Shown here piece by piece: positions 1 to 64,000 of a stretch of DNA of 64,000 nt. The position numbers and the translations under genes were made by a program. The notes under the pieces are model-generated. The model was not told the DNA's origin and did not search any database. It worked only from the letters and a program-made list of their open reading frames with translations. The stretch's first letter is position 1, and the number at the start of each line of letters is the position of its first letter. The DNA is from Halovivax cerinus (GTDB lineage: Archaea; Halobacteriota; Halobacteria; Halobacteriales; Natrialbaceae). Location: the NCBI RefSeq assembly GCF_024498195.1, contig NZ_CP101824.1, forward strand, positions 124,001-188,000. Reading direction: 5' to 3'.

Positions 1-1
1 G

Positions 2-724
2 TTCGTCGACGACGTCCACGCGGAGACGGACGCCGCGGTCGGGCTCCAGCTGGTCCACGCCGGCCGGCGCGGGGCCACTCGCCACCGCGAGTACGGACTC
101 GACCGACCGCTCCCGTCGGGCGACCGCTGGGAGCTGTACGCCCCGTCCGCGAAGCCGTACGTCCCCGGCGGACCGAAACCGACGGCCGTGGACGCCGACG
201 ACTGCGACCGGATCCGCGACGACTTCGCCGAGGCCGCCGAGCGCGCGGCCGAAGCCGGGTTCGACTACCTGCAGCTTCACGCCGGACACGGCTACCTCCT
301 CTCGTCGTTCCTCTCGCCGCTGACGAACGACCGCGAGGACGAGTTCGGCGGCTCGCTCGAAGCGCGGATGCGATACCCGCTCTCGGTCTTCGACGCGGTC
401 CGTGAAGCCTGGCCGGACGAACGACCGCTCGGAACGGCGCTCCAGGCCACCGACTGGAACCTGAGCGGGCTGAAGACTCGCGAATCGCTCCAGGTCGCCC
501 AGGCGCTCGCCGACCGCGACTGCGACCTGCTCTCGATCGTGGCCGGGCAGGCGACCGTTCGCGAGCGACCCCGCTACGACCCGACCGTCCTCGCCGACTT
601 CACGGAGACCTACCGGAACGAGACCGGAGTCCCGGCGCTGTCGACGAACTACGTGACGACCTACGACGAGGTCAACACCCTCGTCGGCGCCGGCCGCGCA
701 GATCTCTGCACCTACCGGCCCTGA
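2..724 (+). CDS. NADH:flavin oxidoreductase, Old Yellow Enzyme family (5' partial)
   Basis: The reading frame is open from the window edge, so the N-terminus is missing; an internal GTG at 188 is not the true start. The family is recognisable from LQLVHAGRRG near the start of the visible part, then LQLHAGHGYLLSSFLSP and DEFGGSLEARMRY, the classical active-site and FMN-barrel motifs of Old Yellow Enzymes. The C-terminal part (ATDW, then AGQATVRERPRY and GRADLC) resembles the reductase domain of salicylyl-CoA or anthraniloyl-CoA monooxygenases more than classic enoate reductases; that narrower reading is my inference. The enzyme should be a cytoplasmic FMN-dependent reductase of unsaturated carbonyl substrates. 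Whether it is fused to an upstream monooxygenase cannot be seen here. Confidence 0.85.
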   Translation, partial: FVDDVHAETDAAVGLQLVHAGRRGATRHREYGLDRPLPSGDRWELYAPSAKPYVPGGPKPTAVDADDCDRIRDDFAEAAERAAEAGFDYLQLHAGHGYLLSSFLSPLTNDREDEFGGSLEARMRYPLSVFDAVREAWPDERPLGTALQATDWNLSGLKTRESLQVAQALADRDCDLLSIVAGQATVRERPRYDPTVLADFTETYRNETGVPALSTNYVTTYDEVNTLVGAGRADLCTYRP

Positions 725-915
725 TCCGACCGCGGAGTCGATCCCGATCGAGGGTGCATCGGTCGATTGGGGTTCGAAACCGCCCCGTTCCCGGAGTGCC
801 CGGACCGAATCAGCTATCGGTCGCCAGCCGACCCGATTCGACAGCCAAACCCGTGGACTGCAATGGCGCTTTCACCTAGCCGGTGGCTTATGCCGATCTT
901 CGAGTACGTCTCGGT

Positions 916-2382
916 ATGGACCGCCGCACCTACCTCGCAGGCGTCACCGCCGGATCGTCCGCCCTCTTCGCCGGCTGTAGCGCCGTCCTCGGCGACGGAG
1001 AGCCGTCCGCCGACGAGACGAACGGACCGGGTGACGATCCGGACGCGTACGACGTTCCGGGCGTCCTGGACACCCCGACCGTGGTCGACTTCGAAACCGC
1101 CCGACTAACGGCGAGCGTCGTCGGCGGTGGCGTGCACGTCGACGACAGGCTCTCCGGACGGATCGGGTTCGTGGAGCCGGCGACGCCGGAAGGCCCGGCT
1201 CGGCTGGTCGCGTCGCTCAGAAACGACGCGTCGTTCGCCGAAACCGTCTACGCGGAGCGGATCCCCTTCCTCGACAGCCCGACGACGGGGCGGACACGAG
1301 AGTACGACACGATGTACCTCGCCCCGACGGCCGAGTCGGACCTGGTGGCCGCCGCACCCGAGGCGACACGTGACGAGACCGGCCGGTGGCGGCTGGTCGA
1401 GGTCGGGTCGGACTGGTTCCCCGAGGCGGTGACGCTCGATCCGGGCGAATCGATCGAACTCGTGTATCGACTGCTGGGCCATCACGACGCGGACAGGGCG
1501 CCGATCGAGGCGGGTCGCTACCGGTTCGGCCACGGCGACGCGTCGTTCTCGATCGCGGTGTGGCCGACCGGCGAACCAGGCCCGACCGATCCGTCGACCC
1601 ACGTCGGTGTCGACGTTCCGCGGCTCCCGACGCGTGGTGACGAGTCGACGAAACGAGCGACGCGCTGGTTCCACGAGGCGACGAGCGAGTCGGCGGTCTA
1701 CCTGGAACCCGACGTCGAATCCATCGAGCTCCCCGGCCGCGTCGAGTTCGACTTCGTCAACCGGGCCCGCGAGTTGGCGACCGGCAATCCCTACTACTGG
1801 CGCCTCTACAAACTGGTCGACGAGCGGTGGTACCCCGTCTACCCCTGGGGCTGGAACACGCCGCTTTCGTCGGTCCCGCCGGGCGACGTCGACGAGACGG
1901 CACTGCACTGCTATCACGAGAACGCGCTCCCGACAGCCGACGGCCGGACGGTCGGCCACCTCGGCGGCGGACGGTACGCCTACACGGTGGATTACAGCGT
2001 CGATAACGAGTGGCACGCGGCCCTCTTCGACGTCGAAGCAGAGCCGATCACTGTCGACGTGGCGGACGACGCGACCGTGGCCGACGAGGGCGATCGACTC
2101 GTCGTGACGCTGCCGAATCACGCAGACGCGCGCGAACCGACGGCGGTGACCGTCAACCCCACCGGGTCGGCCGGCGAGCGGGTGATCCCCGAGCAGCTGG
2201 TTCGACGGCCCTTCCGCGCCTTCAGAAACGCACTCCCGCTGTTCGAACCCGGCGTCGAGCGCGTCGAGGTCCGGACGGATCGCGCCACCGGACTCGGACC
2301 CGTGGGGTACGAAACCGACGGAACCCGGACGATAAGCTACGACGGCCGAGTCTACGAGGCGACGGGTGACGAGATCGACTGA
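916..2382 (+). CDS. Tat-exported lipoprotein of unknown function
   Basis: A 488-residue protein starting at ATG 916, chosen because the signal peptide begins there (MDRRTYLAGVTAG, then the lipobox LFAGC). An in-frame ATG at 883 would bury the signal. The twin arginine plus lipobox points to Tat export and a lipid anchor on the outer face of the membrane, typical of haloarchaea. The body is acidic and probably beta-rich, with segments such as RDEGRYRF-like strands and two regions that look like repeated Ig-like folds, but I see no named domain. The function is unknown. It lies between the reductase and the acyl-CoA dehydrogenase without an obvious operon link. Confidence 0.8.
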   Translation: MDRRTYLAGVTAGSSALFAGCSAVLGDGEPSADETNGPGDDPDAYDVPGVLDTPTVVDFETARLTASVVGGGVHVDDRLSGRIGFVEPATPEGPARLVASLRNDASFAETVYAERIPFLDSPTTGRTREYDTMYLAPTAESDLVAAAPEATRDETGRWRLVEVGSDWFPEAVTLDPGESIELVYRLLGHHDADRAPIEAGRYRFGHGDASFSIAVWPTGEPGPTDPSTHVGVDVPRLPTRGDESTKRATRWFHEATSESAVYLEPDVESIELPGRVEFDFVNRARELATGNPYYWRLYKLVDERWYPVYPWGWNTPLSSVPPGDVDETALHCYHENALPTADGRTVGHLGGGRYAYTVDYSVDNEWHAALFDVEAEPITVDVADDATVADEGDRLVVTLPNHADAREPTAVTVNPTGSAGERVIPEQLVRRPFRAFRNALPLFEPGVERVEVRTDRATGLGPVGYETDGTRTISYDGRVYEATGDEID

Positions 2383-2489
2383 CCCGAGGGAGAGACGAAC
2401 GAGTCGAGTGGATCGACAGTCACACAGGTCGACGGCCGTAGCCTGCCGACATAGGAGCGTTTTTCACGCCGGTCGACTCATACCTGTGC

Positions 2490-3653
2490 ATGCTCGACTA
2501 CGTCTCGCTCGAGGACGACCTCGATGCCGAGGAGCGCATGATCCGCGACACCGCGCGTGAGTTCGTCGACGAGAAGGTCCGCCCCGACATCGCCGACCAC
2601 TACGAGGCGGGGACCTTCCCCACCGATCTGATCCCCGAGCTCGGCGAGCTCGGCTTCTACGCCCCGAATCTCGAGGGGTACGGCCTTCCGAACGTCTCCG
2701 AGACGGCGTACGGCCTCCTGATGCAGGAGTTAGAGGCCTGCGACTCCGGCCTGCGCTCGATGGCGTCCGTCCAGGGCGCGCTCGTCATGTACCCGATCCA
2801 CGCCTTCGGCAGCGACGACCAGAAGGACGAGTGGCTCCCGTCGCTGGGCGCGGGCGAGGCCGTGGGCTGTTTCGGTCTGACGGAACCCGAGCACGGTTCG
2901 AACCCGTCGGGGATGGAGACGTACGCTGAGCGGGACGCGGACGGCTACGTCATCAACGGCTCGAAGACCTGGATCACGAACGCCCCGATCGCCGACGTGG
3001 CGGTCATCTGGGCGCGCGATCGATCGGCCGACGGCGAACCGGTCCGCGGCTTCCTCGTCGAGACCGACCGGGACGGCTTCACGGCGACGAAACTCGACGA
3101 GAAACTCTCGCTGCGCGCCTCCATCACCGGCGAGATCGGCCTGAACGACGTTCGCGTCCCCGAAGAGAACGTCCTCCCCGGGGTCGAGGGCATGAAGGGG
3201 CCGCTGTCGTGTCTCACGCAGGCGCGCTACGGCATCGCCTGGGGCGCCGTCGGCGCCGCCCGCGACGCCTTCGAACAGGCCCGCGACTACGCGCTCGAAC
3301 GCGACCAGTTCGACGGCCCCATCGCGCGCTTCCAGCTCCAGCAAGGGAAACTCGCCGAGATGGCCACCCAGATCACCACCGCCCAGCTGCTGGCCTACCG
3401 CCTCGCCGAGCTCAAAGAACGCGGCGACCTCCGCCCGCAGCACGTCTCGATGGCCAAACGAAACAACGTCCGCATGGCCCGCGACCAGTCTCGCGTCGCC
3501 CGCGAGATGTTGGGCGGCAACGGCATCACGCTCGACTACTCGCCGATGCGCCACATGGCGAACATGGAGACGGTCTACACCTACGAGGGCACCCACGACA
3601 TCCACACGCTGATTCTCGGGCAGGATCTCACCGGGATTGCGGCTTTCGAATAG
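2490..3653 (+). CDS. Acyl-CoA dehydrogenase, glutaryl-CoA dehydrogenase type
   Basis: 387 residues, the usual length for the family. The flavin-binding signature CFGLTEPEHGSNPSGM and the segment GSKTWITNAP are seen in the middle. The C-terminus has EMLGGNGI and the TYEGTHDIH motif, whose Glu (about residue 366) is the catalytic base in glutaryl-CoA dehydrogenases. The family oxidises glutaryl-CoA to crotonyl-CoA using FAD, passing electrons to ETF in the cytoplasm, during lysine, tryptophan or aromatic degradation. A T-rich box (gcgtttttcac) about 30 bases before ATG 2490 suggests a short or absent leader. The upstream OYE-like reductase could belong to related aromatic or CoA-ester catabolism, which is an inference. 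Confidence 0.92.
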   Translation: MLDYVSLEDDLDAEERMIRDTAREFVDEKVRPDIADHYEAGTFPTDLIPELGELGFYAPNLEGYGLPNVSETAYGLLMQELEACDSGLRSMASVQGALVMYPIHAFGSDDQKDEWLPSLGAGEAVGCFGLTEPEHGSNPSGMETYAERDADGYVINGSKTWITNAPIADVAVIWARDRSADGEPVRGFLVETDRDGFTATKLDEKLSLRASITGEIGLNDVRVPEENVLPGVEGMKGPLSCLTQARYGIAWGAVGAARDAFEQARDYALERDQFDGPIARFQLQQGKLAEMATQITTAQLLAYRLAELKERGDLRPQHVSMAKRNNVRMARDQSRVAREMLGGNGITLDYSPMRHMANMETVYTYEGTHDIHTLILGQDLTGIAAFE

Positions 3654-3683
3654 CGAGGGTTGAGCGTAGCGACGTCCTCGGTT

Positions 3684-3788
3684 ACGCGAACGGTGAGGAA
3701 CGACCCGTGAGCCCCGAAGGGCCGAGAACCGCGGGATAGCGAACGGGGAGCGGAGGCGACTCGTGAGTACCGACGGGCCGAGTACCGC
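3684..3788. repeat. Imperfect direct repeat, about 50 bp x2
   Basis: Two related copies beginning GCGAACGG at 3684 and 3737 share the run GTGAG, then CCGA(A/C)GGGCCGAG(A/T)ACCGCG. They lie between the 3' ends of the convergent acyl-CoA dehydrogenase and hydrolase genes. Similar degenerate runs are common at gene ends in haloarchaea. The function is unknown. Confidence 0.6.
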
Positions 3789-3829
3789 GAAAGTACGAGT
3801 GAGAAGAGCGAGTCAGCTCGTCGACCGGT

Positions 3830-4972
3830 TCACTGGCCGCGCTCGGTGATGGTGAGGCTGTACTCGCCCCAGCCCTCCTCGGCGTCTACGAGGAGGCCAA
3901 GGTCTGTCGCTCCGTCGAGCGAGGCCTGGACGGTTTCGTCGCTTCCAGCGCCAGCCGAGCGGTCGTCGTAGTCGTCTCGCGTGGGTTCGCGGCCGTCGTA
4001 GGTGACGAAGAGGTCGAACTCCGCGACCGCTGACGGACTGGTCAGTTCGATCTCGATCCCACACGGTGCGTCGGTGGTCGTGCTGTACGTCGCGGTGTCG
4101 CTCCCGTTCCACCACGCGAGAAAGCCCTGTTCGGTGGTGGTCTCGGTTTCGCCGCCGCAGTCGCCACCCCCGTCGTCGCCGTAGTTGTCGAGGATCGACT
4201 GGACGCACCCCGGACTCGACTGGTACTCGAGGTGGCCGCCGACGGCGTCGGTGACGTCGACGTCCGCGTAGTTCTCCGGCGTCTCCGCACTCGCGCAGCT
4301 GGCGCCGCCGGCGCCCAGGCGGGCGAGGCCGTCGTTGGCCGACCAGTAGTTGTACATACCACCACAGGAGTTGGCGATCGCTTCGTAGTAGCCGACGCCC
4401 TGGCAGGGCGCGTCGGCGTACTCGTAGGAGCCGATCATGTCGGCGTTGGCGACGGTGAAGGAGCCATCGATCGCCGCCACGGTCTCCATGGTGACGATTC
4501 CACCCATCGAGAAGCCGAGCAGTCGGATCGTCGTCTCGGGGTTCTCCGCGCGAAAGCTGTCGAGCCAGTCGGCGACCATCGGGCCGGTGTCCCGGGCACT
4601 TTCCTCGGCCCAGCCGGGAAGGCCGCTGTCGTCCCAGGTGATCGCCGCGACGGTCCCGTCGTAGCCCTGATCCCTGGCGGTCGACCGGAACGTCTCCGCG
4701 ATCCCCACGCTGTTGCCCGACTGCGTGTAGCCGTGTGCGTGGAAGACCACCTCGTCTCGTCCCTGGGGGCCGTCCGAGACGGGTGGGGTACCGTCGCGGA
4801 AGTCGATCTCTTCAATCTCGGCGGTTCGAGAGCCCGTCTCGGCAGGTGCGACACCTGCAATCGACGTGGCTGCGACCGTCACCGACGCGGCGCGCAGGAC
4901 GCCGCGTCGCGTGAGTGGTCCGGTCGGTTCGTCGGCGTTCGCGCTCTCATCCGTCCGTCTCTGTCGTATCAT
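3830..4972 (-). CDS. Secreted alpha/beta hydrolase (Tat signal, C-terminal PPC-like domain)
   Basis: 380 residues from ATG 4972; a GTG three codons upstream is possible. The Tat signal LTRRGVLRAASVT ends near APA-ET, so it is a secreted protein without a lipobox. The hydrolase domain has HAHGYTQSG (oxyanion region, about residue 78) and the nucleophile elbow GFSMGG (about 153-158, Ser 155). Several cysteines (CQGVGYYE, NSCGGMY, CASAET, PGCVQ, GDCGGE) suggest disulfides, which fits an extracellular esterase or lipase. The last 100 residues look like a bacterial pre-peptidase C-terminal beta-sandwich (FDLFVTYDGREPTRDDYD). The substrate is unknown; an ester or lipid is most likely. A very AT-rich promoter lies just upstream. 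Confidence 0.82.
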   Translation of the reverse strand: MIRQRRTDESANADEPTGPLTRRGVLRAASVTVAATSIAGVAPAETGSRTAEIEEIDFRDGTPPVSDGPQGRDEVVFHAHGYTQSGNSVGIAETFRSTARDQGYDGTVAAITWDDSGLPGWAEESARDTGPMVADWLDSFRAENPETTIRLLGFSMGGIVTMETVAAIDGSFTVANADMIGSYEYADAPCQGVGYYEAIANSCGGMYNYWSANDGLARLGAGGASCASAETPENYADVDVTDAVGGHLEYQSSPGCVQSILDNYGDDGGGDCGGETETTTEQGFLAWWNGSDTATYSTTTDAPCGIEIELTSPSAVAEFDLFVTYDGREPTRDDYDDRSAGAGSDETVQASLDGATDLGLLVDAEEGWGEYSLTITERGQ

Positions 4973-5002
4973 GGTAGTCACACCGAGCAGTTGTATTATT
5001 AT

Positions 5003-5030
5003 CCTTTAAGTAAATATTTATATTTAACCA
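5003..5030 (-). promoter_or_regulatory. AT-rich promoter region of the secreted hydrolase
   Basis: A sharp drop in GC with overlapping TATA-like boxes (TTTAAGTAAATATTTATATT on the plus strand). It lies about 30-55 bases before the hydrolase start at 4972. It is one of the most AT-rich stretches in the window, so strong or regulated transcription on the minus strand is plausible. Confidence 0.6.
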
Positions 5031-5174
5031 TCCATTTCAGTCTGTGAATTCTCACTGCTCAGTCCGTGCCGATACTCGCGAGTCGTCTGCGGGAAGTACG
5101 TGGTCCATCGCTACAGGCACGGCTCTCCCGAGCGGACCGACCACTCGAGGAGTATCGATGAGCGGCCGGTGATT

Positions 5175-5260
5175 CCACATCCGGCCGTCGTACAGGCGGT
5201 CTCCACATCCGGACGTCGGACAGACAGTCAGCTACATCCGGCTGCTGGGGTTCCCGCTGG
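5175..5260. repeat. Direct repeat, 28-29 bp x3
   Basis: Copies begin at 5175, 5203 and 5232 and share (C)CACATCCGG(C/A)CGTCG followed by ACAG. The third copy is more divergent. They lie in intergenic DNA upstream of the MFS transporter. There are no unique spacers, so this is a small minisatellite and not a CRISPR. Confidence 0.65.
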
Positions 5261-5390
5261 ACGGACGTGCGCGACGATCGACCGGACGTCCGTAGCGGGG
5301 CGACCGCTCGTATCGGCGGCCGGTGCCGGAACCGACGATCCTTTTTCCCGACGTCATCAGAGTCGGGTACAGAGGCCGGTGAGAACGCGA

Positions 5391-6563
5391 ATGAGATGGT
5401 CCTACAGACGAACGGTACTCTCTCTGTGTACGCTCGCGTTCTTCGCGACGATGGCGGCGCGAATGGCGATCAGCCCCGTCGTTCCACAGATCCGTGCCGA
5501 CTTCGGCGTCTCGAACACCGTCATCGGCGTCGCGCTGACCGGCCTGTGGATGACGTACTCGCTTTCGCAGTTTCCGAGCGGCGTGCTGGCCGACCGGTTC
5601 GGTGAACGGCGCGTTATCCTCCTCGCGCTCGGCGGAACCACGCTCGCGAGTCTGGCGCTCGCGCTGGCTCCCATCTTTCCGGTCTTCGTGCTGGCGACGC
5701 TCGCGCTCGGGTCGCTCGCCGGGCTCCACTACAGCGTCGGGACGACGCTCCTCACGCGAACCTTCGACGACGTCGGGAAAGCGATCGGTGTCCACACGGC
5801 GGGCGGGCCGATCGCGGGACTGTCGGTCCCTGTTCTCGCGGCCTGGATCGGCGTCCGGTACGGCTGGGAGCCCGCTATCGCCATCGGGGCGGTTGTCGCC
5901 GGGGTCACCTTCGTGGCGTTCGCGAGGTTCGTCCGACCGACGGAACCGAAACGACCGGATCAGCCGATGCGCGAGCGGTTCCAGGTCGGGCCGCTGTTCG
6001 AACTGCTCACCCGGCCGCCCATCGCGTTCACCGTCGTGATATCGATCCTCTCCGCGTACGTCTGGCAAGCGACGGCATCGTTCCTCCCGACGTTTCTCCA
6101 CGAGTTTCGCGGCTACCCCGAACCGGTCGCTGGCACCCTCTTCGCGGCGTACTTTCTGGTTCAGGGGATCGCCAGTCCGCTCGTCGGGACGGCGTCGGAC
6201 CGGTACGGTCGCGACGGGACGACCGCGGTGGCGCTCGCTGTCGCAGCCGCGGGGTTCCTCGTCCTCCTCGTCGTCCCGGGCTGGCTGGCGATCGGAGTCG
6301 GCGTCCTCGCGCTCGGCACCGGCCTCAGCTGGACGGCCGCGTTCCTCCCGCGCTTCTTCGACGAGTTCGAACCGGAAGAGGAGGGGACCGGGTTCGGATT
6401 CGTCCGGACTGTCTACGGCGTGCTCGGGGCGCTCGGGTCCGTCGGGACGGGCTTCGTCGCAGACCTGACGGACTGGGCCGTCGCGTTCGGCCTGCTCACC
6501 GCGCTGCTGGCCCTGATCAGTCTCGTGCTGGCGATCAATTACCGGTTCGACACGGGGTACTGA
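5391..6563 (+). CDS. MFS family transporter
   Basis: 390 residues from ATG 5391; a GTG at 5379 is an alternative start. The longer frame upstream to 5100 is rejected because it is arginine/serine-rich, non-membrane sequence. About twelve hydrophobic segments are visible. The loop between helices 2 and 3 carries ADRFGERR, the major facilitator signature, with a weaker copy (ASDRYGRDG) after helix 8, as expected for the pseudo-repeat. It is an integral membrane secondary transporter; the substrate cannot be deduced. Its C-terminus ends in a helix followed by NYRFDTGY. Confidence 0.87.
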   Translation: MRWSYRRTVLSLCTLAFFATMAARMAISPVVPQIRADFGVSNTVIGVALTGLWMTYSLSQFPSGVLADRFGERRVILLALGGTTLASLALALAPIFPVFVLATLALGSLAGLHYSVGTTLLTRTFDDVGKAIGVHTAGGPIAGLSVPVLAAWIGVRYGWEPAIAIGAVVAGVTFVAFARFVRPTEPKRPDQPMRERFQVGPLFELLTRPPIAFTVVISILSAYVWQATASFLPTFLHEFRGYPEPVAGTLFAAYFLVQGIASPLVGTASDRYGRDGTTAVALAVAAAGFLVLLVVPGWLAIGVGVLALGTGLSWTAAFLPRFFDEFEPEEEGTGFGFVRTVYGVLGALGSVGTGFVADLTDWAVAFGLLTALLALISLVLAINYRFDTGY

Positions 6564-6597
6564 ACGGCCATCTCCCGGTTCGTCCTGAGCCCTGTGA

Positions 6598-7005
<408 letters not shown>

Positions 7006-7256
7006 GAACTTCCGGCGCGCCACTCTGCGTACCCGAACGACTGGTGTGATCTCCACCGAACAGGATTCAAAGCGGTAGCGATTCAGCCGAGATTCGACGA
7101 TTCCAACCGAACAGTCACGCCGTTGTACTCCGGTGGGTTCTACCACGCTAGCACGGGCACGTGAGGCGGTGCCGGACGACCGACACGGCGACCGACCGTA
7201 CAGCGAGCGCACTTCGACCGTTGAGTGCAGGCCAACCCGTTCGTCGTCCGTGTCGC

Positions 7257-7643
7257 TCAGTCAAGGTCGTGGTCGGGGTCGTCCTCGACGGAGCGTTTGA
7301 GCGAGTCGCGTCGGGCCTTCGCGTCGCGACCCGTCGCCTCGAGCAGGAAATCGTTCTTGGCGTCGACGGCGTCTGCGGCCGCCTCGAGTTCGTCGGGACC
7401 GAGTTCCGTCGGATCGCGCTCGTGGAACTCGACGGCGAGTTTGTCCTTCTTTCCGGAGTACTCGACGGCACCGACGACGATACGTTCGAAGACGGGATTG
7501 TCGGGTTCTTCGACCACGTGTAGCGAACTGCCCCTGAACTCCTCGGTCCCGGTGATCGGGCCGAAGTACTCCTCGATGGAGCCTTCCATGTCGGGAATTC
7601 GTTCTTCGAGGTACTCGCCGCGACGCATCTTGTACTCCTTCAT
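7257..7643 (-). CDS. Small conserved haloarchaeal protein (DUF5611-like)
   Basis: 128 residues beginning MKEYKMRRGEYLEERIPDM. From memory this matches the haloarchaeal DUF5611 family, including the conserved EEPDNPVFERIVVGAVEYSG segment and the C-terminal DAKNDFLLEATGRDAK. There are no catalytic motifs, signal or membrane segments, so it is a soluble acidic protein of unknown function. A promoter-like run (ctctttacctctttt, 7667-7681) precedes the start on the minus strand. The zinc-ribbon gene upstream reads the same way with a 54-base gap. Confidence 0.8.
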   Translation of the reverse strand: MKEYKMRRGEYLEERIPDMEGSIEEYFGPITGTEEFRGSSLHVVEEPDNPVFERIVVGAVEYSGKKDKLAVEFHERDPTELGPDELEAAADAVDAKNDFLLEATGRDAKARRDSLKRSVEDDPDHDLD

Positions 7644-7697
7644 GGATCGTTGGAAATACGGGAGGCTCTTTACCTCTTTTCATCCGACCCGGGCGCC

Positions 7698-8501
7698 TCA
7701 GCGCTCGCGTTCACCGAGGTAGCCCTTCTTACACTCGGGACAGATGTCGCCCGCCCGGAGCGAGCTTCGGTCACCGGGGGCGACGAACGAACAGCGCGGG
7801 CAGAAGAACTCGACGGGGACGTCGTCGCGATGGGTCGTCTCGCCCGGGGTAGGAGCGGCACCCGCACGCTCGATGCCGGTCGCCGACCCGGACCCCTGTC
7901 CGCCCTGGTGCGACGTCACCGTCGCCGCGCCGGTCTCGATCGCCGGATCCTCTGTCGATTGCTCAGGATCGTCGGTGGCGTCCGACCCGACCTCCGGCCA
8001 CTGGGCCGGTTCTTCTGAGCCGGGGCTCGGCTGGCCGACGTCGTCGGAGTCGGGCCAGGCACCGTGTTCGCGCTCGCGAGCCGGTTCGTCCGTGGCGTCG
8101 TCCAGGATCTCCGCATCGTCGGTGATCGGGTCGCCGTGGTCGTCGGTCGGAAGCCCCTCCGGGTCCGAATCGTCGGCCTCGGCGTCGAGTGTGGCCGGTT
8201 CTTCGGCGGAGTCGGGTGACGGGTCGATCTCTGGGTCTGTCTCGTCACGAGCCTTGGTCGGGTCGACGTCTATATCGTCACGGGCGCCTGTCGGGTCGGC
8301 GTCGGTTGGGTCCGGTTCGACGGGCTCCGGATCGAGTCCACGGACCTCCGTATTTTCACTCTTTACGTTTCGCGTCCCACACCGTGTACAGGCCTCGTAC
8401 TCGGTGACGGTGACGACGACCTCACTCCCGCGCTCTTCGCGCTCGCGCTCGACTTCGGTCGCACCGAAGTCGTGGCCGAGCAACGAACATCGGACAGCCA
8501 T
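7698..8501 (-). CDS. Zinc-ribbon protein with long acidic linker (DUF7093-like)
   Basis: 267 residues. The N-terminus (MAVRCSLLGHDFG) carries a first cysteine pair in CTRCG near residue 38. The C-terminus carries a second zinc ribbon, FFCPRCSF and ICPECKKGY. Between them lie about 170 residues of Asp/Glu/Pro/Ser-rich low-complexity sequence, which is probably disordered. The two-ribbon layout fits a haloarchaeal family I recall as DUF7093. A role in nucleic acid or protein binding is possible but not shown. The gene is divergent from the next small helix-turn-helix-like gene. Confidence 0.75.
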   Translation of the reverse strand: MAVRCSLLGHDFGATEVEREREERGSEVVVTVTEYEACTRCGTRNVKSENTEVRGLDPEPVEPDPTDADPTGARDDIDVDPTKARDETDPEIDPSPDSAEEPATLDAEADDSDPEGLPTDDHGDPITDDAEILDDATDEPAREREHGAWPDSDDVGQPSPGSEEPAQWPEVGSDATDDPEQSTEDPAIETGAATVTSHQGGQGSGSATGIERAGAAPTPGETTHRDDVPVEFFCPRCSFVAPGDRSSLRAGDICPECKKGYLGERER

Positions 8502-8608
8502 TGCAAGGGGTAGCCGACGCGGGAGTGAAAAGCGTACCGCCTGTCGTCAGACGGGCGTCGCATGCTGCGACAACAAACGTCAAATCCTGCCGGCACGAAG
8601 GGGTCGCT

Positions 8609-8902
8609 ATGCGAGCCAAGCGCGAGTACCGCGACCGGGAGGAGACACAGGTCGCGATACTCGACGCCCTGGTCGACCGGGTGGACGATGGGATGACGGT
8701 CTTCGAACTCCGGGCGGCCGCGTCGGTCGACATCGATCGACTGGAGACGGCGCTTGCAGACCTCAAGGCCGACGACCTCATCGTCGTCGACGGCTCGTCG
8801 AACGAGACCGTCATCAAACCCGCGGATCGCGTGGTGCCCGAACCGGGGGACACGGACGACGACACGGTCGTCGAGCGGCTCCGCGATCGATTACCGTTCT
8901 GA
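8609..8902 (+). CDS. Small winged-helix-like haloarchaeal protein (DUF6432-like)
   Basis: 97 residues from ATG 8609; the upstream extension to 8501 overlaps the promoter region of the divergent zinc-ribbon gene and is not used. The sequence MRAKREYRDREETQVAILDALV followed by TVFELRAAASVDID and LADLKADDLIVVD reads as a winged-helix fold. The end (ERLRDRLPF) is typical of the DUF6432 family as I remember it. It lies 115 bases upstream of the YgfZ-like gene on the same strand. It is probably cytoplasmic and DNA-binding; no target is known. Confidence 0.72.
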   Translation: MRAKREYRDREETQVAILDALVDRVDDGMTVFELRAAASVDIDRLETALADLKADDLIVVDGSSNETVIKPADRVVPEPGDTDDDTVVERLRDRLPF

Positions 8903-9016
8903 CCCGGACCCACGGCGGCGGTCGACTCGGCGAGCTGGCGGCCCAGGCGCGGTCGCGACGGTGTGGCCGGCGGGTACCGCCACGTAAAAGGGTACGCAGG
9001 CCCCAGAACGAAGGTA

Positions 9017-10165
9017 ATGACGAGCATCGAGTCGGTTCACGCCGATCACGGGGCGACGTTCGACGAACGGGGCAGGCGGACGGTCGTCTCCCACTACGGT
9101 CGGCCCGATCGCGCCCACCGCGCCGTGCGAAACGGCGTCGGGTTGATCGAACCGGCGTACGGTATCGTCACCGTCGCGGGTGACGACCGGGTCGAGTACG
9201 TCGACAACGTGGTGACGAACGACGTCCCGACGACGGACGGAACCGGCCGGTACGCCCTCTTGCTCGATCCGCAGGGCCGGATCGAAACGGACCTGTACGT
9301 CTACGACGCCGGCGATCGACTGCTGTGTGTCACGCCGCCGGGTCGCGCCGGGCCGCTCGCCGAAGAGTGGGCGGAGAAGGTGTTCATCCAGGACGTCGAG
9401 ATCGATCACGCGACGGACGAGTTCGCGATCTTCGGGGTCCACGGTCCGCAGGCGACCGAGAAGGTGGCGAGCGTCCTCGGCGGGAGTGCGACCCCGGACG
9501 AACCACTCACCTTCGTTCGCGGGACCATCGCCGACGCCGGCGTAACCGTGACGAGAACCGACGGCCTCGCGGGCGAGGAGGGCTACGAGGTCGTCTGCGC
9601 CGTCGAACACGCCGAATCGGTCTACGAAGCGCTTTCGGTCACGGGGATGGGTGCCGCACCCTTCGGCTACCGGACCTGGGAGTCGCTCACGCTCGAGGCC
9701 GGGACACCGCTCTTCGAGACGGAACTCGAGGGGACGATCCCCAACGTACTCGGACTCCGAAACGCCCTCGACTTCGAGAAGGGCTGTTACGTCGGGCAGG
9801 AGGTGGTTTCACGCGTCGAGAATCGCGGCCAGCCGAGTCGTCGGCTGATCGGGCTGGTCGTCAGCGCGTCCGACACACCGGACCCATCGGACTCGACCGC
9901 GGACGAGCAGGACATCGCAGACGAGCGCCCCGTCCCCGAGGTCGGTGCGGCCGTCTTCGACGGCGATACCGCCGTCGGAGCGGTGACGCGAGCGGCGGTG
10001 AGTCCGTCGCTCGACCGGACCGTCGCGCTAGCGCTGGTCGAGTACGACCTCGACGTGACCGACCTCACCGTCCGCGTCGACGGATCGGAGCGACCGGCCG
10101 AGCGACGACCGCTTCCGCTCGTCGAGGGGTCGGCGTCCTCGGCGCGTCGTCCGACCTACCCGTAA
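9017..10165 (+). CDS. Folate-binding YgfZ / GcvT-like protein
   Basis: 382 residues from ATG 9017 (an in-frame ATG at 8963 is too far upstream). The fold is that of aminomethyltransferase (GcvT). The motif KGCYVGQEVVSRVENRG, with its conserved cysteine, is the hallmark of YgfZ/IBA57 proteins, which use tetrahydrofolate while helping repair or mature Fe-S enzymes. Haloarchaeal copies are often annotated as aminomethyltransferases, but no glycine-cleavage partner genes are nearby. A short Asp/Ser-rich insertion lies around residues 285-310. A TATA-like run (cacgtaaaaggg, about 8981) precedes the start at leaderless spacing. Confidence 0.88.
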   Translation: MTSIESVHADHGATFDERGRRTVVSHYGRPDRAHRAVRNGVGLIEPAYGIVTVAGDDRVEYVDNVVTNDVPTTDGTGRYALLLDPQGRIETDLYVYDAGDRLLCVTPPGRAGPLAEEWAEKVFIQDVEIDHATDEFAIFGVHGPQATEKVASVLGGSATPDEPLTFVRGTIADAGVTVTRTDGLAGEEGYEVVCAVEHAESVYEALSVTGMGAAPFGYRTWESLTLEAGTPLFETELEGTIPNVLGLRNALDFEKGCYVGQEVVSRVENRGQPSRRLIGLVVSASDTPDPSDSTADEQDIADERPVPEVGAAVFDGDTAVGAVTRAAVSPSLDRTVALALVEYDLDVTDLTVRVDGSERPAERRPLPLVEGSASSARRPTYP

Positions 10166-10219
10166 CCCGATAGCTCGTACCGAGCAGGTACCGAATCGAA
10201 CCGAACGGCACGCCGCCGG

Positions 10220-11305
10220 TCACCGGAACGAGAGCATCGCCCGGAGGTGTTCGCGAGAGAACATCGACGTGGGCCGGTCCATGTGGACACCGACCTCGCC
10301 GGAGAGCGCCCGAAGACCGACGTGCTGGACGCCCTCCGGAAGCGAGTACGCCCGCCGGAGCCAGTGGCCGAGCGTCTGGTCGCTGCCGATGTCTCGCCGC
10401 CAGGCTCGTTCGTAGGCGGCCGTCGACGCGGGGTGATCGGGGTCGACCTCGCGGGCCGCGTGATCGCCACAGCGCATGCCGTAGAGGATACCGCCGCCGG
10501 TGAAGGGTTTGGTCTGGGCCGCCGCGTCGCCGACGAGGAAGCCTCGATCGCTCGTGACGCGGTCCGGTGGACCGATCGGGATCGCGCCGGAGCACCGGTG
10601 CGAGACGGAGACGCCGTACTCGTCGACGAGGTCGTCGAAGTGGTCTGTGACCGCCTCGCCCGGCGGCGCGGCCAGGCCGTACTCGACACCGGCCTCCCCG
10701 CGCGGGATGCGCCAGGCGAAGAAGGTCGGCGCGGTGAGGTGAACGTCGACGAAGTCGTCGTGATCGGGTTCGTCGGCGAAGGCGAGGACGCCGTGGAGGA
10801 ATTCGTCGGGTTCGGGGAGCGAGAGGGCCTCACGAACCCTGGACCCGGGACCGTCGCAGCCGGCGACGAGCTTCGCGCTGACGGTGTCGGTACCGTCCGG
10901 TCCGGAGACGGTGAGGACGACCCGGTCCGGCCGTTCGTCGATGGCCGTCACGGTGTGGTAGTCCCTGACGTCGGCGCCGGCCGCGCGAGCCAGGTCGGCG
11001 AGGTGACGATCGAGTTCGACGCGGTCGATGACGTTCGAGATGGGAGTCTCGCGGTAGAACGGGTAGGCCTCGCTGCCAGGTCCGTCGACGTGAAATCGCG
11101 CGCCGCGAACTTCGTTCTGCAGGAGGGTCTCGCGGGCGCCGTCGCCGGTGAACCCCCAGACGTCGGTGCTCACGTGGCCCGAACAGGCCAGCGGCTGGCC
11201 GATCTCGCCGCGCTCGAACGCGACGACGTCGTGGCCGGCTTCTGCAGCCCGCCTGGCGAAGCGCGCGCCCGCCGGCCCGACGCCCACGACCGCGAAGTCG
11301 TACAT
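10220..11305 (-). CDS. Geranylgeranyl reductase family flavoprotein
   Basis: 361 residues from ATG 11305, chosen because the FAD-binding motif GVGPAGARFARRAAEAG begins immediately after (MYDFAVVGVG). Further family features are PLACSGHVS, the GD motif FLVGDAAAQTKPFTGGGI and a basic C-terminal region. Family members hydrogenate the double bonds of geranylgeranyl chains of archaeal membrane lipids or of quinones, using FAD. Haloarchaea have several paralogs and I cannot say which lipid this one reduces. The gene is transcribed from a clear TATA box on the minus strand and faces away from the cupin gene. Confidence 0.88.
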   Translation of the reverse strand: MYDFAVVGVGPAGARFARRAAEAGHDVVAFERGEIGQPLACSGHVSTDVWGFTGDGARETLLQNEVRGARFHVDGPGSEAYPFYRETPISNVIDRVELDRHLADLARAAGADVRDYHTVTAIDERPDRVVLTVSGPDGTDTVSAKLVAGCDGPGSRVREALSLPEPDEFLHGVLAFADEPDHDDFVDVHLTAPTFFAWRIPRGEAGVEYGLAAPPGEAVTDHFDDLVDEYGVSVSHRCSGAIPIGPPDRVTSDRGFLVGDAAAQTKPFTGGGILYGMRCGDHAAREVDPDHPASTAAYERAWRRDIGSDQTLGHWLRRAYSLPEGVQHVGLRALSGEVGVHMDRPTSMFSREHLRAMLSFR

Positions 11306-11329
11306 AGGTGAGATACGGTCAGCGACCAC

Positions 11330-11336
11330 TAAATAA
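11330..11336 (-). promoter_or_regulatory. TATA-like box of the geranylgeranyl reductase gene
   Basis: TAAATAA on the plus strand (TTATTTA on the coding strand) lies 25-31 bases before the start codon at 11305, the spacing of a leaderless haloarchaeal promoter. Confidence 0.6.
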
Positions 11337-11457
11337 CTTCTCGACGGCGTCGATCGACGCGACGCACGTGGGCTGGCCGACTCGGCCGACCGGCGCTCGA
11401 CGGGACGGTCGCGGACCGCCCGGTTTCTTTGTGCTGGCGACCGAACGCGACGTCACG

Positions 11458-11778
11458 ATGGCACCCACGAGCGTAAATTACGCGGACGTCGAACCGACCG
11501 CCGGCGCGCTGCACTTCCTGCGCGACGAACTGGACTGCGACCGACTCGGATTCACCGTCCTGGAGTGTGAGCCCGGCTGGGAGGGGATGGAACACGACCA
11601 CGCCGACGACGACCACGAAGAGATCTACTACCTCGTCGAGGGGTCGGCGACGGTCGACGTAGACGGCGAGGAGCTATCGATGGATCCCGGCGACGCGGTC
11701 CATCTCGGCCCGGAGGAAACGCGCCAGATCCGAAACGACGACGAACCGAGCACGTTCGTCCTCGCCGGGGCGCCGTAG
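11458..11778 (+). CDS. Small cupin-domain protein
   Basis: 106 residues from ATG 11458; the longer frame to 11308 covers the divergent promoter and is rejected. The single cupin barrel shows HDHADDDHEEIYYLVEGSA (cupin motif 1, with metal-binding His and Glu) and GDAVHLGPEETRQIRNDD (motif 2, where the usual His is followed by LGPEE). The core is preceded by LGFTVLECEPGWEGMEH. It is probably a cytoplasmic metal-binding sensor, isomerase or dioxygenase-like protein; no substrate can be assigned. Confidence 0.88.
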   Translation: MAPTSVNYADVEPTAGALHFLRDELDCDRLGFTVLECEPGWEGMEHDHADDDHEEIYYLVEGSATVDVDGEELSMDPGDAVHLGPEETRQIRNDDEPSTFVLAGAP

Positions 11779-12116
11779 GCGTCGAAGCGGGGACACCCGC
11801 CGACAGGAAGAAACGTCGACCACGCGACCGAGAGATCACGCTCGACCGGTAGTCGTATCCACGGAATCCACACTGGCAGTCTGGCCTCGACGGGCCCTCA
11901 CACCGCCAGTCGACTCCCCTGACGGCCCACACCGCCAGTCGACTCCCCCCGATCGACCGTCACCGCCAGTCGATTACACAGCAGGGTCGGAGACTGGGAG
12001 CCGATCGCACAGGAGGAGCGCACCTCCCGGCAACGTGCTTCGACGAGACCGCACACTCAACAGCCGTTCGTTCAGCGATGGGAAAGGATAATAGTAGCCC
12101 CGCGTCCGTACCCAAT
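11779..12116. other. Intergenic region with direct repeats
   Basis: A 338-base gap. It contains a three-copy repeat (11901-11976) and a TATA-like gataatag (about 12086) that probably serves the thioesterase gene. I see no supported coding sequence. Confidence 0.5.
11901..11976. repeat. Direct repeat, CACCGCCAGTCGA x3
   Basis: CACCGCCAGTCGA(C/T)T begins at 11901, 11930 and 11961, so the period is 29-31 bases. The first two copies also share CCCC plus a following GACGG/GATCG run. The repeat is intergenic, and the spacers are partly similar rather than unique. Confidence 0.7.
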
Positions 12117-12536
12117 ATGGACGTTCTCGAACGTTTCAACGATCGGTATCCGTTCGGCGAGCACCTCGGTGTCGACGTCACGCACGTCGAGGAGGGCTAC
12201 GTCGAGGGGAAGATCGAACTCGACGACCACCACTCCCTCTCGGAATCCACCCAGCTCGCCCACGGCGCGGTACCGTTCGGGCTCGCCGACTCGCTCTCGG
12301 CGGCCGCGATCGCTTCCGTCGAAGGCGCGCCGGGTCCGACCCTCGACGTGCGGATCGACTACTTCCGCCCCGCGACGGGCGACATCTACGGCGCCGCGGA
12401 GGTCGTCAGGTACGGTGGCGACACCGGCGTCGTCGAGGTCGAACTCACCGACGCCGACGAGCGCCGCCTCGCGACGACGCGTGGGGTCTACAAGACGAAC
12501 CTCGTCGAGGGCGAAAACCCGTTCGTCGACTCCTGA
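12117..12536 (+). CDS. PaaI-family hotdog thioesterase
   Basis: 139 residues from ATG 12117; ATG 12078 would add a hydrophilic tail and sits over the probable promoter. The hotdog fold is supported by PFGEHLGVDV, LDDHHSLSESTQLAHGAVPFGLADSL and DYFRPATGDIY, matching the small PaaI/YdiI-type acyl-CoA thioesterases. The expected acidic catalytic residue lies around the AHGAVPFGLAD helix. It is a cytoplasmic hydrolase of acyl- or aryl-CoA thioesters. It converges on the dephospho-CoA kinase gene across a (AC)n tract. Confidence 0.88.
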   Translation: MDVLERFNDRYPFGEHLGVDVTHVEEGYVEGKIELDDHHSLSESTQLAHGAVPFGLADSLSAAAIASVEGAPGPTLDVRIDYFRPATGDIYGAAEVVRYGGDTGVVEVELTDADERRLATTRGVYKTNLVEGENPFVDS

Positions 12537-12624
12537 GCGGTCGTGACGAGTCGGTGCCGGACCGCATCCGGGGCGGCTGGGCGCTCCGGCGGCGCGTGTC
12601 GACACGTTCGTCGGTCGTGTATCG

Positions 12625-12660
<36 letters not shown>

Positions 12661-12706
12661 GCTTGACGTGTACCGATCCCGTTCACCTGGCGTGGTTCGA
12701 ACCCGC

Positions 12707-13282
12707 TCACCGATCGAGGATCGAAAACAGCGCCTCCGTGTCTCCGTCGAATCGGGCGAGGAGCGAGCGGATCTCGGCGCGTACCTCGTCGGTGACCGTC
12801 ACCCGGACCATCCCTTCGTCGGGCTGGCCGTAGACGACGCTCGCACCGTTCGGTGCGGCGACGATCGCCGGGAGTGCCGCCAGGTCCTCCTCGCCGTCGA
12901 CCACAATCGTGACCGGGTCAGGGTCGTCGATCGCCGCGACGACTTCGCGGGCCAGCGCGGCCGTGATCGTCCCCTGTGGGTTCGAAACGTCGACCGTCTC
13001 GCCGGTCGTCACCGTCTCACGGATCGTCTCGTCGACCGCCTCGCGTTTCGTGATGCCGTCGACGAGCGCGACGTCCGGCCGTCGCCCGGCCGCTAGCAGG
13101 TGGTAGGTGACCACGTCGCCGACGGTCACGATCGGGTCCCCGGCGGCGGCCCAGAGGGCGTCGGGATCCGTCTCGACCGGACCGATAGGATCTTTGAGTT
13201 CGTGACGAAGGGGTTTCGGAAGCGAGACCAGCGGCTCGGAACGGTCGTCGGCTGGGCCGTCCGACGTGGAGGGATTCGTCAC
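12707..13282 (-). CDS. GTP-dependent dephospho-CoA kinase (DUF359 family)
   Basis: 191 residues with a probable GTG start at 13282. The sequence matches the archaeal DUF359 kinase: GDVVTYHLLAAGRRPDVALVDGITKRE at the N-terminal half, NPQGTIT in the middle and IVVDGEEDLAALPAIVAAPNGASVVYGQPDEG, the family's signature GEEDL and PxG...YGQP region. The enzyme performs the last step of coenzyme A synthesis, phosphorylating dephospho-CoA with GTP, in the cytoplasm. It follows spt4 by 13 bases on the same strand, the linkage usual in euryarchaea. Confidence 0.93.
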   Translation of the reverse strand: MTNPSTSDGPADDRSEPLVSLPKPLRHELKDPIGPVETDPDALWAAAGDPIVTVGDVVTYHLLAAGRRPDVALVDGITKREAVDETIRETVTTGETVDVSNPQGTITAALAREVVAAIDDPDPVTIVVDGEEDLAALPAIVAAPNGASVVYGQPDEGMVRVTVTDEVRAEIRSLLARFDGDTEALFSILDR

Positions 13283-13295
13283 CGATCGGGTCGCG

Positions 13296-13493
13296 TCACC
13301 GCACCTTCAGCGCGTACGCGCCGGGCTCGGTGACCTGCATCTCGGTGGCGATCTCCGACTCCTCGGGGTGGGCGATGACGACGTAGCCAGCCCAGTCCTC
13401 GGTGAGCGACGACGACGCACAGGACGAACAGGTCTCCGCGTCGGCGTCGTTGACCAGGTGACACTCCCGACAGACGAGTCGATTCGATGCCAT
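13296..13493 (-). CDS. spt4: Transcription elongation factor Spt4
   Basis: 65 residues with a zinc ribbon made of CRECHLVN and CSSCASSSL, then the compact Spt4 core (EDWAGYVVIAHPEESEIA) and a C-terminus ending YALKVR. Formerly called RNA polymerase subunit E''. It pairs with Spt5 to form a processivity factor on RNA polymerase. It starts 2 bases after rpo7 on the same strand, so the two are almost certainly cotranscribed. Confidence 0.96.
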   Translation of the reverse strand: MASNRLVCRECHLVNDADAETCSSCASSSLTEDWAGYVVIAHPEESEIATEMQVTEPGAYALKVR

Positions 13494-13495
13494 GA

Positions 13496-14065
13496 TTATT
13501 CACCGGCGGTGGCTTCGCGCTCCTCGCGCGCTTCCTCGAGCCAGCCGTGTTTGCCGAGGCCGGGCTGTTTGGCCGTCAGCCCGATCTTCGAGTCGCGCGG
13601 GTTGCGCTCGTCGATGCTCTTCGTGACGATGCGGGTCCGAATGGCGTCCTCGACGCCGAGGGCCTGGTCTGACTCCGACGAGGAGAGGCGCTGGTTCTCG
13701 CGATCGAACGCGAGGTACTCGTCGGAGATCTGCGAGACGTGCAGCAGGCCGTCGACGGGGCCGATCCCGACGAACGCACCGAACTCGACGACCTCGACGA
13801 CGGTCCCGTCGACGACTTCCTGCATCTTCGGGTCGAACGTGACCGCGTCGAACTCCGCCTCGTAGTAGACCCCGGGGCGGTTCGGCAGGACGGTCCCCTC
13901 ACCGATATCTTCGACGTCGGTGACGGAGACGATGGAGCCGACCTCCTCGTCCATCCGGCCCTCCAGTTTGTCCTGGAGCAGTCGCTTCACGAGGTCGGGC
14001 GTAACGTCGCCCAGTTCCTCCGGCGGCACTTCTACCGTGTCTTTCAATCTAACCCGTTTGTACAT
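13496..14065 (-). CDS. rpo7: RNA polymerase subunit Rpo7 (RpoE1)
   Basis: 189 residues. The N-terminal RNP-like domain (MYKRVRLKDTVEVPPEELG) is followed by the S1 RNA-binding domain (about residues 80-160: GTVVEVVEFGAFVGIGPVDG and LLHVSQISDEY). Together with Rpo4 it forms the stalk of archaeal RNA polymerase, which aids open-complex formation and RNA binding. It is followed by spt4 and preceded directly by the PIN-domain gene, whose stop codon abuts its start. Confidence 0.96.
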   Translation of the reverse strand: MYKRVRLKDTVEVPPEELGDVTPDLVKRLLQDKLEGRMDEEVGSIVSVTDVEDIGEGTVLPNRPGVYYEAEFDAVTFDPKMQEVVDGTVVEVVEFGAFVGIGPVDGLLHVSQISDEYLAFDRENQRLSSSESDQALGVEDAIRTRIVTKSIDERNPRDSKIGLTAKQPGLGKHGWLEEAREEREATAGE

Positions 14066-14506
14066 CTATGGTCGAGTGAGTCCCAACTTGTTTCTCCCGC
14101 GTAATGCAAGTACCGGTATTCCCTCCGCGAGCACTCGTTCTCGCAGCGGCCGGTCGTTCGTGACGACGGCGTCGACCATCCCCTCCCGGGCGAGTTCGAC
14201 GAGCGCGTCGTCGGCGTACGATTCTTCGGTATCGACGGGCAGGCATCGCTCGGTCGCCAGGTCGTGGCCGACCGACGCGGCCGTCCCCTCCGTGCCGCCC
14301 TTCTCCGACAGACGGCGGAGCTCTTCGAGCACCGGTTGCGGCGCCACCGGTTCGTACCCGCCCGCTTCCGTGAGTTCCTCGGCCCCCTGGAGGTCGATCG
14401 GGCGCGGCCCGCTGGCGAGCAGTCGGTCGAGTTCGTCGAACAGCCGTACGTCCAACTCGACGGGCATCATGAGCGCGCTCGTATCGAGGGCCACGCGCGT
14501 CGCCAT
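14066..14506 (-). CDS. PIN-domain protein, FCF1-like
   Basis: 146 residues. The PIN fold is seen from LDTSALMMPVE at the N-terminus (first acidic residue, D8), the central EESYADDALVELA and the TNDRPLRER motif. Archaeal proteins of this type near rpo7 and aIF2-gamma are related to the Fcf1/Utp24 family that processes rRNA. Nuclease activity here is inferred from the family. It lies between aIF2-gamma (1-base gap) and rpo7 (adjacent), which supports a role in RNA processing rather than as a toxin. Confidence 0.88.
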   Translation of the reverse strand: MATRVALDTSALMMPVELDVRLFDELDRLLASGPRPIDLQGAEELTEAGGYEPVAPQPVLEELRRLSEKGGTEGTAASVGHDLATERCLPVDTEESYADDALVELAREGMVDAVVTNDRPLRERVLAEGIPVLALRGRNKLGLTRP

Positions 14507-14507
14507 C

Positions 14508-15743
14508 TCACTCCGTGAGGGTTCCGACGCCGATCAACCGCCAGCGGGCGCCGATGCGGCGGTTGATCGCGATCTTCGCGCCGGGTTCGGCACAGACTGG
14601 TCGCTTCAGGTTCACTTCCGCCTCGCCGGAGCGGGCACTCGTGACCGCCCCGACGGTCGTCGCGGTCCCGACGGTCATCATGAGTGGCTCGCCGGTCGAG
14701 ATCTCGTCGATCTCGCCCTCGGCCTCGTCGGCCCCGACAACGCGGTCGAGTAGTTCGACCGACATCGTGAAGGATTCCCACGTCGGTGGGAGCGAGCCAG
14801 GCGGGCCGGCGAGGCGCCCGGCCAGCGCGTCGCCCTTCGTCAGCGACGGGTCGAGGCCAGTTCCAATGCCGAGCAGGCCGCCCGGCCGCGCCGTCTCGAC
14901 GGATTCGCCGCCCGCCTGCAGCGATCGGATCGACGTCTCGATGGGAACGTACTCGGACTGACCACCCTCGGTGACCTCGCGGCCCGGACGGACCTCGATG
15001 TCGTCGCCGACCGCGAGTTCACCCTCGACGAGGCTGCCGCCGAGGACGCCGCCCGAAAGCTCGTCGGCCGTCGTCCCTGGCTTGTTGATGTCGAAACTGC
15101 GAGCGACGTGCAGCCGCGGGTCGGCATCCGGGTCGCGATCGGGTGTCGGAATCTCCGCCTCGATGGCCTGGATGAGCAGGTCCATGTTGACGTTCTGGCC
15201 CGCGCTGACCGGGACGACCGGCGCATCTTCGGCGACGGTCCCCGCTACGAAGTCCTGAATCTCCTCGTAGTTCTCGCGGGCGCGACTCGCGTCGACGAGG
15301 TCGACCTTGTTCTGGGCGATGACGATGTTGTCGATCCCGATGATGTCGAGCGCCATCAGGTGCTCTTCGGTCTGGGGCTGCGGGACGGGTTCGCTCGCAG
15401 AGACGACGAGGACGGCACCGTCCATCAGTGACGCCCCAGAGAGCATCGTCGCCATCAGGGTCTCGTGACCCGGCGCGTCCACGAACGAGACGGTCCGCAT
15501 CGGCTCGCTCTCCGAGCCGTCCGGACACTCCTCCTCGACGGTGTAACACTCGGGTTCGTCGACGTCCGGACACTGCCGGAACGTCGCGTCGGCGTAGCCG
15601 AGGCGGATGGAGATACCGCGCTTCATCTCCTCCGAGTGCTGGTCCGTCCAGGCGCCCGAGAGCGCCTGCACCAGCGTGGTCTTGCCGTGGTCGACGTGGC
15701 CGACGAGCCCGATGTTCACCTCCGGTTGATCGTTTCCTGACAT
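14508..15743 (-). CDS. eif2g: Translation initiation factor aIF2 subunit gamma
   Basis: 411 residues from ATG 15743; the longer frame to 16133 overlaps the divergent regulator and is rejected. GTPase motifs are GHVDHGKTT (about 15-23), DAPGHE and NKVD, with [13 protein letters not shown] between. The zinc-knuckle region is reduced: only scattered cysteines (RQCPD, EPECY, EEECPD) remain instead of two CxxC pairs. Domain II/III sequences ([31 protein letters not shown]) follow. It delivers initiator tRNA to the small ribosomal subunit and heads the conserved PIN-rpo7-spt4 operon. Confidence 0.96.
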
Positions 15744-15900
15744 AAGACGAGAGTAATCTCTACCGGGTTTTCGCCGTCTGCGATTGATAAACCTACTGTT
15801 CCGACCCAGTACTCCGCACGCGCCGTGCGAATACGTGTAATGTACCCAACGTAAACGGGGTTTGGCGAACGTTTTAGCGGGTGTGGGGGAAGATTCGAGT

Positions 15901-16884
15901 ATGAGCGGAACGAACGAGGCGGCGTTCGACCCCTTCACTGAGGAGAAGACGAGACCGGCGGACGATCCCGCCTTCGCGTGTACGGACTGTCTCGATCCGG
16001 CCGAGGCGTTCGCGCTCGTCGGCAACGAGACGCGACTTGCCATCCTGCAAGCGCTGTGGGCGGCCGACGAGCGCCCCGTCTCGTTCTCCGATCTGCGGCG
16101 AGCCGTCGGGATGCGCGACTCGGCGCAGTTCAACTACCACCTTCAGCAACTCGAGGGGCACTTCGTGACGAAGGTCGACGGCGAGTCGGGAGCCGACGGA
16201 CCTGGCGCCGGGTCCACCGCCAGCGGCTACGACTTCAAACACGCCGGCGAGAAGATCGTCCGATCGGTCATCGCCGGCTCGTTCAACGAACACCCGACGA
16301 TCGAGCCCTTCGCCGTGCGGGGGACCTGCGTGGACTGTGACGGCGCGCTCGAAGCCCGCTACGTCGAGGAACACCTCTCGATCGTCTGCAGCGAGTGCGG
16401 GCACGGGCACGGGGAATACCAGTTTCCACCCGGCGGCCTCTCCGGTCGCTCCCGCGAGGAGATCGCCGACGCGTTCGACCAGCGCGTGCGCCACCTCCAC
16501 TGCCTGGCCGCCGACGGCGTCTGTCCGGAGTGTAGCGGCCGGATGGCGACCCGCGTCGTCGAAACCGACGGCGAGTGCTGTCTCGGCGCCGAGACCCGCG
16601 TCGACCACGAGTGCAGCCAGTGTGGCCACACCCTCTGTTCCGCACCGGGCCTGCGCCTGCTCGATCACTCCGCCGTCGTGACCTTCCACCGCGAACGTGG
16701 CGTCCGCCTCGATGACCGTCCCTACTGGACGCTCCCCTGGTGTGTCTCCGACGAGTACACCGACGTCGTCGGGCAGGACCCCGTCCGGCTCGAGGTTCGC
16801 TTGCCCGGAGACGGCGACGAACTCCGCGTGACTATGACCGAGAGCCTCGAGGTCTGCGAGACACGCGTCGTCGAGGCGGTCTGA
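15901..16884 (+). CDS. ArsR-type winged-helix regulator with zinc-ribbon domain
   Basis: 327 residues from ATG 15901. The N-terminal domain is a winged helix ([17 protein letters not shown], then [25 protein letters not shown]), as in ArsR-like haloarchaeal regulators. It is followed by several cysteine pairs (CVDCDG, CSECGHG, CPECSG, CSQCGH) that should bind zinc in ribbons. A long C-terminal region probably senses a ligand or partner. It is likely a cytoplasmic transcription regulator; the target is unknown. A TATA-like gttttagcgg lies about 30 bases before the start, and the gene is divergent from aIF2-gamma. Confidence 0.85.
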
Positions 16885-17017
16885 CCGGGAGCTGGACGCA
16901 GTCGGTCACCGGATTTCCGTGAGACAGAGCCCGAAATCCGGTCGAAGGAGCTGGATCCGTCCCGAGGTGATCGCTCGCATCGAGTCCGCCGCCACGACGA
17001 GCGCCAGCCGAACGACG

Positions 17018-17590
17018 TCAGTTTCGAGAACAGGCCCCTGTGTTTCCAGTTCTGGATCGACGGAGTTGGGACACACATAAAGTCATTGGACAGTAACGGT
17101 GCACCGCCGTCGTCGCCATCCGCTGGATCCCTAGCTCGCCGCCCTCCATCACCCGCTGGGCGGTTGCCTCGGCTTCGCGCTCCAGTTGCGGATCCGGGTC
17201 GATCACCAACTCGACGGTCTGCTGGGGCATCATCGAGATCGCCCCACCGGTCTCGCGTGTCGTCACTGCGTTCCTCCCGCTCGCTCCTCCGGCGGCCCTC
17301 ACTCCGTTCGCGCCGCCCGGCTGTTGTCGAACGTGGGCTAATTCGTGGGCCAGCAGGTGTTGGCCCGCTGCACTCTCCGGATCGTATTCCCCGGCGGTGA
17401 ACGCGATGTGGTTGCCGACCGTAATCGCCCGCGCGTTGATGTCCTCACAGGCCGTCGCGGCTGTCAGAGCCGTGTGAATCTGTACGTCGCCTATCCGATC
17501 CTCGACCGCCCGCTGAATCGACGCGTCGAGCGACACCCGAATACGAATCGCGCGGGCGCGAGTGCTACCGCTGTGATCGCGGCGTGACAC
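17018..17590 (-). pseudogene. DUF4157 (eCIS core domain) protein, truncated
   Basis: A 190-codon frame with the DUF4157 core: GDVQIHT, CEDINARAITVGNHIAFTAGEYDPESAAGQHLLAHELAHVRQQ (with the HELAH zinc-protease-like motif) and EIDPDP-like VIDPDPQLEREAEATAQRV. This domain marks proteins linked to extracellular contractile injection systems (eCIS). Full haloarchaeal versions carry over 100 residues before this point. Here a stop codon (17609-17611) blocks extension, the only start is a GTG at 17590, a few residues before GDVQIHT appear deleted, and after GIQRMATTAVHR the sequence becomes unrelated. I read this as a decayed gene; a short functional product is less likely. Confidence 0.75.
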
Positions 17591-17841
17591 CCCAGTTCCG
17601 CTTCCGGGTCACCGTCGAGTCGCCAGTCACGCTGTCGGGGACGTACACCCACGGCGTCCAGTACGTCGTGAACACTGCGCCGCCGCGACGACCCGCTCTC
17701 AATTCTCCTGCCGAGTCCGACACCACGATCGCCAGGGTAACGAGTCGACGGAGAACTGGTGAGGCGCAGGCGGTGAGGCGACACCGGAACGGTGAGGGCC
17801 ACCGGGGAAGGCGAACGGGCGCGGCCGACGCTCGAATCCGC

Positions 17842-18468
17842 TCATTCGATCTCGTCGCTCGTCGCGCCATCGGGGTCCTCCGTCCGCGAGAGGCGGAGGT
17901 CGCGGTCGCTGACGCGCTCGAACGGAGTCCGGACCGTCGAGTCGATCAGGATCGGGCCGACGCGGTAGGTCGCACACGGCTGTTTCGGGACGTCCGTGAA
18001 CGACCCCCAGAGGTCGAGTACGTCGATCTCGTCCAGGTCGCCGTGCGTGATCGTGAGTTGCCCGTCGCCAACCGACGGCGGGACGTTCTCGGGTTCGATG
18101 ACGCTGTTGTCGTAGAGCGCCTGCATCGCCGTCCCCAGGATCAGCTGCTGGTCGAGGACGCTGTTGACCGCCTCTTCGAGCGTCGTGTCCGGAAACACCG
18201 TGAGCAGGTAGTGAGCTTCGAGCCGAAGCGGCGGCCGGGTCTTGTGGCCGTCGTCGATCTCCGGCGACTCGCTCGCCCGGCCGGTGTCCGTCGAGACCGA
18301 GTGCAGGTAGAGGCCGACGCGGACGTTCGAATCGTCGTCCATCGCCGCAGGCGACAGCGGCTTCACCTGGTGCTCTTCGACGAGCGGCTCGTCCCCGCCA
18401 GTGAGCCTGGCCTGCAGCACGTCGAGCAGGAGCGTCGTGAGGTCGCGAAAGGCCGACGGCGACCCCAT
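17842..18468 (-). CDS. DUF4255 / Pvc16-like eCIS tail-terminator protein
   Basis: 208 residues from ATG 18468 (MGSPSAFRDLTTLLLDVLQARL), close to the usual length. An ORF extension to 18609 exists but has no family character. The DUF4255 (Pvc16_N) signature is seen: VRVGLYLHSVSTD, RPPLRLEAHYLLTVF, then ILGTAMQALYDN and LDLWGSF...QPCATYRVGPILIDS. In contractile injection systems this protein caps the tail tube and sheath. No sheath, tube, baseplate or ATPase genes are nearby; only the broken DUF4157 gene follows 251 bases downstream. The gene looks intact but may be a relic. Confidence 0.8.
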   Translation of the reverse strand: MGSPSAFRDLTTLLLDVLQARLTGGDEPLVEEHQVKPLSPAAMDDDSNVRVGLYLHSVSTDTGRASESPEIDDGHKTRPPLRLEAHYLLTVFPDTTLEEAVNSVLDQQLILGTAMQALYDNSVIEPENVPPSVGDGQLTITHGDLDEIDVLDLWGSFTDVPKQPCATYRVGPILIDSTVRTPFERVSDRDLRLSRTEDPDGATSDEIE

Positions 18469-18801
18469 CAGACACGCACCCCGGTACTCGCCGCCGGCGC
18501 GGACGGCGGTTCGTCCCGACAAGTCGCCCGCAACCCCGCTGGCTTCGATCTCATACGTCGGAGTGGACACCCAATCTACAATTACGTTTGGGTGTGGAAC
18601 CAACGCCACCTAGACCCGCTCAAAAGCCGAGCGACGGCCGGGATCGGCCGAGGGCCGATGATCGACGGGGACCCCCACGATCGACGGTCGGCAACGGTGG
18701 CTGGCCGAGACCGCGACTAAAGCGATTTTCAGTACAGCCGCCAACAAAAGTGTTTTTCAGAAATCATTTATGGCCGGTGCCGACCGATTCTCGACCGAGT
18801 G
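18469..18801. other. Intergenic region
   Basis: A 333-base gap between divergent genes. It contains an AT-richer stretch at 18720-18772 (aaaagtgtttttcag and catttatgg), which fits a promoter for the small membrane protein. The part next to the DUF4255 gene is open in its frame to 18609 but does not look like family sequence. Confidence 0.45.
18763..18771 (+). promoter_or_regulatory. TATA-like box of the small membrane protein gene
   Basis: CATTTATGG lies 31-39 bases before ATG 18802, at the spacing seen for other leaderless genes in the window. It supports the short downstream frame being a real gene. Confidence 0.5.
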
Positions 18802-19032
18802 ATGAACCGAATTGTCGCGGTCGACGACACGGTATCGACGCACAGAACGATCGGCCAAACGGCGGTCGTCGCGCTGGTGACGAGTCTCACATTCGTCGGT
18901 GGGTCGGTCGCCGCCGTACCCACGTGGTCGGTGACGAGCGGCGTTCCCGTCGTCGGGTACGTGATATCGCTCGCAGCCACCATCGCCGTCGTGGTCGGTC
19001 TCCCGGCCTGGGCCGATCGAATCGCGCGATAG
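18802..19032 (+). CDS. Small two-helix membrane protein, unknown function
   Basis: 76 residues from ATG 18802 (a GTG directly upstream at 18799 is an alternative). Two hydrophobic segments are clear: IGQTAVVALVTSLTFVGGSV and VVGYVISLAATIAVVVGL, followed by a short positively charged end (DRIAR). No family is recognised. The promoter box, hydrophobic pattern and G/C-biased third positions support it as real. It stands alone between the eCIS relic and the DUF5787 gene. Confidence 0.6.
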   Translation: MNRIVAVDDTVSTHRTIGQTAVVALVTSLTFVGGSVAAVPTWSVTSGVPVVGYVISLAATIAVVVGLPAWADRIAR

Positions 19033-19190
19033 TGCCTCGACGCAGTGTCGAGATTGTAGCGTCACGTCGACCGTCACCGTCGCGGCGACCGTCACTGTCA
19101 CGTCAGCCGTCACCGTCGCGGCGACGAGTCGGCGAACCGCCGACCGACCGAACCAGCGTCTTTTTCGTCGCGAGGGCCGTTTCCCCATCC

Positions 19191-20219
19191 GTGCGCGAGT
19201 TCGCCTTCGAACTCGAACTGTGTGCAACCCTCGAAGAGCGTCGTGACGGCATCGTGGCCCGGCAGCTGGGCGCGAGCGTCGCGAATCCCGGCGGGCGCAT
19301 CGTCGACGTGGTCTGTGTGGAACCGGGACCCCAGTTCGACCGACGAACCGCGCTCACGCCCGAGACGGTTCCCGATAGTCTCCTCGACGCCGACCTCGGC
19401 CCTGGCCGGTGGACACCGGTGCGAGCGGCGTTCGACTGCCATCCCGACCGGGCCGAGGCGGCCGTCGAACGCGGCATCGAAATCGGCTTTCTCGAGCGGA
19501 CGCGCACCCGTGGCCGCGACTGTATCCGACAAGGTACCCGCTATCCGTCCGACTGGGCGGGTCGGATCGTCGGTATCGAGAACAAGCCCGATCTCGGAAC
19601 GCCGGGCGACCTCGAACGCCAGCTACGGACGGACGTCTCGCTCGCACTCGTCGACGAGATCGTCCTCGCGACGGAGAGTTACGTCACCGGCGCCCACCGC
19701 AACCGGCTCCCGGACGCGGTCGGCATCTGGCGTGTCCACCGCGACGACACACTCTCGGTACCCCCCGAGATCGAGGTGGTCCGCGAGGCGAGGCCGCTCC
19801 CGGTCGACGAACCTGGCATCGAGCCGCTCGCAACTCACCCGGGACGAACGGAGGTCGCGATCGTCTCCGCAGACGAGAAGGCAGCAGCCCGGAGACGGAT
19901 CGCGGAACGGGCCTACGGCAAGGGCTGGCGAACGTACGACTTCCCTGCGTGTGCGAGGTGCGAGCCAACGGGCGTCCACGGCGTCACCGGAGAGAGCGTG
20001 ACCGACAGGACGGACGAAGCCGCAACCCTGCCCCACTGTCCCTGGAAGGGGCGAATCGTCGACGCCGCCTCGGAGTGTGACCAGTCCTGTCCCGGGCACG
20101 AGCCGGCCGAACCATCGACCGTCGATCTGGCGACAGAGCGCGACGCGCGAACGCCGTGGACGGCCGATCCGGAGACGACGACACGACGGCAGGTCGGCCT
20201 CGACCGCTTCGGTGACTGA
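19191..20219 (+). CDS. Conserved haloarchaeal protein (DUF5787-like)
   Basis: 342 residues from GTG 19191, chosen because the conserved N-terminus VREFAFELELCATLEER begins there; the upstream frame is arginine-rich and reads through repeats. Recognisable blocks are GGRIVDVVCVEPGPQFD, YPSDWAGRIVGIENKPDLG and LALVDEIVLATESYVT. The C-terminal part has CARCEP and HCPWKG/CDQSCPG cysteines. The central IENKPDL block recalls restriction-endonuclease-like folds, but that is only an impression. The function is unknown. A T-rich run (gtctttttcgtcg) precedes the start. Confidence 0.78.
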   Translation: MREFAFELELCATLEERRDGIVARQLGASVANPGGRIVDVVCVEPGPQFDRRTALTPETVPDSLLDADLGPGRWTPVRAAFDCHPDRAEAAVERGIEIGFLERTRTRGRDCIRQGTRYPSDWAGRIVGIENKPDLGTPGDLERQLRTDVSLALVDEIVLATESYVTGAHRNRLPDAVGIWRVHRDDTLSVPPEIEVVREARPLPVDEPGIEPLATHPGRTEVAIVSADEKAAARRRIAERAYGKGWRTYDFPACARCEPTGVHGVTGESVTDRTDEAATLPHCPWKGRIVDAASECDQSCPGHEPAEPSTVDLATERDARTPWTADPETTTRRQVGLDRFGD

Positions 20220-20276
20220 CGAACGACGGCGTCGCTCCGACGCGAACGCCGCGATCAGGATAGCCGACCGGCGTCC

Positions 20277-21101
20277 TCACAGATCGTAGACTTCGCCGTC
20301 GACGGCGAGCGGGTCCTCGAACGCATCCTCTACGGGGTAGAAGTGTGCGAGATGGACGAGGCGAGTTTCCCCCGCGCCGAGCGCGTCGGCCAGCGCGAGT
20401 GCGCCTTCGCGGGTCATGTGCTTGGTCCCGAACGTCCGGGGTGTTCCGTCAGGAGCCTCGTGACGGCCGCCGAGTGGATGGTACTCACAGAGCGAGGCGG
20501 GGACGATAGCGTCGGCCAGAAAGAGGTCCGGGTCGGCCATGACAGCCCGGGATCGATCGGGGACGGCGTAGGAGGTATCGCCCGAGACGGTCAGTTTCGC
20601 ACCCGTTTCTGGGTCCTCGACGACCACCCCGTAACAGACCAGCGGCGGGTGGTCGACGGGAACGAGCGTGACCTCGAAGCCGCAGGTTTCGAACGGCTCG
20701 TACGGCGTCCGGGCGTCGGGCGTAATGGCGTCGAGGTAGTGGTAGTCCGCGGCGACCGTCTCGGCGACGCTCTGCCCGGTCTCGGGATCGGTCTCGTCGG
20801 CCGCGAAGACTGGGACGTCGTCCAGCAGCCGGAAGACGTTGCCCAGCCCGTCGAGGTGGTCGAAGTGAATGTGCGTGATTACGATCGCGTCCGGAAGCGA
20901 GACGTCCTCGCGGAGGAACTGGTACCGGAAGTCTGGGCTGGCGTCGATCAGGATCGCCTCGCCGGTGCGCTCGTTTTCGACGTGGACGGAAAATCGGGTC
21001 CGCTCGACGTCGCGCTCGCGAGCGGCGTCGCAGGTGTCGCAGTCGCAATCGACGGTCGGCGTCCCGGTCGTATCGCCGGTTCCGAGCAACGTCACCCGCA
21101 C
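20277..21101 (-). CDS. MBL-fold metallohydrolase, PhnP-like
   Basis: 274 residues with a GTG start at 21101 giving VRVTLLGTGDTTGTPTVDC. The N-terminal cysteines CDCDTC are the structural zinc site typical of PhnP. The metal site THIHFDHLDG is at residues 76-85, with further ligands in VSGDTSY and a late HLAHFYP. PhnP-type enzymes are cyclic phosphodiesterases, for example on phosphoribosyl 1,2-cyclic phosphate or cyclic nucleotides. No phosphonate genes are nearby, so the substrate is open. It is cytoplasmic and converges with the DUF5787 gene. Confidence 0.85.
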   Translation of the reverse strand: MRVTLLGTGDTTGTPTVDCDCDTCDAARERDVERTRFSVHVENERTGEAILIDASPDFRYQFLREDVSLPDAIVITHIHFDHLDGLGNVFRLLDDVPVFAADETDPETGQSVAETVAADYHYLDAITPDARTPYEPFETCGFEVTLVPVDHPPLVCYGVVVEDPETGAKLTVSGDTSYAVPDRSRAVMADPDLFLADAIVPASLCEYHPLGGRHEAPDGTPRTFGTKHMTREGALALADALGAGETRLVHLAHFYPVEDAFEDPLAVDGEVYDL

Positions 21102-21389
21102 GTCAGCATCCCCTCCGGCGGCGGTGGTGCAGGATGCCGGCGTCGCGATGACCGTCTCGCGCTCGTGCCGGTGGGGATCCCGTCATTACCTCGCCGTTCG
21201 AAGCCGCGATATAAGGGTGTTTCTCGACGGGAACGGCATCACCATACCCGACCGATCGAACGTCACCGGTGACCTGCTCACCACGAGGTGATACCGCCCA
21301 CCTGACCGGTTTCACGTCGATTGGGACGGAGTCTCCGTGGGACGTGACGAGGACGCCGGGTGTACGATCACTCCGATCGATCCGACGAG

Positions 21390-21884
21390 TTATCCGTCCG
21401 AACAGTACTCGCTCGAGAAGTCGTCAGGACTCGTCACCGCCTGGAGGTGACTCTCGAACCACCGGTCCGCGTCGGGATCGACCGGTTGCCCCGGGTGCCA
21501 GTCGCTCTCGAGATCGGCGTCGATGTACGCACAGCCGTTCCACGAGAAGTCGTCTGCGGGAAACTGTCGCTCGTACGTCGCGTCACCGGTCGCCGCCGCG
21601 AGGTCGATCCGGTACCGGGCCGGTTCCACCGACCACGCGGGCTCGAACGAGGCCACCGATCCCGGTTCCCCAAGCGGTGCGAGCGACAGGTTCTCGGCGA
21701 GAACAGATTCACCGTCGCGGAACAGTTCCAGGCGAATGTCGGACCCGTCGTGCGTCCAGTTGTGGACGCGAACGCCGGTCACGGCGACCGAGGGCCGGTC
21801 GAGAACGCGACCGACGCACCCGCCGGTACTGGCGGCCGTGAGTACGCCGAGAACCGTTCGTCTGGAAAGCGGAGCGCGTCCCAT
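21390..21884 (-). CDS. Small Tat lipoprotein, unknown function
   Basis: 164 residues from ATG 21884, which places the signal at the very N-terminus: LSRRTVLGVLTAAS followed by the lipobox STGGC. The mature part begins VGRVLDRPSVAVTGVRVHNW and looks like a small beta-sandwich (strands LEL, SVAS, RYRIDLAA) ending with C residues (NGCAYID, SSEYC). It is expected on the outer face of the membrane. No family is recognised beyond the haloarchaeal exported lipoproteins. Confidence 0.75.
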   Translation of the reverse strand: MGRAPLSRRTVLGVLTAASTGGCVGRVLDRPSVAVTGVRVHNWTHDGSDIRLELFRDGESVLAENLSLAPLGEPGSVASFEPAWSVEPARYRIDLAAATGDATYERQFPADDFSWNGCAYIDADLESDWHPGQPVDPDADRWFESHLQAVTSPDDFSSEYCSDG

Positions 21885-21994
21885 CGACCGGAACACGCCT
21901 GCGGAGGCACAATTACGTTTCGGCATTCCGTCACGAGAGGGGCCGGTTCGGTCGGATCGAACAGCCGAATCCCCCGCGCCTTCGCCACGGCCCG

Positions 21995-23422
21995 TCAGTG
22001 GTCGTGTGCGTGGTCGTGGCCACCGCCATCGCTCGCCGCGCCACTGCCACCCGACGCACCGCTGATGTCACCGCCCGCGACGAGGGCGTCGTGGTCGCCC
22101 TCGATCATATCCATGTTCTTCAGGTTGTCCCGTTCCTCGAAGCCCTCGACCGCGTCCTCCAGGTCGTCCTGGGTCAGCGTCGTCCTGTTCTCGGTGAGCG
22201 CCTCGAGGACGGCCTCGCGCATCACCATTCGGAGGTCGCTCCCTGTCAGGCCCTCGGTGATCTCCGCGATGGCCTGCGGGTCGAACTCCTCGATGTCCAT
22301 CGTGCGTGTGATCACCCGCAGGATGTCGCTTCGCATCCGGGTGTCGGGCTTTGGGAAGTTGACGATCTCGTCGAAGCGGCGCCAGGCGGCTGCGTCGAGC
22401 TGGTCCGGGTGGTTCGTCGCGCCGATGAGCAGGACGTCGTCCTGGATGAGCGAGACGTCGTCGATACTCTTCAGGAGGGTGTTGACCGCCCGCTTGAGCG
22501 CGGCGTGTTCGTCACTGCGGCGGGTCTTGGCGACGAAGTCGAACTCGTCGATGAAGAGGATACACGGCGAGAGTCGTTTGGCCACCTCGAAGGTCTTGTC
22601 GACGTTCTTCGCCGTCTCACCCAGGTACTGTGAGGTGATCATCGACAGTTTCACCTCGACGAACGGCAGGTCCATGTCACGTGCGAGTGCCCGTGCGGTC
22701 GAGGTTTTCCCCGTCCCCGGCGGCCCGACGAACAGGAGTTTGCCGATCTCGCGCAACCCGATGTCGGCGAGGTAGTCGCGGTGCTCGATCGCCTTCGCGA
22801 TCTTGTTGATCTCGGCCTCCTGGTCGGCGGTGAGGACGAGGTCGTCGAGCGTGATATCGACCTCTTCCGGCGCGCGGACGTCGACCAGATCGAGCATCTC
22901 TTCGTCCTCCTCGCCGTCGAAGTACTCCGCGAGCAGGCCGTCGATCCAGACCCGATCGGCCTGGATCGGTCGGTTCCGTTCCCGGGCCGTCTCGTAGTCG
23001 GCGTCTACACCCTCCGCATCCGCGAAGGCCTTCGCGAGGACCGGATTGTCGAGAAGGCGGTCGTCGTCGACGCGATCGAGGTACCACTGCTCCGCCATCT
23101 CGCGGTCGGTGAGCGAGATCGTTCCGGAGAAGTCGTCACGATCGGTGAACAGCAGCTCCGAGATCGTCTCCCAGGGCTGGGTTACGCCGGTCGCCTCGCG
23201 AGCGGTCGTGTTCGTCGTCGAGAGCGGCCGCTCGATTCCACCGTTGGTCACGCCGCGCCGATCCGGCTCGGTCCCGTCGTCACCGTCGTCGGACCCGCTC
23301 GGAACGGTCCAGAACACCCGCCGATACGCCGGCGGTACGTCGTTCTCGTCGAGCGACCGATCGTCCGTATACTCGTTCGCCGTGAGGAGAAACTCCACGA
23401 CGTCGACTGCCCCGTCAACCAT
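21995..23422 (-). CDS. AAA-family ATPase with His-rich C-terminus
   Basis: 475 residues from ATG 23422. The N-terminal 190 residues are a family-specific acidic domain. The AAA module has Walker A GPPGTGKTS (about 233-241), Walker B ILFIDEFDF (about 288-296), the sensor GATNHPDQLD and arginine-finger region AAWRRFDEIVNFPKPD, closest to FtsH/PAN-like AAA proteins. The protein ends in Gly/Ser-rich sequence and HDHAHDH, which may bind metal. There is no membrane segment or protease domain. It probably remodels proteins in the cytoplasm. It is 3.5 kb from the eCIS relic, but I do not consider it an eCIS ATPase. Confidence 0.88.
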   Translation of the reverse strand: MVDGAVDVVEFLLTANEYTDDRSLDENDVPPAYRRVFWTVPSGSDDGDDGTEPDRRGVTNGGIERPLSTTNTTAREATGVTQPWETISELLFTDRDDFSGTISLTDREMAEQWYLDRVDDDRLLDNPVLAKAFADAEGVDADYETARERNRPIQADRVWIDGLLAEYFDGEEDEEMLDLVDVRAPEEVDITLDDLVLTADQEAEINKIAKAIEHRDYLADIGLREIGKLLFVGPPGTGKTSTARALARDMDLPFVEVKLSMITSQYLGETAKNVDKTFEVAKRLSPCILFIDEFDFVAKTRRSDEHAALKRAVNTLLKSIDDVSLIQDDVLLIGATNHPDQLDAAAWRRFDEIVNFPKPDTRMRSDILRVITRTMDIEEFDPQAIAEITEGLTGSDLRMVMREAVLEALTENRTTLTQDDLEDAVEGFEERDNLKNMDMIEGDHDALVAGGDISGASGGSGAASDGGGHDHAHDH

Positions 23423-23632
23423 TCTCCGGAACTTCACCCCTGACGGCCTTAACGGCGTCGTCTCCGAGACGGGGTGGACGGAGACGACCGATACGAGAAC
23501 CGACCGGTCCGTCTCGGAGACGACATCGCCCGTCGAGGACGAATAGCGTGTTCGATCGTCTCCAGTTCCGATCGATCGGCGCTCACGCTCACGGGGTGAA
23601 AATTCGAATAACGATCGGTCCGACGCGGTCGG

Positions 23633-24121
23633 TTACTCGACGACGATAGAGCCTTCCATGCCCGAGTGGGGCCGGCAGCGGTAGGTCGTGATCTCGCTGG
23701 TCGCCTCGAACTCCAGGACCTGGTCGTCGCCCGGCTCCATCGCGATCTCCGTCGCCAGGTCGTCGACGACCGAGCCGCTGTCGTCGCGCAGTTCCATGTT
23801 GTGGCCCGCGCCGTTGCCCTCGTTCCACCCGATCGTGTACGTCTCACCCTCCGTCAGCACTAGCGTCGGGTTCCGAACGCCCTCGATCGACGACGGCGCG
23901 TTACCCTCCCAGTGCGTCGTCAGACCCGCGAACATGATCTCCGTCCCCGGGTCGATCGTGTACTCGTCTCCGCCGCCACCGCTTCCGTCGCTTCCGCTCC
24001 CCCCTGATCCGCCCGAGCCGTCCTCCGGATCGCTACTCCCACACCCCGCGAGTGTGACGGCCGCGAGTGACGCGCCAGTCGCTTTCAGTACCGTTCGTCG
24101 GTTGGACGTAGAATCGTGCAT
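23633..24121 (-). CDS. Halocyanin-type blue copper lipoprotein
   Basis: 162 residues. The Tat signal NRRTVLKATGASLAAVTLAGC includes a lipobox (Cys 27), followed by a Gly/Ser/Asp linker. The cupredoxin domain has the type 1 copper ligands H107 (GAGHNMEL), C149, H152 and M155 (YRCRPHSGMEG). Halocyanins are membrane-anchored electron carriers facing outside the cell and pass electrons in respiratory chains. No oxidase or complex III genes are adjacent. A TATA box on the minus strand gives a leaderless-type start. Confidence 0.93.
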   Translation of the reverse strand: MHDSTSNRRTVLKATGASLAAVTLAGCGSSDPEDGSGGSGGSGSDGSGGGGDEYTIDPGTEIMFAGLTTHWEGNAPSSIEGVRNPTLVLTEGETYTIGWNEGNGAGHNMELRDDSGSVVDDLATEIAMEPGDDQVLEFEATSEITTYRCRPHSGMEGSIVVE

Positions 24122-24156
24122 GATCTGTACACCCGACCGTTCGAACGGCTACCCGT

Positions 24157-24163
24157 TCTAAAG
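24157..24163 (-). promoter_or_regulatory. TATA-like box of the halocyanin gene
   Basis: TCTAAAG on the plus strand (CTTTAGA on the coding strand) lies 36-42 bases before the start at 24121, flanked by a CGGGTA/TACCCG imperfect inverted repeat that might bind a regulator. Confidence 0.5.
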
Positions 24164-24341
24164 CGGGTACGATTCCCGTTCCCCGGGACCGGGCCCGAAC
24201 ATATTAGGGTTCGGCCCCGCCCGTTCGATTCGAGGAACGTCCGTCGTCGGCTGTCCGATTGGATGACGGCCGCTATCACCCGCCCGTGTCGGTGACGCGG
24301 ACGGGGCCGCAAGGGGTGAACGGTGGTGGCTCGCGACGTTC

Positions 24342-26168
24342 TCACTCCTCTGTGCTCGTCCCAGCCGACACCGGTTCCGGGTCGTCGATCGCGTCCGCCG
24401 GCGTTCCGGACGGTCCGCCCGGGTCGTCGATGTACTTCTCTCGCCAAGTTCCGCGACTGAACCACGCGACGCCGACGATCGCGCCCACGACGTTCCCCAA
24501 CGCCATGCCGATCCAGAGACCACGCGCGCCGAGACCGAGCGCCCCGACGGTGATGCCGACGAGAGGGAGCGTCACCGTCCAGGAGAACGCGAGCACGAGG
24601 ACGCTCACGACGCGTCCCACCCAGAGGGTGACCATCGAGATGACCATCGCCGTCTTCGTGTTCCCCGCGCCGCGGAACCCGCCGAGGATCACCTGCGAGA
24701 CGCCGATGAAGGCGAACTCGACGGTCCGTGTGCGGACGTACTCGACGCCGTATCCCTCGGCGATGGCGGCGTTCTCCACGTCGGGGCCGATGAAGACCGA
24801 GACGATCGGTTCCGTAAACGCGAGCGCGAGCACGGCGACGACGAGCATCACGCCGGCCCCTGTCGAGGCGGCGAGCCGAACGGCGCGGGCGGCACGATCT
24901 GGGCGGTCGGCACCCAGATTCTGCCCCACCATCGTGTCGATCGCGCGTCCGAGTCCCATCGCAGGGAGGAAGACGAGCGAGATGAGCCGGTTTCCGAGTC
25001 CGAAGGCGGTGACGACCGGCGGCGAAAACGTGACGACCATCGCCGTCAGGGTGATCATCGCCAGTGCCGACATCGACTGCTCGACCATGCTCGGCGTGCC
25101 GAGGCGAACGATGTCCTCGACGACGGCCAGGTCGGGGACGAGGTGCCCCACGTCGATCGTCGGCCCGCGCGACGTCGCGAAGAGGACGTAGATCCCGATC
25201 GCGGTCGCGACGGCACGGGCACCGACGGTCGCGGCGGCCGCCCCTTCGATTCCCATCCCCGAAAATCCGGTCAGCCCGTACAACGACGTCTCGAGGGCCA
25301 CGAAGTCGATCGCACCGATACCCGGGAGCCCGTTCAACATCCCGAACAGCGGGTTGTCCGCGAACCCGAAGATCAAGAACGGATCGGCGACGACGTTGAC
25401 GACGACCGAGACCACCATCACCAGCATCGGCGTCCGCGTGTCGCCGTACCCGCGCATGAGCGCGGAGAAGACGAAGAACCCGCCGATGAGCGGCATCCCG
25501 AGGAAGAACACCTCCATGTAGTCGGCGGCGAGCGGAATCACCCGCGCCGCCGTCTCCGGGTCGCTCGGCAAGATCGACAGCGCCGGTCTGGTGTAGAAGT
25601 AGCCGACGACGGCGATCAGGACCGAGATGATGCCGACGAACGAGAGCGTCTGGCCGGCGACGAGTCCCGACGATCGTTCGCCCCTGGCGCCAGTGTACTG
25701 GGCGACCAGGATCGCCCCGGCGGTCGTAAAGCCGCCGGCGATGGCGATCAACAGAAAGATCAACGGGAACGCGAGGCTGATCGCGCCGACGGACTCGGTG
25801 GAGAGACGACCCAGCCAGATCGTATCCACCACGTTGTAGGTGACCTGCAACAACTGGATGACGACGATCGGCCACGCCAGCTGGAACAGCGGTCTGATGA
25901 GGCTCCCCTCGGTGATCGAACTGGACGCCGACGGTCCAGGTCCGCCGTCGGTCGCGCTGCCGTCCGCGTCGGGAACGGCTGGGTCACCGTCGCCGACGGG
26001 GTCGGTTCGGCCGGCGTCGGCCCCACCATCGTCGGCAGAGTCGGTTCGGCCGGCGTCGGCCCCACCATCGTCGGCAGAGTCGGTCCGGTCGGCGTCGACC
26101 CCACCATCGTCGGACGCGGCGCTCTCGCCGGGAGCGTCCGTCGGGTCGGAGTCGGCTGGATCGGTCAT
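24342..26168 (-). CDS. MATE family efflux transporter with repeat-bearing N-terminus
   Basis: 608 residues. The last 520 form a MATE transporter with twelve hydrophobic segments; YNVVDTIWLGRLS and the second-half PAMGLGRAIDTMVGQNLGA are typical of the family. It exports drugs or metabolites using a Na+ or H+ gradient. The N-terminal 90 residues are acidic and disordered and contain a 13-residue unit (like DDGGADAGRTDSA) repeated three times, encoded by a 39-bp tandem repeat. Homologs normally begin near the ITEGSLIRPLFQLAWP segment, so the extension looks lineage-specific. Confidence 0.9.
   Translation of the reverse strand: MTDPADSDPTDAPGESAASDDGGVDADRTDSADDGGADAGRTDSADDGGADAGRTDPVGDGDPAVPDADGSATDGGPGPSASSSITEGSLIRPLFQLAWPIVVIQLLQVTYNVVDTIWLGRLSTESVGAISLAFPLIFLLIAIAGGFTTAGAILVAQYTGARGERSSGLVAGQTLSFVGIISVLIAVVGYFYTRPALSILPSDPETAARVIPLAADYMEVFFLGMPLIGGFFVFSALMRGYGDTRTPMLVMVVSVVVNVVADPFLIFGFADNPLFGMLNGLPGIGAIDFVALETSLYGLTGFSGMGIEGAAAATVGARAVATAIGIYVLFATSRGPTIDVGHLVPDLAVVEDIVRLGTPSMVEQSMSALAMITLTAMVVTFSPPVVTAFGLGNRLISLVFLPAMGLGRAIDTMVGQNLGADRPDRAARAVRLAASTGAGVMLVVAVLALAFTEPIVSVFIGPDVENAAIAEGYGVEYVRTRTVEFAFIGVSQVILGGFRGAGNTKTAMVISMVTLWVGRVVSVLVLAFSWTVTLPLVGITVGALGLGARGLWIGMALGNVVGAIVGVAWFSRGTWREKYIDDPGGPSGTPADAIDDPEPVSAGTSTEE
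26001..26117. repeat. 39-bp tandem repeat x3, in frame in the MATE gene
   Basis: Units start at 26001, 26040 and 26079. The first two are identical over 39 bases and the third differs at a few positions. They encode the repeated 13-residue acidic segment at the MATE N-terminus. Because 39 is divisible by three, gain or loss of a unit keeps the frame. Confidence 0.92.
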
Positions 26169-26194
26169 GGTCGAAAGGCGTTCGATCGTCGGCG

Positions 26195-26398
26195 ATGGGA
26201 CGGCGTCGCGGAGGGGCGGTTCGGCGGATCACCACGGAGGGGTCGGTGGAACTCGACTGTGCAGAGTGTGGGGGCGTGACGGCCGTGAACGCGGGGCCGT
26301 CGGCCCGGCATCGTGACGTGCTGGTCGAACTCGGCGGTGAGGCCGGGCTCGAAACGTACCTACTCGTCGGTCGGAGCGCCCGCCCATCAGTATTGTGA
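26195..26398 (+). CDS. Possible small CxxC protein
   Basis: A 67-codon frame from ATG 26195, divergent from the MATE gene. It contains CAECGG and ends SARPSVL. The third positions are G/C-rich, and no better frame covers this 266-base gap. I recognise no family, and the first 18 codons are arginine-rich, so the true start could be later (for example GTG 26246). It may equally be non-coding. Confidence 0.35.
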   Translation: MGRRRGGAVRRITTEGSVELDCAECGGVTAVNAGPSARHRDVLVELGGEAGLETYLLVGRSARPSVL

Positions 26399-26434
26399 TA
26401 CGCGTCCGTCGACCGCCGAACGGATCGGTCACCG

Positions 26435-27343
26435 TCAGGATCGACGCGGTACTTCGTGGCGGCCGAATCCGTACCGCAGGCGGTTCGCGAGTCGGCGTGA
26501 GAACCGGCCCTCGTCGGCCCGCGATCCGAATCGTTCGCCGAGGGCGGTGTAGATGAGCGGGAGTGGAACCTCCTGCTCGAGACCCTCCTGGACCGTCCAG
26601 GTGCCCGTCGACCCACCCTCGACGCGATCGGCGACGTCGCCGAGGTCGGTCCCCTCCTCACGGAACGCCTCCTCGCAGAGTTCCAGCAACCACGAGCGGA
26701 TGACGGCCCCGTTGTTCCAGACGCTCGCGACGGCCTCCAGGTCGAGGTCGTACCGTCCCTCGTGTAAGAGTTCGAATCCCTCGCCGTACGCCTGCATGAG
26801 CGCGTACTCGACGCCGTTGTGGACCATCTTGACGTAGTGGCCCGACCCCGCGGGACCCATCCGTGCGTGGCCGTCGGGACCGGTCGCCACGGCGTCGAAC
26901 GCGGGTTCGAGCGCCTCGTACGCCCACGCCGGTCCCCCGATCATCAGCGAGAAGCCCAGTTCCGCGCCGGCGGGACCGCCGGAAGTGCCGCAGTCGAGGT
27001 AGGCCGCCGAACACGACTCGGCGCGACGGACCGAGTCTTCGTAGTACGAGTTACCACCGTCGACGACCACGTCCTCGTCGGTGAGGTGCGGTTCGAGGTC
27101 GTCGAGCGCCGCGTCGACCGGTTCACCAGCCGGGACCATCAGCCAGACGTACGCCGGACCGTCGGTCGCGTCGAGTCGATTCGCGAGGTCGGTCACCGAG
27201 TCGGCGGGTTCGGCGCCCGCCTCGGCCGCCGTCGCGACGGCATCCGCGTCGAGATCGAACGCTACCACGTCGATTCCGGCGTCGAGACAGCGATCGGCGA
27301 CGATCTGGCCCATCCGTCCCAGTCCGATCAGACCCAATTGCAT
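26435..27343 (-). CDS. gndA: 6-phosphogluconate dehydrogenase, decarboxylating (short form)
   Basis: 302 residues from ATG 27343, where the Rossmann motif LGLIGLGRMG begins. The family blocks VVDGGNSYYEDS, CGTSGGPAGAELG and the catalytic VKMVHNGVEY (Lys and Asn) are clear, then VWNNGAVIRSWLL. The length fits the short, mostly NAD-linked GndA class. It oxidises 6-phosphogluconate to ribulose 5-phosphate plus CO2 in the oxidative pentose phosphate pathway, which haloarchaea are known to use. It is cytoplasmic. Confidence 0.94.
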   Translation of the reverse strand: MQLGLIGLGRMGQIVADRCLDAGIDVVAFDLDADAVATAAEAGAEPADSVTDLANRLDATDGPAYVWLMVPAGEPVDAALDDLEPHLTDEDVVVDGGNSYYEDSVRRAESCSAAYLDCGTSGGPAGAELGFSLMIGGPAWAYEALEPAFDAVATGPDGHARMGPAGSGHYVKMVHNGVEYALMQAYGEGFELLHEGRYDLDLEAVASVWNNGAVIRSWLLELCEEAFREEGTDLGDVADRVEGGSTGTWTVQEGLEQEVPLPLIYTALGERFGSRADEGRFSRRLANRLRYGFGRHEVPRRS

Positions 27344-27459
27344 GGTGACACCTCCTCGGGGTGGCGTCGTGAGGGTTGCGGTTCGTGGAATCGGTGTGGC
27401 GGCTAAAAACGCACGGTGTGCTGTGGCGCGACGCACGACGCGTCGGCACCGTCGATCGA

Positions 27460-27888
27460 TCAGTGCGTCGGCGTCTCGACGTGGGCCCAGCCGATGGCAT
27501 CCAGCACGACGACTCGGTCGCCCCGTCGGACGTAGACGCCGTTGTACTCACCGTCGTCGCCGTCGTAGTACGGGAACGCCCCGCGGAGTGCGTCGACGAC
27601 GTTCCAGGCGCCGTCGTCCGAGAAGGTCACCTCCGTCCACTGTGAGGGGTCGTCCGCGCACACGGCACGCTCGATCGCGCGGCGGGCGCCGGGAATGTCC
27701 CGCAAGCGTTCTGACGAACTGTCGACGACCGTCGCTGCGGTCGGGACATCCTCGACGATACGGGCACCGATACTGGCCCGAACGCGTCCGCGAGCGCGCG
27801 TCCGGCCCGAGCGAAGGGCGTATCCGACGACGGCTGCCGCGCCGACGACCAGCGCGGACAGCCCGAGTGTCCTCCCGCGTCGCATCAT
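27460..27888 (-). CDS. Membrane-anchored small protein, unknown function
   Basis: 142 residues starting MMRRGRTLGLSALVVGAAAVVGYAL, a single N-terminal membrane anchor. A conserved-looking domain follows (WTEVTFSDDGAWNVVDALRGAFPYYDGDDGEYNGVYVRRGDRVVVLDAI). No family name can be given. Its position between gndA and a CopD-like gene suggests no shared pathway. A TATA-like run (agatactta) is about 27 bases upstream. Confidence 0.7.
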   Translation of the reverse strand: MMRRGRTLGLSALVVGAAAVVGYALRSGRTRARGRVRASIGARIVEDVPTAATVVDSSSERLRDIPGARRAIERAVCADDPSQWTEVTFSDDGAWNVVDALRGAFPYYDGDDGEYNGVYVRRGDRVVVLDAIGWAHVETPTH

Positions 27889-28022
27889 GCCAGTACCTAA
27901 AATCGGACGGGTAAGTATCTTTCGTAGAGATTTTCAAATGTGAGAACCGGTAGCGAACGCGCGACAGGCCGCGAACGGGGCGAAAACGAGCGCTGTAAGC
28001 TCAGTGTACGAGCGCTTGCTGC

Positions 28023-28487
28023 TCAGAGCAGGGTGGCCGCGTTCGAAGAGATCGCACCCGCCACGACGAGGAGCGCCAGCGAGACGACGGCGGCGGCCCG
28101 AAAGAGGCCGAGGGTCTCTCGTGCCGGCCCGCGAAGCTGCTTCGCGTCGAGACCCGTCTCGAACCGCTTCGCGGCGACCTCGACGAGAATAGTGAGGACG
28201 AGCCACAGGGCAGTCATGAGCAGGACGAGTTGCCCGTTCACCGTCGAGACGAGCGTCTCGCTGGTGTATATTCGCCCGGCCATGTGTCCACCCGTCAGCA
28301 GCAGGAGGACCGAGCTCGCCCGGGAGACACGTTTCAGCGTCCCGAGGAGTGTGGTGAGCGGATCGGTGGTCGTGAACACGCCGTCGCGAGCCGCCGGAAC
28401 GACCGACAGCGCGACGAAACAGACGCTACCGGCCCAGATGGCGGCGACGAGCAGGTGCGTCGTCCGGGCGAGAACGAGATCGATCAT
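28023..28487 (-). CDS. CopD-like small integral membrane protein
   Basis: 154 residues from ATG 28487; longer frames upstream read through GAGT-rich repeats and are rejected. Four hydrophobic segments are visible. The first (RTTHLLVAAIWAGSVCFVALSVV) has a His in the helix like CopD-family and related heme- or copper-associated membrane proteins, and a second His lies in LLTGGHMAGRIY. The transport role is not proven. It ends LVVAGAISSNAATLL. Confidence 0.75.
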   Translation of the reverse strand: MIDLVLARTTHLLVAAIWAGSVCFVALSVVPAARDGVFTTTDPLTTLLGTLKRVSRASSVLLLLTGGHMAGRIYTSETLVSTVNGQLVLLMTALWLVLTILVEVAAKRFETGLDAKQLRGPARETLGLFRAAAVVSLALLVVAGAISSNAATLL

Positions 28488-28636
28488 ACCCGAAGGACGT
28501 GACGACACGCAGTTGAACGTTCCGATGCGTCCAACCGGTCGGGACAACCGCCGAACGAGACAGGTTCGGGACCGGCGTCGGGACGGGGTCCGGGTTCGAC
28601 GTCTTGCTGACGGAGGGACGCGGAACGGAAACGGGA

Positions 28637-28685
28637 GAGTGAGTGAGGGTGAGTAAGTAAGAGAGTGAGTAAGAGTGGGTGAGAG
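28637..28685. repeat. GAGT/GAGTAA short simple repeat
   Basis: A purine-rich run of degenerate GTGA, GTAA and GAGA units (for example gagtgagtgagggtgagtaagt). It lies in the 206-base gap between the CopD-like gene and the YdjM-like gene. Confidence 0.7.
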
Positions 28686-28693
28686 CGGTCGAC

Positions 28694-29242
28694 TCACCCG
28701 TGAGCGTCGAGCCAGGCCGGAATTCTGCGTCTGACGAGCGCGTACCCGAGCGAGAACGCGAGCCCGAGGACGACCAGCACCCGAACCCACCCGTCGAAGA
28801 CGACGAACGCGGGAATCGCGAGTGCGACGCCGAGAGCGGCGTCTTCGGGCGCGCCGTCGTAGCGAATCCACCGTCTCGGGCGGATCCACCGGCCGCGCCG
28901 GTGGTCGAAGACGGCCCGGTCGATCGGGTCGGTCCAGGGATCGAACCCGGAGCCGCCGCCGACCGCATCGCTCGCGGCGTGGACCCAGGCAGCGACGAAG
29001 AACGTCGCGATCGCGATCGCGATCGGTGACGGCACGAGGGCCACGACGGCGAGCCCGAAGACCGCCGGACCGGCGCCGAGTACGGGGAAGTGAAGCGTTC
29101 GTCGGTGCTCGAACGCGACGTCCAGATCGGGCGCGAGTCCGCCGGCGACGGCACCGATGGAGAGCGGCGTCGCCAACTCCGGCGCGACGGTCGCGACCGG
29201 CGTGACGAGCGCCAGGGCGACGAAGCCGTGGGTCGTGGCCAT
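28694..29242 (-). CDS. YdjM/DUF457-type membrane protein
   Basis: 182 residues from ATG 29242 (MATTHGFVALALVTPVA). The pattern of an N-terminal MxxxTH, LAPDLDVAFEHRRTLHFPVLG and later FVAAWVHAASDAVGGG matches the YdjM/DUF457 membrane family often called metal-dependent hydrolases. Conserved His and Asp residues lie between four to five membrane helices. The function is unknown; a membrane-bound hydrolase active on lipid or phosphate esters is possible. A TATA-like gttttatcg is about 50 bases upstream on the minus strand. Confidence 0.8.
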   Translation of the reverse strand: MATTHGFVALALVTPVATVAPELATPLSIGAVAGGLAPDLDVAFEHRRTLHFPVLGAGPAVFGLAVVALVPSPIAIAIATFFVAAWVHAASDAVGGGSGFDPWTDPIDRAVFDHRRGRWIRPRRWIRYDGAPEDAALGVALAIPAFVVFDGWVRVLVVLGLAFSLGYALVRRRIPAWLDAHG

Positions 29243-29379
29243 CACGGGAGTCTCCCTCCGAACATACGGCACCTCTGGCGCGAGACGATAAAACTCCGTC
29301 CGTCGAACGCGCTCGGCCGAGCGGACGCCAGGTGACGGGACGCGTCGCCGGGACCGGCGTGCAGTATCGGACCCGATGC

Positions 29380-29490
29380 GATCACGGTCCGGCGCGACGG
29401 GTGTCGGACGGGACAGGATCACGGTCCGGCGGGACGTGTGTCGGGCGAGATAGGATCACGGTCCGGCGAGACGTGTGTCGGGCGAGTTGC
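29380..29490. repeat. 37-bp tandem repeat x3
   Basis: Units start at 29380, 29417 and 29454 with the core GATCACGGTCCGGCG, then GACG, GTGTCGG and CGGGA/CGAGA. The array sits in the gap between the YdjM-like gene start and the dUTPase gene stop, ending about 10 bases before the dUTPase 3' end. There are no spacers. Confidence 0.93.
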
Positions 29491-29500
29491 GGTCGGGCAG

Positions 29501-29980
29501 CTACAGGTTCTCGCCCTGGTAGCTGCCGTCGTAGACGTCCTCGTGATCGGCTTCGGCGAGGACGAACTGGGCGACGCGGGCGCCACGTTCGAGTTCGACG
29601 TCGTGGTGGACCTGCAGCAGGCCCTCGCCGCGGCCCTCGTAGCCCGCGTCCCAGACGGCCGTGTTCAGCATACAGGAGTTGCGCATCAGCGACGAGCGCG
29701 GGTAGACGAACCCGACGTGGCCCTCCGGAACGCTGATTTGCTCGCTGTAGCGCGCGACGTAGGTGCCTTCGGGGAGGTAGAACGTCGCCGGTGCCTTCTC
29801 CTCGAGTTCCTCCAGCGGGCGGGCGACCCGATCGCCGATCTCCTTCCCGTCGCGTGTGATGCGACCCGGCTCGAGTTGCTCGAAGACGACGTCGAGCGTG
29901 AGGTCTACGCCGTTCGGCTGGATCTGTTCGTCCGTCGTCGGTGTGACGCACTCGGCCACGAACGCGCCGGAACGGTACAT
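29501..29980 (-). CDS. dut: dUTPase / dCTP deaminase-like protein
   Basis: 159 residues from ATG 29980 (MYRSGAFVAECVTPTTDEQIQPNGVDL). The Dcd/Dut motif series is present: QPNGVDLTLD, VYPRSSLMRN, NTAVWDAGYEGRGEG and the C-terminal YDGSYQGENL. Haloarchaeal proteins of this length are usually annotated as dUTP nucleotidohydrolases. Deaminase or bifunctional activity cannot be excluded from sequence. It keeps dUTP low and supplies dUMP for thymidylate synthesis. A T-rich TATA-like box lies at about 30004-30013. Confidence 0.9.
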   Translation of the reverse strand: MYRSGAFVAECVTPTTDEQIQPNGVDLTLDVVFEQLEPGRITRDGKEIGDRVARPLEELEEKAPATFYLPEGTYVARYSEQISVPEGHVGFVYPRSSLMRNSCMLNTAVWDAGYEGRGEGLLQVHHDVELERGARVAQFVLAEADHEDVYDGSYQGENL

Positions 29981-30338
29981 AGAGGAGAGAGTCTTCGGTA
30001 CCGGCAAAAACGTATCGCGTTGGGAGCGCTGCGCCGATCGGCCACTCGGCTCACGCCCCACGCTATCTACCCCCAGCGAGTCGGTCGTCACCACCGATCG
30101 ATCCGCCGACGGCGACCGATTCGACGCGGTACTCGCTGGGCCGATCGCCGCCACCGCGTGTCGTGGAACCGTCGTCGAACGTGCGTACGTCAGCGGTGCC
30201 GAGAATGTCCGTCCGTTCTACTGGGTCCGTGCGTGCAGGCACGAGAGGTGGGGACGGAGACGACGGATCGACGAAACCGACCCGGCGAGACCGGTTCCGG
30301 AACGGCCAAGTAGTTGACGTCTCGAATCGGAGAGACGA
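29981..30338. other. Intergenic region
   Basis: A 358-base gap between divergent genes. It holds the dUTPase promoter. A G/C-biased plus-strand frame at about 30088-30250 (TACRGTVVERAYVSGAENV) may be a gene remnant but lacks a convincing start. I do not call a gene here. Confidence 0.4.
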
Positions 30339-31058
30339 ATGACGGTCCCCGATTCATCACGATGCAGACGCCGGTTCCTCCAATCGGCCGCGTGCGCTGG
30401 AACGGCGTCACTCGCCGGGTGCACGACAGCGCTATCGAACGCCCTCTCCTCCGGTCCACCGACCGCAGAAACATCGATGACGGCCGGTCCCGACGACGAC
30501 GGCCTGACGGACGACGAGCGGACCCGGTACGTCGACCGGATGGTCGACCGGTACGGGTCGGCGGCGGCCGAGCGGATCGGATCCGGCCCCGAACCCGTGG
30601 ATCTAGGACCGGGCGTCACGCTCGGCGACCGCCGCTGGGCCGACGAGCACTCGCTCGTCGTGACAGACTCGTCGGGTGACGCGCTCGCCGAATCCGACAA
30701 CTACGCCGCGGTGTACGAGAACGTCTACCCCTCCTCGATGGAGGAGGATCGCTACGTCTACTGGCTCTGGTCGGCAGCGCGTCCGGCGGATGGGTGCGTA
30801 CTCCGCGAGTGCTGGTCGCACGTGGACCTCTCGGACAGTGACGTGCTGCTGTACGATCCGGGTGGGGACCGACAGGACAACGGGACGATCGGTCCACACC
30901 CCGAACGGACGGGAATGGACGACGACGAGTTCGCCGTTCGGTGGCGCGGCGAGCACGCCGGCGTGCAGGTCGTAACCGCCAGTCTCTCCGAGGGACGGGA
31001 ACCGGGAGCACCTCGCGCGTTCGAGTGGAGCGTCCATCTCGCGGGGGAACCCCGCTGA
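30339..31058 (+). CDS. Tat lipoprotein, unknown function
   Basis: 239 residues with a Tat lipoprotein signal: SRCRRRFLQSAACAGTASLAGC, lipid anchor at the last cysteine. After an acidic linker the mature domain contains DSDNYAAVYENVYPSSMEEDRYVY-type aromatic-rich sequence and strands ending FEWSVHLAGEPR. No family is recognised. It is expected on the cell surface. The gene ends just before a 30-bp repeat array that it shares with the 3' end of the convergent TrpD-like gene. Confidence 0.78.
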   Translation: MTVPDSSRCRRRFLQSAACAGTASLAGCTTALSNALSSGPPTAETSMTAGPDDDGLTDDERTRYVDRMVDRYGSAAAERIGSGPEPVDLGPGVTLGDRRWADEHSLVVTDSSGDALAESDNYAAVYENVYPSSMEEDRYVYWLWSAARPADGCVLRECWSHVDLSDSDVLLYDPGGDRQDNGTIGPHPERTGMDDDEFAVRWRGEHAGVQVVTASLSEGREPGAPRAFEWSVHLAGEPR

Positions 31059-31083
31059 CCCGCGCACAACGGTCCGTCGTATC

Positions 31084-31173
31084 GGATCGTCACGGGGTGT
31101 GGTTCTCCGGACCGAATCGTCACGGGGTGTGGTCAACCGGACCGGATCGACACGGGACGTGGTCCGCCGGATC
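31084..31173. repeat. 30-bp tandem repeat x3 overlapping a gene end
   Basis: Units start at 31084, 31114 and 31144: G(G/A)ATCG(T/A)CACGGG(G/A)(T/C)GTGGT, then CCGGA. The stop codon of the TrpD-like gene (31120) lies inside the second unit, so the last 18 residues of that protein are encoded by repeat DNA. Confidence 0.92.
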
Positions 31174-32262
31174 GAACCCTTCCAGCGTAGCGAGCACCGC
31201 GTCGGCCCGACCGTCAGCGATAGCGTCGCGCGCCCGGTCGACCGCCGTCGAGAGCGTCGACGCGTCTCCGCGGGCGTAGATCCGAACGCCGGCGTTCAGG
31301 GAGACGACGTCCGCCGCGGCGTCCCGTCGCTCGCCGCGGACGACCTCTCGAGCGAGTCGGGCGCCGTCGGCCGCGAGGTCGTCGCCGGGAGACGGGACGT
31401 CGCCGGCCACGCCGAATTCACCGGTTTCGATCTCGGAGAGTTCGACGGTCTGGTCCTCGGTCCCGCTCCCGGTGTCGACCGCCGACGGGCCGTTCCCGCG
31501 GGCGGTCCACTCCACGAGTCGGACCGTCCCCGGGCGCACGTCGTCGGACCCTTCCTGGCCGTTGACCATCACGACCCGATCGACGGCGAGCGTCCGGCTC
31601 TCGCGGAACGTCGCGATCATCCGCTCCGCGAAGGGGCGGTGGAAGAACGAGCCGAGGTGGACGTCGGTCTCCGTCGGGTTCGCGAGCGTCTCGATCGTGT
31701 TGACAAACGTCCTGAGGCCGAGGGCTCGCCGACGGTCGAGGAGCGCGTGAAGGCCCGGATTGAACCGCACGGCGTCGTAGAATCCGAACCCGATCTCGTC
31801 GACCATAGCCGCGCTGGCCGCGGGCGAGAGGTCGGTCCGGACGCCGAGTTCGTCGAGGACGTGTCGATAGGTGACGCCGTCCGTCGTCGGAACCCGGTCG
31901 GCGCTGTGGACCGCGACGGGCGTCCCGGCGGCGGCCGCGACGATCCCGCTCGCGACACCCAGCGGCGGAGTGTCGGCTTTCCCGTCGTAGTTCGCGCCGA
32001 TATCAACGGGGTCGGTGTCCGGGACGGCCGGCTCGACGGACGCCGTTCGCATTGCGTCGACGAAGGCGGCCAGTTCGGTCGGCGTATTACCCTTCCACCG
32101 GTTCGCGATCCAGAAGCCGCCCAGCACTGTCGGGTCCGGCTCGCCGGTCAGGATACCCTCCATGGCGGCGAACGCCTGCTCGTAGGTCATGTCCGAGGAC
32201 GATCGCGGTCCGGATCCAACGACGTCGCTCAGCAGCCGATCGAGGGGCGAGTCCCCGCTCAT
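31120..32262 (-). CDS. TrpD-like phosphoribosyltransferase-fold protein (TrpD2 type)
   Basis: 380 residues with the anthranilate phosphoribosyltransferase fold: a helical N-terminus (MTYEQAFAAMEGILTGEPDPTVLGGFWIA) then the core ASGIVAAAAGTPVAVH. The PRPP-binding GTGGD of true TrpD is replaced by DIGANYDGKAD, and the GNR loop by SADR, so it is unlikely to make phosphoribosyl-anthranilate. It resembles the YbiB/TrpD2 branch. It sits in the siroheme operon, its start overlapping the cobA stop by 4 bases, which points to a role linked to tetrapyrrole or reductase assembly. Confidence 0.82.
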   Translation of the reverse strand: MSGDSPLDRLLSDVVGSGPRSSSDMTYEQAFAAMEGILTGEPDPTVLGGFWIANRWKGNTPTELAAFVDAMRTASVEPAVPDTDPVDIGANYDGKADTPPLGVASGIVAAAAGTPVAVHSADRVPTTDGVTYRHVLDELGVRTDLSPAASAAMVDEIGFGFYDAVRFNPGLHALLDRRRALGLRTFVNTIETLANPTETDVHLGSFFHRPFAERMIATFRESRTLAVDRVVMVNGQEGSDDVRPGTVRLVEWTARGNGPSAVDTGSGTEDQTVELSEIETGEFGVAGDVPSPGDDLAADGARLAREVVRGERRDAAADVVSLNAGVRIYARGDASTLSTAVDRARDAIADGRADAVLATLEGFDPADHVPCRSGPVDHTP

Positions 32263-33095
32263 CGGGACCCTCCGTCCGACAGCACCACGCCGGTGCTGGC
32301 CCTCGCGTTCTCGACCGTTCGGGCGGATCGCACACGGTCGATCACCCGATCACGGACGGCGACCACGTCGCCGACGACGGTGACCGCCGGCGGTTCGATT
32401 CCGGCGTCGGTCGCACGCGCCACGATCGTCGAGAGCGTCCCGGTGACGGTGGACTCGTCGTCCCAGGTCGCCTTCTCGACCATCGCGACCGGCGTGTCGG
32501 CCGAGAGGTCGTGTTCCCGGAGGGTCGCGACGATCTCCGGCAGTCGCCCGACGCCCATGAGGACGACGAGCGTGCCGCCCGCTGCGACGGTATCGGCCAG
32601 CGCCGCCCAGTCGAGGGCGCTCTCGGCTTTGGTCGGGTCCTCGTGGCCAGTGACGACCGTCAGGCTGGAGGCGTGGTCACGGTGCGTGACGGGAATGCCC
32701 GCGACGGCCGGCGCGGCGACGGCGCTCGTCACCCCGGGGACGACCTCGACGTCGACGCCGGCGGCCGCGAGGAACTCGGCCTCCTCGCCTCCGCGGCCGA
32801 AGACGTACGGATCGCCACCCTTCAGGCGAACCACCGCCCGGCCTCGCCTCGCCAACCGGACCAGCAGTCGATTGATCTCGTCCTGCGTGGCTCGCTCGCC
32901 GGCGCCAGCCGCTCGCTTTCCGACGTCGACGACGTCCGCCGACGCCGGGACGGTATCGAGGAGCGCGTCGGTGACCAGCGCGTCGTGGAGGATCACGTCC
33001 GCCTCGTCGAGTCGACGGCGCGCCGTCACGGTCAAGAGGTCGGGGTCGCCCGGTCCCGCGCCGACCAGCGCCACCGATCCCGCGGCGCCGCTCAT
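32259..33095 (-). CDS. cobA: Uroporphyrinogen-III C-methyltransferase
   Basis: 278 residues. The SAM-dependent methyltransferase signature VALVGAGPGDPDLLTV, the segment VRLKGGDPYVFGRGGEEAE and VVPGVTSAVAAPAVAGIPVTHR are diagnostic of SUMT. It makes precorrin-2 from uroporphyrinogen III, the branch point to siroheme and cobalamin, in the cytoplasm. Overlaps of 4 bases with the genes on both sides show tight operon coupling with the CbiX fusion and the TrpD-like gene. The adjacent siroheme reductase explains the need. Confidence 0.95.
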   Translation of the reverse strand: MSGAAGSVALVGAGPGDPDLLTVTARRRLDEADVILHDALVTDALLDTVPASADVVDVGKRAAGAGERATQDEINRLLVRLARRGRAVVRLKGGDPYVFGRGGEEAEFLAAAGVDVEVVPGVTSAVAAPAVAGIPVTHRDHASSLTVVTGHEDPTKAESALDWAALADTVAAGGTLVVLMGVGRLPEIVATLREHDLSADTPVAMVEKATWDDESTVTGTLSTIVARATDAGIEPPAVTVVGDVVAVRDRVIDRVRSARTVENARASTGVVLSDGGSR

Positions 33096-34882
33096 CGGTC
33101 GACACCCCGGTCGGACGAGCCGTCGACGACCGACTCACGCGCCCGCTCCAGAACCATCGAGCAGGGTTCGCGACAGGGAAACGTCCCGTTCCCTCGCGGG
33201 ACGTCGACGGACTCTTTGTCGTCGTACTCCCAGCGCCGGCGCTTCAGACACGCGTCGTCTACACAGCACGTGCGGACGACGGCGTCGAGCGCCGATCGGT
33301 CGAGCGCGGCGACCCGATCGTAGATTCCCGTCTGCCGGTCGGCGGTCACCCGGAAGTGGGTGACGTCGAGCGACCCCTCGCACTCGCGGGCCCAGTCGGT
33401 GATCGTCGCCGGGTAGACGGTTTCGACGGCACGGGCCAGCGTGGCCCCGTCGAGACCGGGACAGTACCAGCCGGTCGGGAGCGTCGGTGCCGATCGGAGC
33501 GGGCGGAATTCGCCCTCGTCGTCGAAGCGAATCCGATCGCGAAGGTCTCGCAGACGATCGAGCCTGTCGAGTGCGGCGGGGTTCGCGTCGCGATCGGCCT
33601 CGTTGCGCAGTTCGTACGTTCGGGAGCCGTCGACCATCGTGGACGCGGTGATCAGCAGTTCGCCCCACGTGCGCGCCACCCGTCCGCCCGACGGTGTCCG
33701 TCGGACGGTCACCCCCGCTCGCGATTCTTCCCGATCCGAAGTCGCCGGGGACGACCGTCGGGACGTGGCCCCCGTCGGAGTGGCCGCACCACCGGATTCG
33801 ATCCACCGCAAAAACGCCCGACTGGATCGGGAATTTGGCTCACCGGGAGCAGGACGCAGCGCCGGTCCGGCTCCGGTCGGTCTGGCGTCGGTCGACGTCG
33901 GGCGAGCACTCCCAGGGGAAGTGCGATTACCACTCGCTGTCGAGTCGCAACGACCGTTCGCCGACGAGTCACAGCGACCATTCACCGACGAGTTGCAGCG
34001 ACCGTTCGCCGACGAGCCGCTGCGATCGGTCGTCGACGGTTCGTCGGCACGGCCGAGTTCGCCATCCTCGCCAGCGGCTACCTCCCTGGCCCGGTCGAAG
34101 ATCACGTCCGCGATGCGAGGATCGGTCCCGACAGGGCCGGCATACCAGACGCGGCAACCGTCTACGTCGGCCGGGACCGCGTACTCGTCGCCGGGTCCGT
34201 CGGCTAGGCCCGCGACCGCCGGAACGTCCGCCCGGGCGTGCCGGCCCGCGGCGACGAACAGCGGAACCAGCACCACCTCGTCGGTCGCGAAGTGGTCGGT
34301 CAGCGTGCCGACCGAGGGCGACTCGTCCAGGTAGAGCGCTCGCACCTCGTCGAACCGGTCCCGGTCCCGGATCCGCGTCGCGTGTTCGCGGGCCGCCGCC
34401 GCGCTGTTCTCGTTGCGTTCGGTGCCGTGAGCGACGATCGCGAGGCCGAGCTCGTCGCCGATGGGTCGGTCGCCCGCGACGCGATCGGCCCGTTCGACGA
34501 CGATGTCGGTCACCGCGTCGTGCGTCCCCACGGGCGACGTGTACCTGACGGTGCCGCCCAGGTCCGGCGTGGATTGCCCCGTCAGGCCGAGTTCGCGAGG
34601 GATCACGTCCTCCGTGAAGTATCCCGCCGCCACGAACAACGGGACGACGACCGCGGCGTCGGTCTCGACGGTCCGCAGGACCGACCGCGGCGACGGCGCT
34701 TCCTTCCAGAGGGCCGTTCGAACGTCGGCGAAGACGCCGCGATCACGGAGGCCGTCGGCGTGCGCGTAGACAGGGGCCGCCGATCGAGCGTCGTGGTGCG
34801 AGCCGTGGCCGACGATCACGAGCGTCGTCGACGCGAGCGACGCGGACGAACCGACGCGCCGCCCCGAGACGCCCTCAGGCAT
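33092..34882 (-). CDS. cbiX: CbiX-CbiX-DR2241 fusion, sirohydrochlorin chelatase
   Basis: 596 residues from ATG 34882, with another ATG two codons upstream. Two CbiX domains are seen: the first around VIVGHGSHHDARS, the second from LAIVAHGTERNENS. The histidines in GHGS/AHGT are the metal-binding base. A long low-complexity linker (about 285-400) contains an 8-residue repeat such as SANGRCDS. The C-terminal DR2241 domain carries RTCCVDDACLKRR and FPCREPCSM, likely a 4Fe-4S cluster. It inserts iron or cobalt into sirohydrochlorin. Overlap with neighbours and divergence from nirA support siroheme as the product. Confidence 0.9.
   Translation of the reverse strand: MPEGVSGRRVGSSASLASTTLVIVGHGSHHDARSAAPVYAHADGLRDRGVFADVRTALWKEAPSPRSVLRTVETDAAVVVPLFVAAGYFTEDVIPRELGLTGQSTPDLGGTVRYTSPVGTHDAVTDIVVERADRVAGDRPIGDELGLAIVAHGTERNENSAAAAREHATRIRDRDRFDEVRALYLDESPSVGTLTDHFATDEVVLVPLFVAAGRHARADVPAVAGLADGPGDEYAVPADVDGCRVWYAGPVGTDPRIADVIFDRAREVAAGEDGELGRADEPSTTDRSGSSANGRCNSSVNGRCDSSANGRCDSTASGNRTSPGSARPTSTDARPTGAGPALRPAPGEPNSRSSRAFLRWIESGGAATPTGATSRRSSPATSDREESRAGVTVRRTPSGGRVARTWGELLITASTMVDGSRTYELRNEADRDANPAALDRLDRLRDLRDRIRFDDEGEFRPLRSAPTLPTGWYCPGLDGATLARAVETVYPATITDWARECEGSLDVTHFRVTADRQTGIYDRVAALDRSALDAVVRTCCVDDACLKRRRWEYDDKESVDVPRGNGTFPCREPCSMVLERARESVVDGSSDRGVDR
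33942..34037. repeat. 24-bp tandem repeat x4, in frame in cbiX
   Basis: Units start at 33942, 33966, 33990 and 34014 with the form GAGT(C/T)(G/A)C(A)(A/G)CGACC(G/A)TTC(G/A)CCGAC. They encode the 8-residue linker repeat of the CbiX fusion. The unit length keeps the frame. The last copy is degenerate. Confidence 0.88.
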
Positions 34883-35186
34883 CGTCATCCCGCCGTTCGG
34901 CGAGGTGTTCCCAGATCTCCGTACAGCCGCTCCCGACGGGAACGTCACGGAGATGGGCGGCGGCGTCCGCCCGCTCGTCGCGTTCCTCGTCCGCCCGCTC
35001 GTCGTCCGGCTGCAGATCGCAGTCTCCGTCCGTCCGTTCGTCGGCATCGGTCGTCCGTCCGGCGCGGTCCGCAGACGCGTCTCCACCGCCTGACGCGCCC
35101 GCACCGTCCCATTCGTCCGATCCGTTCGCCCCGTCCGCGCACGGGTCGGCGGCCGAACCCGGTTCCGGATCCGGTTCGCCCGTCAC
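34875..35186 (-). CDS. Small acidic protein upstream of cbiX
   Basis: 103 residues from GTG 35186. Most of it is low-complexity and acidic (Gly/Asp/Glu/Arg). The C-terminal 25 residues, AAHLRDVPVGSGCTEIWEHL, look conserved and include a single Cys in a CTEIWEHL motif. The gene overlaps the cbiX start by 8 bases, so it is probably translationally coupled and belongs to the siroheme operon. No function is known. The alternative is that only the short conserved tail is a functional peptide. Confidence 0.6.
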   Translation of the reverse strand: MTGEPDPEPGSAADPCADGANGSDEWDGAGASGGGDASADRAGRTTDADERTDGDCDLQPDDERADEERDERADAAAHLRDVPVGSGCTEIWEHLAERRDDDA

Positions 35187-35815
35187 GGTCGATCACCATG
35201 GCGGTTCGTATCGTCGGGCGCCGATCTCAGCGGTCGCGTCCTGCAAGGTCGATGCGTCGGCATGGAAGAGCAGTCGCGTCGACCGTCTATAGGAGGTCTC
35301 ACCGCGTCACGTCTGTCCGGCGAACCGCCACCGGGTCGATAATTGCCGCCACCCGCGACGTACCGAGCGGACGATCTGGGAACGAATCCAAAGAAAATAG
35401 GACGCCAATACCGGATCGATCGAGAGTCGACGCAGAGTCGATTCAGAAGCGAAGCCGATACACGAGCGACGCGACGGATTCTGTTCGCTCCATGCGTCGC
35501 CGGCGGACATCCCGTGCGGCCGCCCGAGAATCGACCCGACGAATCGACGCCGGTCGGTTCGAAACAGCCGGACTGTACGGGTCCAAGGCCCGACCGACAC
35601 TCCCCGGTGGCGGGCGACCGTCCGCCGCAGACGGGGCGAGTCGTCGGCAAGTGTTGCCACCGTTTCCAACCCCTGTCAGTTCGTGCCTGGACGCCCAGCT
35701 ACATCCACCGGGCTTGCGATTGGCCGGTCACGATGACTCACGCAGGAGCGATCGAGTCCGTGACCGCAGTACCGTCCGATCGGGAGCTGACGTCGGTCTC
35801 CGGGGTGATCCGGCC
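35187..35815. other. Divergent regulatory region of the siroheme/nitrite reductase locus
   Basis: A 629-base gap between the small acidic gene and nirA. It contains AT-richer patches (gataattgcc at 35338, aaagaaaatag at 35390) and a 28-codon frame (35733-35819) ending in a GTGA overlap with the nirA start. Long frames across the gap are arginine/serine-rich and look like GC shadows. The size suggests regulatory sites for nitrogen or sulfur control, which is inference. Confidence 0.5.
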
Positions 35816-35819
35816 GTGA
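35733..35819 (+). CDS. Possible 28-residue leader ORF coupled to nirA
   Basis: ATG 35733 opens a 28-codon frame (MTHAGAIESVTAVPSD at its start) whose TGA overlaps the nirA GTG start in the sequence GTGA. The same frame is open further upstream, so the start is uncertain. It may be a leader peptide that couples translation, or chance. Confidence 0.3.
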   Translation: MTHAGAIESVTAVPSDRELTSVSGVIRP

Positions 35820-37534
35820 ACGCCGTCGAGGCGTACAAGCGGGAGAAGCACCCGCTCGACGTGATCGAGGACGTACGGGAGTACGCCGAGGCCGGGTTGT
35901 CGTTCGCGGAGATCGAAGCGCGGGCGGGCGACGGCGAGTGGGAGCGGCTGAAGTGGGCCGGCATGTACGCCCACGGGAAGCAGGACGACTACTTCATGCT
36001 GCGGACGAAGGCGCCGGGCGGGTTCGTTACCCCGGAGCAGGCCGAGGTCGTCGGCGAGGTCGCCGACGAGTACGCCACGGCACCCGAGGCGTTCGGCGGC
36101 GAACAGCAAAACGAGCTCTGGGGCGACGCCTTCCTCGACCTCACGACGCGACAGGACTTCCAGATGCACTGGATCGAAGTCGAGGACGTGCCCGAGATCT
36201 GGGAGCGCTACGACGAGGTCGGCCTCTCGACGATCCAGGGTTGTGGCGACTCCGCACGGAACGTGCTCGGCTGTCCCGCCGCCGGGCTGGACGACCACGA
36301 GTGTTTCGACGCCCAGCCGGTCGTCGACGCGGTGACGGACTTCTTCACCGGGAACCGCGAGTACGCGAACCTTCCCCGGAAGTTCAAGATGACAATAACG
36401 GGGTGTAAACACGACTGCGCGCAGTCCCAGATCAACGACGTCGGGCTGACGCCGGCCAAGAAGGACCTCGGCGGGGAGCCCCACTACGGCTTCCACGCCC
36501 GCGTCGGCGGCGGCCTCTCGGACGGGCCGCGGATGGCATCAGATCTCGACGTGTTCGTCCGCCCCGAGGACGCCGTGGAGTTCTGCCGCGCGGTCGCCCA
36601 GACGTTCAAGGAACTCGGCGACCGGACTAACCGGGGCGTCTGCCGGATGCGCTATCTCGTCGAGCAGATGGGACCCGACGCGTTCGAGGACGCCGTCCGG
36701 GACCGGTGTGCTGTCGACCTCCGCGAGCGCGGCGTCGACCGCACCGAGGGCTACGTCGGCGATCACGTCGGCGTTCACGACCAGCGCGAGGACGGCCTCA
36801 CGTACGTCGGCTTCAACGTCGTCGGCGGTCGGATGGGCGGCGACGAGTTCGTCCAGGCCGCCCGCGCCGCCCGAGAGTACGGCACCGACGACGCGTCCAT
36901 CCGACTCGCGACCGACCAGAATTTCCTGATCACCCACGTCCCCGAAGAGAACGTCGATGACTTGCTCGCCGAGCCGTTCGCCGCCGACTACCAGCCCGAT
37001 CCCGGGCCGTTCTCCCGCGGCGCGGTCGGGTGTACGGGCAGCGAGTTCTGCAACTACGGCATCATCGAGACGAAAAAGCGCACGAAACGATGGGCGCGCG
37101 AACTCGACGAGCGGATCGACACCCCCGACGACCTCGAGGTCGTCCGGGTGCACATGTCGGGCTGTTCCGCGTCCTGCGCCCAGCCCCAGATCGCGGATAT
37201 CGGCTTCCGCGGCGAGACCGTGAAGGTCGACGGCGACGAACTCGCCGGGGACGTGACGACCAACGAGGAGGGCGACGCCATCGTGGAGGGCATGGACGTC
37301 GGGCTCGGCGGGGCTCTCGGCGGCGACAACGGCTTCCTCGACTGGGTGGAGACGGCCGTGCCGGCTGCTGCCGTCGTCCCCGCCCTCGAATCGCTCTTCG
37401 AGGCCTACGTCGACGACCGGCTCGACGGCGAACGCTTCTACGAGTGGAGCCGCCGGACTGACAATGAACACTTGCGGACGATCATGCGCCGGGCGGACGC
37501 GCCGGTCTCCCGCGGGGTGGCTCACGATGACTGA
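35816..37534 (+). CDS. nirA: Siroheme-dependent assimilatory nitrite/sulfite reductase
   Basis: 572 residues from GTG 35816, chosen because the family N-terminus (AYKREKHPLDVIEDVREYAEAG) begins there; the huge upstream frame is rejected. The two-fold ferredoxin-like and siroheme domains are seen. The cluster ligands are C406 and C412 (CTGSEFC) and C450 and C454 (CSASC), the Cx5C and Cx3C pattern that bridges 4Fe-4S and siroheme. The enzyme reduces nitrite to ammonia or sulfite to sulfide with six electrons. Sequence alone does not decide which. Its stop overlaps the FrhB-like gene by 8 bases, and siroheme genes lie divergently. Confidence 0.92.
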   Translation: MNAVEAYKREKHPLDVIEDVREYAEAGLSFAEIEARAGDGEWERLKWAGMYAHGKQDDYFMLRTKAPGGFVTPEQAEVVGEVADEYATAPEAFGGEQQNELWGDAFLDLTTRQDFQMHWIEVEDVPEIWERYDEVGLSTIQGCGDSARNVLGCPAAGLDDHECFDAQPVVDAVTDFFTGNREYANLPRKFKMTITGCKHDCAQSQINDVGLTPAKKDLGGEPHYGFHARVGGGLSDGPRMASDLDVFVRPEDAVEFCRAVAQTFKELGDRTNRGVCRMRYLVEQMGPDAFEDAVRDRCAVDLRERGVDRTEGYVGDHVGVHDQREDGLTYVGFNVVGGRMGGDEFVQAARAAREYGTDDASIRLATDQNFLITHVPEENVDDLLAEPFAADYQPDPGPFSRGAVGCTGSEFCNYGIIETKKRTKRWARELDERIDTPDDLEVVRVHMSGCSASCAQPQIADIGFRGETVKVDGDELAGDVTTNEEGDAIVEGMDVGLGGALGGDNGFLDWVETAVPAAAVVPALESLFEAYVDDRLDGERFYEWSRRTDNEHLRTIMRRADAPVSRGVAHDD

Positions 37535-38966
37535 GCGCGACGAGCCGGGCGTCCTAGCGGAGCCGACCAATGTCGACGAGCCGACGGACGCTGACGTCCG
37601 GACCGACGGCGGTTCGCGGCCGATTAACGTCGACGAATCGGGGAATCTCGGCGACGTCGCGTTCACCGAGCCCGCGGTCGGGCAAAGTCAGGACGTGGAC
37701 AGTCCGGGTGCGGATCCGACGGCCAGACCCGGCGTGCCTGAGGGTGTCGAACTCGACACGCCCAGCTACGCGATCCGCTCGTCGATGAACGACATCGACA
37801 CGCCGGACGCAAAGACGTGGTTCATGGAACTGGACGAGGCCGTCATCGAGGCGGATCGCTGTATCCAGTGTGGGACCTGCGTCGCGGCCTGTCCGTCGGA
37901 TTCCATCGGGATCGGCGACGACGGGAAACCGGAGCTGGTGAAGATGTGCACCGGCTGTTCGATGTGCTGGGACTTCTGTCCGCGGGGCGGGCTGCGCTAC
38001 GAGCGCCAGTGGAAGATCACGGGCGGCGACGACAACGTCTCCGGCGCCGGCGACCCCATCACGGAGTTCTCCGCGCGGGTCACCGAAGACTGGCGCCGCG
38101 GTGCCCAGGACGGCGGCGTCGTCACGTCGATCCTCTCGCACCTGCTCGACGCGGGCGAGATCGACGGCGCGCTCGTCGCCACCGAGTCCGACGAGGATCC
38201 CTGGAAGGCCGAATCCGTCCTGGCGACGACCCGCGAGGAACTGATCGAGAGTGCCGGGTCGTTCTACAACCAGACGATGGCCCTGGGCACCCTCGACCTC
38301 TCGCGGTGGGAGCACAAGCTGCCCGACAGAGATCCCGCGGACCTCAGCCTCGCCGTCGTCGGCACGCCCTGCGAGATCGAGGGGATCCGCGCGCTGCAGG
38401 ACTTCGACTGGGACCTGCAGGCCCAGGAGGCGGGCCTCCAAGCCGTCGAGTACCGCATCGCGCTCATGTGTACGAAAAACTTCAACTACCAGCGGCTCCT
38501 CGGCGACGAACTCGAATCGAAACGAGGGATCTCGCCCGACGAGATCGGCAAGATGGACGTCATCGAGGGCGAGATGCGCGTCTACGACGAGGATCTGGAG
38601 CCCCTCCTCGCGGAGGACGTCGCGGACTTCCACGACGCCACGCTGAAGGGCTGTGACGAGTGCGCCGACTTCACCGGCTACACGGCGGACCTGACCGTCG
38701 GCTCCGTCGGTTCCTCCGACGAGTTCTCCTCCGTCATCGTCCGCACCGAACGCGGCCTGCAGGCGTGGGAACTCGCCGAGCCCGACCTCGAGTACCACGA
38801 TCTCGAGGACCGAAGCGCCATCGGAAAACTCCAGAGCTGGGACAAGAAGCAGGCGTTCGAGTCGCTCGAACGGCCGTTCGACCCCGACGCACCGCGGTTC
38901 ATCGAGTACGCCGACCACGCCGAGTGGTACGAGACCGAACTGAACCCCCACGAAGCGGATCACTGA
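37527..38966 (+). CDS. FrhB-like Fe-S flavoprotein (F420 hydrogenase beta family)
   Basis: 479 residues. After a disordered acidic N-terminus of about 85 residues come two 4Fe-4S motifs, CIQCGTCVAACP (C112-C122) and CTGCSMCWDFCP (C141-C151). Then follow the FrhB/FpoF N- and C-terminal domains (VVTSILSHLLDAGEIDGALV, VGTPCEIEGIRAL, MCTKNF, KGCDECADFT). FrhB proteins hold FAD and exchange electrons with F420. Translational overlap with the siroheme reductase suggests it is that enzyme's electron input module, as in the single-chain F420-dependent sulfite reductase Fsr of methanogens. This partner role is inferred. Confidence 0.88.
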   Translation: MTERDEPGVLAEPTNVDEPTDADVRTDGGSRPINVDESGNLGDVAFTEPAVGQSQDVDSPGADPTARPGVPEGVELDTPSYAIRSSMNDIDTPDAKTWFMELDEAVIEADRCIQCGTCVAACPSDSIGIGDDGKPELVKMCTGCSMCWDFCPRGGLRYERQWKITGGDDNVSGAGDPITEFSARVTEDWRRGAQDGGVVTSILSHLLDAGEIDGALVATESDEDPWKAESVLATTREELIESAGSFYNQTMALGTLDLSRWEHKLPDRDPADLSLAVVGTPCEIEGIRALQDFDWDLQAQEAGLQAVEYRIALMCTKNFNYQRLLGDELESKRGISPDEIGKMDVIEGEMRVYDEDLEPLLAEDVADFHDATLKGCDECADFTGYTADLTVGSVGSSDEFSSVIVRTERGLQAWELAEPDLEYHDLEDRSAIGKLQSWDKKQAFESLERPFDPDAPRFIEYADHAEWYETELNPHEADH

Positions 38967-39131
38967 GAGAGCGCCGGCGACCGGTCGATCTGCCGCGTCG
39001 TGTCCGCGTATCCGAGAACTGGCGGACCCCGTGCCAGACTCGACCCACGTTTGCAGAGTTTCTGCCGCAAATATTGCTCAGAATTGGACGTTTATACTAT
39101 TCACTATCCGCGATATGCGACGAACACGCTG

Positions 39132-39138
39132 GTTTTAT
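39132..39138 (+). promoter_or_regulatory. TATA-like box of the aconitase gene
   Basis: TTTTATG, 29-35 bases before ATG 39167. A second AT-rich box (tttatactat, 39091-39100) lies farther upstream, so two transcription starts are possible. Confidence 0.55.
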
Positions 39139-39166
39139 GCCCCCTCACGGCCGATTTCGTGGTGCT

Positions 39167-41137
39167 ATGGGACAAACGCTCACCGAAAAGATTCTCGATG
39201 ACCACCTCGTCGAGGGCGACCTCCAGACGGGCGAGGAGATCGGTATCGAGATCGATCAGGTACTCACACAGGACACCACGGGAACGATGGTCTGGCTACA
39301 GTTCGAGGCGATGGGGCTGGACGAGGTCCAGACCGAGATCGCCGCCCAGTACTGCGACCACCAGACCTACCAGTTCGACTTCAAGAACACCGACGACCAC
39401 CGCTTCCTGCGCTCCGCTGCCGGCACCTACGGCGCCCACTTCTCTCGCCCCGGCAACGGTATCTGTCACAACGTCCACCGGGAGAACTTCGCCGCCCCCG
39501 GCAAGACGCTGCTCGGTTCCGACTCCCACACCCCCACGCCGGGCGGCCTCGGCGAACTCGCCATCGGCGCCGGCGGGATCGACGTCACCGTCGCGATGGG
39601 CGGTGCGCCGTACTACATCGAGATGCCCGAAGTCGTCAACGTTCGCCTCGAAGGCGAACTGCCCGACTGGGCGACCGCGAAGGACGTCATCCTCGAACTC
39701 CTGCGACGCCTCACCGTGAAGGGCGGCGTCGGCAAGATTCTGGAGTACACGGGCCCGGGCGTCGAGACGCTCACCGCCCCCGAGCGGATGACGATCACGA
39801 ACATGGGCACCGAACTCGGTGCGACCTCCTCTATCTTCCCGACGGACGAACAGACCGAGGACTACTTAGAACGCGTCGGCCGCGGCGGCGAGTACGTCCC
39901 GCTCCAGCCCGACGACGACGCCGAGTACGACGACGAGATCGTCGTCGACCTCTCGGACCTCGAACCGCTGATCGCAGAGCCGTCGATGCCGGACAAGGTC
40001 GTCCCCGTCAGCGAAGTCGCCGGCACCGACGTCGACCAGGTCATCGTCGGCTCCTGTACGAACGGCGCCTACGAGGACGTCCTCCCGGCCGCGAAGATGC
40101 TCGAGGGTCGCGAGGTCAACAAGAAGACCGAGATGATCGTCGCTCCCGGCTCGAAGCAGGCCTCGGAACTGCTCGCCCGACAGGGCTGGGTCGCGGAGAT
40201 GATGGCCGCCGGCGTCAACTTCTCCGAGGCGACCTGCGGCGCCTGCATCGGCATCGGCCACGTCCCGGCCTCCGACTCCGTCTCGGTGCGAACCTTCAAC
40301 CGCAACTTCGAGGGTCGTTCCGGCATCGAGGACGACAACGTCTACCTCTGCTCGCCGGAAGTCGCCGCCGCTGCCGCGCTCAAAGGCGAGATCGTCGATC
40401 CACGCGACCTGTCCGACGAACTCGGCGACCTCGAGGCGCCCGGCTTCGAACTCGCCGAGGAGTACGACGCCTCGAAGGCCGACCTCATCACCCCCGACGA
40501 GGCCGTCGACGACGAGCTCGTCAAGGGCCCGAACATCGGCGAGGTACCCCTGCGCGACGGGATCGACGAGGACATCGCGGGTGAGGTCCTGCTCAAGATG
40601 GACGACAACATCACGACGGACCACATCATCCCCGCGACGCAGGACATCCTGATGTACCGCTCGAACATCGACAAGCTCTCCGAGTTCACCCTCAGCCGCG
40701 TCGACGAGACGTTCGCCGACCGCGCGGCCGAGGCCGACGGCGGCGTCCTGCTCGCCGGCGAGAACTACGGGCAGGGCTCCTCGCGCGAACACGCCGCGAT
40801 GTGCCCGATGCACCTGGGCGTCGAGGCCGTCCTCGCCCAGAGCTTCGCCCGGATCCACCGCGCGAACCTCTTCAACTTCGGCATCGTCCCGCTCGTCATC
40901 GACGAGGACGCCTACGACGGCATCGACCAGGGCGACGAGGTCGAGATCGTCGAGGACGTCGAATCCGGCGTCTCCGAGGGTCGCTCGGAGTTCACCGTGA
41001 CGGTCAACGGCGACGAGGAGTACACCGCGACGCTCGACGCCTCCCAGCGCGAGCGCGACATCCTCGCCGCCGGCGGCAAGCTCTCCTGGACCAAAGCGCA
41101 GGCCGAGGAGGGCGGGGCCGCCACCGCAGACGACTGA
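39167..41137 (+). CDS. acn: Aconitate hydratase
   Basis: 656 residues from ATG 39167. The three cluster cysteines are in GSCTNG and CGACIG, and the swivel domain has DDNITTDHIIPA and NYGQGSSREHAAM (substrate-binding Arg/Ser). The length and domain order match the shorter mitochondrial-like aconitases common in haloarchaea rather than the 900-residue AcnA type. It isomerises citrate to isocitrate in the TCA cycle using a labile 4Fe-4S cluster, in the cytoplasm. It is a single gene with its own promoter. Confidence 0.96.
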   Translation: MGQTLTEKILDDHLVEGDLQTGEEIGIEIDQVLTQDTTGTMVWLQFEAMGLDEVQTEIAAQYCDHQTYQFDFKNTDDHRFLRSAAGTYGAHFSRPGNGICHNVHRENFAAPGKTLLGSDSHTPTPGGLGELAIGAGGIDVTVAMGGAPYYIEMPEVVNVRLEGELPDWATAKDVILELLRRLTVKGGVGKILEYTGPGVETLTAPERMTITNMGTELGATSSIFPTDEQTEDYLERVGRGGEYVPLQPDDDAEYDDEIVVDLSDLEPLIAEPSMPDKVVPVSEVAGTDVDQVIVGSCTNGAYEDVLPAAKMLEGREVNKKTEMIVAPGSKQASELLARQGWVAEMMAAGVNFSEATCGACIGIGHVPASDSVSVRTFNRNFEGRSGIEDDNVYLCSPEVAAAAALKGEIVDPRDLSDELGDLEAPGFELAEEYDASKADLITPDEAVDDELVKGPNIGEVPLRDGIDEDIAGEVLLKMDDNITTDHIIPATQDILMYRSNIDKLSEFTLSRVDETFADRAAEADGGVLLAGENYGQGSSREHAAMCPMHLGVEAVLAQSFARIHRANLFNFGIVPLVIDEDAYDGIDQGDEVEIVEDVESGVSEGRSEFTVTVNGDEEYTATLDASQRERDILAAGGKLSWTKAQAEEGGAATADD

Positions 41138-41256
41138 GGCGATTCTCGTTTTCGGATTCGGCCACGGGCCGCAGCATCCGCACGGTCCACTGTGTTCGGC
41201 CGACTGTATCGTAGGCGTGGATCGAGATCCTCGATATCTGCGTGACATCGCGTTCC

Positions 41257-42210
41257 TCAGGAGTCTCGGCTCGGGAGCGACACGGTGACGACCGAAACCG
41301 TGTCGGCGATGTCTTCTTCGCCGAGGGCGATCGCGTAGGACGAGTGAGCCGAGGAGCCTGTGCTCGGTCCGTCCTCGAGGGTGCGAGTGACGGCAGTGAC
41401 GTCGGGAGTCGTTTCGACTGAGAGGGAAGCCGGTGGGCGATCAGCGAGCGCCGAGAGAGGCTCGTCGACCGCCCAGGACAACGACTCGTCGACGCCATCG
41501 TCGGATGGCCCGGCCACGGAGACGGTCGGGCGTGCGATCGACGGCGTCGGTTCGACGACGAGTACCAGCCGCCCGGGACGGCGCGAGGGAAAGGCCGTAC
41601 AGTCGCGCCGCACTCCCCTCGTGCGATCGGAGACGACGAGCGAGACGGTATCCGATCGATCGCACCGATAGAGTGAGAGGAGGTAGGCCCGGTCCGTGAC
41701 CCTCGCAAACGGTGCCGCGTCGACGGTGATCGACCGCCGTGCCTCCGCAGTCGTCGTACCGGTGACCGTCCGGGCCCGGATCCGAATCGCGTCGGTGACG
41801 GTCGTCTCGTCATCGCCAGGCGACACGGCGACCGTGTGCGCGGTCCCTGGCTCGATAGCGGTAAGTTCGAGCGATCGGGTGCTCTCACAGAGACAGCCCT
41901 CCGGCGCGGCGCGTCGAAATCCCAGTCGGTGGCTCGCCGAATCGAGAGTGACGGTGACGGCCGTCGACAGCTGGTTGGCGACAGCAAACGTCGCCGGCGC
42001 CGGCCGCGCCCGGTCGGTCTCGAAGAGCTGTCCGGCCGTCACGATGCCGTCTCCGTCTTCGATGAGACCGAGGTACGCGTCGGCGTCGTCAGCGACGGCG
42101 ATCGGACTTTCGCGCTCGATTTCCGAGGTTGGCGAGCCGAGCGATCGGGTGAGCAAGAGCGTTCCCGACCCGACCAGCCCCATCGTCGCGGCACGTCTCG
42201 TGTAATTCAC
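41257..42210 (-). CDS. Exported DUF1102-like surface protein
   Basis: 317 residues. The N-terminus MNYTRRAATMGLVGSGTLLLTRSLG is a signal sequence with paired arginines. Soon after comes PIAVADDADAYLGL, the strand-plus-turn motif seen at the mature start of the two DUF1102 proteins across the divergent promoter. The rest is beta-rich. No lipobox or membrane anchor is visible at the end (VSVVTVSLPSRDS). It overlaps the stop of the upstream regulator by 4 bases, so the two form one operon. It is probably a third subunit or cap of the same surface structure. Confidence 0.75.
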   Translation of the reverse strand: MNYTRRAATMGLVGSGTLLLTRSLGSPTSEIERESPIAVADDADAYLGLIEDGDGIVTAGQLFETDRARPAPATFAVANQLSTAVTVTLDSASHRLGFRRAAPEGCLCESTRSLELTAIEPGTAHTVAVSPGDDETTVTDAIRIRARTVTGTTTAEARRSITVDAAPFARVTDRAYLLSLYRCDRSDTVSLVVSDRTRGVRRDCTAFPSRRPGRLVLVVEPTPSIARPTVSVAGPSDDGVDESLSWAVDEPLSALADRPPASLSVETTPDVTAVTRTLEDGPSTGSSAHSSYAIALGEEDIADTVSVVTVSLPSRDS

Positions 42211-42839
42211 GGTCGATCACCCTCGTATCCGATGTCGATCGGGTCCTCGTCGATCCCGAGCCGGGACCGTCGCGAGTAGAACCGGTGTGCGAGCGCGAAC
42301 ACGCCGAACGACACGACGGCGAAGACGGAGCCCCCGTACGGTGGAAGCACCGAAAACGGGAACACCGAGAGGGCCGAGGCGGTGATGACGAGTCCGGAGA
42401 ACACGGCCAGGCCGAGGTAGTAATCGCTCCAGGGGTGGTCCCGTCCGTGGACGACATCCATGTAAATCTCGACGTCTTCGAGCGCGGGCGTCGGCGTGAC
42501 CGTCCCCCGCTCACGATCGAACGAGACGACGCCCGATTTATCGAGTTTCGGCAAATGTGATTGCTGTAGCGCCGTGTAAACACGTTTTCTATCGGAACTC
42601 GACACCTCCTCGTAGTCGAGGCCGTCCTCCCACGCCGCGATCTCCTGTGAAAGCGTGCCGATCTCGAGTGGTTCGTCCTCGCGGACGAGCGCGTGGAGGA
42701 TGTGACGCCGTCGCTTGTTTGCCAGCAGTTCGAACAGTTCACCCTCGGTCAGGTGATCGTCTGGCGACGGTTGTGCCCCTGCCCTGGCGTGTGTGTCACG
42801 AATTGCGCTTCCCATTCGAAGAAAAAGAGTACGATGCAT
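42207..42839 (-). CDS. Membrane-anchored winged-helix regulator (DUF7344-like)
   Basis: 210 residues from ATG 42839, 29-36 bases after the TATA box; ATG 42815 is the other choice. The N-terminal winged helix reads LFELLANKRRRHILHALV, then IGTLSQEIAAWEDG and KRVYTALQQSHLPKLDKSGVV, the haloarchaeal DUF7344 type. Two hydrophobic helices follow near the end (LGLAVFSGLVITASALSVF and GSVFAVVSFGVFALAHRF). A DNA-binding domain tethered to the membrane could sense the state of the envelope. Position at the head of the divergent surface-protein cluster suggests it controls that cluster. Confidence 0.85.
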   Translation of the reverse strand: MHRTLFLRMGSAIRDTHARAGAQPSPDDHLTEGELFELLANKRRRHILHALVREDEPLEIGTLSQEIAAWEDGLDYEEVSSSDRKRVYTALQQSHLPKLDKSGVVSFDRERGTVTPTPALEDVEIYMDVVHGRDHPWSDYYLGLAVFSGLVITASALSVFPFSVLPPYGGSVFAVVSFGVFALAHRFYSRRSRLGIDEDPIDIGYEGDRP

Positions 42840-42867
42840 ACCATAAACGTACGTGATTATCTCATTG

Positions 42868-42875
42868 TATAAATT
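42868..42875 (-). promoter_or_regulatory. TATA box of the DUF7344 regulator operon
   Basis: TATAAATT within a strongly AT-rich stretch (about 42835-42955). It is placed 29-36 bases before ATG 42839 on the minus strand, supporting that start and a leaderless transcript. Confidence 0.65.
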
Positions 42876-43009
42876 ACAACTGATAGCTGTATACTGTCTA
42901 TTGATATTCGATAAATTTCTCACTTACCGCCAGTATTCCTCGAAATTCCGCTGTTCGAGTGACGTCGAGAGCGTGCACGGTGTGGACCGGATCCGACTAT
43001 CACGAGTCG

Positions 43010-43077
43010 TTGACTGTCGGTCAATCGATCGTATCGGGCGACCGGCTGCGTACAGTCCGCCGTTGACTACCGGTCAA
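43010..43077 (+). promoter_or_regulatory. Candidate operator: two GTTGACT-N3-GGTCAA copies
   Basis: Two copies of GTTGACT, three bases, GGTCAA occur about 52 bases apart, each an imperfect inverted repeat (TTGAC/GTCAA). They lie between the regulator and the DUF1102 genes. The symmetry suits a dimeric winged-helix protein, possibly the divergent DUF7344 protein. Confidence 0.5.
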
Positions 43078-43161
43078 CCCGAACGGGAATTACTTCCACG
43101 ATCGTATTACAATATCACCTGCCAGTATCTGTCGATTCGCCCTTCGAGGGGCGAGATCACC

Positions 43162-43674
43162 ATGCAACGACGAAAATTCGTCATCGGAATGGGAGCACTG
43201 GCATCGGGCGCGGCAGCGACCATCGGAACTGGGGCGTTTACCTCCGTGACTGCCGCCCGCGACATCGACGTCGAGGTCGCCGACGACGCTTCTGCGTACC
43301 TGCGACTGAAAGGGGCCAACTCGCACTACGTCGTCGACGACGGTGTGGGCGGGACGCTCGAGATCGACCTCAGCGGGGACAACCCGACGCCTGCAGGCGG
43401 CACGGGTGTGAACCCGAACGCCGTGACCGAGTTCGGCGACCTCTTCGAGATCGCGAACCAGGGGACCCAGACGGTCACCGTCGAGGCGTCGAAGATGGGA
43501 CCGCACCCGGACGCCGTCACGTTCGAGGACGGAAACGGCACGTCGCTCTCGGACGGTATCGAACTCGATCCGGGTGAGAGTGCCATGATCAGCCTCACCG
43601 TGGATACGACGGACGGTTCGATCGGCCACGACGAGATGCTGATCGACTCGGTCGTCTTCCACGCGGTGGCCTGA
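43162..43674 (+). CDS. Exported DUF1102 protein 1
   Basis: 170 residues from ATG 43162; the longer frame upstream covers the AT-rich promoter and is rejected. The N-terminus MQRRKFVIGMGALASGAAAT is a signal sequence with a likely cut after TA/A near residue 31. The mature end begins RDIDVEVADDASAYLRL, typical of DUF1102 proteins. The remainder is beta-rich with FEIANQGTQTVTVEA and no hydrophobic anchor. It should be exported as a soluble or polymer-forming surface protein. The second DUF1102 gene follows after 4 bases. The nearby signal peptidase probably processes it. Confidence 0.85.
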   Translation: MQRRKFVIGMGALASGAAATIGTGAFTSVTAARDIDVEVADDASAYLRLKGANSHYVVDDGVGGTLEIDLSGDNPTPAGGTGVNPNAVTEFGDLFEIANQGTQTVTVEASKMGPHPDAVTFEDGNGTSLSDGIELDPGESAMISLTVDTTDGSIGHDEMLIDSVVFHAVA

Positions 43675-43678
43675 GACG

Positions 43679-44248
43679 ATGGATCGACGAACCTTCGTCC
43701 TGAGCGCGGGTGCCGTCGCTGCCGGCGGGGGTCTCGTGCTCGGAACCGGAGCATTCGACAGCGTCCAGGCGGAACGAGACGTCACGGTCGCCGTCGCCGA
43801 CGATCCCGACGGCTACCTCAGCATCAGACCGTACAACGGACCGAACGGGAACTACGCCACCCTGACGGACGGCGAGCTCGCGATCGACCTGACCGACGGC
43901 AACGGAAACGTCGCCGGCGAGGGCATCAACACGAACGCTATCACCGGGATCGCGAACCTGTTTACCCTCGAGAATCAGGGGACGCAGACGGTCGATCTGG
44001 GCGTGACACCGGTCGCGTTTCTCGACGTCGACTTCGGCGGCTTCCCGCCAGCGGTCCTCGGCGTCCTGCTCGTGCCGCAGCTGAGCTGGGGTGACTGGCA
44101 GTTCGACCCGGTCGACCAGTCGATAACGATCCCCGACATCGGACCCGGCGATGCGGTTCACTTCACGCTCGCCGCTATCGCCTTCCCGGACGGCGCGATC
44201 GACGACGTCGAGATCGACGACGAACTCGAGATAACCGCGGAGGCCTGA
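43679..44248 (+). CDS. Exported DUF1102 protein 2
   Basis: 189 residues. The signal MDRRTFVLSAGAVAAGG is followed by a probable AxA-type site at SVQA, and the mature N-terminus ERDVTVAVADDPDGYLSI parallels protein 1. Shared blocks include NAITGIANLFTLENQGTQTVDLG. A hydrophobic insert (FPPAVLGVLLVPQLSWGDW) in the middle has no counterpart in protein 1 and may pack against a neighbouring subunit. Two related exported proteins in tandem fit a fibre with major and minor subunits. Confidence 0.85.
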   Translation: MDRRTFVLSAGAVAAGGGLVLGTGAFDSVQAERDVTVAVADDPDGYLSIRPYNGPNGNYATLTDGELAIDLTDGNGNVAGEGINTNAITGIANLFTLENQGTQTVDLGVTPVAFLDVDFGGFPPAVLGVLLVPQLSWGDWQFDPVDQSITIPDIGPGDAVHFTLAAIAFPDGAIDDVEIDDELEITAEA

Positions 44249-44251
44249 CCG

Positions 44252-44374
44252 ATGAAACCAGCACCAACGCTCGAAGACTACGAGGAACTGGCCGGCGTCG
44301 AGATCGATCTGTCCGAGCACGACATCGACAGGGAGACCATCAACGCCGAACTGGAACGCCTCTACGAGGCGTAA
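44252..44374 (+). CDS. 40-residue acidic protein in the DUF1102 operon
   Basis: ATG 44252, four bases after the DUF1102-2 stop region, opens a 40-codon frame beginning MKPAPTLEDYEELAGVEIDL and ending INAELERLYEA with TAA at 44374. The third positions are G/C-rich and the predicted structure is helical and acidic. There is no signal, so it should stay in the cytoplasm. It could be a chaperone or regulator for the exported subunits. No family is recognised. Confidence 0.6.
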   Translation: MKPAPTLEDYEELAGVEIDLSEHDIDRETINAELERLYEA

Positions 44375-44462
44375 TCGAGCCGGGAGTGGGAACTTCCCCC
44401 GTTCCGCGACTCGTAGACATCCGATCAGACGGATCGGGTTCTCGGCCGATCAGTCGTCGAAA

Positions 44463-44525
44463 TTTCTCGATACATGGTATTAGTAGTAAGGCTTATAGCC
44501 ATTTGTGTTAAATACTGTTTTGACC
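44463..44525 (+). promoter_or_regulatory. AT-rich promoter of the signal peptidase gene
   Basis: A 60-base AT-rich stretch with CTTATAG at 44492-44498, about 32-38 bases before ATG 44530. It suggests that the signal peptidase and DUF5305 genes have a promoter of their own in addition to read-through from the DUF1102 genes. Confidence 0.6.
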
Positions 44526-44529
44526 CTCG

Positions 44530-45681
44530 ATGGTCGGTGCGAGATTGCAGCGAGTCCTCCTGCTCGTCGTCGGCATCGTCGTCTGTACCCTGCTACTCGG
44601 ACAGCTACTCGGCCAGCCGATTCTCCTCGGGTTCGTCGAGACCGGGAGCATGCAGCCGAGTCTCGAACCGGGCGACGGATTCGTCGCGATCCCGGCCGTC
44701 GTCGCCGACGACCCGGAACCGGGCGACGTCGTCGTCTTCGACGCTCGCACGATCCAGGGTGGCGGCCTGACGACGCATCGAATCGTCGACGAAACCGACG
44801 CCGGATACGTGACCCACGGGGACGCGAATCCGTTTACCGATCAGGACGGCGGTGAGCCGCCGGTACAGGACTCCCAGATCGTCGCGACGGTCTGGCAGGT
44901 CGACGGTGAAATCGTGTCGATTCCGTCCCTCGGCACGGCCAGTACGTCCCTCACCCGACTGTTCGACGTCGCGGGCGAGACCGTTTCGGGTGCGGTCGGT
45001 GCTCGCTCCGCCATCGGATCGACGGGAGCGGCAGTGGTGGTTTTCGTCCTCTCGACGCTGTGGTACGGTATCGAACTGGTTCGCGAACGAGGGGAACCGA
45101 GGGAGACGTCTCGGTTCGACGGGGGCGAACGCGAGCGACTCGATCCACGCTACATCTGTGTGGGATTCACGCTGCTCGTCCTCGTCGCCGCCGCCGCGGC
45201 CATGTTCGTCCCGGCCGGAGCCACACACTACGACATCGTGAGTGCCGAGTTCGACTCCGAGGACGAGACGGTGATCAGACAGGGGACGACACAGGAGACG
45301 GGCTACGCGGTAGCGAATGGGGGTTTCGTCCCGATCGTCTCGTACGTCGACAGCGGCGAGTACGTCCGGACACCGGCCGAACGGACGACAGTCGGACCGC
45401 GATCGGAGTCCGAGATACCGATCGCGATCACCGCACCCGACGAGACGGGGTTCTATCCGACCTCGGTGACCGAGTACCGATACCTCCAGGTCGTTCCTCC
45501 GTCGGCGATCGACGCTCTCTACGACGTCCATCCAAACCTCCCACACCTGGTCATCCTCGGCCTTCTCGGGGGCGCCACGTACGGTCTCGGCAGGGTGGCA
45601 CTCGGTCGGACGGACACTCGACCGAGACGACGGCGCTCGACCAGAACCGAGCGATCGCGACGAGGAGTGGACCGACGGTGA
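44530..45681 (+). CDS. Signal peptidase I, archaeal Ser/His type
   Basis: 383 residues, longer than usual. The first 175 form the peptidase: membrane helix VLLLVVGIVVCTLLLGQLL, catalytic Ser40 in VETGSMQPSLEPGD, His83 in GLTTHRIVDE replacing the bacterial Lys, and Asp98/Asp104 in HGDANPFTDQD. Two further membrane helices follow, with an exported beta-domain of about 130 residues between helix 3 and the last helix (VILGLLGGATYGLGRVAL). This extra domain and its place beside DUF1102 genes suggest a dedicated SipW-like peptidase rather than the housekeeping enzyme. Confidence 0.9.
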   Translation: MVGARLQRVLLLVVGIVVCTLLLGQLLGQPILLGFVETGSMQPSLEPGDGFVAIPAVVADDPEPGDVVVFDARTIQGGGLTTHRIVDETDAGYVTHGDANPFTDQDGGEPPVQDSQIVATVWQVDGEIVSIPSLGTASTSLTRLFDVAGETVSGAVGARSAIGSTGAAVVVFVLSTLWYGIELVRERGEPRETSRFDGGERERLDPRYICVGFTLLVLVAAAAAMFVPAGATHYDIVSAEFDSEDETVIRQGTTQETGYAVANGGFVPIVSYVDSGEYVRTPAERTTVGPRSESEIPIAITAPDETGFYPTSVTEYRYLQVVPPSAIDALYDVHPNLPHLVILGLLGGATYGLGRVALGRTDTRPRRRRSTRTERSRRGVDRR

Positions 45682-45685
45682 CCGA

Positions 45686-47149
45686 ATGACCTTCGACATG
45701 ACACCCCAGCCGGACGAATCGACGGCGTCGAGACGGCTCCGTGTGCGCGCATTCCTCGACGAGTACCGACTCCATCTGGTGGTAGGACTTCTCCTGGTCG
45801 TCCTGATCGGTGGCTGGCTGAGTTACGGCGCGTACGCCGCCCAGTCCGAGACGACGGAGCAGCGAGCCGTCGACACCTGGTCGCTCACCGGAGCGTTCGA
45901 CCACGGCGGTGAGGTCACCGAATCGACGACGCTCTATCGGCAGGGAACACGTCTCGAGGATAGACCGCGATACTTCACCGCCGTCACGCCCACCCTCGAC
46001 GGCGAGTATGGCCTGTCCTACGAGGCCTCGAGCGGAACGGCCGACGTCGACCTGGCGGTAACGCGAGTCGTCCGCTCGGTGGACGGGGAGACGGTCTTCT
46101 GGACGTCGACGGATCCGGTCGCGACGGTCAATCGGACCGGCGTGGGCCCGGGCGAGGCAGTCACCGTCCACGTCGAGGTATCCGTCGCCGAGACGATCGA
46201 CCGAATCGAGACGATCGAATCGGAGCTCGGAGCGAGACCCGGCGAGACCGAGGTGTTCCTCCAGGTCACCGCCTCCGTCGACGGCACGGTGTCGGGATCG
46301 CAGCGGTCGGTCGTCGAGCGCCACCGCATCCCCATCGCGATCGACGGCGGCTCGTACGCGGTCGAAGACGAGCGGTTCGAGGAGGCCTATCGGGACACGG
46401 AGACCGTCGCCGTGACCGCGCACTCGGGATCGCTTCGGTCCGTCGGCGGCCCGCTCCTCCTGGTCGGCGGGCTCGCAGGACTCGGGGGCGTCGCCGTCGC
46501 GTCGCGGCGGCTTCGTCGACCGACGGCAGTCGAACGCGAGTGGCTCGCGTATCGGGACGACGTCGAGACCCACGGCGACCTCGTGACGACGGCCAGCCTC
46601 CCACCCGCCGTCTCGGATCGCCCACAGGCGCCGGTCGATTCCCTGGCGGAACTGGCACACCTCGCGATCGATCTTCGGGCTGCCCTGCACTACGACCCGA
46701 TCGAAGAACAGTACATCGTTATCTGCGACGAGGTCTGTTACCGGTTCGAACCCCCGTCAGCGCCGTGGAACCGCAAAGAACGAATCGGTGACGGCACCCG
46801 GGCCGGAGCCGGCGAGCGCGCGTCGACTGACGCAGGTATCGCCTTCCCGCCCGGCGAGGGCGTGGCGGACGACGCGTCGACACGGTCCGACGCCGAGCCG
46901 ACGCACACCATCGCTATCGACCGGACGGGATCTGCCACCGATGCCGAAGAGGCGTCCGCCGATGCGCCCGGTTTGAACGCGAACGCGTTCACAGTGGACG
47001 GAATGCCCGTGTACTCGGGGACGGGTACCGAGACGGGAGACGAATCGGGGGACCGCCCCTCCAAATCCGACGATTCCAGCGCACGGAGTTCCGATCGTGA
47101 CTCGCTCGAAGTCGAACCGGCGGTCGACACCGACGCGACGGATCCGTGA
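45686..47149 (+). CDS. DUF5305 membrane protein
   Basis: 487 residues. A membrane helix (YRLHLVVGLLLVVLIGGWLSYGAY) is followed by an extracellular beta-rich DUF5305 domain (TWSLTGAFDHGGEVTES, then RPRYFTAVTPTLDGEY), a second membrane helix (GGPLLLVGGLAGLGGVAVAS) and an intracellular tail. The tail contains YIVICDEVCYRFEPP and a long acidic disordered region. It starts 5 bases after the signal peptidase gene. It could anchor or assemble the exported DUF1102 proteins. The function is not established. Confidence 0.82.
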   Translation: MTFDMTPQPDESTASRRLRVRAFLDEYRLHLVVGLLLVVLIGGWLSYGAYAAQSETTEQRAVDTWSLTGAFDHGGEVTESTTLYRQGTRLEDRPRYFTAVTPTLDGEYGLSYEASSGTADVDLAVTRVVRSVDGETVFWTSTDPVATVNRTGVGPGEAVTVHVEVSVAETIDRIETIESELGARPGETEVFLQVTASVDGTVSGSQRSVVERHRIPIAIDGGSYAVEDERFEEAYRDTETVAVTAHSGSLRSVGGPLLLVGGLAGLGGVAVASRRLRRPTAVEREWLAYRDDVETHGDLVTTASLPPAVSDRPQAPVDSLAELAHLAIDLRAALHYDPIEEQYIVICDEVCYRFEPPSAPWNRKERIGDGTRAGAGERASTDAGIAFPPGEGVADDASTRSDAEPTHTIAIDRTGSATDAEEASADAPGLNANAFTVDGMPVYSGTGTETGDESGDRPSKSDDSSARSSDRDSLEVEPAVDTDATDP

Positions 47150-47170
47150 GCCGGGTGATCGCCCACCCGC

Positions 47171-48028
47171 TCAGGCCGTTCGAAGCCGAAGGCCGATCCC
47201 GTCGGGGTCGGCGAACGCGATCCCGTCGTCGGTCTCGGTGACGGACACGCCGGCATCTGACAGCCCATCCCGTGCGTCAGAGACGGTCGCGCGGTCGGAA
47301 ACGGTGAACTCGAACCAGTCGAGACCACGGCCACCGGCGGGGTCGGATCGGCCGTTCCACGCGTTCAGTCCGACGTGGTGGTGATAGTCGCCCATCGAGC
47401 AGAAGACGGCGCCGCGAGTCGCCAGTTGAACCCGCAGGCCGAGCGTGTCGGCGTAGAAGGAGCGGGCGGCGTCGAGGTCGGTCGTCTCCAGGTGGACGTG
47501 ACCGATCGTCGTCCCCGACGGAGCGGCGCCGGTCCCGTCTGAGTCCGCGCGGAGGGCATCCAGGTCGAGCGGGAGCGTGCGCATCGTGATCGAACCGTCG
47601 TCGGCCCGCGGCCAGGCGTCACGCGGCCTGTCGGCGTATATCTCGACGCCGTTGCCCTCGGGATCGGAGAGGTACAGCGCCTCGCTCACGTCGTGATCGG
47701 AGGCGCCCGACAGCTCCCACGCTCCCGCGCCGTTCCCGTCCCTTTCGATGCGTTCGAGGGCCGCCCCCAGCGCCGCCCGGGACGGGACCCGGAACGCGGT
47801 GTGGAAGAGACCAGCCCGGGTCGGCCCCCGTGGCGGGACATCCTCGTCCAACCGGAGGACGAGGAGCGCCGTTCCGTCGACGCCGAGCGTGGCTGTGGTA
47901 TCGGTTCGTGACTGGACGGTGAGGCCGACGATCGCTCGGTAGAAGTCGACGAGTTCGTCGAGATCGCCGACGCGAAGGGCCGCGCGACCGATGCGAGCGT
48001 CCGCCGGGACGAGTGGTGTTCGTGTCAT
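47171..48028 (-). CDS. VOC-family dioxygenase / glyoxalase-like protein
   Basis: 285 residues from ATG 48028. Two pairs of vicinal-oxygen-chelate modules are visible (ALRVGDLDELVDFYRAIVGL, then GHVHLETTDLDAARSFYADTLG), as in catechol 2,3-dioxygenases. Metal ligands are expected at H in GLFHTAFRVP, H in GHVHLE and the Glu of NGVEIY. The length and order match bacterial CatE/YfiE-type proteins. The substrate is unknown. The frame stays open upstream through a 27-bp repeat array, but the family start and a TATA-like gatatc (48056) support ATG 48028. Confidence 0.88.
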   Translation of the reverse strand: MTRTPLVPADARIGRAALRVGDLDELVDFYRAIVGLTVQSRTDTTATLGVDGTALLVLRLDEDVPPRGPTRAGLFHTAFRVPSRAALGAALERIERDGNGAGAWELSGASDHDVSEALYLSDPEGNGVEIYADRPRDAWPRADDGSITMRTLPLDLDALRADSDGTGAAPSGTTIGHVHLETTDLDAARSFYADTLGLRVQLATRGAVFCSMGDYHHHVGLNAWNGRSDPAGGRGLDWFEFTVSDRATVSDARDGLSDAGVSVTETDDGIAFADPDGIGLRLRTA

Positions 48029-48380
48029 CTGTGAGTGGTATCTGCGCGGAATCGTCGCCGATATCGTCGTGTTGGTTCGTTCGGTTTCTTCGGCAGTACC
48101 GGCACGTTCGGTCACCTCAGTAATGCCGGCACGTTCGGTCACCTCGGTAGTACCGGCACGTTCGGTCACCTCAGTAGTGCCGGCACGTTCGGTCACCTCG
48201 GTAGTACCGGCACGTTCGGTCACCTCTGCAGTACCCGCACGTGCGGCGACCCCGACACGAGTTGCGACGATGCGTGCGGTCGGACTGGACTAGACGGCTC
48301 CAGCCGTGTTTACTTTCGCGGCCGGCGGTGTAACCAGGTCACACGGGCGTTACCGGTCCACGTCCGGCCCAGTCGGTCGC
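48029..48380. other. Intergenic region dominated by a 27-bp repeat array
   Basis: A 352-base gap. Most of it is the 27-bp array (48074-48262). The rest holds the dioxygenase promoter and the 3' side of the beta-CASP gene. I see no independent gene. Confidence 0.6.
48074..48262. repeat. 27-bp tandem repeat, about 5 good copies plus 2 degenerate
   Basis: Clear units start at 48101, 48128, 48155, 48182 and 48209 (GGCACGTTCGGTCACCTC, then 9 variable bases), with degenerate copies at 48074 and 48236. On the minus strand each unit reads as nine residues, TERAGTTEV or similar, in frame with the dioxygenase and containing a GTG codon. Confidence 0.95.
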
Positions 48381-49637
48381 TCACAGCGCACAGCGGTCAC
48401 CGAGTTCCGGCGCGGCGGCGTCGTACCCGGCGCCGCAGAGGTCGCTCGCGAACCGCTCGCACCGATCGCCGTGGTTTACCAGGATCGTGGCGTCGGCGTA
48501 CGCGTCGAGGAAGTCGCGGAGACCGTTCCGGTCGGCGTGCGCGGAGAAGTCGTAGTGCTCGGCTCGCGCGCTGATGGGCATCAGTTGCCCGTCGATCTCC
48601 GCGCTTCCCGTCTCCAGGAGTTCGCGGCCCGGCGTTCCGTCTACCTGATACCCGGTGAAGGTGATCTTGTTGACCGGGTGGGTGCGGATCTCGGGGACGT
48701 ACGTCATCGCGGGACCCCCGTGGAGCATCCCGCTCGTGGTGACGATGACGGTACTCTGGGCGGCGATCCGCTTACGTTGGCCAGTACGGCCGGTGACGAA
48801 CCGGGCGTTGGCGGTCGCCCGGCGGAGCACGTCCGGGTCTCGCAGGAACTCCCGGTTTCGCGGCCGGGTGAGGAGCTCCGCGACGCGCGTTCCCATGCCG
48901 TCGGCGTAACACTCGACGTCGTGTGCGGCGCAGATGGCAAGCACCTCCTGGGTCCGGCCGATGGCGAACGCGGGGACGACGACCGTCCCGCCCTCCCAGA
49001 GCGTCGTCCGGAGGCTCTCGACGAACGCGGACTCGATCGCCGACCGCGGCTCGCGCTCGGTGTCCGCGTACGTGCTCTCGACGATCACCGCGTCGGCCTC
49101 GGGTCGTGCCGTCGTCCCCGCGAGCAGCTGCTGATCCTCGGTGTGGAAGTCGCCGGAGTAGAACAGTCGCGTCTCGCCGTCGTCGACGAGGACGTGGGCG
49201 CTGCCCGGGATGTGGCCGGCGTCGTAGAACGTGACGTCGTAGCCCCCGTCGTCGGCGCCCCCGAGGACCGAGAACGGTTCGCGGTACCCGTGCGTGGTCG
49301 ACACCTGGGTGAGACGGGCGATCTCGGCCTCGGTGAACGGGCAGTCGTACGTACCACCGTGGAGGTCGAGGGTGTCCCTGGCCAGTAAGAGTGCGAGGTC
49401 GCGCGTCGGTGACGTCCAGTAGACCGGTGGGCGAGCGTCACCCGAGAGCAGCGAGGGGAGCGAGCCGACGTGGTCCAGGTGACCGTGGCTCACCACGACG
49501 GCGTCGGGGTCGGGCTCACGGATCGGAAATCGCGGCGGATCCCCGGAGTCCATCCCGTAGTCGAGCAGGAGTCTGTCGTCGACGAGGATGGCACTCCGAC
49601 CGATCTCGCGCGCCCCGCCGAGGAACTCGACGTCCAT
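48381..49637 (-). CDS. MBL-fold beta-CASP RNase-like protein
   Basis: 418 residues. The metallo-beta-lactamase site SHGHLDHVG is at residues 50-58, with further ligands GHIPGS and GDFHTEDQ. The beta-CASP part has VVVPAFAIGRTQE, TTSGMLHGGP and a late SAHADRNGL, the conserved His motif of CPSF73-type nucleases. The protein is shorter than aCPSF1 and lacks KH domains, so it resembles aCPSF2-like exonucleases. It probably processes RNA in the cytoplasm. It is divergent from htpX. Confidence 0.9.
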   Translation of the reverse strand: MDVEFLGGAREIGRSAILVDDRLLLDYGMDSGDPPRFPIREPDPDAVVVSHGHLDHVGSLPSLLSGDARPPVYWTSPTRDLALLLARDTLDLHGGTYDCPFTEAEIARLTQVSTTHGYREPFSVLGGADDGGYDVTFYDAGHIPGSAHVLVDDGETRLFYSGDFHTEDQQLLAGTTARPEADAVIVESTYADTEREPRSAIESAFVESLRTTLWEGGTVVVPAFAIGRTQEVLAICAAHDVECYADGMGTRVAELLTRPRNREFLRDPDVLRRATANARFVTGRTGQRKRIAAQSTVIVTTSGMLHGGPAMTYVPEIRTHPVNKITFTGYQVDGTPGRELLETGSAEIDGQLMPISARAEHYDFSAHADRNGLRDFLDAYADATILVNHGDRCERFASDLCGAGYDAAAPELGDRCAL

Positions 49638-49769
49638 CTGGGCCGACTAGGGGCGAGCGCCGTTTGGGTTCGTCGGTTTCCCGGTCGGTGCGTTTCGATA
49701 CTGTCCGGCCGCTCCGACGTCCGCCAGAGAGGAACGTTTTTGGTGAGTCTCTCCGAGTCTCCACGCGGA

Positions 49770-50834
49770 GTGTCAGTGATTCGACGTGGCACACTCGAGT
49801 GGGAGACCGACCGGGGACTGCAGGTCCGAATGGCCCTCGCGCTCGCCCTTCTGGTGGCGTTTCCGTTCGCGTTCGTGGTGACCCTGGAGTGGGCACTATC
49901 GACGATCGTACCCGCGGTCACGGCGTCGCTCACCGGCGTCGATCCCGGGATGGACGTCGTCGTCGACCGGCGGGTCCTCGTGGTCGCGGTCGTGGGCGGG
50001 CTCCTCGGCCAGTACGCGTTCGGCGATCGGCTCGCGTTGCGGTCGCTGGGGGCGCGACCCGCACCGGCGGACGAGTATCCGGACCTCCACGAATCCACGC
50101 GCCTGCTGGCCCACCAGGCCGGTCTGTCGCCGCCGGACCTCGCCGTGGTCGAGTCGGACGCGCCGAACGCGTTCACGACCGGGCGGTCCACGGACTCGGC
50201 GACAGTCGTCGTCACGACCGGTCTGCTCGAGTCCCTCGATCCGGCCGAACGCGAGGCCGTCCTCGCTCACGAACTCGCCCACGTCGTCAACCGGGACGCG
50301 ACGGTGATGACGGTCGCGTACCTCCTCCCGACGCTCACGTACCTCGTCGCCACGAGCGCCTACACCGTCCTCCGGACGGTCTTTCGGTCGCTGCGGTTTC
50401 TGGACACCGACCACGACGGCGGGGGTCGGGCGCTCGCGGCCGTCATCGTCGTCATCGTCACTACGACGCTCGTCACGGTCGCCGTCGCCGCGCTCTTCTG
50501 GATCGCGAGTTTCCTCCTCTACCGGCTACTCTGTCGGTACCGCGAACACGCCGCCGATCGCGGCGCGGCACACCTGACGGGGGATCCGCTCGCGCTCGCG
50601 AGCGCGCTCGCGACGACCGACTCGGAGCTCGCCGACGCGCCGGATCGGGATCTGCGCACCTTAGACGGCGGCGTCGAAGCGCTGTACGTCGCGCCGCTCG
50701 ACTTCGCGCAGTTCACCGAGGAGGGTGACGACGGCCTGCTGAGCACAGACCTGTTTCCCGACACGCACCCGGACACGGCCGACCGAATCGAGCGATTGCA
50801 GGCCCTGGCAGCCGACGTCGAAGCGCCGGCCTGA
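49770..50834 (+). CDS. htpX: HtpX-like membrane metalloprotease (M48)
   Basis: About 354 residues if GTG 49770 is the start; GTG 49743, GTG 49776 and ATG 49830 are alternatives. Two hydrophobic segments precede the zinc site HELAHVVN (about 167-174), and a late Glu in CRYREHAADRGAAH completes the metal site. Two more membrane helices lie after the site. HtpX-type proteases degrade misfolded membrane proteins with the active site facing the cytoplasm. The exact start is uncertain because the upstream frame stays open. Confidence 0.88.
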   Translation: MSVIRRGTLEWETDRGLQVRMALALALLVAFPFAFVVTLEWALSTIVPAVTASLTGVDPGMDVVVDRRVLVVAVVGGLLGQYAFGDRLALRSLGARPAPADEYPDLHESTRLLAHQAGLSPPDLAVVESDAPNAFTTGRSTDSATVVVTTGLLESLDPAEREAVLAHELAHVVNRDATVMTVAYLLPTLTYLVATSAYTVLRTVFRSLRFLDTDHDGGGRALAAVIVVIVTTTLVTVAVAALFWIASFLLYRLLCRYREHAADRGAAHLTGDPLALASALATTDSELADAPDRDLRTLDGGVEALYVAPLDFAQFTEEGDDGLLSTDLFPDTHPDTADRIERLQALAADVEAPA

Positions 50835-50888
50835 TCGCCGTCCGCGCGCGGCCGTCGGCCACTCCGTCACAGACCGCACCGCCCCGAC

Positions 50889-51170
50889 TCAGTCCGGCCG
50901 AAATCGCCTGACGCCGAACTGGCCGTACCCGCCGTAGGCGACCTCCAGTGCGCCGATCCACCAGTTCCACCGATCGGCTGGCGTGCCGTCGGGCGCGTCG
51001 GCGAGTTCGTCTAGGATCACGTCGATCGAGAGCGCCACGCCGACGTCGGCCTCGTACCGGCCGCTATCGGCGAGGTCGACGGCCTGACGGACGACGACCC
51101 GCGACTCGCCCGTCGTCCCGCCGAACGTGTCGCGAAGGCGGAGTTCGAGGCGGCCGGGATCGAGAGACAC
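50889..51170 (-). CDS. Small conserved haloarchaeal protein, unknown function
   Basis: 93 residues from GTG 51170 (VSLDPGRLELRLRDTFGG). It reads as a compact alpha/beta domain with DLADSGRYEADVGVALSIDVILDEL and a tryptophan-rich end (DRWNWWIGALEVAYG). No signal or membrane segment. No family name can be given, but composition, length and codon bias support coding. Its upstream flank carries the 32-bp repeat. Confidence 0.65.
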   Translation of the reverse strand: MSLDPGRLELRLRDTFGGTTGESRVVVRQAVDLADSGRYEADVGVALSIDVILDELADAPDGTPADRWNWWIGALEVAYGGYGQFGVRRFRPD

Positions 51171-51195
51171 GGTTGGCGGTACGCGTGCGAGATAC

Positions 51196-51291
51196 TTGGA
51201 CGAATCGGGTGTTGTATGAACCGGGCGTTGGACGAATCTGGCGTTGTGTGAACCGGGCGTTGGACGATTCGAGCGGTGGACGAACCGGGCG
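51196..51291. repeat. 32-bp direct repeat x3
   Basis: Units start at 51196, 51228 and 51260: TTGGACGA(A/T)TC, a short variable part, GTTGT and TGAACCGGGCG. The array fills the gap between two minus-strand genes. The third copy is degenerate. Confidence 0.85.
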
Positions 51292-51317
51292 ATTCGCTCG
51301 GCCAGAGCGTGGGCGAG

Positions 51318-51752
51318 TCACTCGTCCAGATCCTCGGCGATCGAGGCGAGCGAGTCCGACGGCGGTTCTTTGGCGGCGTAGACGGCGGACTCGCCGGGCG
51401 TCCGGAGGCCGTAGTAGAAGTTCGGTTCGACGACGTCGAGTAGCGCCGACGAGCCGTCGTCGACGCCGTTGTCGTCGAGCCACCGTTCGAGGAGGTTCGT
51501 CCCCTCGCCCGGATTGCGGGCGTACCGGGGCGTCTCGTAGACGCCGGTGATCGAGCGAGTGTCGCCGTCGATGGCACGGTCGACGCGGGCCGAACGCTCC
51601 TCACCGTCGAGAACGAGGCGAACGACGTCGTCCGCAGGGACGGTCGCGGACTCCTCGGCGGGGAGCTCGAGCCGGTGGCCGGTCGCGGTGGCGACGCACG
51701 TCGTTCGTAGCGTCTCCACCGACGGGTGATCGCTCGGGATGCGGTCTGCCAC
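51318..51752 (-). CDS. Conserved haloarchaeal protein (DUF7112-like)
   Basis: 144 residues (MADRIPSDHPSVETLRTTCVATATG). The blocks VPADDVVRLVLDGEERSARVDRAIDGD, RYARNPGEGTNLLERWLDDNG and DVVEPNFYYGLRTPGE are conserved in haloarchaea as I remember them, in a family I recall as DUF7112. It is soluble, with no catalytic motif. It lies 17 bases upstream of... the S6e stop region on the same strand, so it may be cotranscribed with rps6e, but no translational role is established. Confidence 0.72.
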   Translation of the reverse strand: MADRIPSDHPSVETLRTTCVATATGHRLELPAEESATVPADDVVRLVLDGEERSARVDRAIDGDTRSITGVYETPRYARNPGEGTNLLERWLDDNGVDDGSSALLDVVEPNFYYGLRTPGESAVYAAKEPPSDSLASIAEDLDE

Positions 51753-51769
51753 GAGAAGACGCCTCCGGG

Positions 51770-52174
51770 TTACTCCTCGGCCTCGTCGTCGCCCTCGCCG
51801 AGCAGCTCGTCGATCGCGGTCGAACCGGACTCGACGACGGTGGCGTTGATCTGGCTCACGTCGTCTGCGATCTCGCGACCACGGACCGTAATGCGCCGTC
51901 GCTCGCCGTCGCGTCGCTGGTGGTAGCCCGTCGATGACTCGTGCATCATGACCTCGGTCAGCGCCGAGCCGGCGACGCCCTCGTGCAGCGGCCGGCCGGT
52001 CTCGTCGGAACCACCCGTGATCTCGAGCGTGTAGCCGTCGAGTCCGAGTGCACTGCCGTCGACCTCCTCACCGATCGACTTGCCCATGAACCGATTCGCG
52101 TCCTGTCCGTCGGCTTCGAGCTGGTAGGCCAGCCCCGAGTCCGGGTCGCCGACGACGACGTTGAAGGTTGCCAT
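51770..52174 (-). CDS. rps6e: 30S ribosomal protein S6e
   Basis: 134 residues from ATG 52174; a longer frame to 52261 is rejected because the family begins MATFNVVVGDPDSG. The S6e core is clear: GLAYQLEADGQDANRFMGKSIGEEVDG and the basic RRRDGERRRITVRGREIA near the C-terminus. It is part of the small ribosomal subunit. It stands without other ribosomal genes, as S6e often does in archaea. The start-to-start direction matches the DUF7112-like gene downstream. Confidence 0.96.
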   Translation of the reverse strand: MATFNVVVGDPDSGLAYQLEADGQDANRFMGKSIGEEVDGSALGLDGYTLEITGGSDETGRPLHEGVAGSALTEVMMHESSTGYHQRRDGERRRITVRGREIADDVSQINATVVESGSTAIDELLGEGDDEAEE

Positions 52175-52319
52175 GCCTGGGACAACTCGGCCGCCGCTCA
52201 AAAGGACATCGAACCGAGTCGACCGGCGACACGGTCGGTCGCACGATGTGGCGTGCGCCACGGAGCGCTATCGGAGCGACGCGCCGTCGGAGCGACGGAC
52301 CGGAGAGAGCGAGTGGTCT

Positions 52320-52823
52320 TCAGAGCCGCGGCAGGAACGCGTAGAGTAACAGACCGAAGGCGAGGTGCTGGACCATCGTTCGTTCGACGCGGCCCCGGAC
52401 GGCCGACTCGTCGTCGATGGCGTACTCCTTGGTCCTGACCTTCGCGTGCATCGAGAGCACCTCTTCGTCTTCGAGCCCGTGAAGGCTCGGGTAGACGGTT
52501 CCCGGACTGAGCTGCGTGCCGAAGAACTGCGAGAGGTCCGAGAGGAGCTGCTTACCGTGGGTCTCTCCGTGCAGGGAGATGAGCATGAGCAGCACCTCTT
52601 CTAAGTTCTCCTTGACGATCGCCTCGTCGAACTGGACGTCGTCCGTCGGAAGTGCGCCGCGGACCTGGTCCATGAGATCGTCGACGTCGGCTTCGATGTC
52701 GTCAGTAGCGTCCTCGACGGTGCCGATCGAGATGTCGTACGAGGGAGTCGACTCGTCGCTCCCGGTCACCGTCGCCAGGTTGTCTAGCACCGATTTCGTG
52801 TCGTTGGGGGTCGTATCTCGCAT
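52320..52823 (-). CDS. PadR-like winged-helix regulator
   Basis: 167 residues from ATG 52823; the longer frame to 53012 runs through the AT-rich promoter. The central domain LEEVLLMLISLHGETHGKQLLSDLSQFFG, then LSPGTVYPSLHGLEDEEVLSMHAKVRTKEYAID, is a PadR-family winged helix. The N-terminal 70 residues are acidic and probably disordered. The very C-terminus (LAFGLLLYAFLPRL) is hydrophobic. It is a probable transcription regulator. Its position next to the archaellum cluster suggests control of motility genes, which is inferred. Confidence 0.85.
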   Translation of the reverse strand: MRDTTPNDTKSVLDNLATVTGSDESTPSYDISIGTVEDATDDIEADVDDLMDQVRGALPTDDVQFDEAIVKENLEEVLLMLISLHGETHGKQLLSDLSQFFGTQLSPGTVYPSLHGLEDEEVLSMHAKVRTKEYAIDDESAVRGRVERTMVQHLAFGLLLYAFLPRL

Positions 52824-53269
52824 GGTCCGATCACCTGTCGGGGGAGCCCGTTCGACGGGGGTCGACGACGGCTCCGCGTCCGAAGTACACCACCAGAGGA
52901 ACGGATGGGTTATAAAAAATATGGCCATTCCCACATCCGAATATCCACCGGAATGGCACAAAATACCACGATCAGAGGTCTTTAGAGATGTTACCTCCCA
53001 CAATTTACCCACCAGTCGCTATTATTCCACATGCAGTCGTAAACCCGGTTGATTCCGGGTCGCTGGTACGTTCGCCGGCGACAGATCCCGGGTTCGGACG
53101 TGACACCCCGTATGGAGGAGACGGTCACCCCGATACAGTCCCGATCGGGGGTCCTGTGCGACCGGATCGATCGCTGCACTGGAGAACGTGGGAGAACGGG
53201 CCACCAGCGGTATATGTCGGGGCGGAGGACGACCGTCGCGTCAGCGTCTCGTCGCACGATCACCCCGCC
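52824..53269. other. Intergenic region upstream of the PadR-like gene
   Basis: A 446-base gap. It contains the AT-rich promoter island (52905-53035) and 230 bases of ordinary GC-rich sequence before the FlaD/E-domain gene's stop. No supported gene. Confidence 0.5.
52905..53035. promoter_or_regulatory. AT-rich promoter region of the PadR-like gene
   Basis: A 130-base AT-rich island in GC-rich DNA with a strong TATA-like TTATAAAAAATAT at 52910-52922. It is about 90 bases before the regulator start, implying a leader of some 60 bases. A second AT-rich patch (cgctattattcca) lies near 53017. Confidence 0.55.
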
Positions 53270-53737
53270 TCAGCCGGAGACGGAGGCGTCGTCACGAATG
53301 ACGCTGACGAGTTGCCCACCGCCGCCGTCCTCGTCGTCGGACTCGTCGTCGATCCGGCGATCGACGCGTCGTTCGGCCATCCGGGCGACCATGACGTGTT
53401 CTTCGAGGTCGTCGCCGTTGATCCGCGAGATGTACTCGAGCGATTGCGCGTGCGCGCCGAAGAGGGTTCCCGAGAGCGATTCGAGCGGGTACTCGAGTGT
53501 CGCCGGCTCGTCGTAGCGTTTGTTGTGAATCTCGCCAAGCGACAGGCCGCGAAGGTAGGAGGTCATCTGTTCGCGCACGAGCGGACTGATCCAGTCCAGA
53601 TCCTCGTAGTACCGCAGGCAGTTGAGCGCACCGGTCGTGCCGAACGTCTCGCCGAGGAAGCGAGCCCACTTGATCGTGGCGTCGGTTCGACCGACCGACT
53701 GTTCTAAGCTTTCGAGGATCGGGGTAGATTTCGTCAT
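53270..53737 (-). CDS. Stand-alone FlaD/E-domain archaellum protein
   Basis: 155 residues. The first 80 match the archaellar FlaD/FlaE C-terminal domain (IKWARFLGETFGTTGALNCLRYYEDLDWISPLVREQMTSYLRG), which is the counterpart of the domain at the end of ArlCE. The remainder ends in an acidic Gly/Asp tail. It lacks the coiled coil and linker seen in ArlCE. It follows arlJ on the same strand after 330 bases. It is likely a second switch-complex component linking the archaellum motor to chemotaxis, cytoplasmic. Confidence 0.85.
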   Translation of the reverse strand: MTKSTPILESLEQSVGRTDATIKWARFLGETFGTTGALNCLRYYEDLDWISPLVREQMTSYLRGLSLGEIHNKRYDEPATLEYPLESLSGTLFGAHAQSLEYISRINGDDLEEHVMVARMAERRVDRRIDDESDDEDGGGGQLVSVIRDDASVSG

Positions 53738-54067
53738 GGTGACGACCAGGGTACGCGTCTAGAGCGGAACGCGACCAAAGTAGGTTCGCCTCGTATCGAG
53801 CCCTGAGTCGAACCGCGAACCGGAATCGGGACGATCCAGGCTCCCACACGTCCCCGAGTGTATCTCGAGCGGAGGGATCCGTGGCCGCTCGCAGGCGTCC
53901 GAGTCCCGGCAGGGACCCTGACGGCGGTCCCAGTTTCGGTACGAAGACCGGCAGAAGACCAGACGGCGGCCCCTCCGGCGTTCGGAGGCGTTCTCGCACG
54001 CATACGACGCCGGTGGCGACGTATGCAGTGACGACGTCGCACGCTGACGTCGTATCTAGTCGTGACG
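53738..54067. other. Intergenic region between arlJ and the FlaD/E-domain gene
   Basis: A 330-base gap. It contains repeated GACGGCGG(T/C)CCC and TGACGTC elements (about 53920-54070) but no convincing gene. The TGACGTC copies just after the arlJ stop could form a short inverted structure that acts in termination. Confidence 0.45.
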
Positions 54068-55789
54068 TCAGACGCTGATGACGGCGTTGACGACGTATTC
54101 GGTTGCGACGGCGACGACTGCTCCAAGCCAGGTCAGAAAGACGAACGTGACGAGCCCGGAGATGAGGTGTCCGCGGTCGGTCAACCGGATCATAACCGCC
54201 GAGAGCGCCGCGTTGATGAGGATCGTCACGATGAGCAGGTACTCGATCACGACCAGGTTGTACTGACCCGTCTGGAGGAGGTTCCCGACGAGTTGCGGGT
54301 CCAAGTCCATCCCCTCGGTGATTTCCATCATCACCGCGACGACCTCCAGTCCGATGAAGAACGAGAAGACCGTCGACGCCGTGATACCGAACAGGACGCC
54401 GGTGAGCGTGGTCGTCGCCTGCTGGCGTTTCTCTCTGACCTTGAGGACCTCCCGCTGGTTGGCGCTGATGAGCTGCCCGAGCAGGCGGGGATTGCCCCCC
54501 ATCTGTCGACCGACGACGTACATGTCTCCGAACTTCTGGATCAGGTACGACCCCGTCTCCGCGGCGAAGAGCCGCCAGGAACGGACGTCGTCGACTCGCA
54601 TGTGAAGGCGCTTGTAGAGCGCGTCCACGTTGCCGGTCAGCGCGCCGAAGTCCTTCTTTCGCAGCGTCGAGAGGACGTTCGACGTCGAGGTCTGCTTGAC
54701 GCTCTCGACGGCGCCAAGCGCGCGGATGAACGAGGGAAACTCCTGGTCGCGCTCTTTGACCTTCTTCTCCTCCTGGCGCATCCGCCAGCCGGGGAGCAAC
54801 AGCGGCGTCACGGGAATCGCGGCCATGATCGGCGTCGGTATCCTGTCGGGCGCGACCGGCGTGACACCGAGCAACACCGCAAGGACGACGACGCCCAGCA
54901 GCAGGCAACCGCCGAAGCCGAGGACGAGCGCGCGCGGGATGCGTTCGGTCGGGCCGCCGCCCGCCGTCTTCTCGATGTACCAGAGCGGATCGTACGGCGA
55001 GACGACGTGGATCGCGTAGACGAACGCGGCCTGGACGATGGTGAACATGAGGATCGTCGTCCCGATGAGCAGCGTCGGGTTCATCCCGATCAGGATCGGG
55101 AGGACGATAGCGAAGACGAGGATGAACGCCAGCGAGAGCATCATCGACATGTACAGTTCCTTCATCACGTCGAGTTTGGCGAGGTCGGACTCGTACCGGG
55201 TCGTAAACTGCTGGATCATGGTGTCTTGCTCCTCGACGAGGAAGTCGCTGATCTCCTGGCCCGCGCCGACGGTGTAGGCGAGCCGTTCGAGGAAGTCTGA
55301 TAGGAGCGGACTCGACACCTGCTTCGCCCGCATCCGGCAGGCGTCGTCTAAGCTCTGATTCCAGGTGTCGACCAGCGCGACGAGGTAGCCCATCTCCTCC
55401 GCGAGCGCCTGATACTCCTCTTCCTCGGCGAGGATGCGGAAGATCTCCACCCGGTTGATGTTCGCCATCGAGAGGACCGTGATGTGGGTCAAGAACAGGT
55501 GAAAGCGCTGGCGCACCTGGGCTCGCCGCCGGTCCTGTGCCAGTTTCGGATAGATGACAGCGGTGACCAGCGCGAGCAATCCGAACCCGATCAAGGGCCC
55601 GGCGACGAACAGCGGGAGGCCGACGACGAACGGGGCGACGAGCGATCCGACGAACAGTCCCACCGCGGGAGTGATGACGAGGAGGAGGTACCGCTCGATC
55701 GACATCCCCATCGTCTCGTAGGCCCGCCAGATCGAGAACGCGAGCGAGCGGGCACTCAGGTCCGGTTGTATCTGGGTGTCGGTCGACAT
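54068..55789 (-). CDS. arlJ: Archaellum membrane platform protein ArlJ
   Basis: 573 residues, the usual length for haloarchaeal FlaJ. The two repeats of a TadC/GspF-like domain are visible, with segments such as LVALVDTWNQSLDDACRMRAKQ, and several hydrophobic segments (LLVITPAVGLFVGSLV, VFAIVLPILIGMNPTLL, GVLFGITASTVFSFFIGL). It forms the membrane platform on which ArlI works and anchors the filament. It follows arlI by 2 bases. Its C-terminus ends VATEYVVNAVISV. Confidence 0.95.
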   Translation of the reverse strand: MSTDTQIQPDLSARSLAFSIWRAYETMGMSIERYLLLVITPAVGLFVGSLVAPFVVGLPLFVAGPLIGFGLLALVTAVIYPKLAQDRRRAQVRQRFHLFLTHITVLSMANINRVEIFRILAEEEEYQALAEEMGYLVALVDTWNQSLDDACRMRAKQVSSPLLSDFLERLAYTVGAGQEISDFLVEEQDTMIQQFTTRYESDLAKLDVMKELYMSMMLSLAFILVFAIVLPILIGMNPTLLIGTTILMFTIVQAAFVYAIHVVSPYDPLWYIEKTAGGGPTERIPRALVLGFGGCLLLGVVVLAVLLGVTPVAPDRIPTPIMAAIPVTPLLLPGWRMRQEEKKVKERDQEFPSFIRALGAVESVKQTSTSNVLSTLRKKDFGALTGNVDALYKRLHMRVDDVRSWRLFAAETGSYLIQKFGDMYVVGRQMGGNPRLLGQLISANQREVLKVREKRQQATTTLTGVLFGITASTVFSFFIGLEVVAVMMEITEGMDLDPQLVGNLLQTGQYNLVVIEYLLIVTILINAALSAVMIRLTDRGHLISGLVTFVFLTWLGAVVAVATEYVVNAVISV

Positions 55790-55791
55790 TG

Positions 55792-57471
55792 TTAAGCGAA
55801 CTCGTACATCCCCGTCGGCTGAATGGGCAGGCCCTCGATACCGTCGCGCTGGAAGTCGGCGATAGCCTGGTTGACCTCGTGGTAACCGAGGACGTCCGCG
55901 TCGATGAGCTGGCGAATGATCTCCGCTCGCTTGTCGAGCTCGTCGTAGATCCCGCGTGTGTCGGCGTAGCCGAGCAGCGTCGCGATCTGTTCTTCCAGGA
56001 CGAACGAGTTGTTCCGGCCCGTAAAGACGATCTCGTCGTCGCGCGGGTCCCAGCGGAACGCCTGCCGGGTGACGACGCCGCCCTCGTAGTCGGAGTAGCC
56101 CTCGATCTCCTGGACCGACGTCACCCGCCGGAGGACGTCGTCGCCCTGCTTGACGCGGTTCTGGAAGAGGGCGACGTCGCAGTTGTCCATGAACGTCTCC
56201 GGGACGTTGATCGGGTTCCCGGTGAAGCGCTGGATCATCGAGACGATGTCGCTCGCGTGGAAGGTCAGCATCACCGGGTGACCGGTCTGAGCCGCCTGGA
56301 ACGCCATCTGGCCCTCAGCCCCGCGAACCTCACCAACGACGATGTAGTCGGGCCGCGACCGTAGCGCGGCGGCAACCAGGTCGAACATGTCCACGTCGGC
56401 GCTCTCGTCGCCGGATCCCTCCCGGGTCAGCAGTTGCTGCCAGGTGTCGTGGGGCGGGACGACCTCCGCGGTGTCCTCCGCGGTGTAGATCTTCGAGTCT
56501 CGCGGGATGAACGACAGGGAGGCGTTGAGCGTCGTCGTCTTCCCCGACGCCGTCTCGCCGACGACGAAGACGGTCTGTTCGTTCTCCAGACAGAGCCAGA
56601 GATACGCGGCCAGTTCCGGACTCAGGGTGCCCCAGTTGGTGATCTGGAAGACCGACAGTGGGATCTCTTCGCCCTGTCGGATGGTCAGCGAGGGCCCCTG
56701 CACCGAGACGTCGTCCGAGTAGATGATGTTGATACGCGACCCGTCCGGCAACGTGGAGTCGATGATCGGATCCGAGTCGCTGACCGGGTGACTCATCCGT
56801 TCGCCCATGTTCCTGAGCCACTGTTCGAACTCCTCCGGCGAGCCGAAGTCGACGGTCGCGGCGATCATCCCGTACGTGCCGTGATCGAGGTAGCACTGTT
56901 TCGGCCCGATCACGTGGATGTCCTCGTTGGCCGTGTCGGCCATCACGGGTTCGAGCGGGCCGAGTCCGACGATGTCGCGCTGGAGCTGGTACCGGAGTCG
57001 GTCGAACCGTTCCTGAGTGATCGAAATCTTGGTCGTACCGAGGGACTTGAGCCGACCGATCGACTGGCCCGCGATACCGCTCGTGATCTCGACGACATCG
57101 TCGAGCAGTTCGTCCAGGTGTTCCTCGAACTCCTCGTCGTTCGTCGGGGCCGGCCGGGTGACGCTCTTGTCGAGGATGCGCTGTCGGATCCGGTTGTACA
57201 GTTCCTTGTCCGACTCGTCGAGGGTCGGCTCGACGCAGTAGTACGTCGTGTCGACGCCGACGTCGCCGTAGACGTGGCAGAAGATGGGTTCTTCGGCCTC
57301 GTAGATGACGTTGGGCCGGTGAGACTCCCACTCCTCGGTCGGTTCGTCGATCAGCGCCGGGTACTCGGTGTACTCGTCGTAGAACCACTCCAGGTGTTCG
57401 CGCAGGTGCGGGTGTTCGCTCGCCAGGTCGTCGAGTTCGTTCGAGAGTCGAGTGGAGCCGAAGTCCGCCAT
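55792..57471 (-). CDS. arlI: Archaellum motor ATPase ArlI
   Basis: 559 residues from ATG 57471. Walker A GETASGKTTT is at 305-314; the Asp box/Walker B region with VGEVRGAEGQMAFQAAQTGH follows. The N-terminal domain begins MADFGSTRLSNELDDL. ArlI is a hexameric secretion ATPase that drives both archaellin assembly and filament rotation. It starts 1 base after arlH and is followed by arlJ after 2 bases, which indicates one operon. Confidence 0.97.
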   Translation of the reverse strand: MADFGSTRLSNELDDLASEHPHLREHLEWFYDEYTEYPALIDEPTEEWESHRPNVIYEAEEPIFCHVYGDVGVDTTYYCVEPTLDESDKELYNRIRQRILDKSVTRPAPTNDEEFEEHLDELLDDVVEITSGIAGQSIGRLKSLGTTKISITQERFDRLRYQLQRDIVGLGPLEPVMADTANEDIHVIGPKQCYLDHGTYGMIAATVDFGSPEEFEQWLRNMGERMSHPVSDSDPIIDSTLPDGSRINIIYSDDVSVQGPSLTIRQGEEIPLSVFQITNWGTLSPELAAYLWLCLENEQTVFVVGETASGKTTTLNASLSFIPRDSKIYTAEDTAEVVPPHDTWQQLLTREGSGDESADVDMFDLVAAALRSRPDYIVVGEVRGAEGQMAFQAAQTGHPVMLTFHASDIVSMIQRFTGNPINVPETFMDNCDVALFQNRVKQGDDVLRRVTSVQEIEGYSDYEGGVVTRQAFRWDPRDDEIVFTGRNNSFVLEEQIATLLGYADTRGIYDELDKRAEIIRQLIDADVLGYHEVNQAIADFQRDGIEGLPIQPTGMYEFA

Positions 57472-57472
57472 G

Positions 57473-58201
57473 TCAGGCCACCGTCCTGCTGACGATCGAG
57501 AGGCCACGGCCCTGCTGGACCGAGTAGCCGATCGAGTCGTCGACCGGTTGTTTCATGTTCTGAAAGCGACGCACGCGGACGCTGCGTCTGATCTCCTGGC
57601 CCGCCTCCGTCGTCTCCAGCTGGAAGTAGATGTCCGCGACGTTTCGCAGCGGCCTGAGCGCGTCGTCGCCCACGCTCGTCGGATCGACGGTGAAGATCAC
57701 CGTCTTGTCCTGCTCGGTCACAGCCCGGAGGAACGAGACCAGCCGCTGGAGGACGTGATCCTCGTCGCCCGTCCCGGCGACCGACTCGTAGCGGGGGTCG
57801 TTACGGAGTAGCGCCGAGAGGCTGTCGACGAAGACGACGTCGGCCTTCCACAGCGTCTTCGCCTCCGTAAAGCGCGTGAGTAACTCGCGCTGGGGCCCCT
57901 CGTTGTGCGTGTCGACGTCCGCGTGGAGGAACAGGAGCTGTTCGCCGAGCAGGTGGTCGACGACGTCGTACGACAGCGAGTGCATCTGCTGGACGAACTC
58001 CCAGGAGGCCAGTTCCGTCGAAATGTACGTCACGTAGACGCCCTCTTCGGCCATTCCGTAGGAGAAGCGCTGGGAGAGTGCGCTCTTGCCGGCGCCGTCC
58101 TGTCCCTCGACGAGCGCGATCGATCCTTGCGGGATGCCGCCGCCGAACGCGTTCTCGACGCGATCCCTGTCCGTGAGTCCGAGCGGGTAGTGATCGACCA
58201 T
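57473..58201 (-). CDS. arlH: Archaellum RecA-like regulator ArlH
   Basis: 242 residues from ATG 58201. The KaiC/RecA-like ATP site is GQDGAGKSALS (about 33-43), and VVFVDSLSALLRND carries the Walker B Asp. ArlH binds ATP and controls ArlI activity and motor assembly. Extension upstream reads into arlG and is rejected. The gene lies between arlG (1 base) and arlI (1 base). Confidence 0.96.
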   Translation of the reverse strand: MVDHYPLGLTDRDRVENAFGGGIPQGSIALVEGQDGAGKSALSQRFSYGMAEEGVYVTYISTELASWEFVQQMHSLSYDVVDHLLGEQLLFLHADVDTHNEGPQRELLTRFTEAKTLWKADVVFVDSLSALLRNDPRYESVAGTGDEDHVLQRLVSFLRAVTEQDKTVIFTVDPTSVGDDALRPLRNVADIYFQLETTEAGQEIRRSVRVRRFQNMKQPVDDSIGYSVQQGRGLSIVSRTVA

Positions 58202-58202
58202 C

Positions 58203-58670
58203 CTAGGCACCTCCGTAGTAGAACCGAAAGACCGTCTCCGCGCCGCGGACGGACAGCATGACGCGGTGTTCGCCCTCGGACAGCGGTTCCGGGAGGGTGA
58301 GTTCCACGCGGGCCACGTCGCCCGTTCGCCAGTACTCGGCGTCGACAACGGTCACCGAGAGGTTCTCGTTCGGGACGTACCGGCCATCGACCAGGAAGTC
58401 GAGTTCGGTTCCCTCGGTCGAGAGGGTCCGCTCGCCGGTGTTCTTCACCAACAACGTCAAAGTCTCGTTGTCGGTACCGACGACGGCCCCGCTTCCCGGG
58501 TCGCTGATGATCGCCACGTCGGTGTCGATATCGTCGCTCACGTCGCCGCTGAACGTGTCGATCGAGCCGCTCAGCTCGCCCACGCTGGTGACGAGCGTCC
58601 CCGCCACGCCCGCCGCGACGAGCATGGCGGCGATGAACAGGATGAGCGTCGAGATGGACTCACCCGCCAT
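58203..58670 (-). CDS. arlG: Archaellum stator-associated protein ArlG
   Basis: 155 residues. One N-terminal membrane helix (STLILFIAAMLVAAGVAGTLV) is followed by an exported beta-sandwich domain (SDPGSGAVVGTDNETLTLLVKNTGERTLS). Together with ArlF it forms the part of the motor that contacts the S-layer. The start overlaps the arlF stop as TGATG, showing translational coupling. Confidence 0.93.
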   Translation of the reverse strand: MAGESISTLILFIAAMLVAAGVAGTLVTSVGELSGSIDTFSGDVSDDIDTDVAIISDPGSGAVVGTDNETLTLLVKNTGERTLSTEGTELDFLVDGRYVPNENLSVTVVDAEYWRTGDVARVELTLPEPLSEGEHRVMLSVRGAETVFRFYYGGA

Positions 58671-59110
58671 CAGCCCACCTCCGTGACCGTCTCGGACACG
58701 CCGTTTCCGGTGACCACCTTGATCCGGTCCGGCGCCGTAGCGCGGTCGACGATCAGTTCGAGGGTTTCGCCCGGCTGGACGATCGTCCGCGCGTCGTCAC
58801 CCTCGACCAGCCGATCGCCCTGGGTCCACCCGGTGACGAGCTCGCCGTCGACCAGCAGGTCGACCTCCTCCACAGAGAGCGTGGTCGAGCCGGTGTTCGT
58901 GACGTTCACCGTGAGCGTGCTGGTGCCGGAGTCGTAGGTACTTGTCACGGCGATCGCGGTATTTCTGACCTCGAGCGCCCGATCGTCGCGCGACTCCATC
59001 GCATCTGTCTGCCGTTCGTAGGACGACTCGATGACCGGAAACACCATTCCCACGGATATCAGAAACCCCAGAAAGAGGATCACGACGGCACCGCTCGAGC
59101 TAAATCCCAC
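58670..59110 (-). CDS. arlF: Archaellum protein ArlF
   Basis: 146 residues from GTG 59110 (VGFSSSGAVVILFLGFLISVGM), the usual ArlF N-terminus; a longer frame to 59176 is arginine-rich and unlikely. A single hydrophobic helix is followed by ERQTDAME and a beta-sandwich domain (NVTNTGSTTLSVEEVDLLVDG). ArlF and ArlG form the stator complex that binds the S-layer. Its stop overlaps the arlG start. Confidence 0.92.
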   Translation of the reverse strand: MGFSSSGAVVILFLGFLISVGMVFPVIESSYERQTDAMESRDDRALEVRNTAIAVTSTYDSGTSTLTVNVTNTGSTTLSVEEVDLLVDGELVTGWTQGDRLVEGDDARTIVQPGETLELIVDRATAPDRIKVVTGNGVSETVTEVG

Positions 59111-59221
59111 GAGCGACCACCTCGTGCGTCGACCTGCGGGGTGCCCTCCACGTCGATGGCAGACGACGAGTCCCACGAGCGGTGCCGCCCGCCTCCGCCG
59201 ATAGGAGCGCTGTGGAGACCA

Positions 59222-60475
59222 TCACGGGTTCACCTCCGCGCTGACCTCGTGGACCTCCTGCAGTTTCATGATGTACTCGTAGCTGTCCGCGTGGTCCTCG
59301 GCGGTCAGCTCTTCTGGCGTGCGTTCGGGGTCGACGTGGATGTCGAGATCCGGACCGCTGAGGACGGCCTCCAGGTGGGCCCGCACCTCGTCGTCGATCC
59401 AGCCGATCTCGTGGTAGTACGAGATGGCCCGCAGCGTGGCCGAGGGACCGCCGGTCCGGACCATCTCCGTGAGCCACTCGAAGACGAGGATGTCCGCCGC
59501 GTACGTGTCCGCGAGCGACGAGAGCGTGACGTCCGCGTCCGACTCCCCGTCCGCGCCGTCCCCGGAAGAGTCCGGTGTCTCCTCGTCGACGGCCTCGGTC
59601 GCCTGCACCTCGACGGCCGAATCCGACGTGTCGTCGTCCGACGTCGGTGGATCGTCGAAACCGTCCGCCTCCTCGTCGGAGTCGTCGTCGAGTTCGTCTT
59701 CGAACGGGATCCGGCGGGGTTCGCCGCCCCCGTTGGCCGCGTCGACCGCCTCACGCAGGTCTTCGAACGAGACCGACGCGTCGCCGGCCGTCGTCGTTTG
59801 CCGGTCGAGACCGAACCCCTCGCCCTCTTCGTGATTTTCACCGAAGACACCGAACCCTTCGGCTTCTTCGCCCGCGCCCGTGAACGGGTTCACCTGCTCG
59901 GTGAGTCGGTCGTACACGCCCAGGAGCCGCCTGACCGTGTCGTTTACCTCCTCGATGTCGTCGGAGACGCTCTCCTGGGCGTCGCGTATCGACCCGAGTC
60001 GATTGCCGTTTCGTTCGAGTTCCTCTTCGAGCGTCTCGATGCGGTGGTAGAGGTCGTCGACGACCTCGTCGTCGTCGAGTTCGTCGGCGTCGGGCCTGTC
60101 ACGATCGATCGACGCGGTCGCCTGCCCGCCGGTCTCACCGGCCCCCCCGGCCGCGTCCCCCTGCTGGGCGCCGGCACCGGCGTCGGCCGACTGGGTCACC
60201 GCTTCCGCGCCCGGTTGGCCCGTTCCCTGTCCGGGGCCCTGTTGCTGGCCGCCCTGTGGACCCTGCTGGCCGGCCTGCATCTGCCCAGTCCCCTGCCCGC
60301 CAACCTGCGCCCCCGGATCGCCGGGGAACCCCTGGCCGGCCGGATCGTCGCCGAACGCCTCCTGCTGCTGGGCCCGATTCTTCCGCACCTGCTCACGCTC
60401 GCGGCCGCGACGGCCACCCGTGTTCCCGAGCAGATTCTGAAAGAGCTCGCGGAGATTCGAGAGCGTCAGGTCCAT
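59222..60475 (-). CDS. arlCE: Archaellum switch protein ArlC/E fusion
   Basis: 417 residues. A short conserved N-terminus (MDLTLSNLRELFQNLLG) is followed by a Gly/Gln-rich linker (about 38-105) and a coiled coil with LYHRIETLEEELERNGNRL (about 135-185). An acidic linker follows, then the FlaE domain near the end (VFEWLTEMVRTGGPSATLRAISYYHEIGWIDDEV). ArlC, D and E form the cytoplasmic switch complex that receives CheY via CheF. It heads the minus-strand operon, 111 bases before arlF. Confidence 0.9.
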   Translation of the reverse strand: MDLTLSNLRELFQNLLGNTGGRRGREREQVRKNRAQQQEAFGDDPAGQGFPGDPGAQVGGQGTGQMQAGQQGPQGGQQQGPGQGTGQPGAEAVTQSADAGAGAQQGDAAGGAGETGGQATASIDRDRPDADELDDDEVVDDLYHRIETLEEELERNGNRLGSIRDAQESVSDDIEEVNDTVRRLLGVYDRLTEQVNPFTGAGEEAEGFGVFGENHEEGEGFGLDRQTTTAGDASVSFEDLREAVDAANGGGEPRRIPFEDELDDDSDEEADGFDDPPTSDDDTSDSAVEVQATEAVDEETPDSSGDGADGESDADVTLSSLADTYAADILVFEWLTEMVRTGGPSATLRAISYYHEIGWIDDEVRAHLEAVLSGPDLDIHVDPERTPEELTAEDHADSYEYIMKLQEVHEVSAEVNP

Positions 60476-60982
60476 TGGCGTGTCCTCGGACGGAACAGGC
60501 GTGCGTCGAGCCGGGGCGACGGCCTCCCTGTCGCGCGAGACGGACTCATCTACCCCTCCATACCGACGATATCCCTAAAGCACTACGCGAAGAGTCGGGT
60601 CCCGATTCGGCCCGTGTATCGAGCGGTGAGTCGAGTCTCGATACGCCGTGTGAGGGGATACGGAGGTTAATAGATGAACTAGTGAATGTCTTCTTCGGGG
60701 TACATCCCCAGATACTGTGATGCCACACGACGCATTCGCCGCCGGCGATCGACGGGGCACAGGACGCCCCGTCGCCACTCCCGCGAGCGGTCTCGCTACG
60801 ACCATCGAGGTTTCCACGCCGAGAGTGGGCACCACGACCGTCGAGGAGAGTCCTCGCGGGCGCGACGGGGACCACCCGTCGATGCGGACCGACCGCACGA
60901 GCGGACCCGGTATCGGTCGGACCGGCAGCGGCCGGTCGGCCGATCCCAATCGGATGCGTCACGCATGCAGGGTGTACACATA
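60476..60982. other. Divergent regulatory region of the archaellum locus
   Basis: A 507-base gap between arlCE (minus) and the archaellin genes (plus). It contains a TATA-like GTTAATAG (60666-60673) for the archaellins, a small GGGGTACATCCCC hairpin (60697-60709) and a candidate arlCE promoter near 60571-60584. It also holds an 88-codon frame that ends on the archaellin start. The region just before archaellin lacks a TATA box, so a leader of about 290 bases is likely. Confidence 0.55.
60666..60673 (+). promoter_or_regulatory. Candidate TATA box for the archaellin operon
   Basis: GTTAATAG in an AT-richer patch is the best TATA-like element before the archaellin genes. It lies about 310 bases upstream of ATG 60983. 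Confidence 0.45.
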
Positions 60983-60983
60983 A
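60717..60983 (+). CDS. Possible 88-codon ORF overlapping the archaellin start
   Basis: A frame beginning GTG-ATG (60717/60720) and ending in TAA at 60981-60983, which overlaps the archaellin ATG as TAATG. Third positions are moderately G/C-rich. The product ([15 protein letters not shown]...) shows no domain. It may be a translated leader that couples archaellin expression, or chance. Confidence 0.3.
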
Positions 60984-61876
60984 TGTTCGAAATACTTACA
61001 GACGAAGACAGACGCGGTCAGGTCGGCATCGGTACCCTGATCGTGTTCATCGCGATGGTGCTCGTCGCGGCGATCGCCGCCGGCGTGCTCATCAACACGG
61101 CAGGAGTACTGCAGACGCAAGCATCCGACACCGGGTCGGAAACGCAAGAGGCCGTCGCCAACCAGGTCGAGGTCGTCCACGCGAGTGGGTTGATCAACGA
61201 GACGCACGACACAGATGTCGGTCTCAAAAACGCCTCAGACTCAGGGAACTGGGAGACCAACGGCACGGTCGACCACAACGGCGACGACGTCGTCGACATG
61301 GTTCACATGACCGTGATGAAGTCCGCCGGTGCCAACGCCATCGACCTCAGCTCGATGACGATCCAGTACACGAGCGGACAGACGGACAAGACGCTCACCT
61401 ACGGCGGTGACAACGGCGAGTACTCGCTGAACTCTACGAACGAATCGGTCGTGTTCAGTGAGAATGTAGAGGGAGTCGCTGACGCGTACGACCTCACCGC
61501 GGACGACTACAATTCGTCGACCGCCGAGGCTATCGCCTACATCAACACATCAGCGACCTCCGAAACGTTCGCGACGACCGCCGTTGCCGGTAACAACGCG
61601 AACGACGAGCTGATCAACACCGAAGACCGCGTTCGCATTACGCTCTACGTCGGCGCCATCGAAGCCGATTCGTCCTACGTCGTCAAGAACGACGGCGCGG
61701 ACAAATTAGCGAACAAGAAGAACGCGGCACAGAGCCTGACTGCCGAACTGAGTAGCGTAGGCCTCGAGGGCGGCGACAGCGCCACCATCTCGCTGAACGA
61801 CCAGTCCGGTGCGCAGTTCACCTACGGCATCAGCGTGCCGTCGACCTTCGGCAACAAGCAGGTCGTGGAGGTCTAA
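60983..61876 (+). CDS. arlA1: Archaellin 1
   Basis: 297 residues from ATG 60983; the longer frame upstream is rejected. The class III signal is [22 protein letters not shown] with cleavage by the prearchaellin peptidase after Gly. The hydrophobic polymerisation helix ([21 protein letters not shown]) follows directly. The rest is Asn/Thr/Ser-rich with several NxS/T sites (such as NET, NST) typical of N-glycosylated haloarchaeal archaellins, ending FGNKQVVEV. It forms the main filament. The second archaellin follows 3 bases later. Confidence 0.96.
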
Positions 61877-61879
61877 TCG

Positions 61880-62752
61880 ATGTTCGAGCTACTCACCGAC
61901 GAAGAGAGACGCGGTCAGGTCGGTATCGGTACCCTGATCGTGTTCATCGCGATGGTGCTCGTCGCGGCGATCGCCGCCGGCGTGCTCATCAACACGGCAG
62001 GAGTGCTGCAGACGCAAGCGTCCGACACCGGGTCGGAAACGCAGGAGGCCGTCGCCAACCAGATCGAGGTCGTCCACGCGAGTGGGTTGATCAACGAGAC
62101 GCACGGCGAGGATATCGGATATATAAACGACACGAACGACAATTGGGATACTGCGACCGCGATCGACTTCGGTCAGGACGACGTGGTCGACATGGTCCAC
62201 CTCACCGTCATGAAGTCCGCGGGATCGAACTCCATCGATCTCAGCTCGATGACGATCCAGTACACGAGTTCCCAGGCCGATCAGACGCTCACGTACGGCG
62301 GCGACAATGGGGACTACAGCATCAATTCGACTGCGAACGGGACCGCCGAACTGCACCCTGACGTCGAACTCACGGACGACGAGTACAACGAAAGTACGCA
62401 AGACTCGATCGCGTACATCAACACGTCCGCGACGCACGAAACGTTCGCGACGACGGCCGTCGCCGGTGACAACGCCAACGACGAACTGATCAGCACCCAG
62501 GACCGCGTCCGTATCACGCTCTACGTCGGTGCGATCGAAGCCGATACGAGCTACGCGACGAACAACGAATCGGACAGCGCCCTCACGAACAAGAAGGAGG
62601 CCGCGTCCGACCTCGCGACGGTCCTCGGCGGATCGGGTCTAGATGGGGGTCAGAGTGCCACCGTCTCGCTGAACGACCAGTCTGGCGCGCAGTACACGTA
62701 CGGCATCAGCGTGCCCTCGACCTTCGGCAACAAGCAGGTCGTGGAAGTCTAA
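61880..62752 (+). CDS. arlA2: Archaellin 2
   Basis: 290 residues. The processing site is [17 protein letters not shown] and the next 60 residues are nearly identical to archaellin 1, as is the C-terminus ([17 protein letters not shown]). The middle differs, so the pair could form mixed or alternate filaments. Several NxS/T sites are again present. The DNA identity at both ends suggests recent duplication or gene conversion. It is cotranscribed with archaellin 1 and followed by the DUF7500-like gene. Confidence 0.96.
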
Positions 62753-62787
62753 CCGAATCGCTCGCTAACCAACTCCGATCACCTCAA

Positions 62788-63381
62788 ATGACCCCGGATC
62801 GATCCGACGACGGCGTGCTCGACCCCGAGGACCTCGTCCTCGACCCGGAGCACGTCGACCGCATCGAGGACAACCGCTTCGTCGTCCGCCCGGACGACAC
62901 CGATGGCGGACCATCGGCGGACGGATCGTCACCTCGTCTCGGGCCGGCCGAGGAGGTGCGACTGTCCGACGTCGACGGGTCGTCCCGCGATCCGAGAGAC
63001 GGGTCGTCGGCGTCACCGAATCCGATCACCGACGCCGACGGCCCGACGCTCGGGTCAGGCCCCGAACCGGCGGGGACCCCGGAGTCCGAACCGGCGGACG
63101 CACCGGCCTCCGAGACCGCGGGCGCCTCGGTCACAGACCCGTCTAGCGAGACGGGGGCGGACCCGACCGACGCGCTCGCGGCCGACCCGGCCCCACACGG
63201 GGTCGACATCAGTCTCAAGACGGACGGCGCGGTGGCTCGCCACCGCAGCACCTCGACCGACGTGCGGGAGGTGTTCGCCGACATGATGGCCTGGTACGCG
63301 AGCCAGCTGGGCGACGACGTGACGCCGATGGAAGCGCTCGAGGTCCTGGTGGCCACCACCGACCTCGACGAGCGGGCCTGA
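62788..63381 (+). CDS. Archaellum-linked acidic protein (DUF7500-like)
   Basis: 197 residues. A start segment (VLDPEDLVLDPEHVDRIEDNRFVVRP) is followed by a long acidic Pro/Ser/Asp linker. A conserved C-terminal block (HGVDISLKTDGAVARHR, then VREVFADMMAWYASQLGDDVTPMEALEVL) is found in haloarchaeal proteins next to archaellins, which I recall as DUF7500. It has no signal, so it is cytoplasmic. A regulatory or chaperone role in the archaellum is inferred from context. It begins 36 bases after archaellin 2. Confidence 0.72.
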   Translation: MTPDRSDDGVLDPEDLVLDPEHVDRIEDNRFVVRPDDTDGGPSADGSSPRLGPAEEVRLSDVDGSSRDPRDGSSASPNPITDADGPTLGSGPEPAGTPESEPADAPASETAGASVTDPSSETGADPTDALAADPAPHGVDISLKTDGAVARHRSTSTDVREVFADMMAWYASQLGDDVTPMEALEVLVATTDLDERA

Positions 63382-63580
63382 CTCCCGACGGGGGTCGGCG
63401 ACGACGGCCCGCGACGTTTCGATGCGGCTCGCGGATCGACTGGGTTATTCGCACGCGGTCACCCGCGTGACTTCACACATATCCGGCGAGTGATGAGGCT
63501 GTATGAGTGCCGGCCCACGGAGCGGCAGGCGCACGGATCGTATCGAGTCGACGGTCGAATTCTCAGCTACTGGCGATCGT

Positions 63581-63904
63581 CTACAGTGAAGACAGCCAAA
63601 TCGGATCGGTCTGCGCGGGGTCGAACGCCAATGCAGAGATACGAGCGATCGCCGCACGTACGTCGCCACCAGTCATCTCGTGCGGAGCGACGAAGACGGG
63701 TATGGAGGCCTCACACCGACCAAAGTCCGTCAGATCTCCGGAGAGAATCACTACCTGATTCGCTTCCGCGTAGTCGATAATCGCCTGGTCCGTGGCTTCC
63801 GGGCCGAGCGATTCGATCGACCGACTGTACACGACCGAATGACCGTCCCCGCGAAGTGCCGAAACATGCTCCTCGGGAACGTTCGTATCGGCGATGATCT
63901 CCAT
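63581..63904 (-). CDS. DUF5615 PIN-like toxin
   Basis: 107 residues. The N-terminus MEIIADTNVPEEHVSALRGDGHSVVY and the later VVILSGDLTDFG are typical of DUF5615 PIN-like proteins, with acidic residues in DTN and SGD forming the likely metal site. These proteins pair with small DUF433-type antitoxins. The frame just upstream (stop at 63910) fits the end of such a partner, 5 bases away. A nuclease toxin of a type II module is the likely role; activity is unproven. Confidence 0.8.
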   Translation of the reverse strand: MEIIADTNVPEEHVSALRGDGHSVVYSRSIESLGPEATDQAIIDYAEANQVVILSGDLTDFGRCEASIPVFVAPHEMTGGDVRAAIARISALAFDPAQTDPIWLSSL

Positions 63905-63909
63905 CGAAC

Positions 63910-64000
63910 TCAGTCCGCTCGTTCTCCGTTCTCGAGCCCGGACTGTTCGACGTGCTCGACGAGACGACGGCTGGCTCGCTCTCCTTCGGTCCGTTCCTGG
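63910..64000 (-). CDS. Probable antitoxin (C-terminal part only)
   Basis: An open frame enters from the right edge and ends with TGA at 63910-63912. The visible tail is charged (EGERASRRLVEHVEQS, then NGERAD). It lies 5 bases before the DUF5615 gene on the same strand, the place expected for a DUF433 antitoxin. The diagnostic helix-turn-helix part is outside the window. Confidence 0.45.
   Translation of the reverse strand, partial: QERTEGERASRRLVEHVEQSGLENGERAD

Follow-up and report, generated by a model that had tools for sequence, protein, structure and literature searches.

A probable divergent Tat-fimbriae locus with a conserved microprotein in Halovivax cerinus

A Tat-fimbriae-like gene cluster in Halovivax cerinus

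Positions 41257–47149 of the window, the 64,000-nucleotide stretch of Halovivax cerinus DNA analysed here (C1:124001–188000 of a single-contig genome of 3.90 Mb), hold, with a probability of about 85% for the locus as a whole, a divergent Tat-fimbriae (tafi) locus that builds a surface fibre. Tat-fimbriae are thin haloarchaeal filaments whose subunits are exported by Tat (Galeva et al., iScience 2025, as cited in PMC12687288). The assignment follows from the match of two tandem proteins, D1 and D2, to the pilin of Protein Data Bank (PDB) entry 9P0A, and from a set of partner genes that the locus has in common with another locus (L021) recognized by the curated Taf models. Gene calling placed every one of the seven genes of the original prediction where it had put them; scans for tRNAs and Rfam families gave no matches. 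The features are as follows.

41257..42210, minus strand: exp3, Tat-type exported protein, 317 aa (RR motif MNYTRRAAT)
42207..42815, minus strand: DUF7344 winged-helix regulator with a C-terminal membrane segment (Pfam 97.9 bits; hydropathy)
43010..43024: putative operator copy 1, palindrome TTGACTGTCGGTCAA (pattern scan)
43063..43077: putative operator copy 2, palindrome TTGACTACCGGTCAA (pattern scan)
43162..43674, plus strand: D1, Tat-fimbria-type pilin, 170 aa (9P0A, TafE and Foldseek matches)
43679..44248, plus strand: D2, second Tat-fimbria-type pilin, 189 aa (9P0A sequence and profile matches, Foldseek match)
44252..44374, plus strand: microprotein, 40 aa (conserved open reading frame (ORF) 3' of D2)
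44530..45681, plus strand: S26 signal peptidase, 383 aa (TIGR02228, 50.9 bits; SipW model, 21.7 bits)
45686..47149, plus strand: DUF5305 membrane protein, 487 aa (PF17231, 176.4 bits; Pfam 7e-52)

The start of the regulator was re-assigned to the codon that opens MGSAIRDT, and the regulator gene shares 4 bases with exp3. The host genome holds, at 1.58 Mb, another taf-like locus of a different make-up (L008), and two of the four S26 genes of this genome are inside taf-like loci.

Homology of D1 and D2 to the pilin of a solved pilus structure

Both D1 and D2 are homologous to the pilin of 9P0A, an entry entitled 'Structure of Natrinema sp. J7-2 Tafi pilus': in a PDB sequence search this pilin was matched with an E-value of 4e-10 by D1 and 1.5e-11 by D2 (4e-18 for D2 as a profile), with ~22% identity to the window pilins over the structural alignment. 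The same entry was the top Foldseek match of both structure models (1.7e-4 for D1; 9.3e-5, probability 1.00, for D2). Second for both came the AbpA filament of Pyrobaculum calidifontis (7UEG; 3.2e-4 for D1, probability 0.99 for D2, and 0.99–1.00 over the two models), and third for D1 the thread filament of Sulfolobus acidocaldarius (7PNB; 7.1e-4), which is a donor-strand-complemented archaeal filament according to work cited in PMC9674648. TM-scores of the fold matches were modest (0.45–0.53). AbpA, which comes from a hyperthermophilic, non-halophilic archaeon, gave no match to D1 or D2 in the PDB sequence search; 7PNB gave no sequence match either, and was absent from the listed fold matches of D2. 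A search of a viral structure library returned no significant fold match.

An alternative reading takes D1, D2 and exp3 for monomeric exported beta-sandwich surface proteins, S-layer-associated or sensory for example, that form no fibre. The system is known in this organism from genes alone, and the D1 model is of moderate confidence (mean pLDDT 68.5), both of which would suit such proteins; this reading is nonetheless improbable, given that the sequence relative 9P0A was solved in a pilus, that its assembly partners are shared with the window, and that the next fold matches are other archaeal filaments.

The two tandem proteins had originally been described as DUF1102 proteins, a label that the family model (PF06510, gathering cut-off 22.2 bits) upholds for D1, just above the cut-off at 22.5 bits, and withholds from D2 at 15.3 bits. 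Of the two structures that had been named for comparison, AbpA ranks second, and TasA is missing from the 50 best fold matches of D1 and of D2.

Relationship to the curated Taf families

The NCBIfam models for TafA, TafC, TafE and TafF (NF052520–NF052523) carry equivalog cut-offs of 190 bits for TafA, 410 for TafC and 155 for TafE, and D1, D2 and exp3 stay under all three of these (best scores 39.7, 13.8 and 64.8 bits, respectively, the last being that of D1 against TafE). Below the cut-offs, D1 and D2 match the TafE and TafA models with E-values of 8e-18 to 5e-7. An order-wide search found full TafA matches in some loci, and L021 exceeds the cut-offs of all four models (TafA 250.6, TafC 567.6, TafE 219.2 and TafF 581.7 bits); the partners encoded there, a DUF7344 regulator, a DUF5305 protein and an S26 peptidase that carries the extra domains of the window's peptidase, are the partner set of the window. 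A third locus, L026, encodes a pilin that is near-identical to 9P0A (395 bits over its whole length) and is accompanied by HTH, S26 and DUF5305 genes, as in the window. This 9P0A-type pilin itself scores under the TafA and TafE cut-offs (76.7 and 56.7 bits), so that the cut-offs mark a subgroup, and a pilin may be of the tafi kind without reaching them. In the broad sense of the term, the window has three features of Tat-fimbriae, namely Tat signals, a subunit homologous to 9P0A, and linked DUF7344, S26 and DUF5305 genes as in L021, to which Tat-dependent filaments on the cell surface would belong as a predicted fourth.

No TafF match was found in the host genome with the model that detects L021 at 581.7 bits, which indicates that the part anchored in the membrane is either absent or of another kind. 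The place of TafF is occupied by a CARDB/DUF1102 protein in L008. In a Haloarchaeobius locus that also has the microprotein, a protein of 507 aa stands there whose N-terminus is DUF1102-like, and Halobiforma, where the microprotein is absent, has a protein of this sort as well.

On the other side of the region between the divergent operons, the DUF7344 gene sits in the position of TafB, and exp3 follows this HTH gene in the position of TafC. By itself exp3 reaches only 0.024 against the TafC model, and its orthologues from Halovivax and G117 match at 1.1e-6 and 1.1e-7, respectively. By position and weak N-terminal similarity, exp3 would thus be a TafC-like protein and a candidate minor subunit or adhesin. 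That it is an exported protein with the VADD motif had been foreseen; its likeness is to TafC, as a partner of the pilins and not as another pilin of equal standing.

Conservation of the locus among haloarchaea

Synteny was read in 21 loci, 20 of them from different genomes chosen by pilin match and the remaining one the second locus of the host. A DUF7344 homologue is present in all 21, and in 19 of them the pilin has an S26 peptidase as its neighbour. Full-length D2 orthologues number 21 including that of the window, and D1 accompanies D2 in every locus read. Nine named loci of Natrialbaceae, from Halovivax, Natrinema, Natribaculum, Halopiger, Natronolimnohabitans and Haloterrigena, preserve the whole order exp3–HTH, then D1–D2–microprotein–S26–DUF5305, and because of this recurrence the seven-gene arrangement is not a matter of chance. 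D2 of G128, a genome of the same genus as the host, is identical to D2 of Halovivax asiaticus JCM 14624.

The S26 peptidase consists of a catalytic domain (S40, H83 and D98/D104), further membrane segments, a domain that is beta-rich as judged from its sequence and likely, from its place between membrane segments, to be extracytoplasmic, and a last membrane segment. Its Ser, His and Asp residues are conserved in 10 loci. In the DUF5305 protein, membrane segments flank a predicted extracytoplasmic part, followed by a cytoplasmic tail; DUF5305 genes also occur in L021 and in L008, the other taf-like locus of the host. Together, these two proteins are the best candidate for an assembly site. The homology of D1 and D2 to 9P0A, the fold matches to AbpA and, for D1, to 7PNB, and the peptidase in 19 of 21 loci all argue for what had been proposed from the DNA, a fibre on the cell surface that has a SipW-like peptidase of its own.

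Tat signals and the N-terminal arm

All three exported proteins begin with a twin-arginine (Tat-type) N-terminus (MQRRKFV, MDRRTFV and MNYTRRAAT). The RR pair is invariant in 14 D2 orthologues and nearly invariant in 24 pilins of the D1/D2 type. The VADD-type motif of the original prediction was likewise recovered in all three proteins, although its role as the start of the mature chain is probably wrong: 188 of the 215 residues of 9P0A are modelled, a number that fits exactly a mature start at F28, upstream of the motif, after cleavage behind A27 (GTGA↓FSSVEA). By analogy with the equivalent sites GTGA↓FTSV in D1 and GTGA↓FDSV in D2, the signal would most likely be cut at GTGA↓F, upstream of VADD, and the conserved residues from there to VADD would form an N-terminal arm of the mature protein. 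A beta-strand directly after the cleavage site, which had also been anticipated, does not appear in the monomer models, where residues 1–42 have pLDDT <50 save for single residues. An arm modelled at such low confidence is as expected of a donor strand, but equally of any flexible or signal segment.

These observations bear on the relationship to the TasA/SipW biofilm fibres of Bacillus, which had been regarded as the closest relatives. A true TasA/SipW operon with Sec-exported, camelysin-type subunits would account for a dedicated S26 peptidase that has Ser and His and resembles the SipW model weakly (21.7 bits against a cut-off of 190); AbpA is moreover a top fold match, and its paper compares archaeal and bacterial biofilm fibres (Wang et al. 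2022, as cited in PMC9674648), and the TasA donor strand, at residues 28–38 (PMC9674648), lies in a place similar to that of the D1/D2 arm. Yet the exported proteins carry twin-arginine signals, D1 and D2 have no TasA or camelysin match in Pfam or NCBIfam, and the best fold match is a solved tafi pilin, with TasA outside the top 50 of both models; such an operon is highly unlikely here. TasA sensu stricto, tried as the parent family, is ruled out by the Tat signals, the family models and the fold search. The nearest relative is the haloarchaeal Tat-fimbria, exported by Tat and not by Sec. With Bacillus TasA–SipW–TapA, the divergent Tat-fimbriae locus shares a logic, in which an S26 peptidase is dedicated to the subunits and would set free a strand at their N-terminus, but it differs in export route, family matches and fold rank, and TasA/SipW is an analogue only.

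A conserved microprotein behind D2

The ORF of the microprotein opens 3 bases past the D2 stop codon, in the same frame in the window (TGA CCG ATG). Elsewhere it starts in other frames, at the earliest 4 bases ahead of the end of D2 and at the latest 7 bases beyond it. The product is acidic, lacks a signal peptide, is mostly helical in its model and belongs to no family in Pfam or NCBIfam; its consensus is PTLSDYEExADVEFDLSDxxxDRETINAELERLF. A separate ORF of this kind stands behind D2 in 20 of the 21 loci (the copy in L049 was identified by eye in the sequence), and in the remaining one, G117, the microprotein is fused to D2 and forms its C-terminus. An annotation artefact, or a split of D2 by a stop codon, was considered and ruled out, because the orthologous microproteins stay conserved in other frames. 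Ratios of dN/dS (~0.23 for the microprotein versus 0.26 for D2, with dS near saturation) indicate that the microprotein is under purifying selection. When D2 was read through into the microprotein in an AF2 model, the microprotein part came out helical at a pLDDT of ~80–90.

A profile search detected the microprotein in 10 of 243 genomes. In two genomes of other families and in G117 it stands behind a D1–D2 pair, and the other seven are loci already in the set; the same search detected none in the genome of L026 (G007), so that this relative of 9P0A shares the partner genes of the window and not, as far as the profile detects, the microprotein.

Its strict attachment to D2, directly behind which it is found and only there, might suggest that D2 and the microprotein are a separate module, a secreted effector and its small cognate immunity or inhibitor protein travelling with fimbria genes, and a D1–D2–microprotein cassette does occur once with neither peptidase nor regulator nearby (Haloplanus ruber L082, where the surrounding 6 kb lack both a peptidase and a DUF5305 gene). 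We consider this very improbable: D2 is itself a pilin by fold and by homology and is accompanied by D1 in every locus read, and the fusion in G117 fits a partner of an exported protein better than a cytoplasmic inhibitor. As a conserved D2 partner of a divergent Tat-fimbriae locus, the microprotein is apparently new, going beyond the published descriptions of tafi that were found.

Paired palindromes between the divergent operons

The DNA that separates the divergent operons contains two copies of the palindrome TTGACN5GTCAA (TTGACNNNNNGTCAA), which start 53 bp apart (43010 and 43063); 0.04 copies would be expected in the window. They are the only two in the host genome (3.9 Mb). A reversed control pattern is equally frequent in this genome, so the number of palindromes is ordinary; what is unusual is that both fall within one 70-bp stretch. 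Among the orthologous intergenic regions, 16 of 21 have at least one exact copy upstream of D1, against ~0.0 expected after shuffling, the loci being related and not independent. The orthologous palindromes have a consensus near TTGACCGNCGGTCAA. For binding to these putative operators, the natural candidate is the DUF7344 protein. Like the microprotein and the undetected TafF, the paired palindrome is apparently new, as a putative private control site beyond the tafi descriptions found.

Discussion

The locus resembles Tat-fimbriae in having Tat pilins of one family, a TafC-like protein, DUF7344, an S26 peptidase with an extra C-terminal domain, and DUF5305. It is unlike the curated Tat-fimbriae in scoring below the Taf cut-offs, in the undetected TafF, in the tandem pilins within one operon, in a different operon order, and in the extra conserved microprotein and operator palindromes. 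Points that weigh against the tafi reading are the low Taf scores, the undetected TafF, the modest TM-scores and the L082 cassette with its lack of a nearby peptidase and DUF5305 gene.

From these components we infer the following route to a fibre. D1 and D2 would fold in the cytoplasm and leave by the Tat pathway, guided by their twin-arginine signals, and the linked, SipW-like S26 peptidase, with its Ser–His–Asp residues, would cut the signal, most likely at GTGA↓F. The freed N-terminal stretch (~F26–D42) may then act as a donor strand by which the beta-sandwich of the following subunit is made complete. The putative subunits of the polymer in this organism are D1 and D2, with the TafC-like exp3 as a possible minor or tip/adhesive subunit. 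The DUF5305 protein and the extracytoplasmic beta-domain of the peptidase would provide a membrane site of assembly or anchoring, and the DUF7344 regulator would most likely govern both divergent operons through the paired palindromes. The microprotein, finally, could be a dedicated cytoplasmic partner of D2, either an export chaperone or a Tat hitchhiker.

A bolder, tentative proposal, which we hold to be possible although rather less than probable, is that the microprotein founds a family of fimbrial microproteins: lacking a signal, it would bind the folded, strand-deficient D2 in the cytoplasm, block premature strand exchange, and hand D2 to the Tat pore or ride through it with D2. If true, the microprotein would represent a way of chaperoning donor-strand pilins whose folding has to precede export.

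Among the known archaeal surface structures, Tat-fimbriae were added very recently, and their export logic is unusual in that a strand-lending subunit must fold in the cytoplasm prior to export. The locus shows the reach of Tat-fimbriae beyond the curated Taf models. A microprotein tied to one pilin gives a handle on what keeps the subunits from assembling too early, and the pair of palindromes, unique in the genome, gives one on how the fimbriae are switched.

Variant and related loci

The Halovivax cerinus genome also harbors a second locus resembling the Tat-fimbriae (taf) genes:
L008:6184-11982 (G000:C1:1584183-1589981), second taf-like locus
This differs in composition from the window cluster, encoding DUF5305, the signal peptidase S26, a CARDB/DUF1102 exported protein in the place of TafF and a single pilin, with a divergent DUF7344 regulator and TafC-like protein; the microprotein and the palindromes are both absent.

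Other genomes carry variant forms of the tandem pilins D1 and D2 with their microprotein:
L082:5447-6710, D1-D2-microprotein cassette, Haloplanus ruber
L039:5303-6064 (-), natural fusion with D2, microprotein as C-terminus, G117 (loci L058/L039)
L073:7088-7510, L074:7059-7481, L075:7056-7478, L077:7055-7477, 140-aa protein (MDGxxIRRYLRALVAAIDDRQ...), Natrinema/Natribaculum
No peptidase, regulator or DUF5305 gene lies within 6 kb of the Haloplanus cassette, which possibly uses machinery encoded elsewhere in the genome. The fusion could alternatively be a frameshift confined to the single genome G117. The 140-aa protein gene, absent from the window, is inserted between microprotein and S26.

Beside the window cluster lies a repeat encoding TERAGTTEV units:
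48078-48246, tandem repeat (27-bp unit, 5.6 copies, 89% matches), 5′ end of ORF 47171-48223(-)
This gene's true start may be located further downstream, past the repeat.

Exported proteins distantly similar to D1/D2 occur in a Methanomicrobia and a Methanofastidiosia MAG (L084 and L086), which suggests that the pilin family extends beyond haloarchaea.
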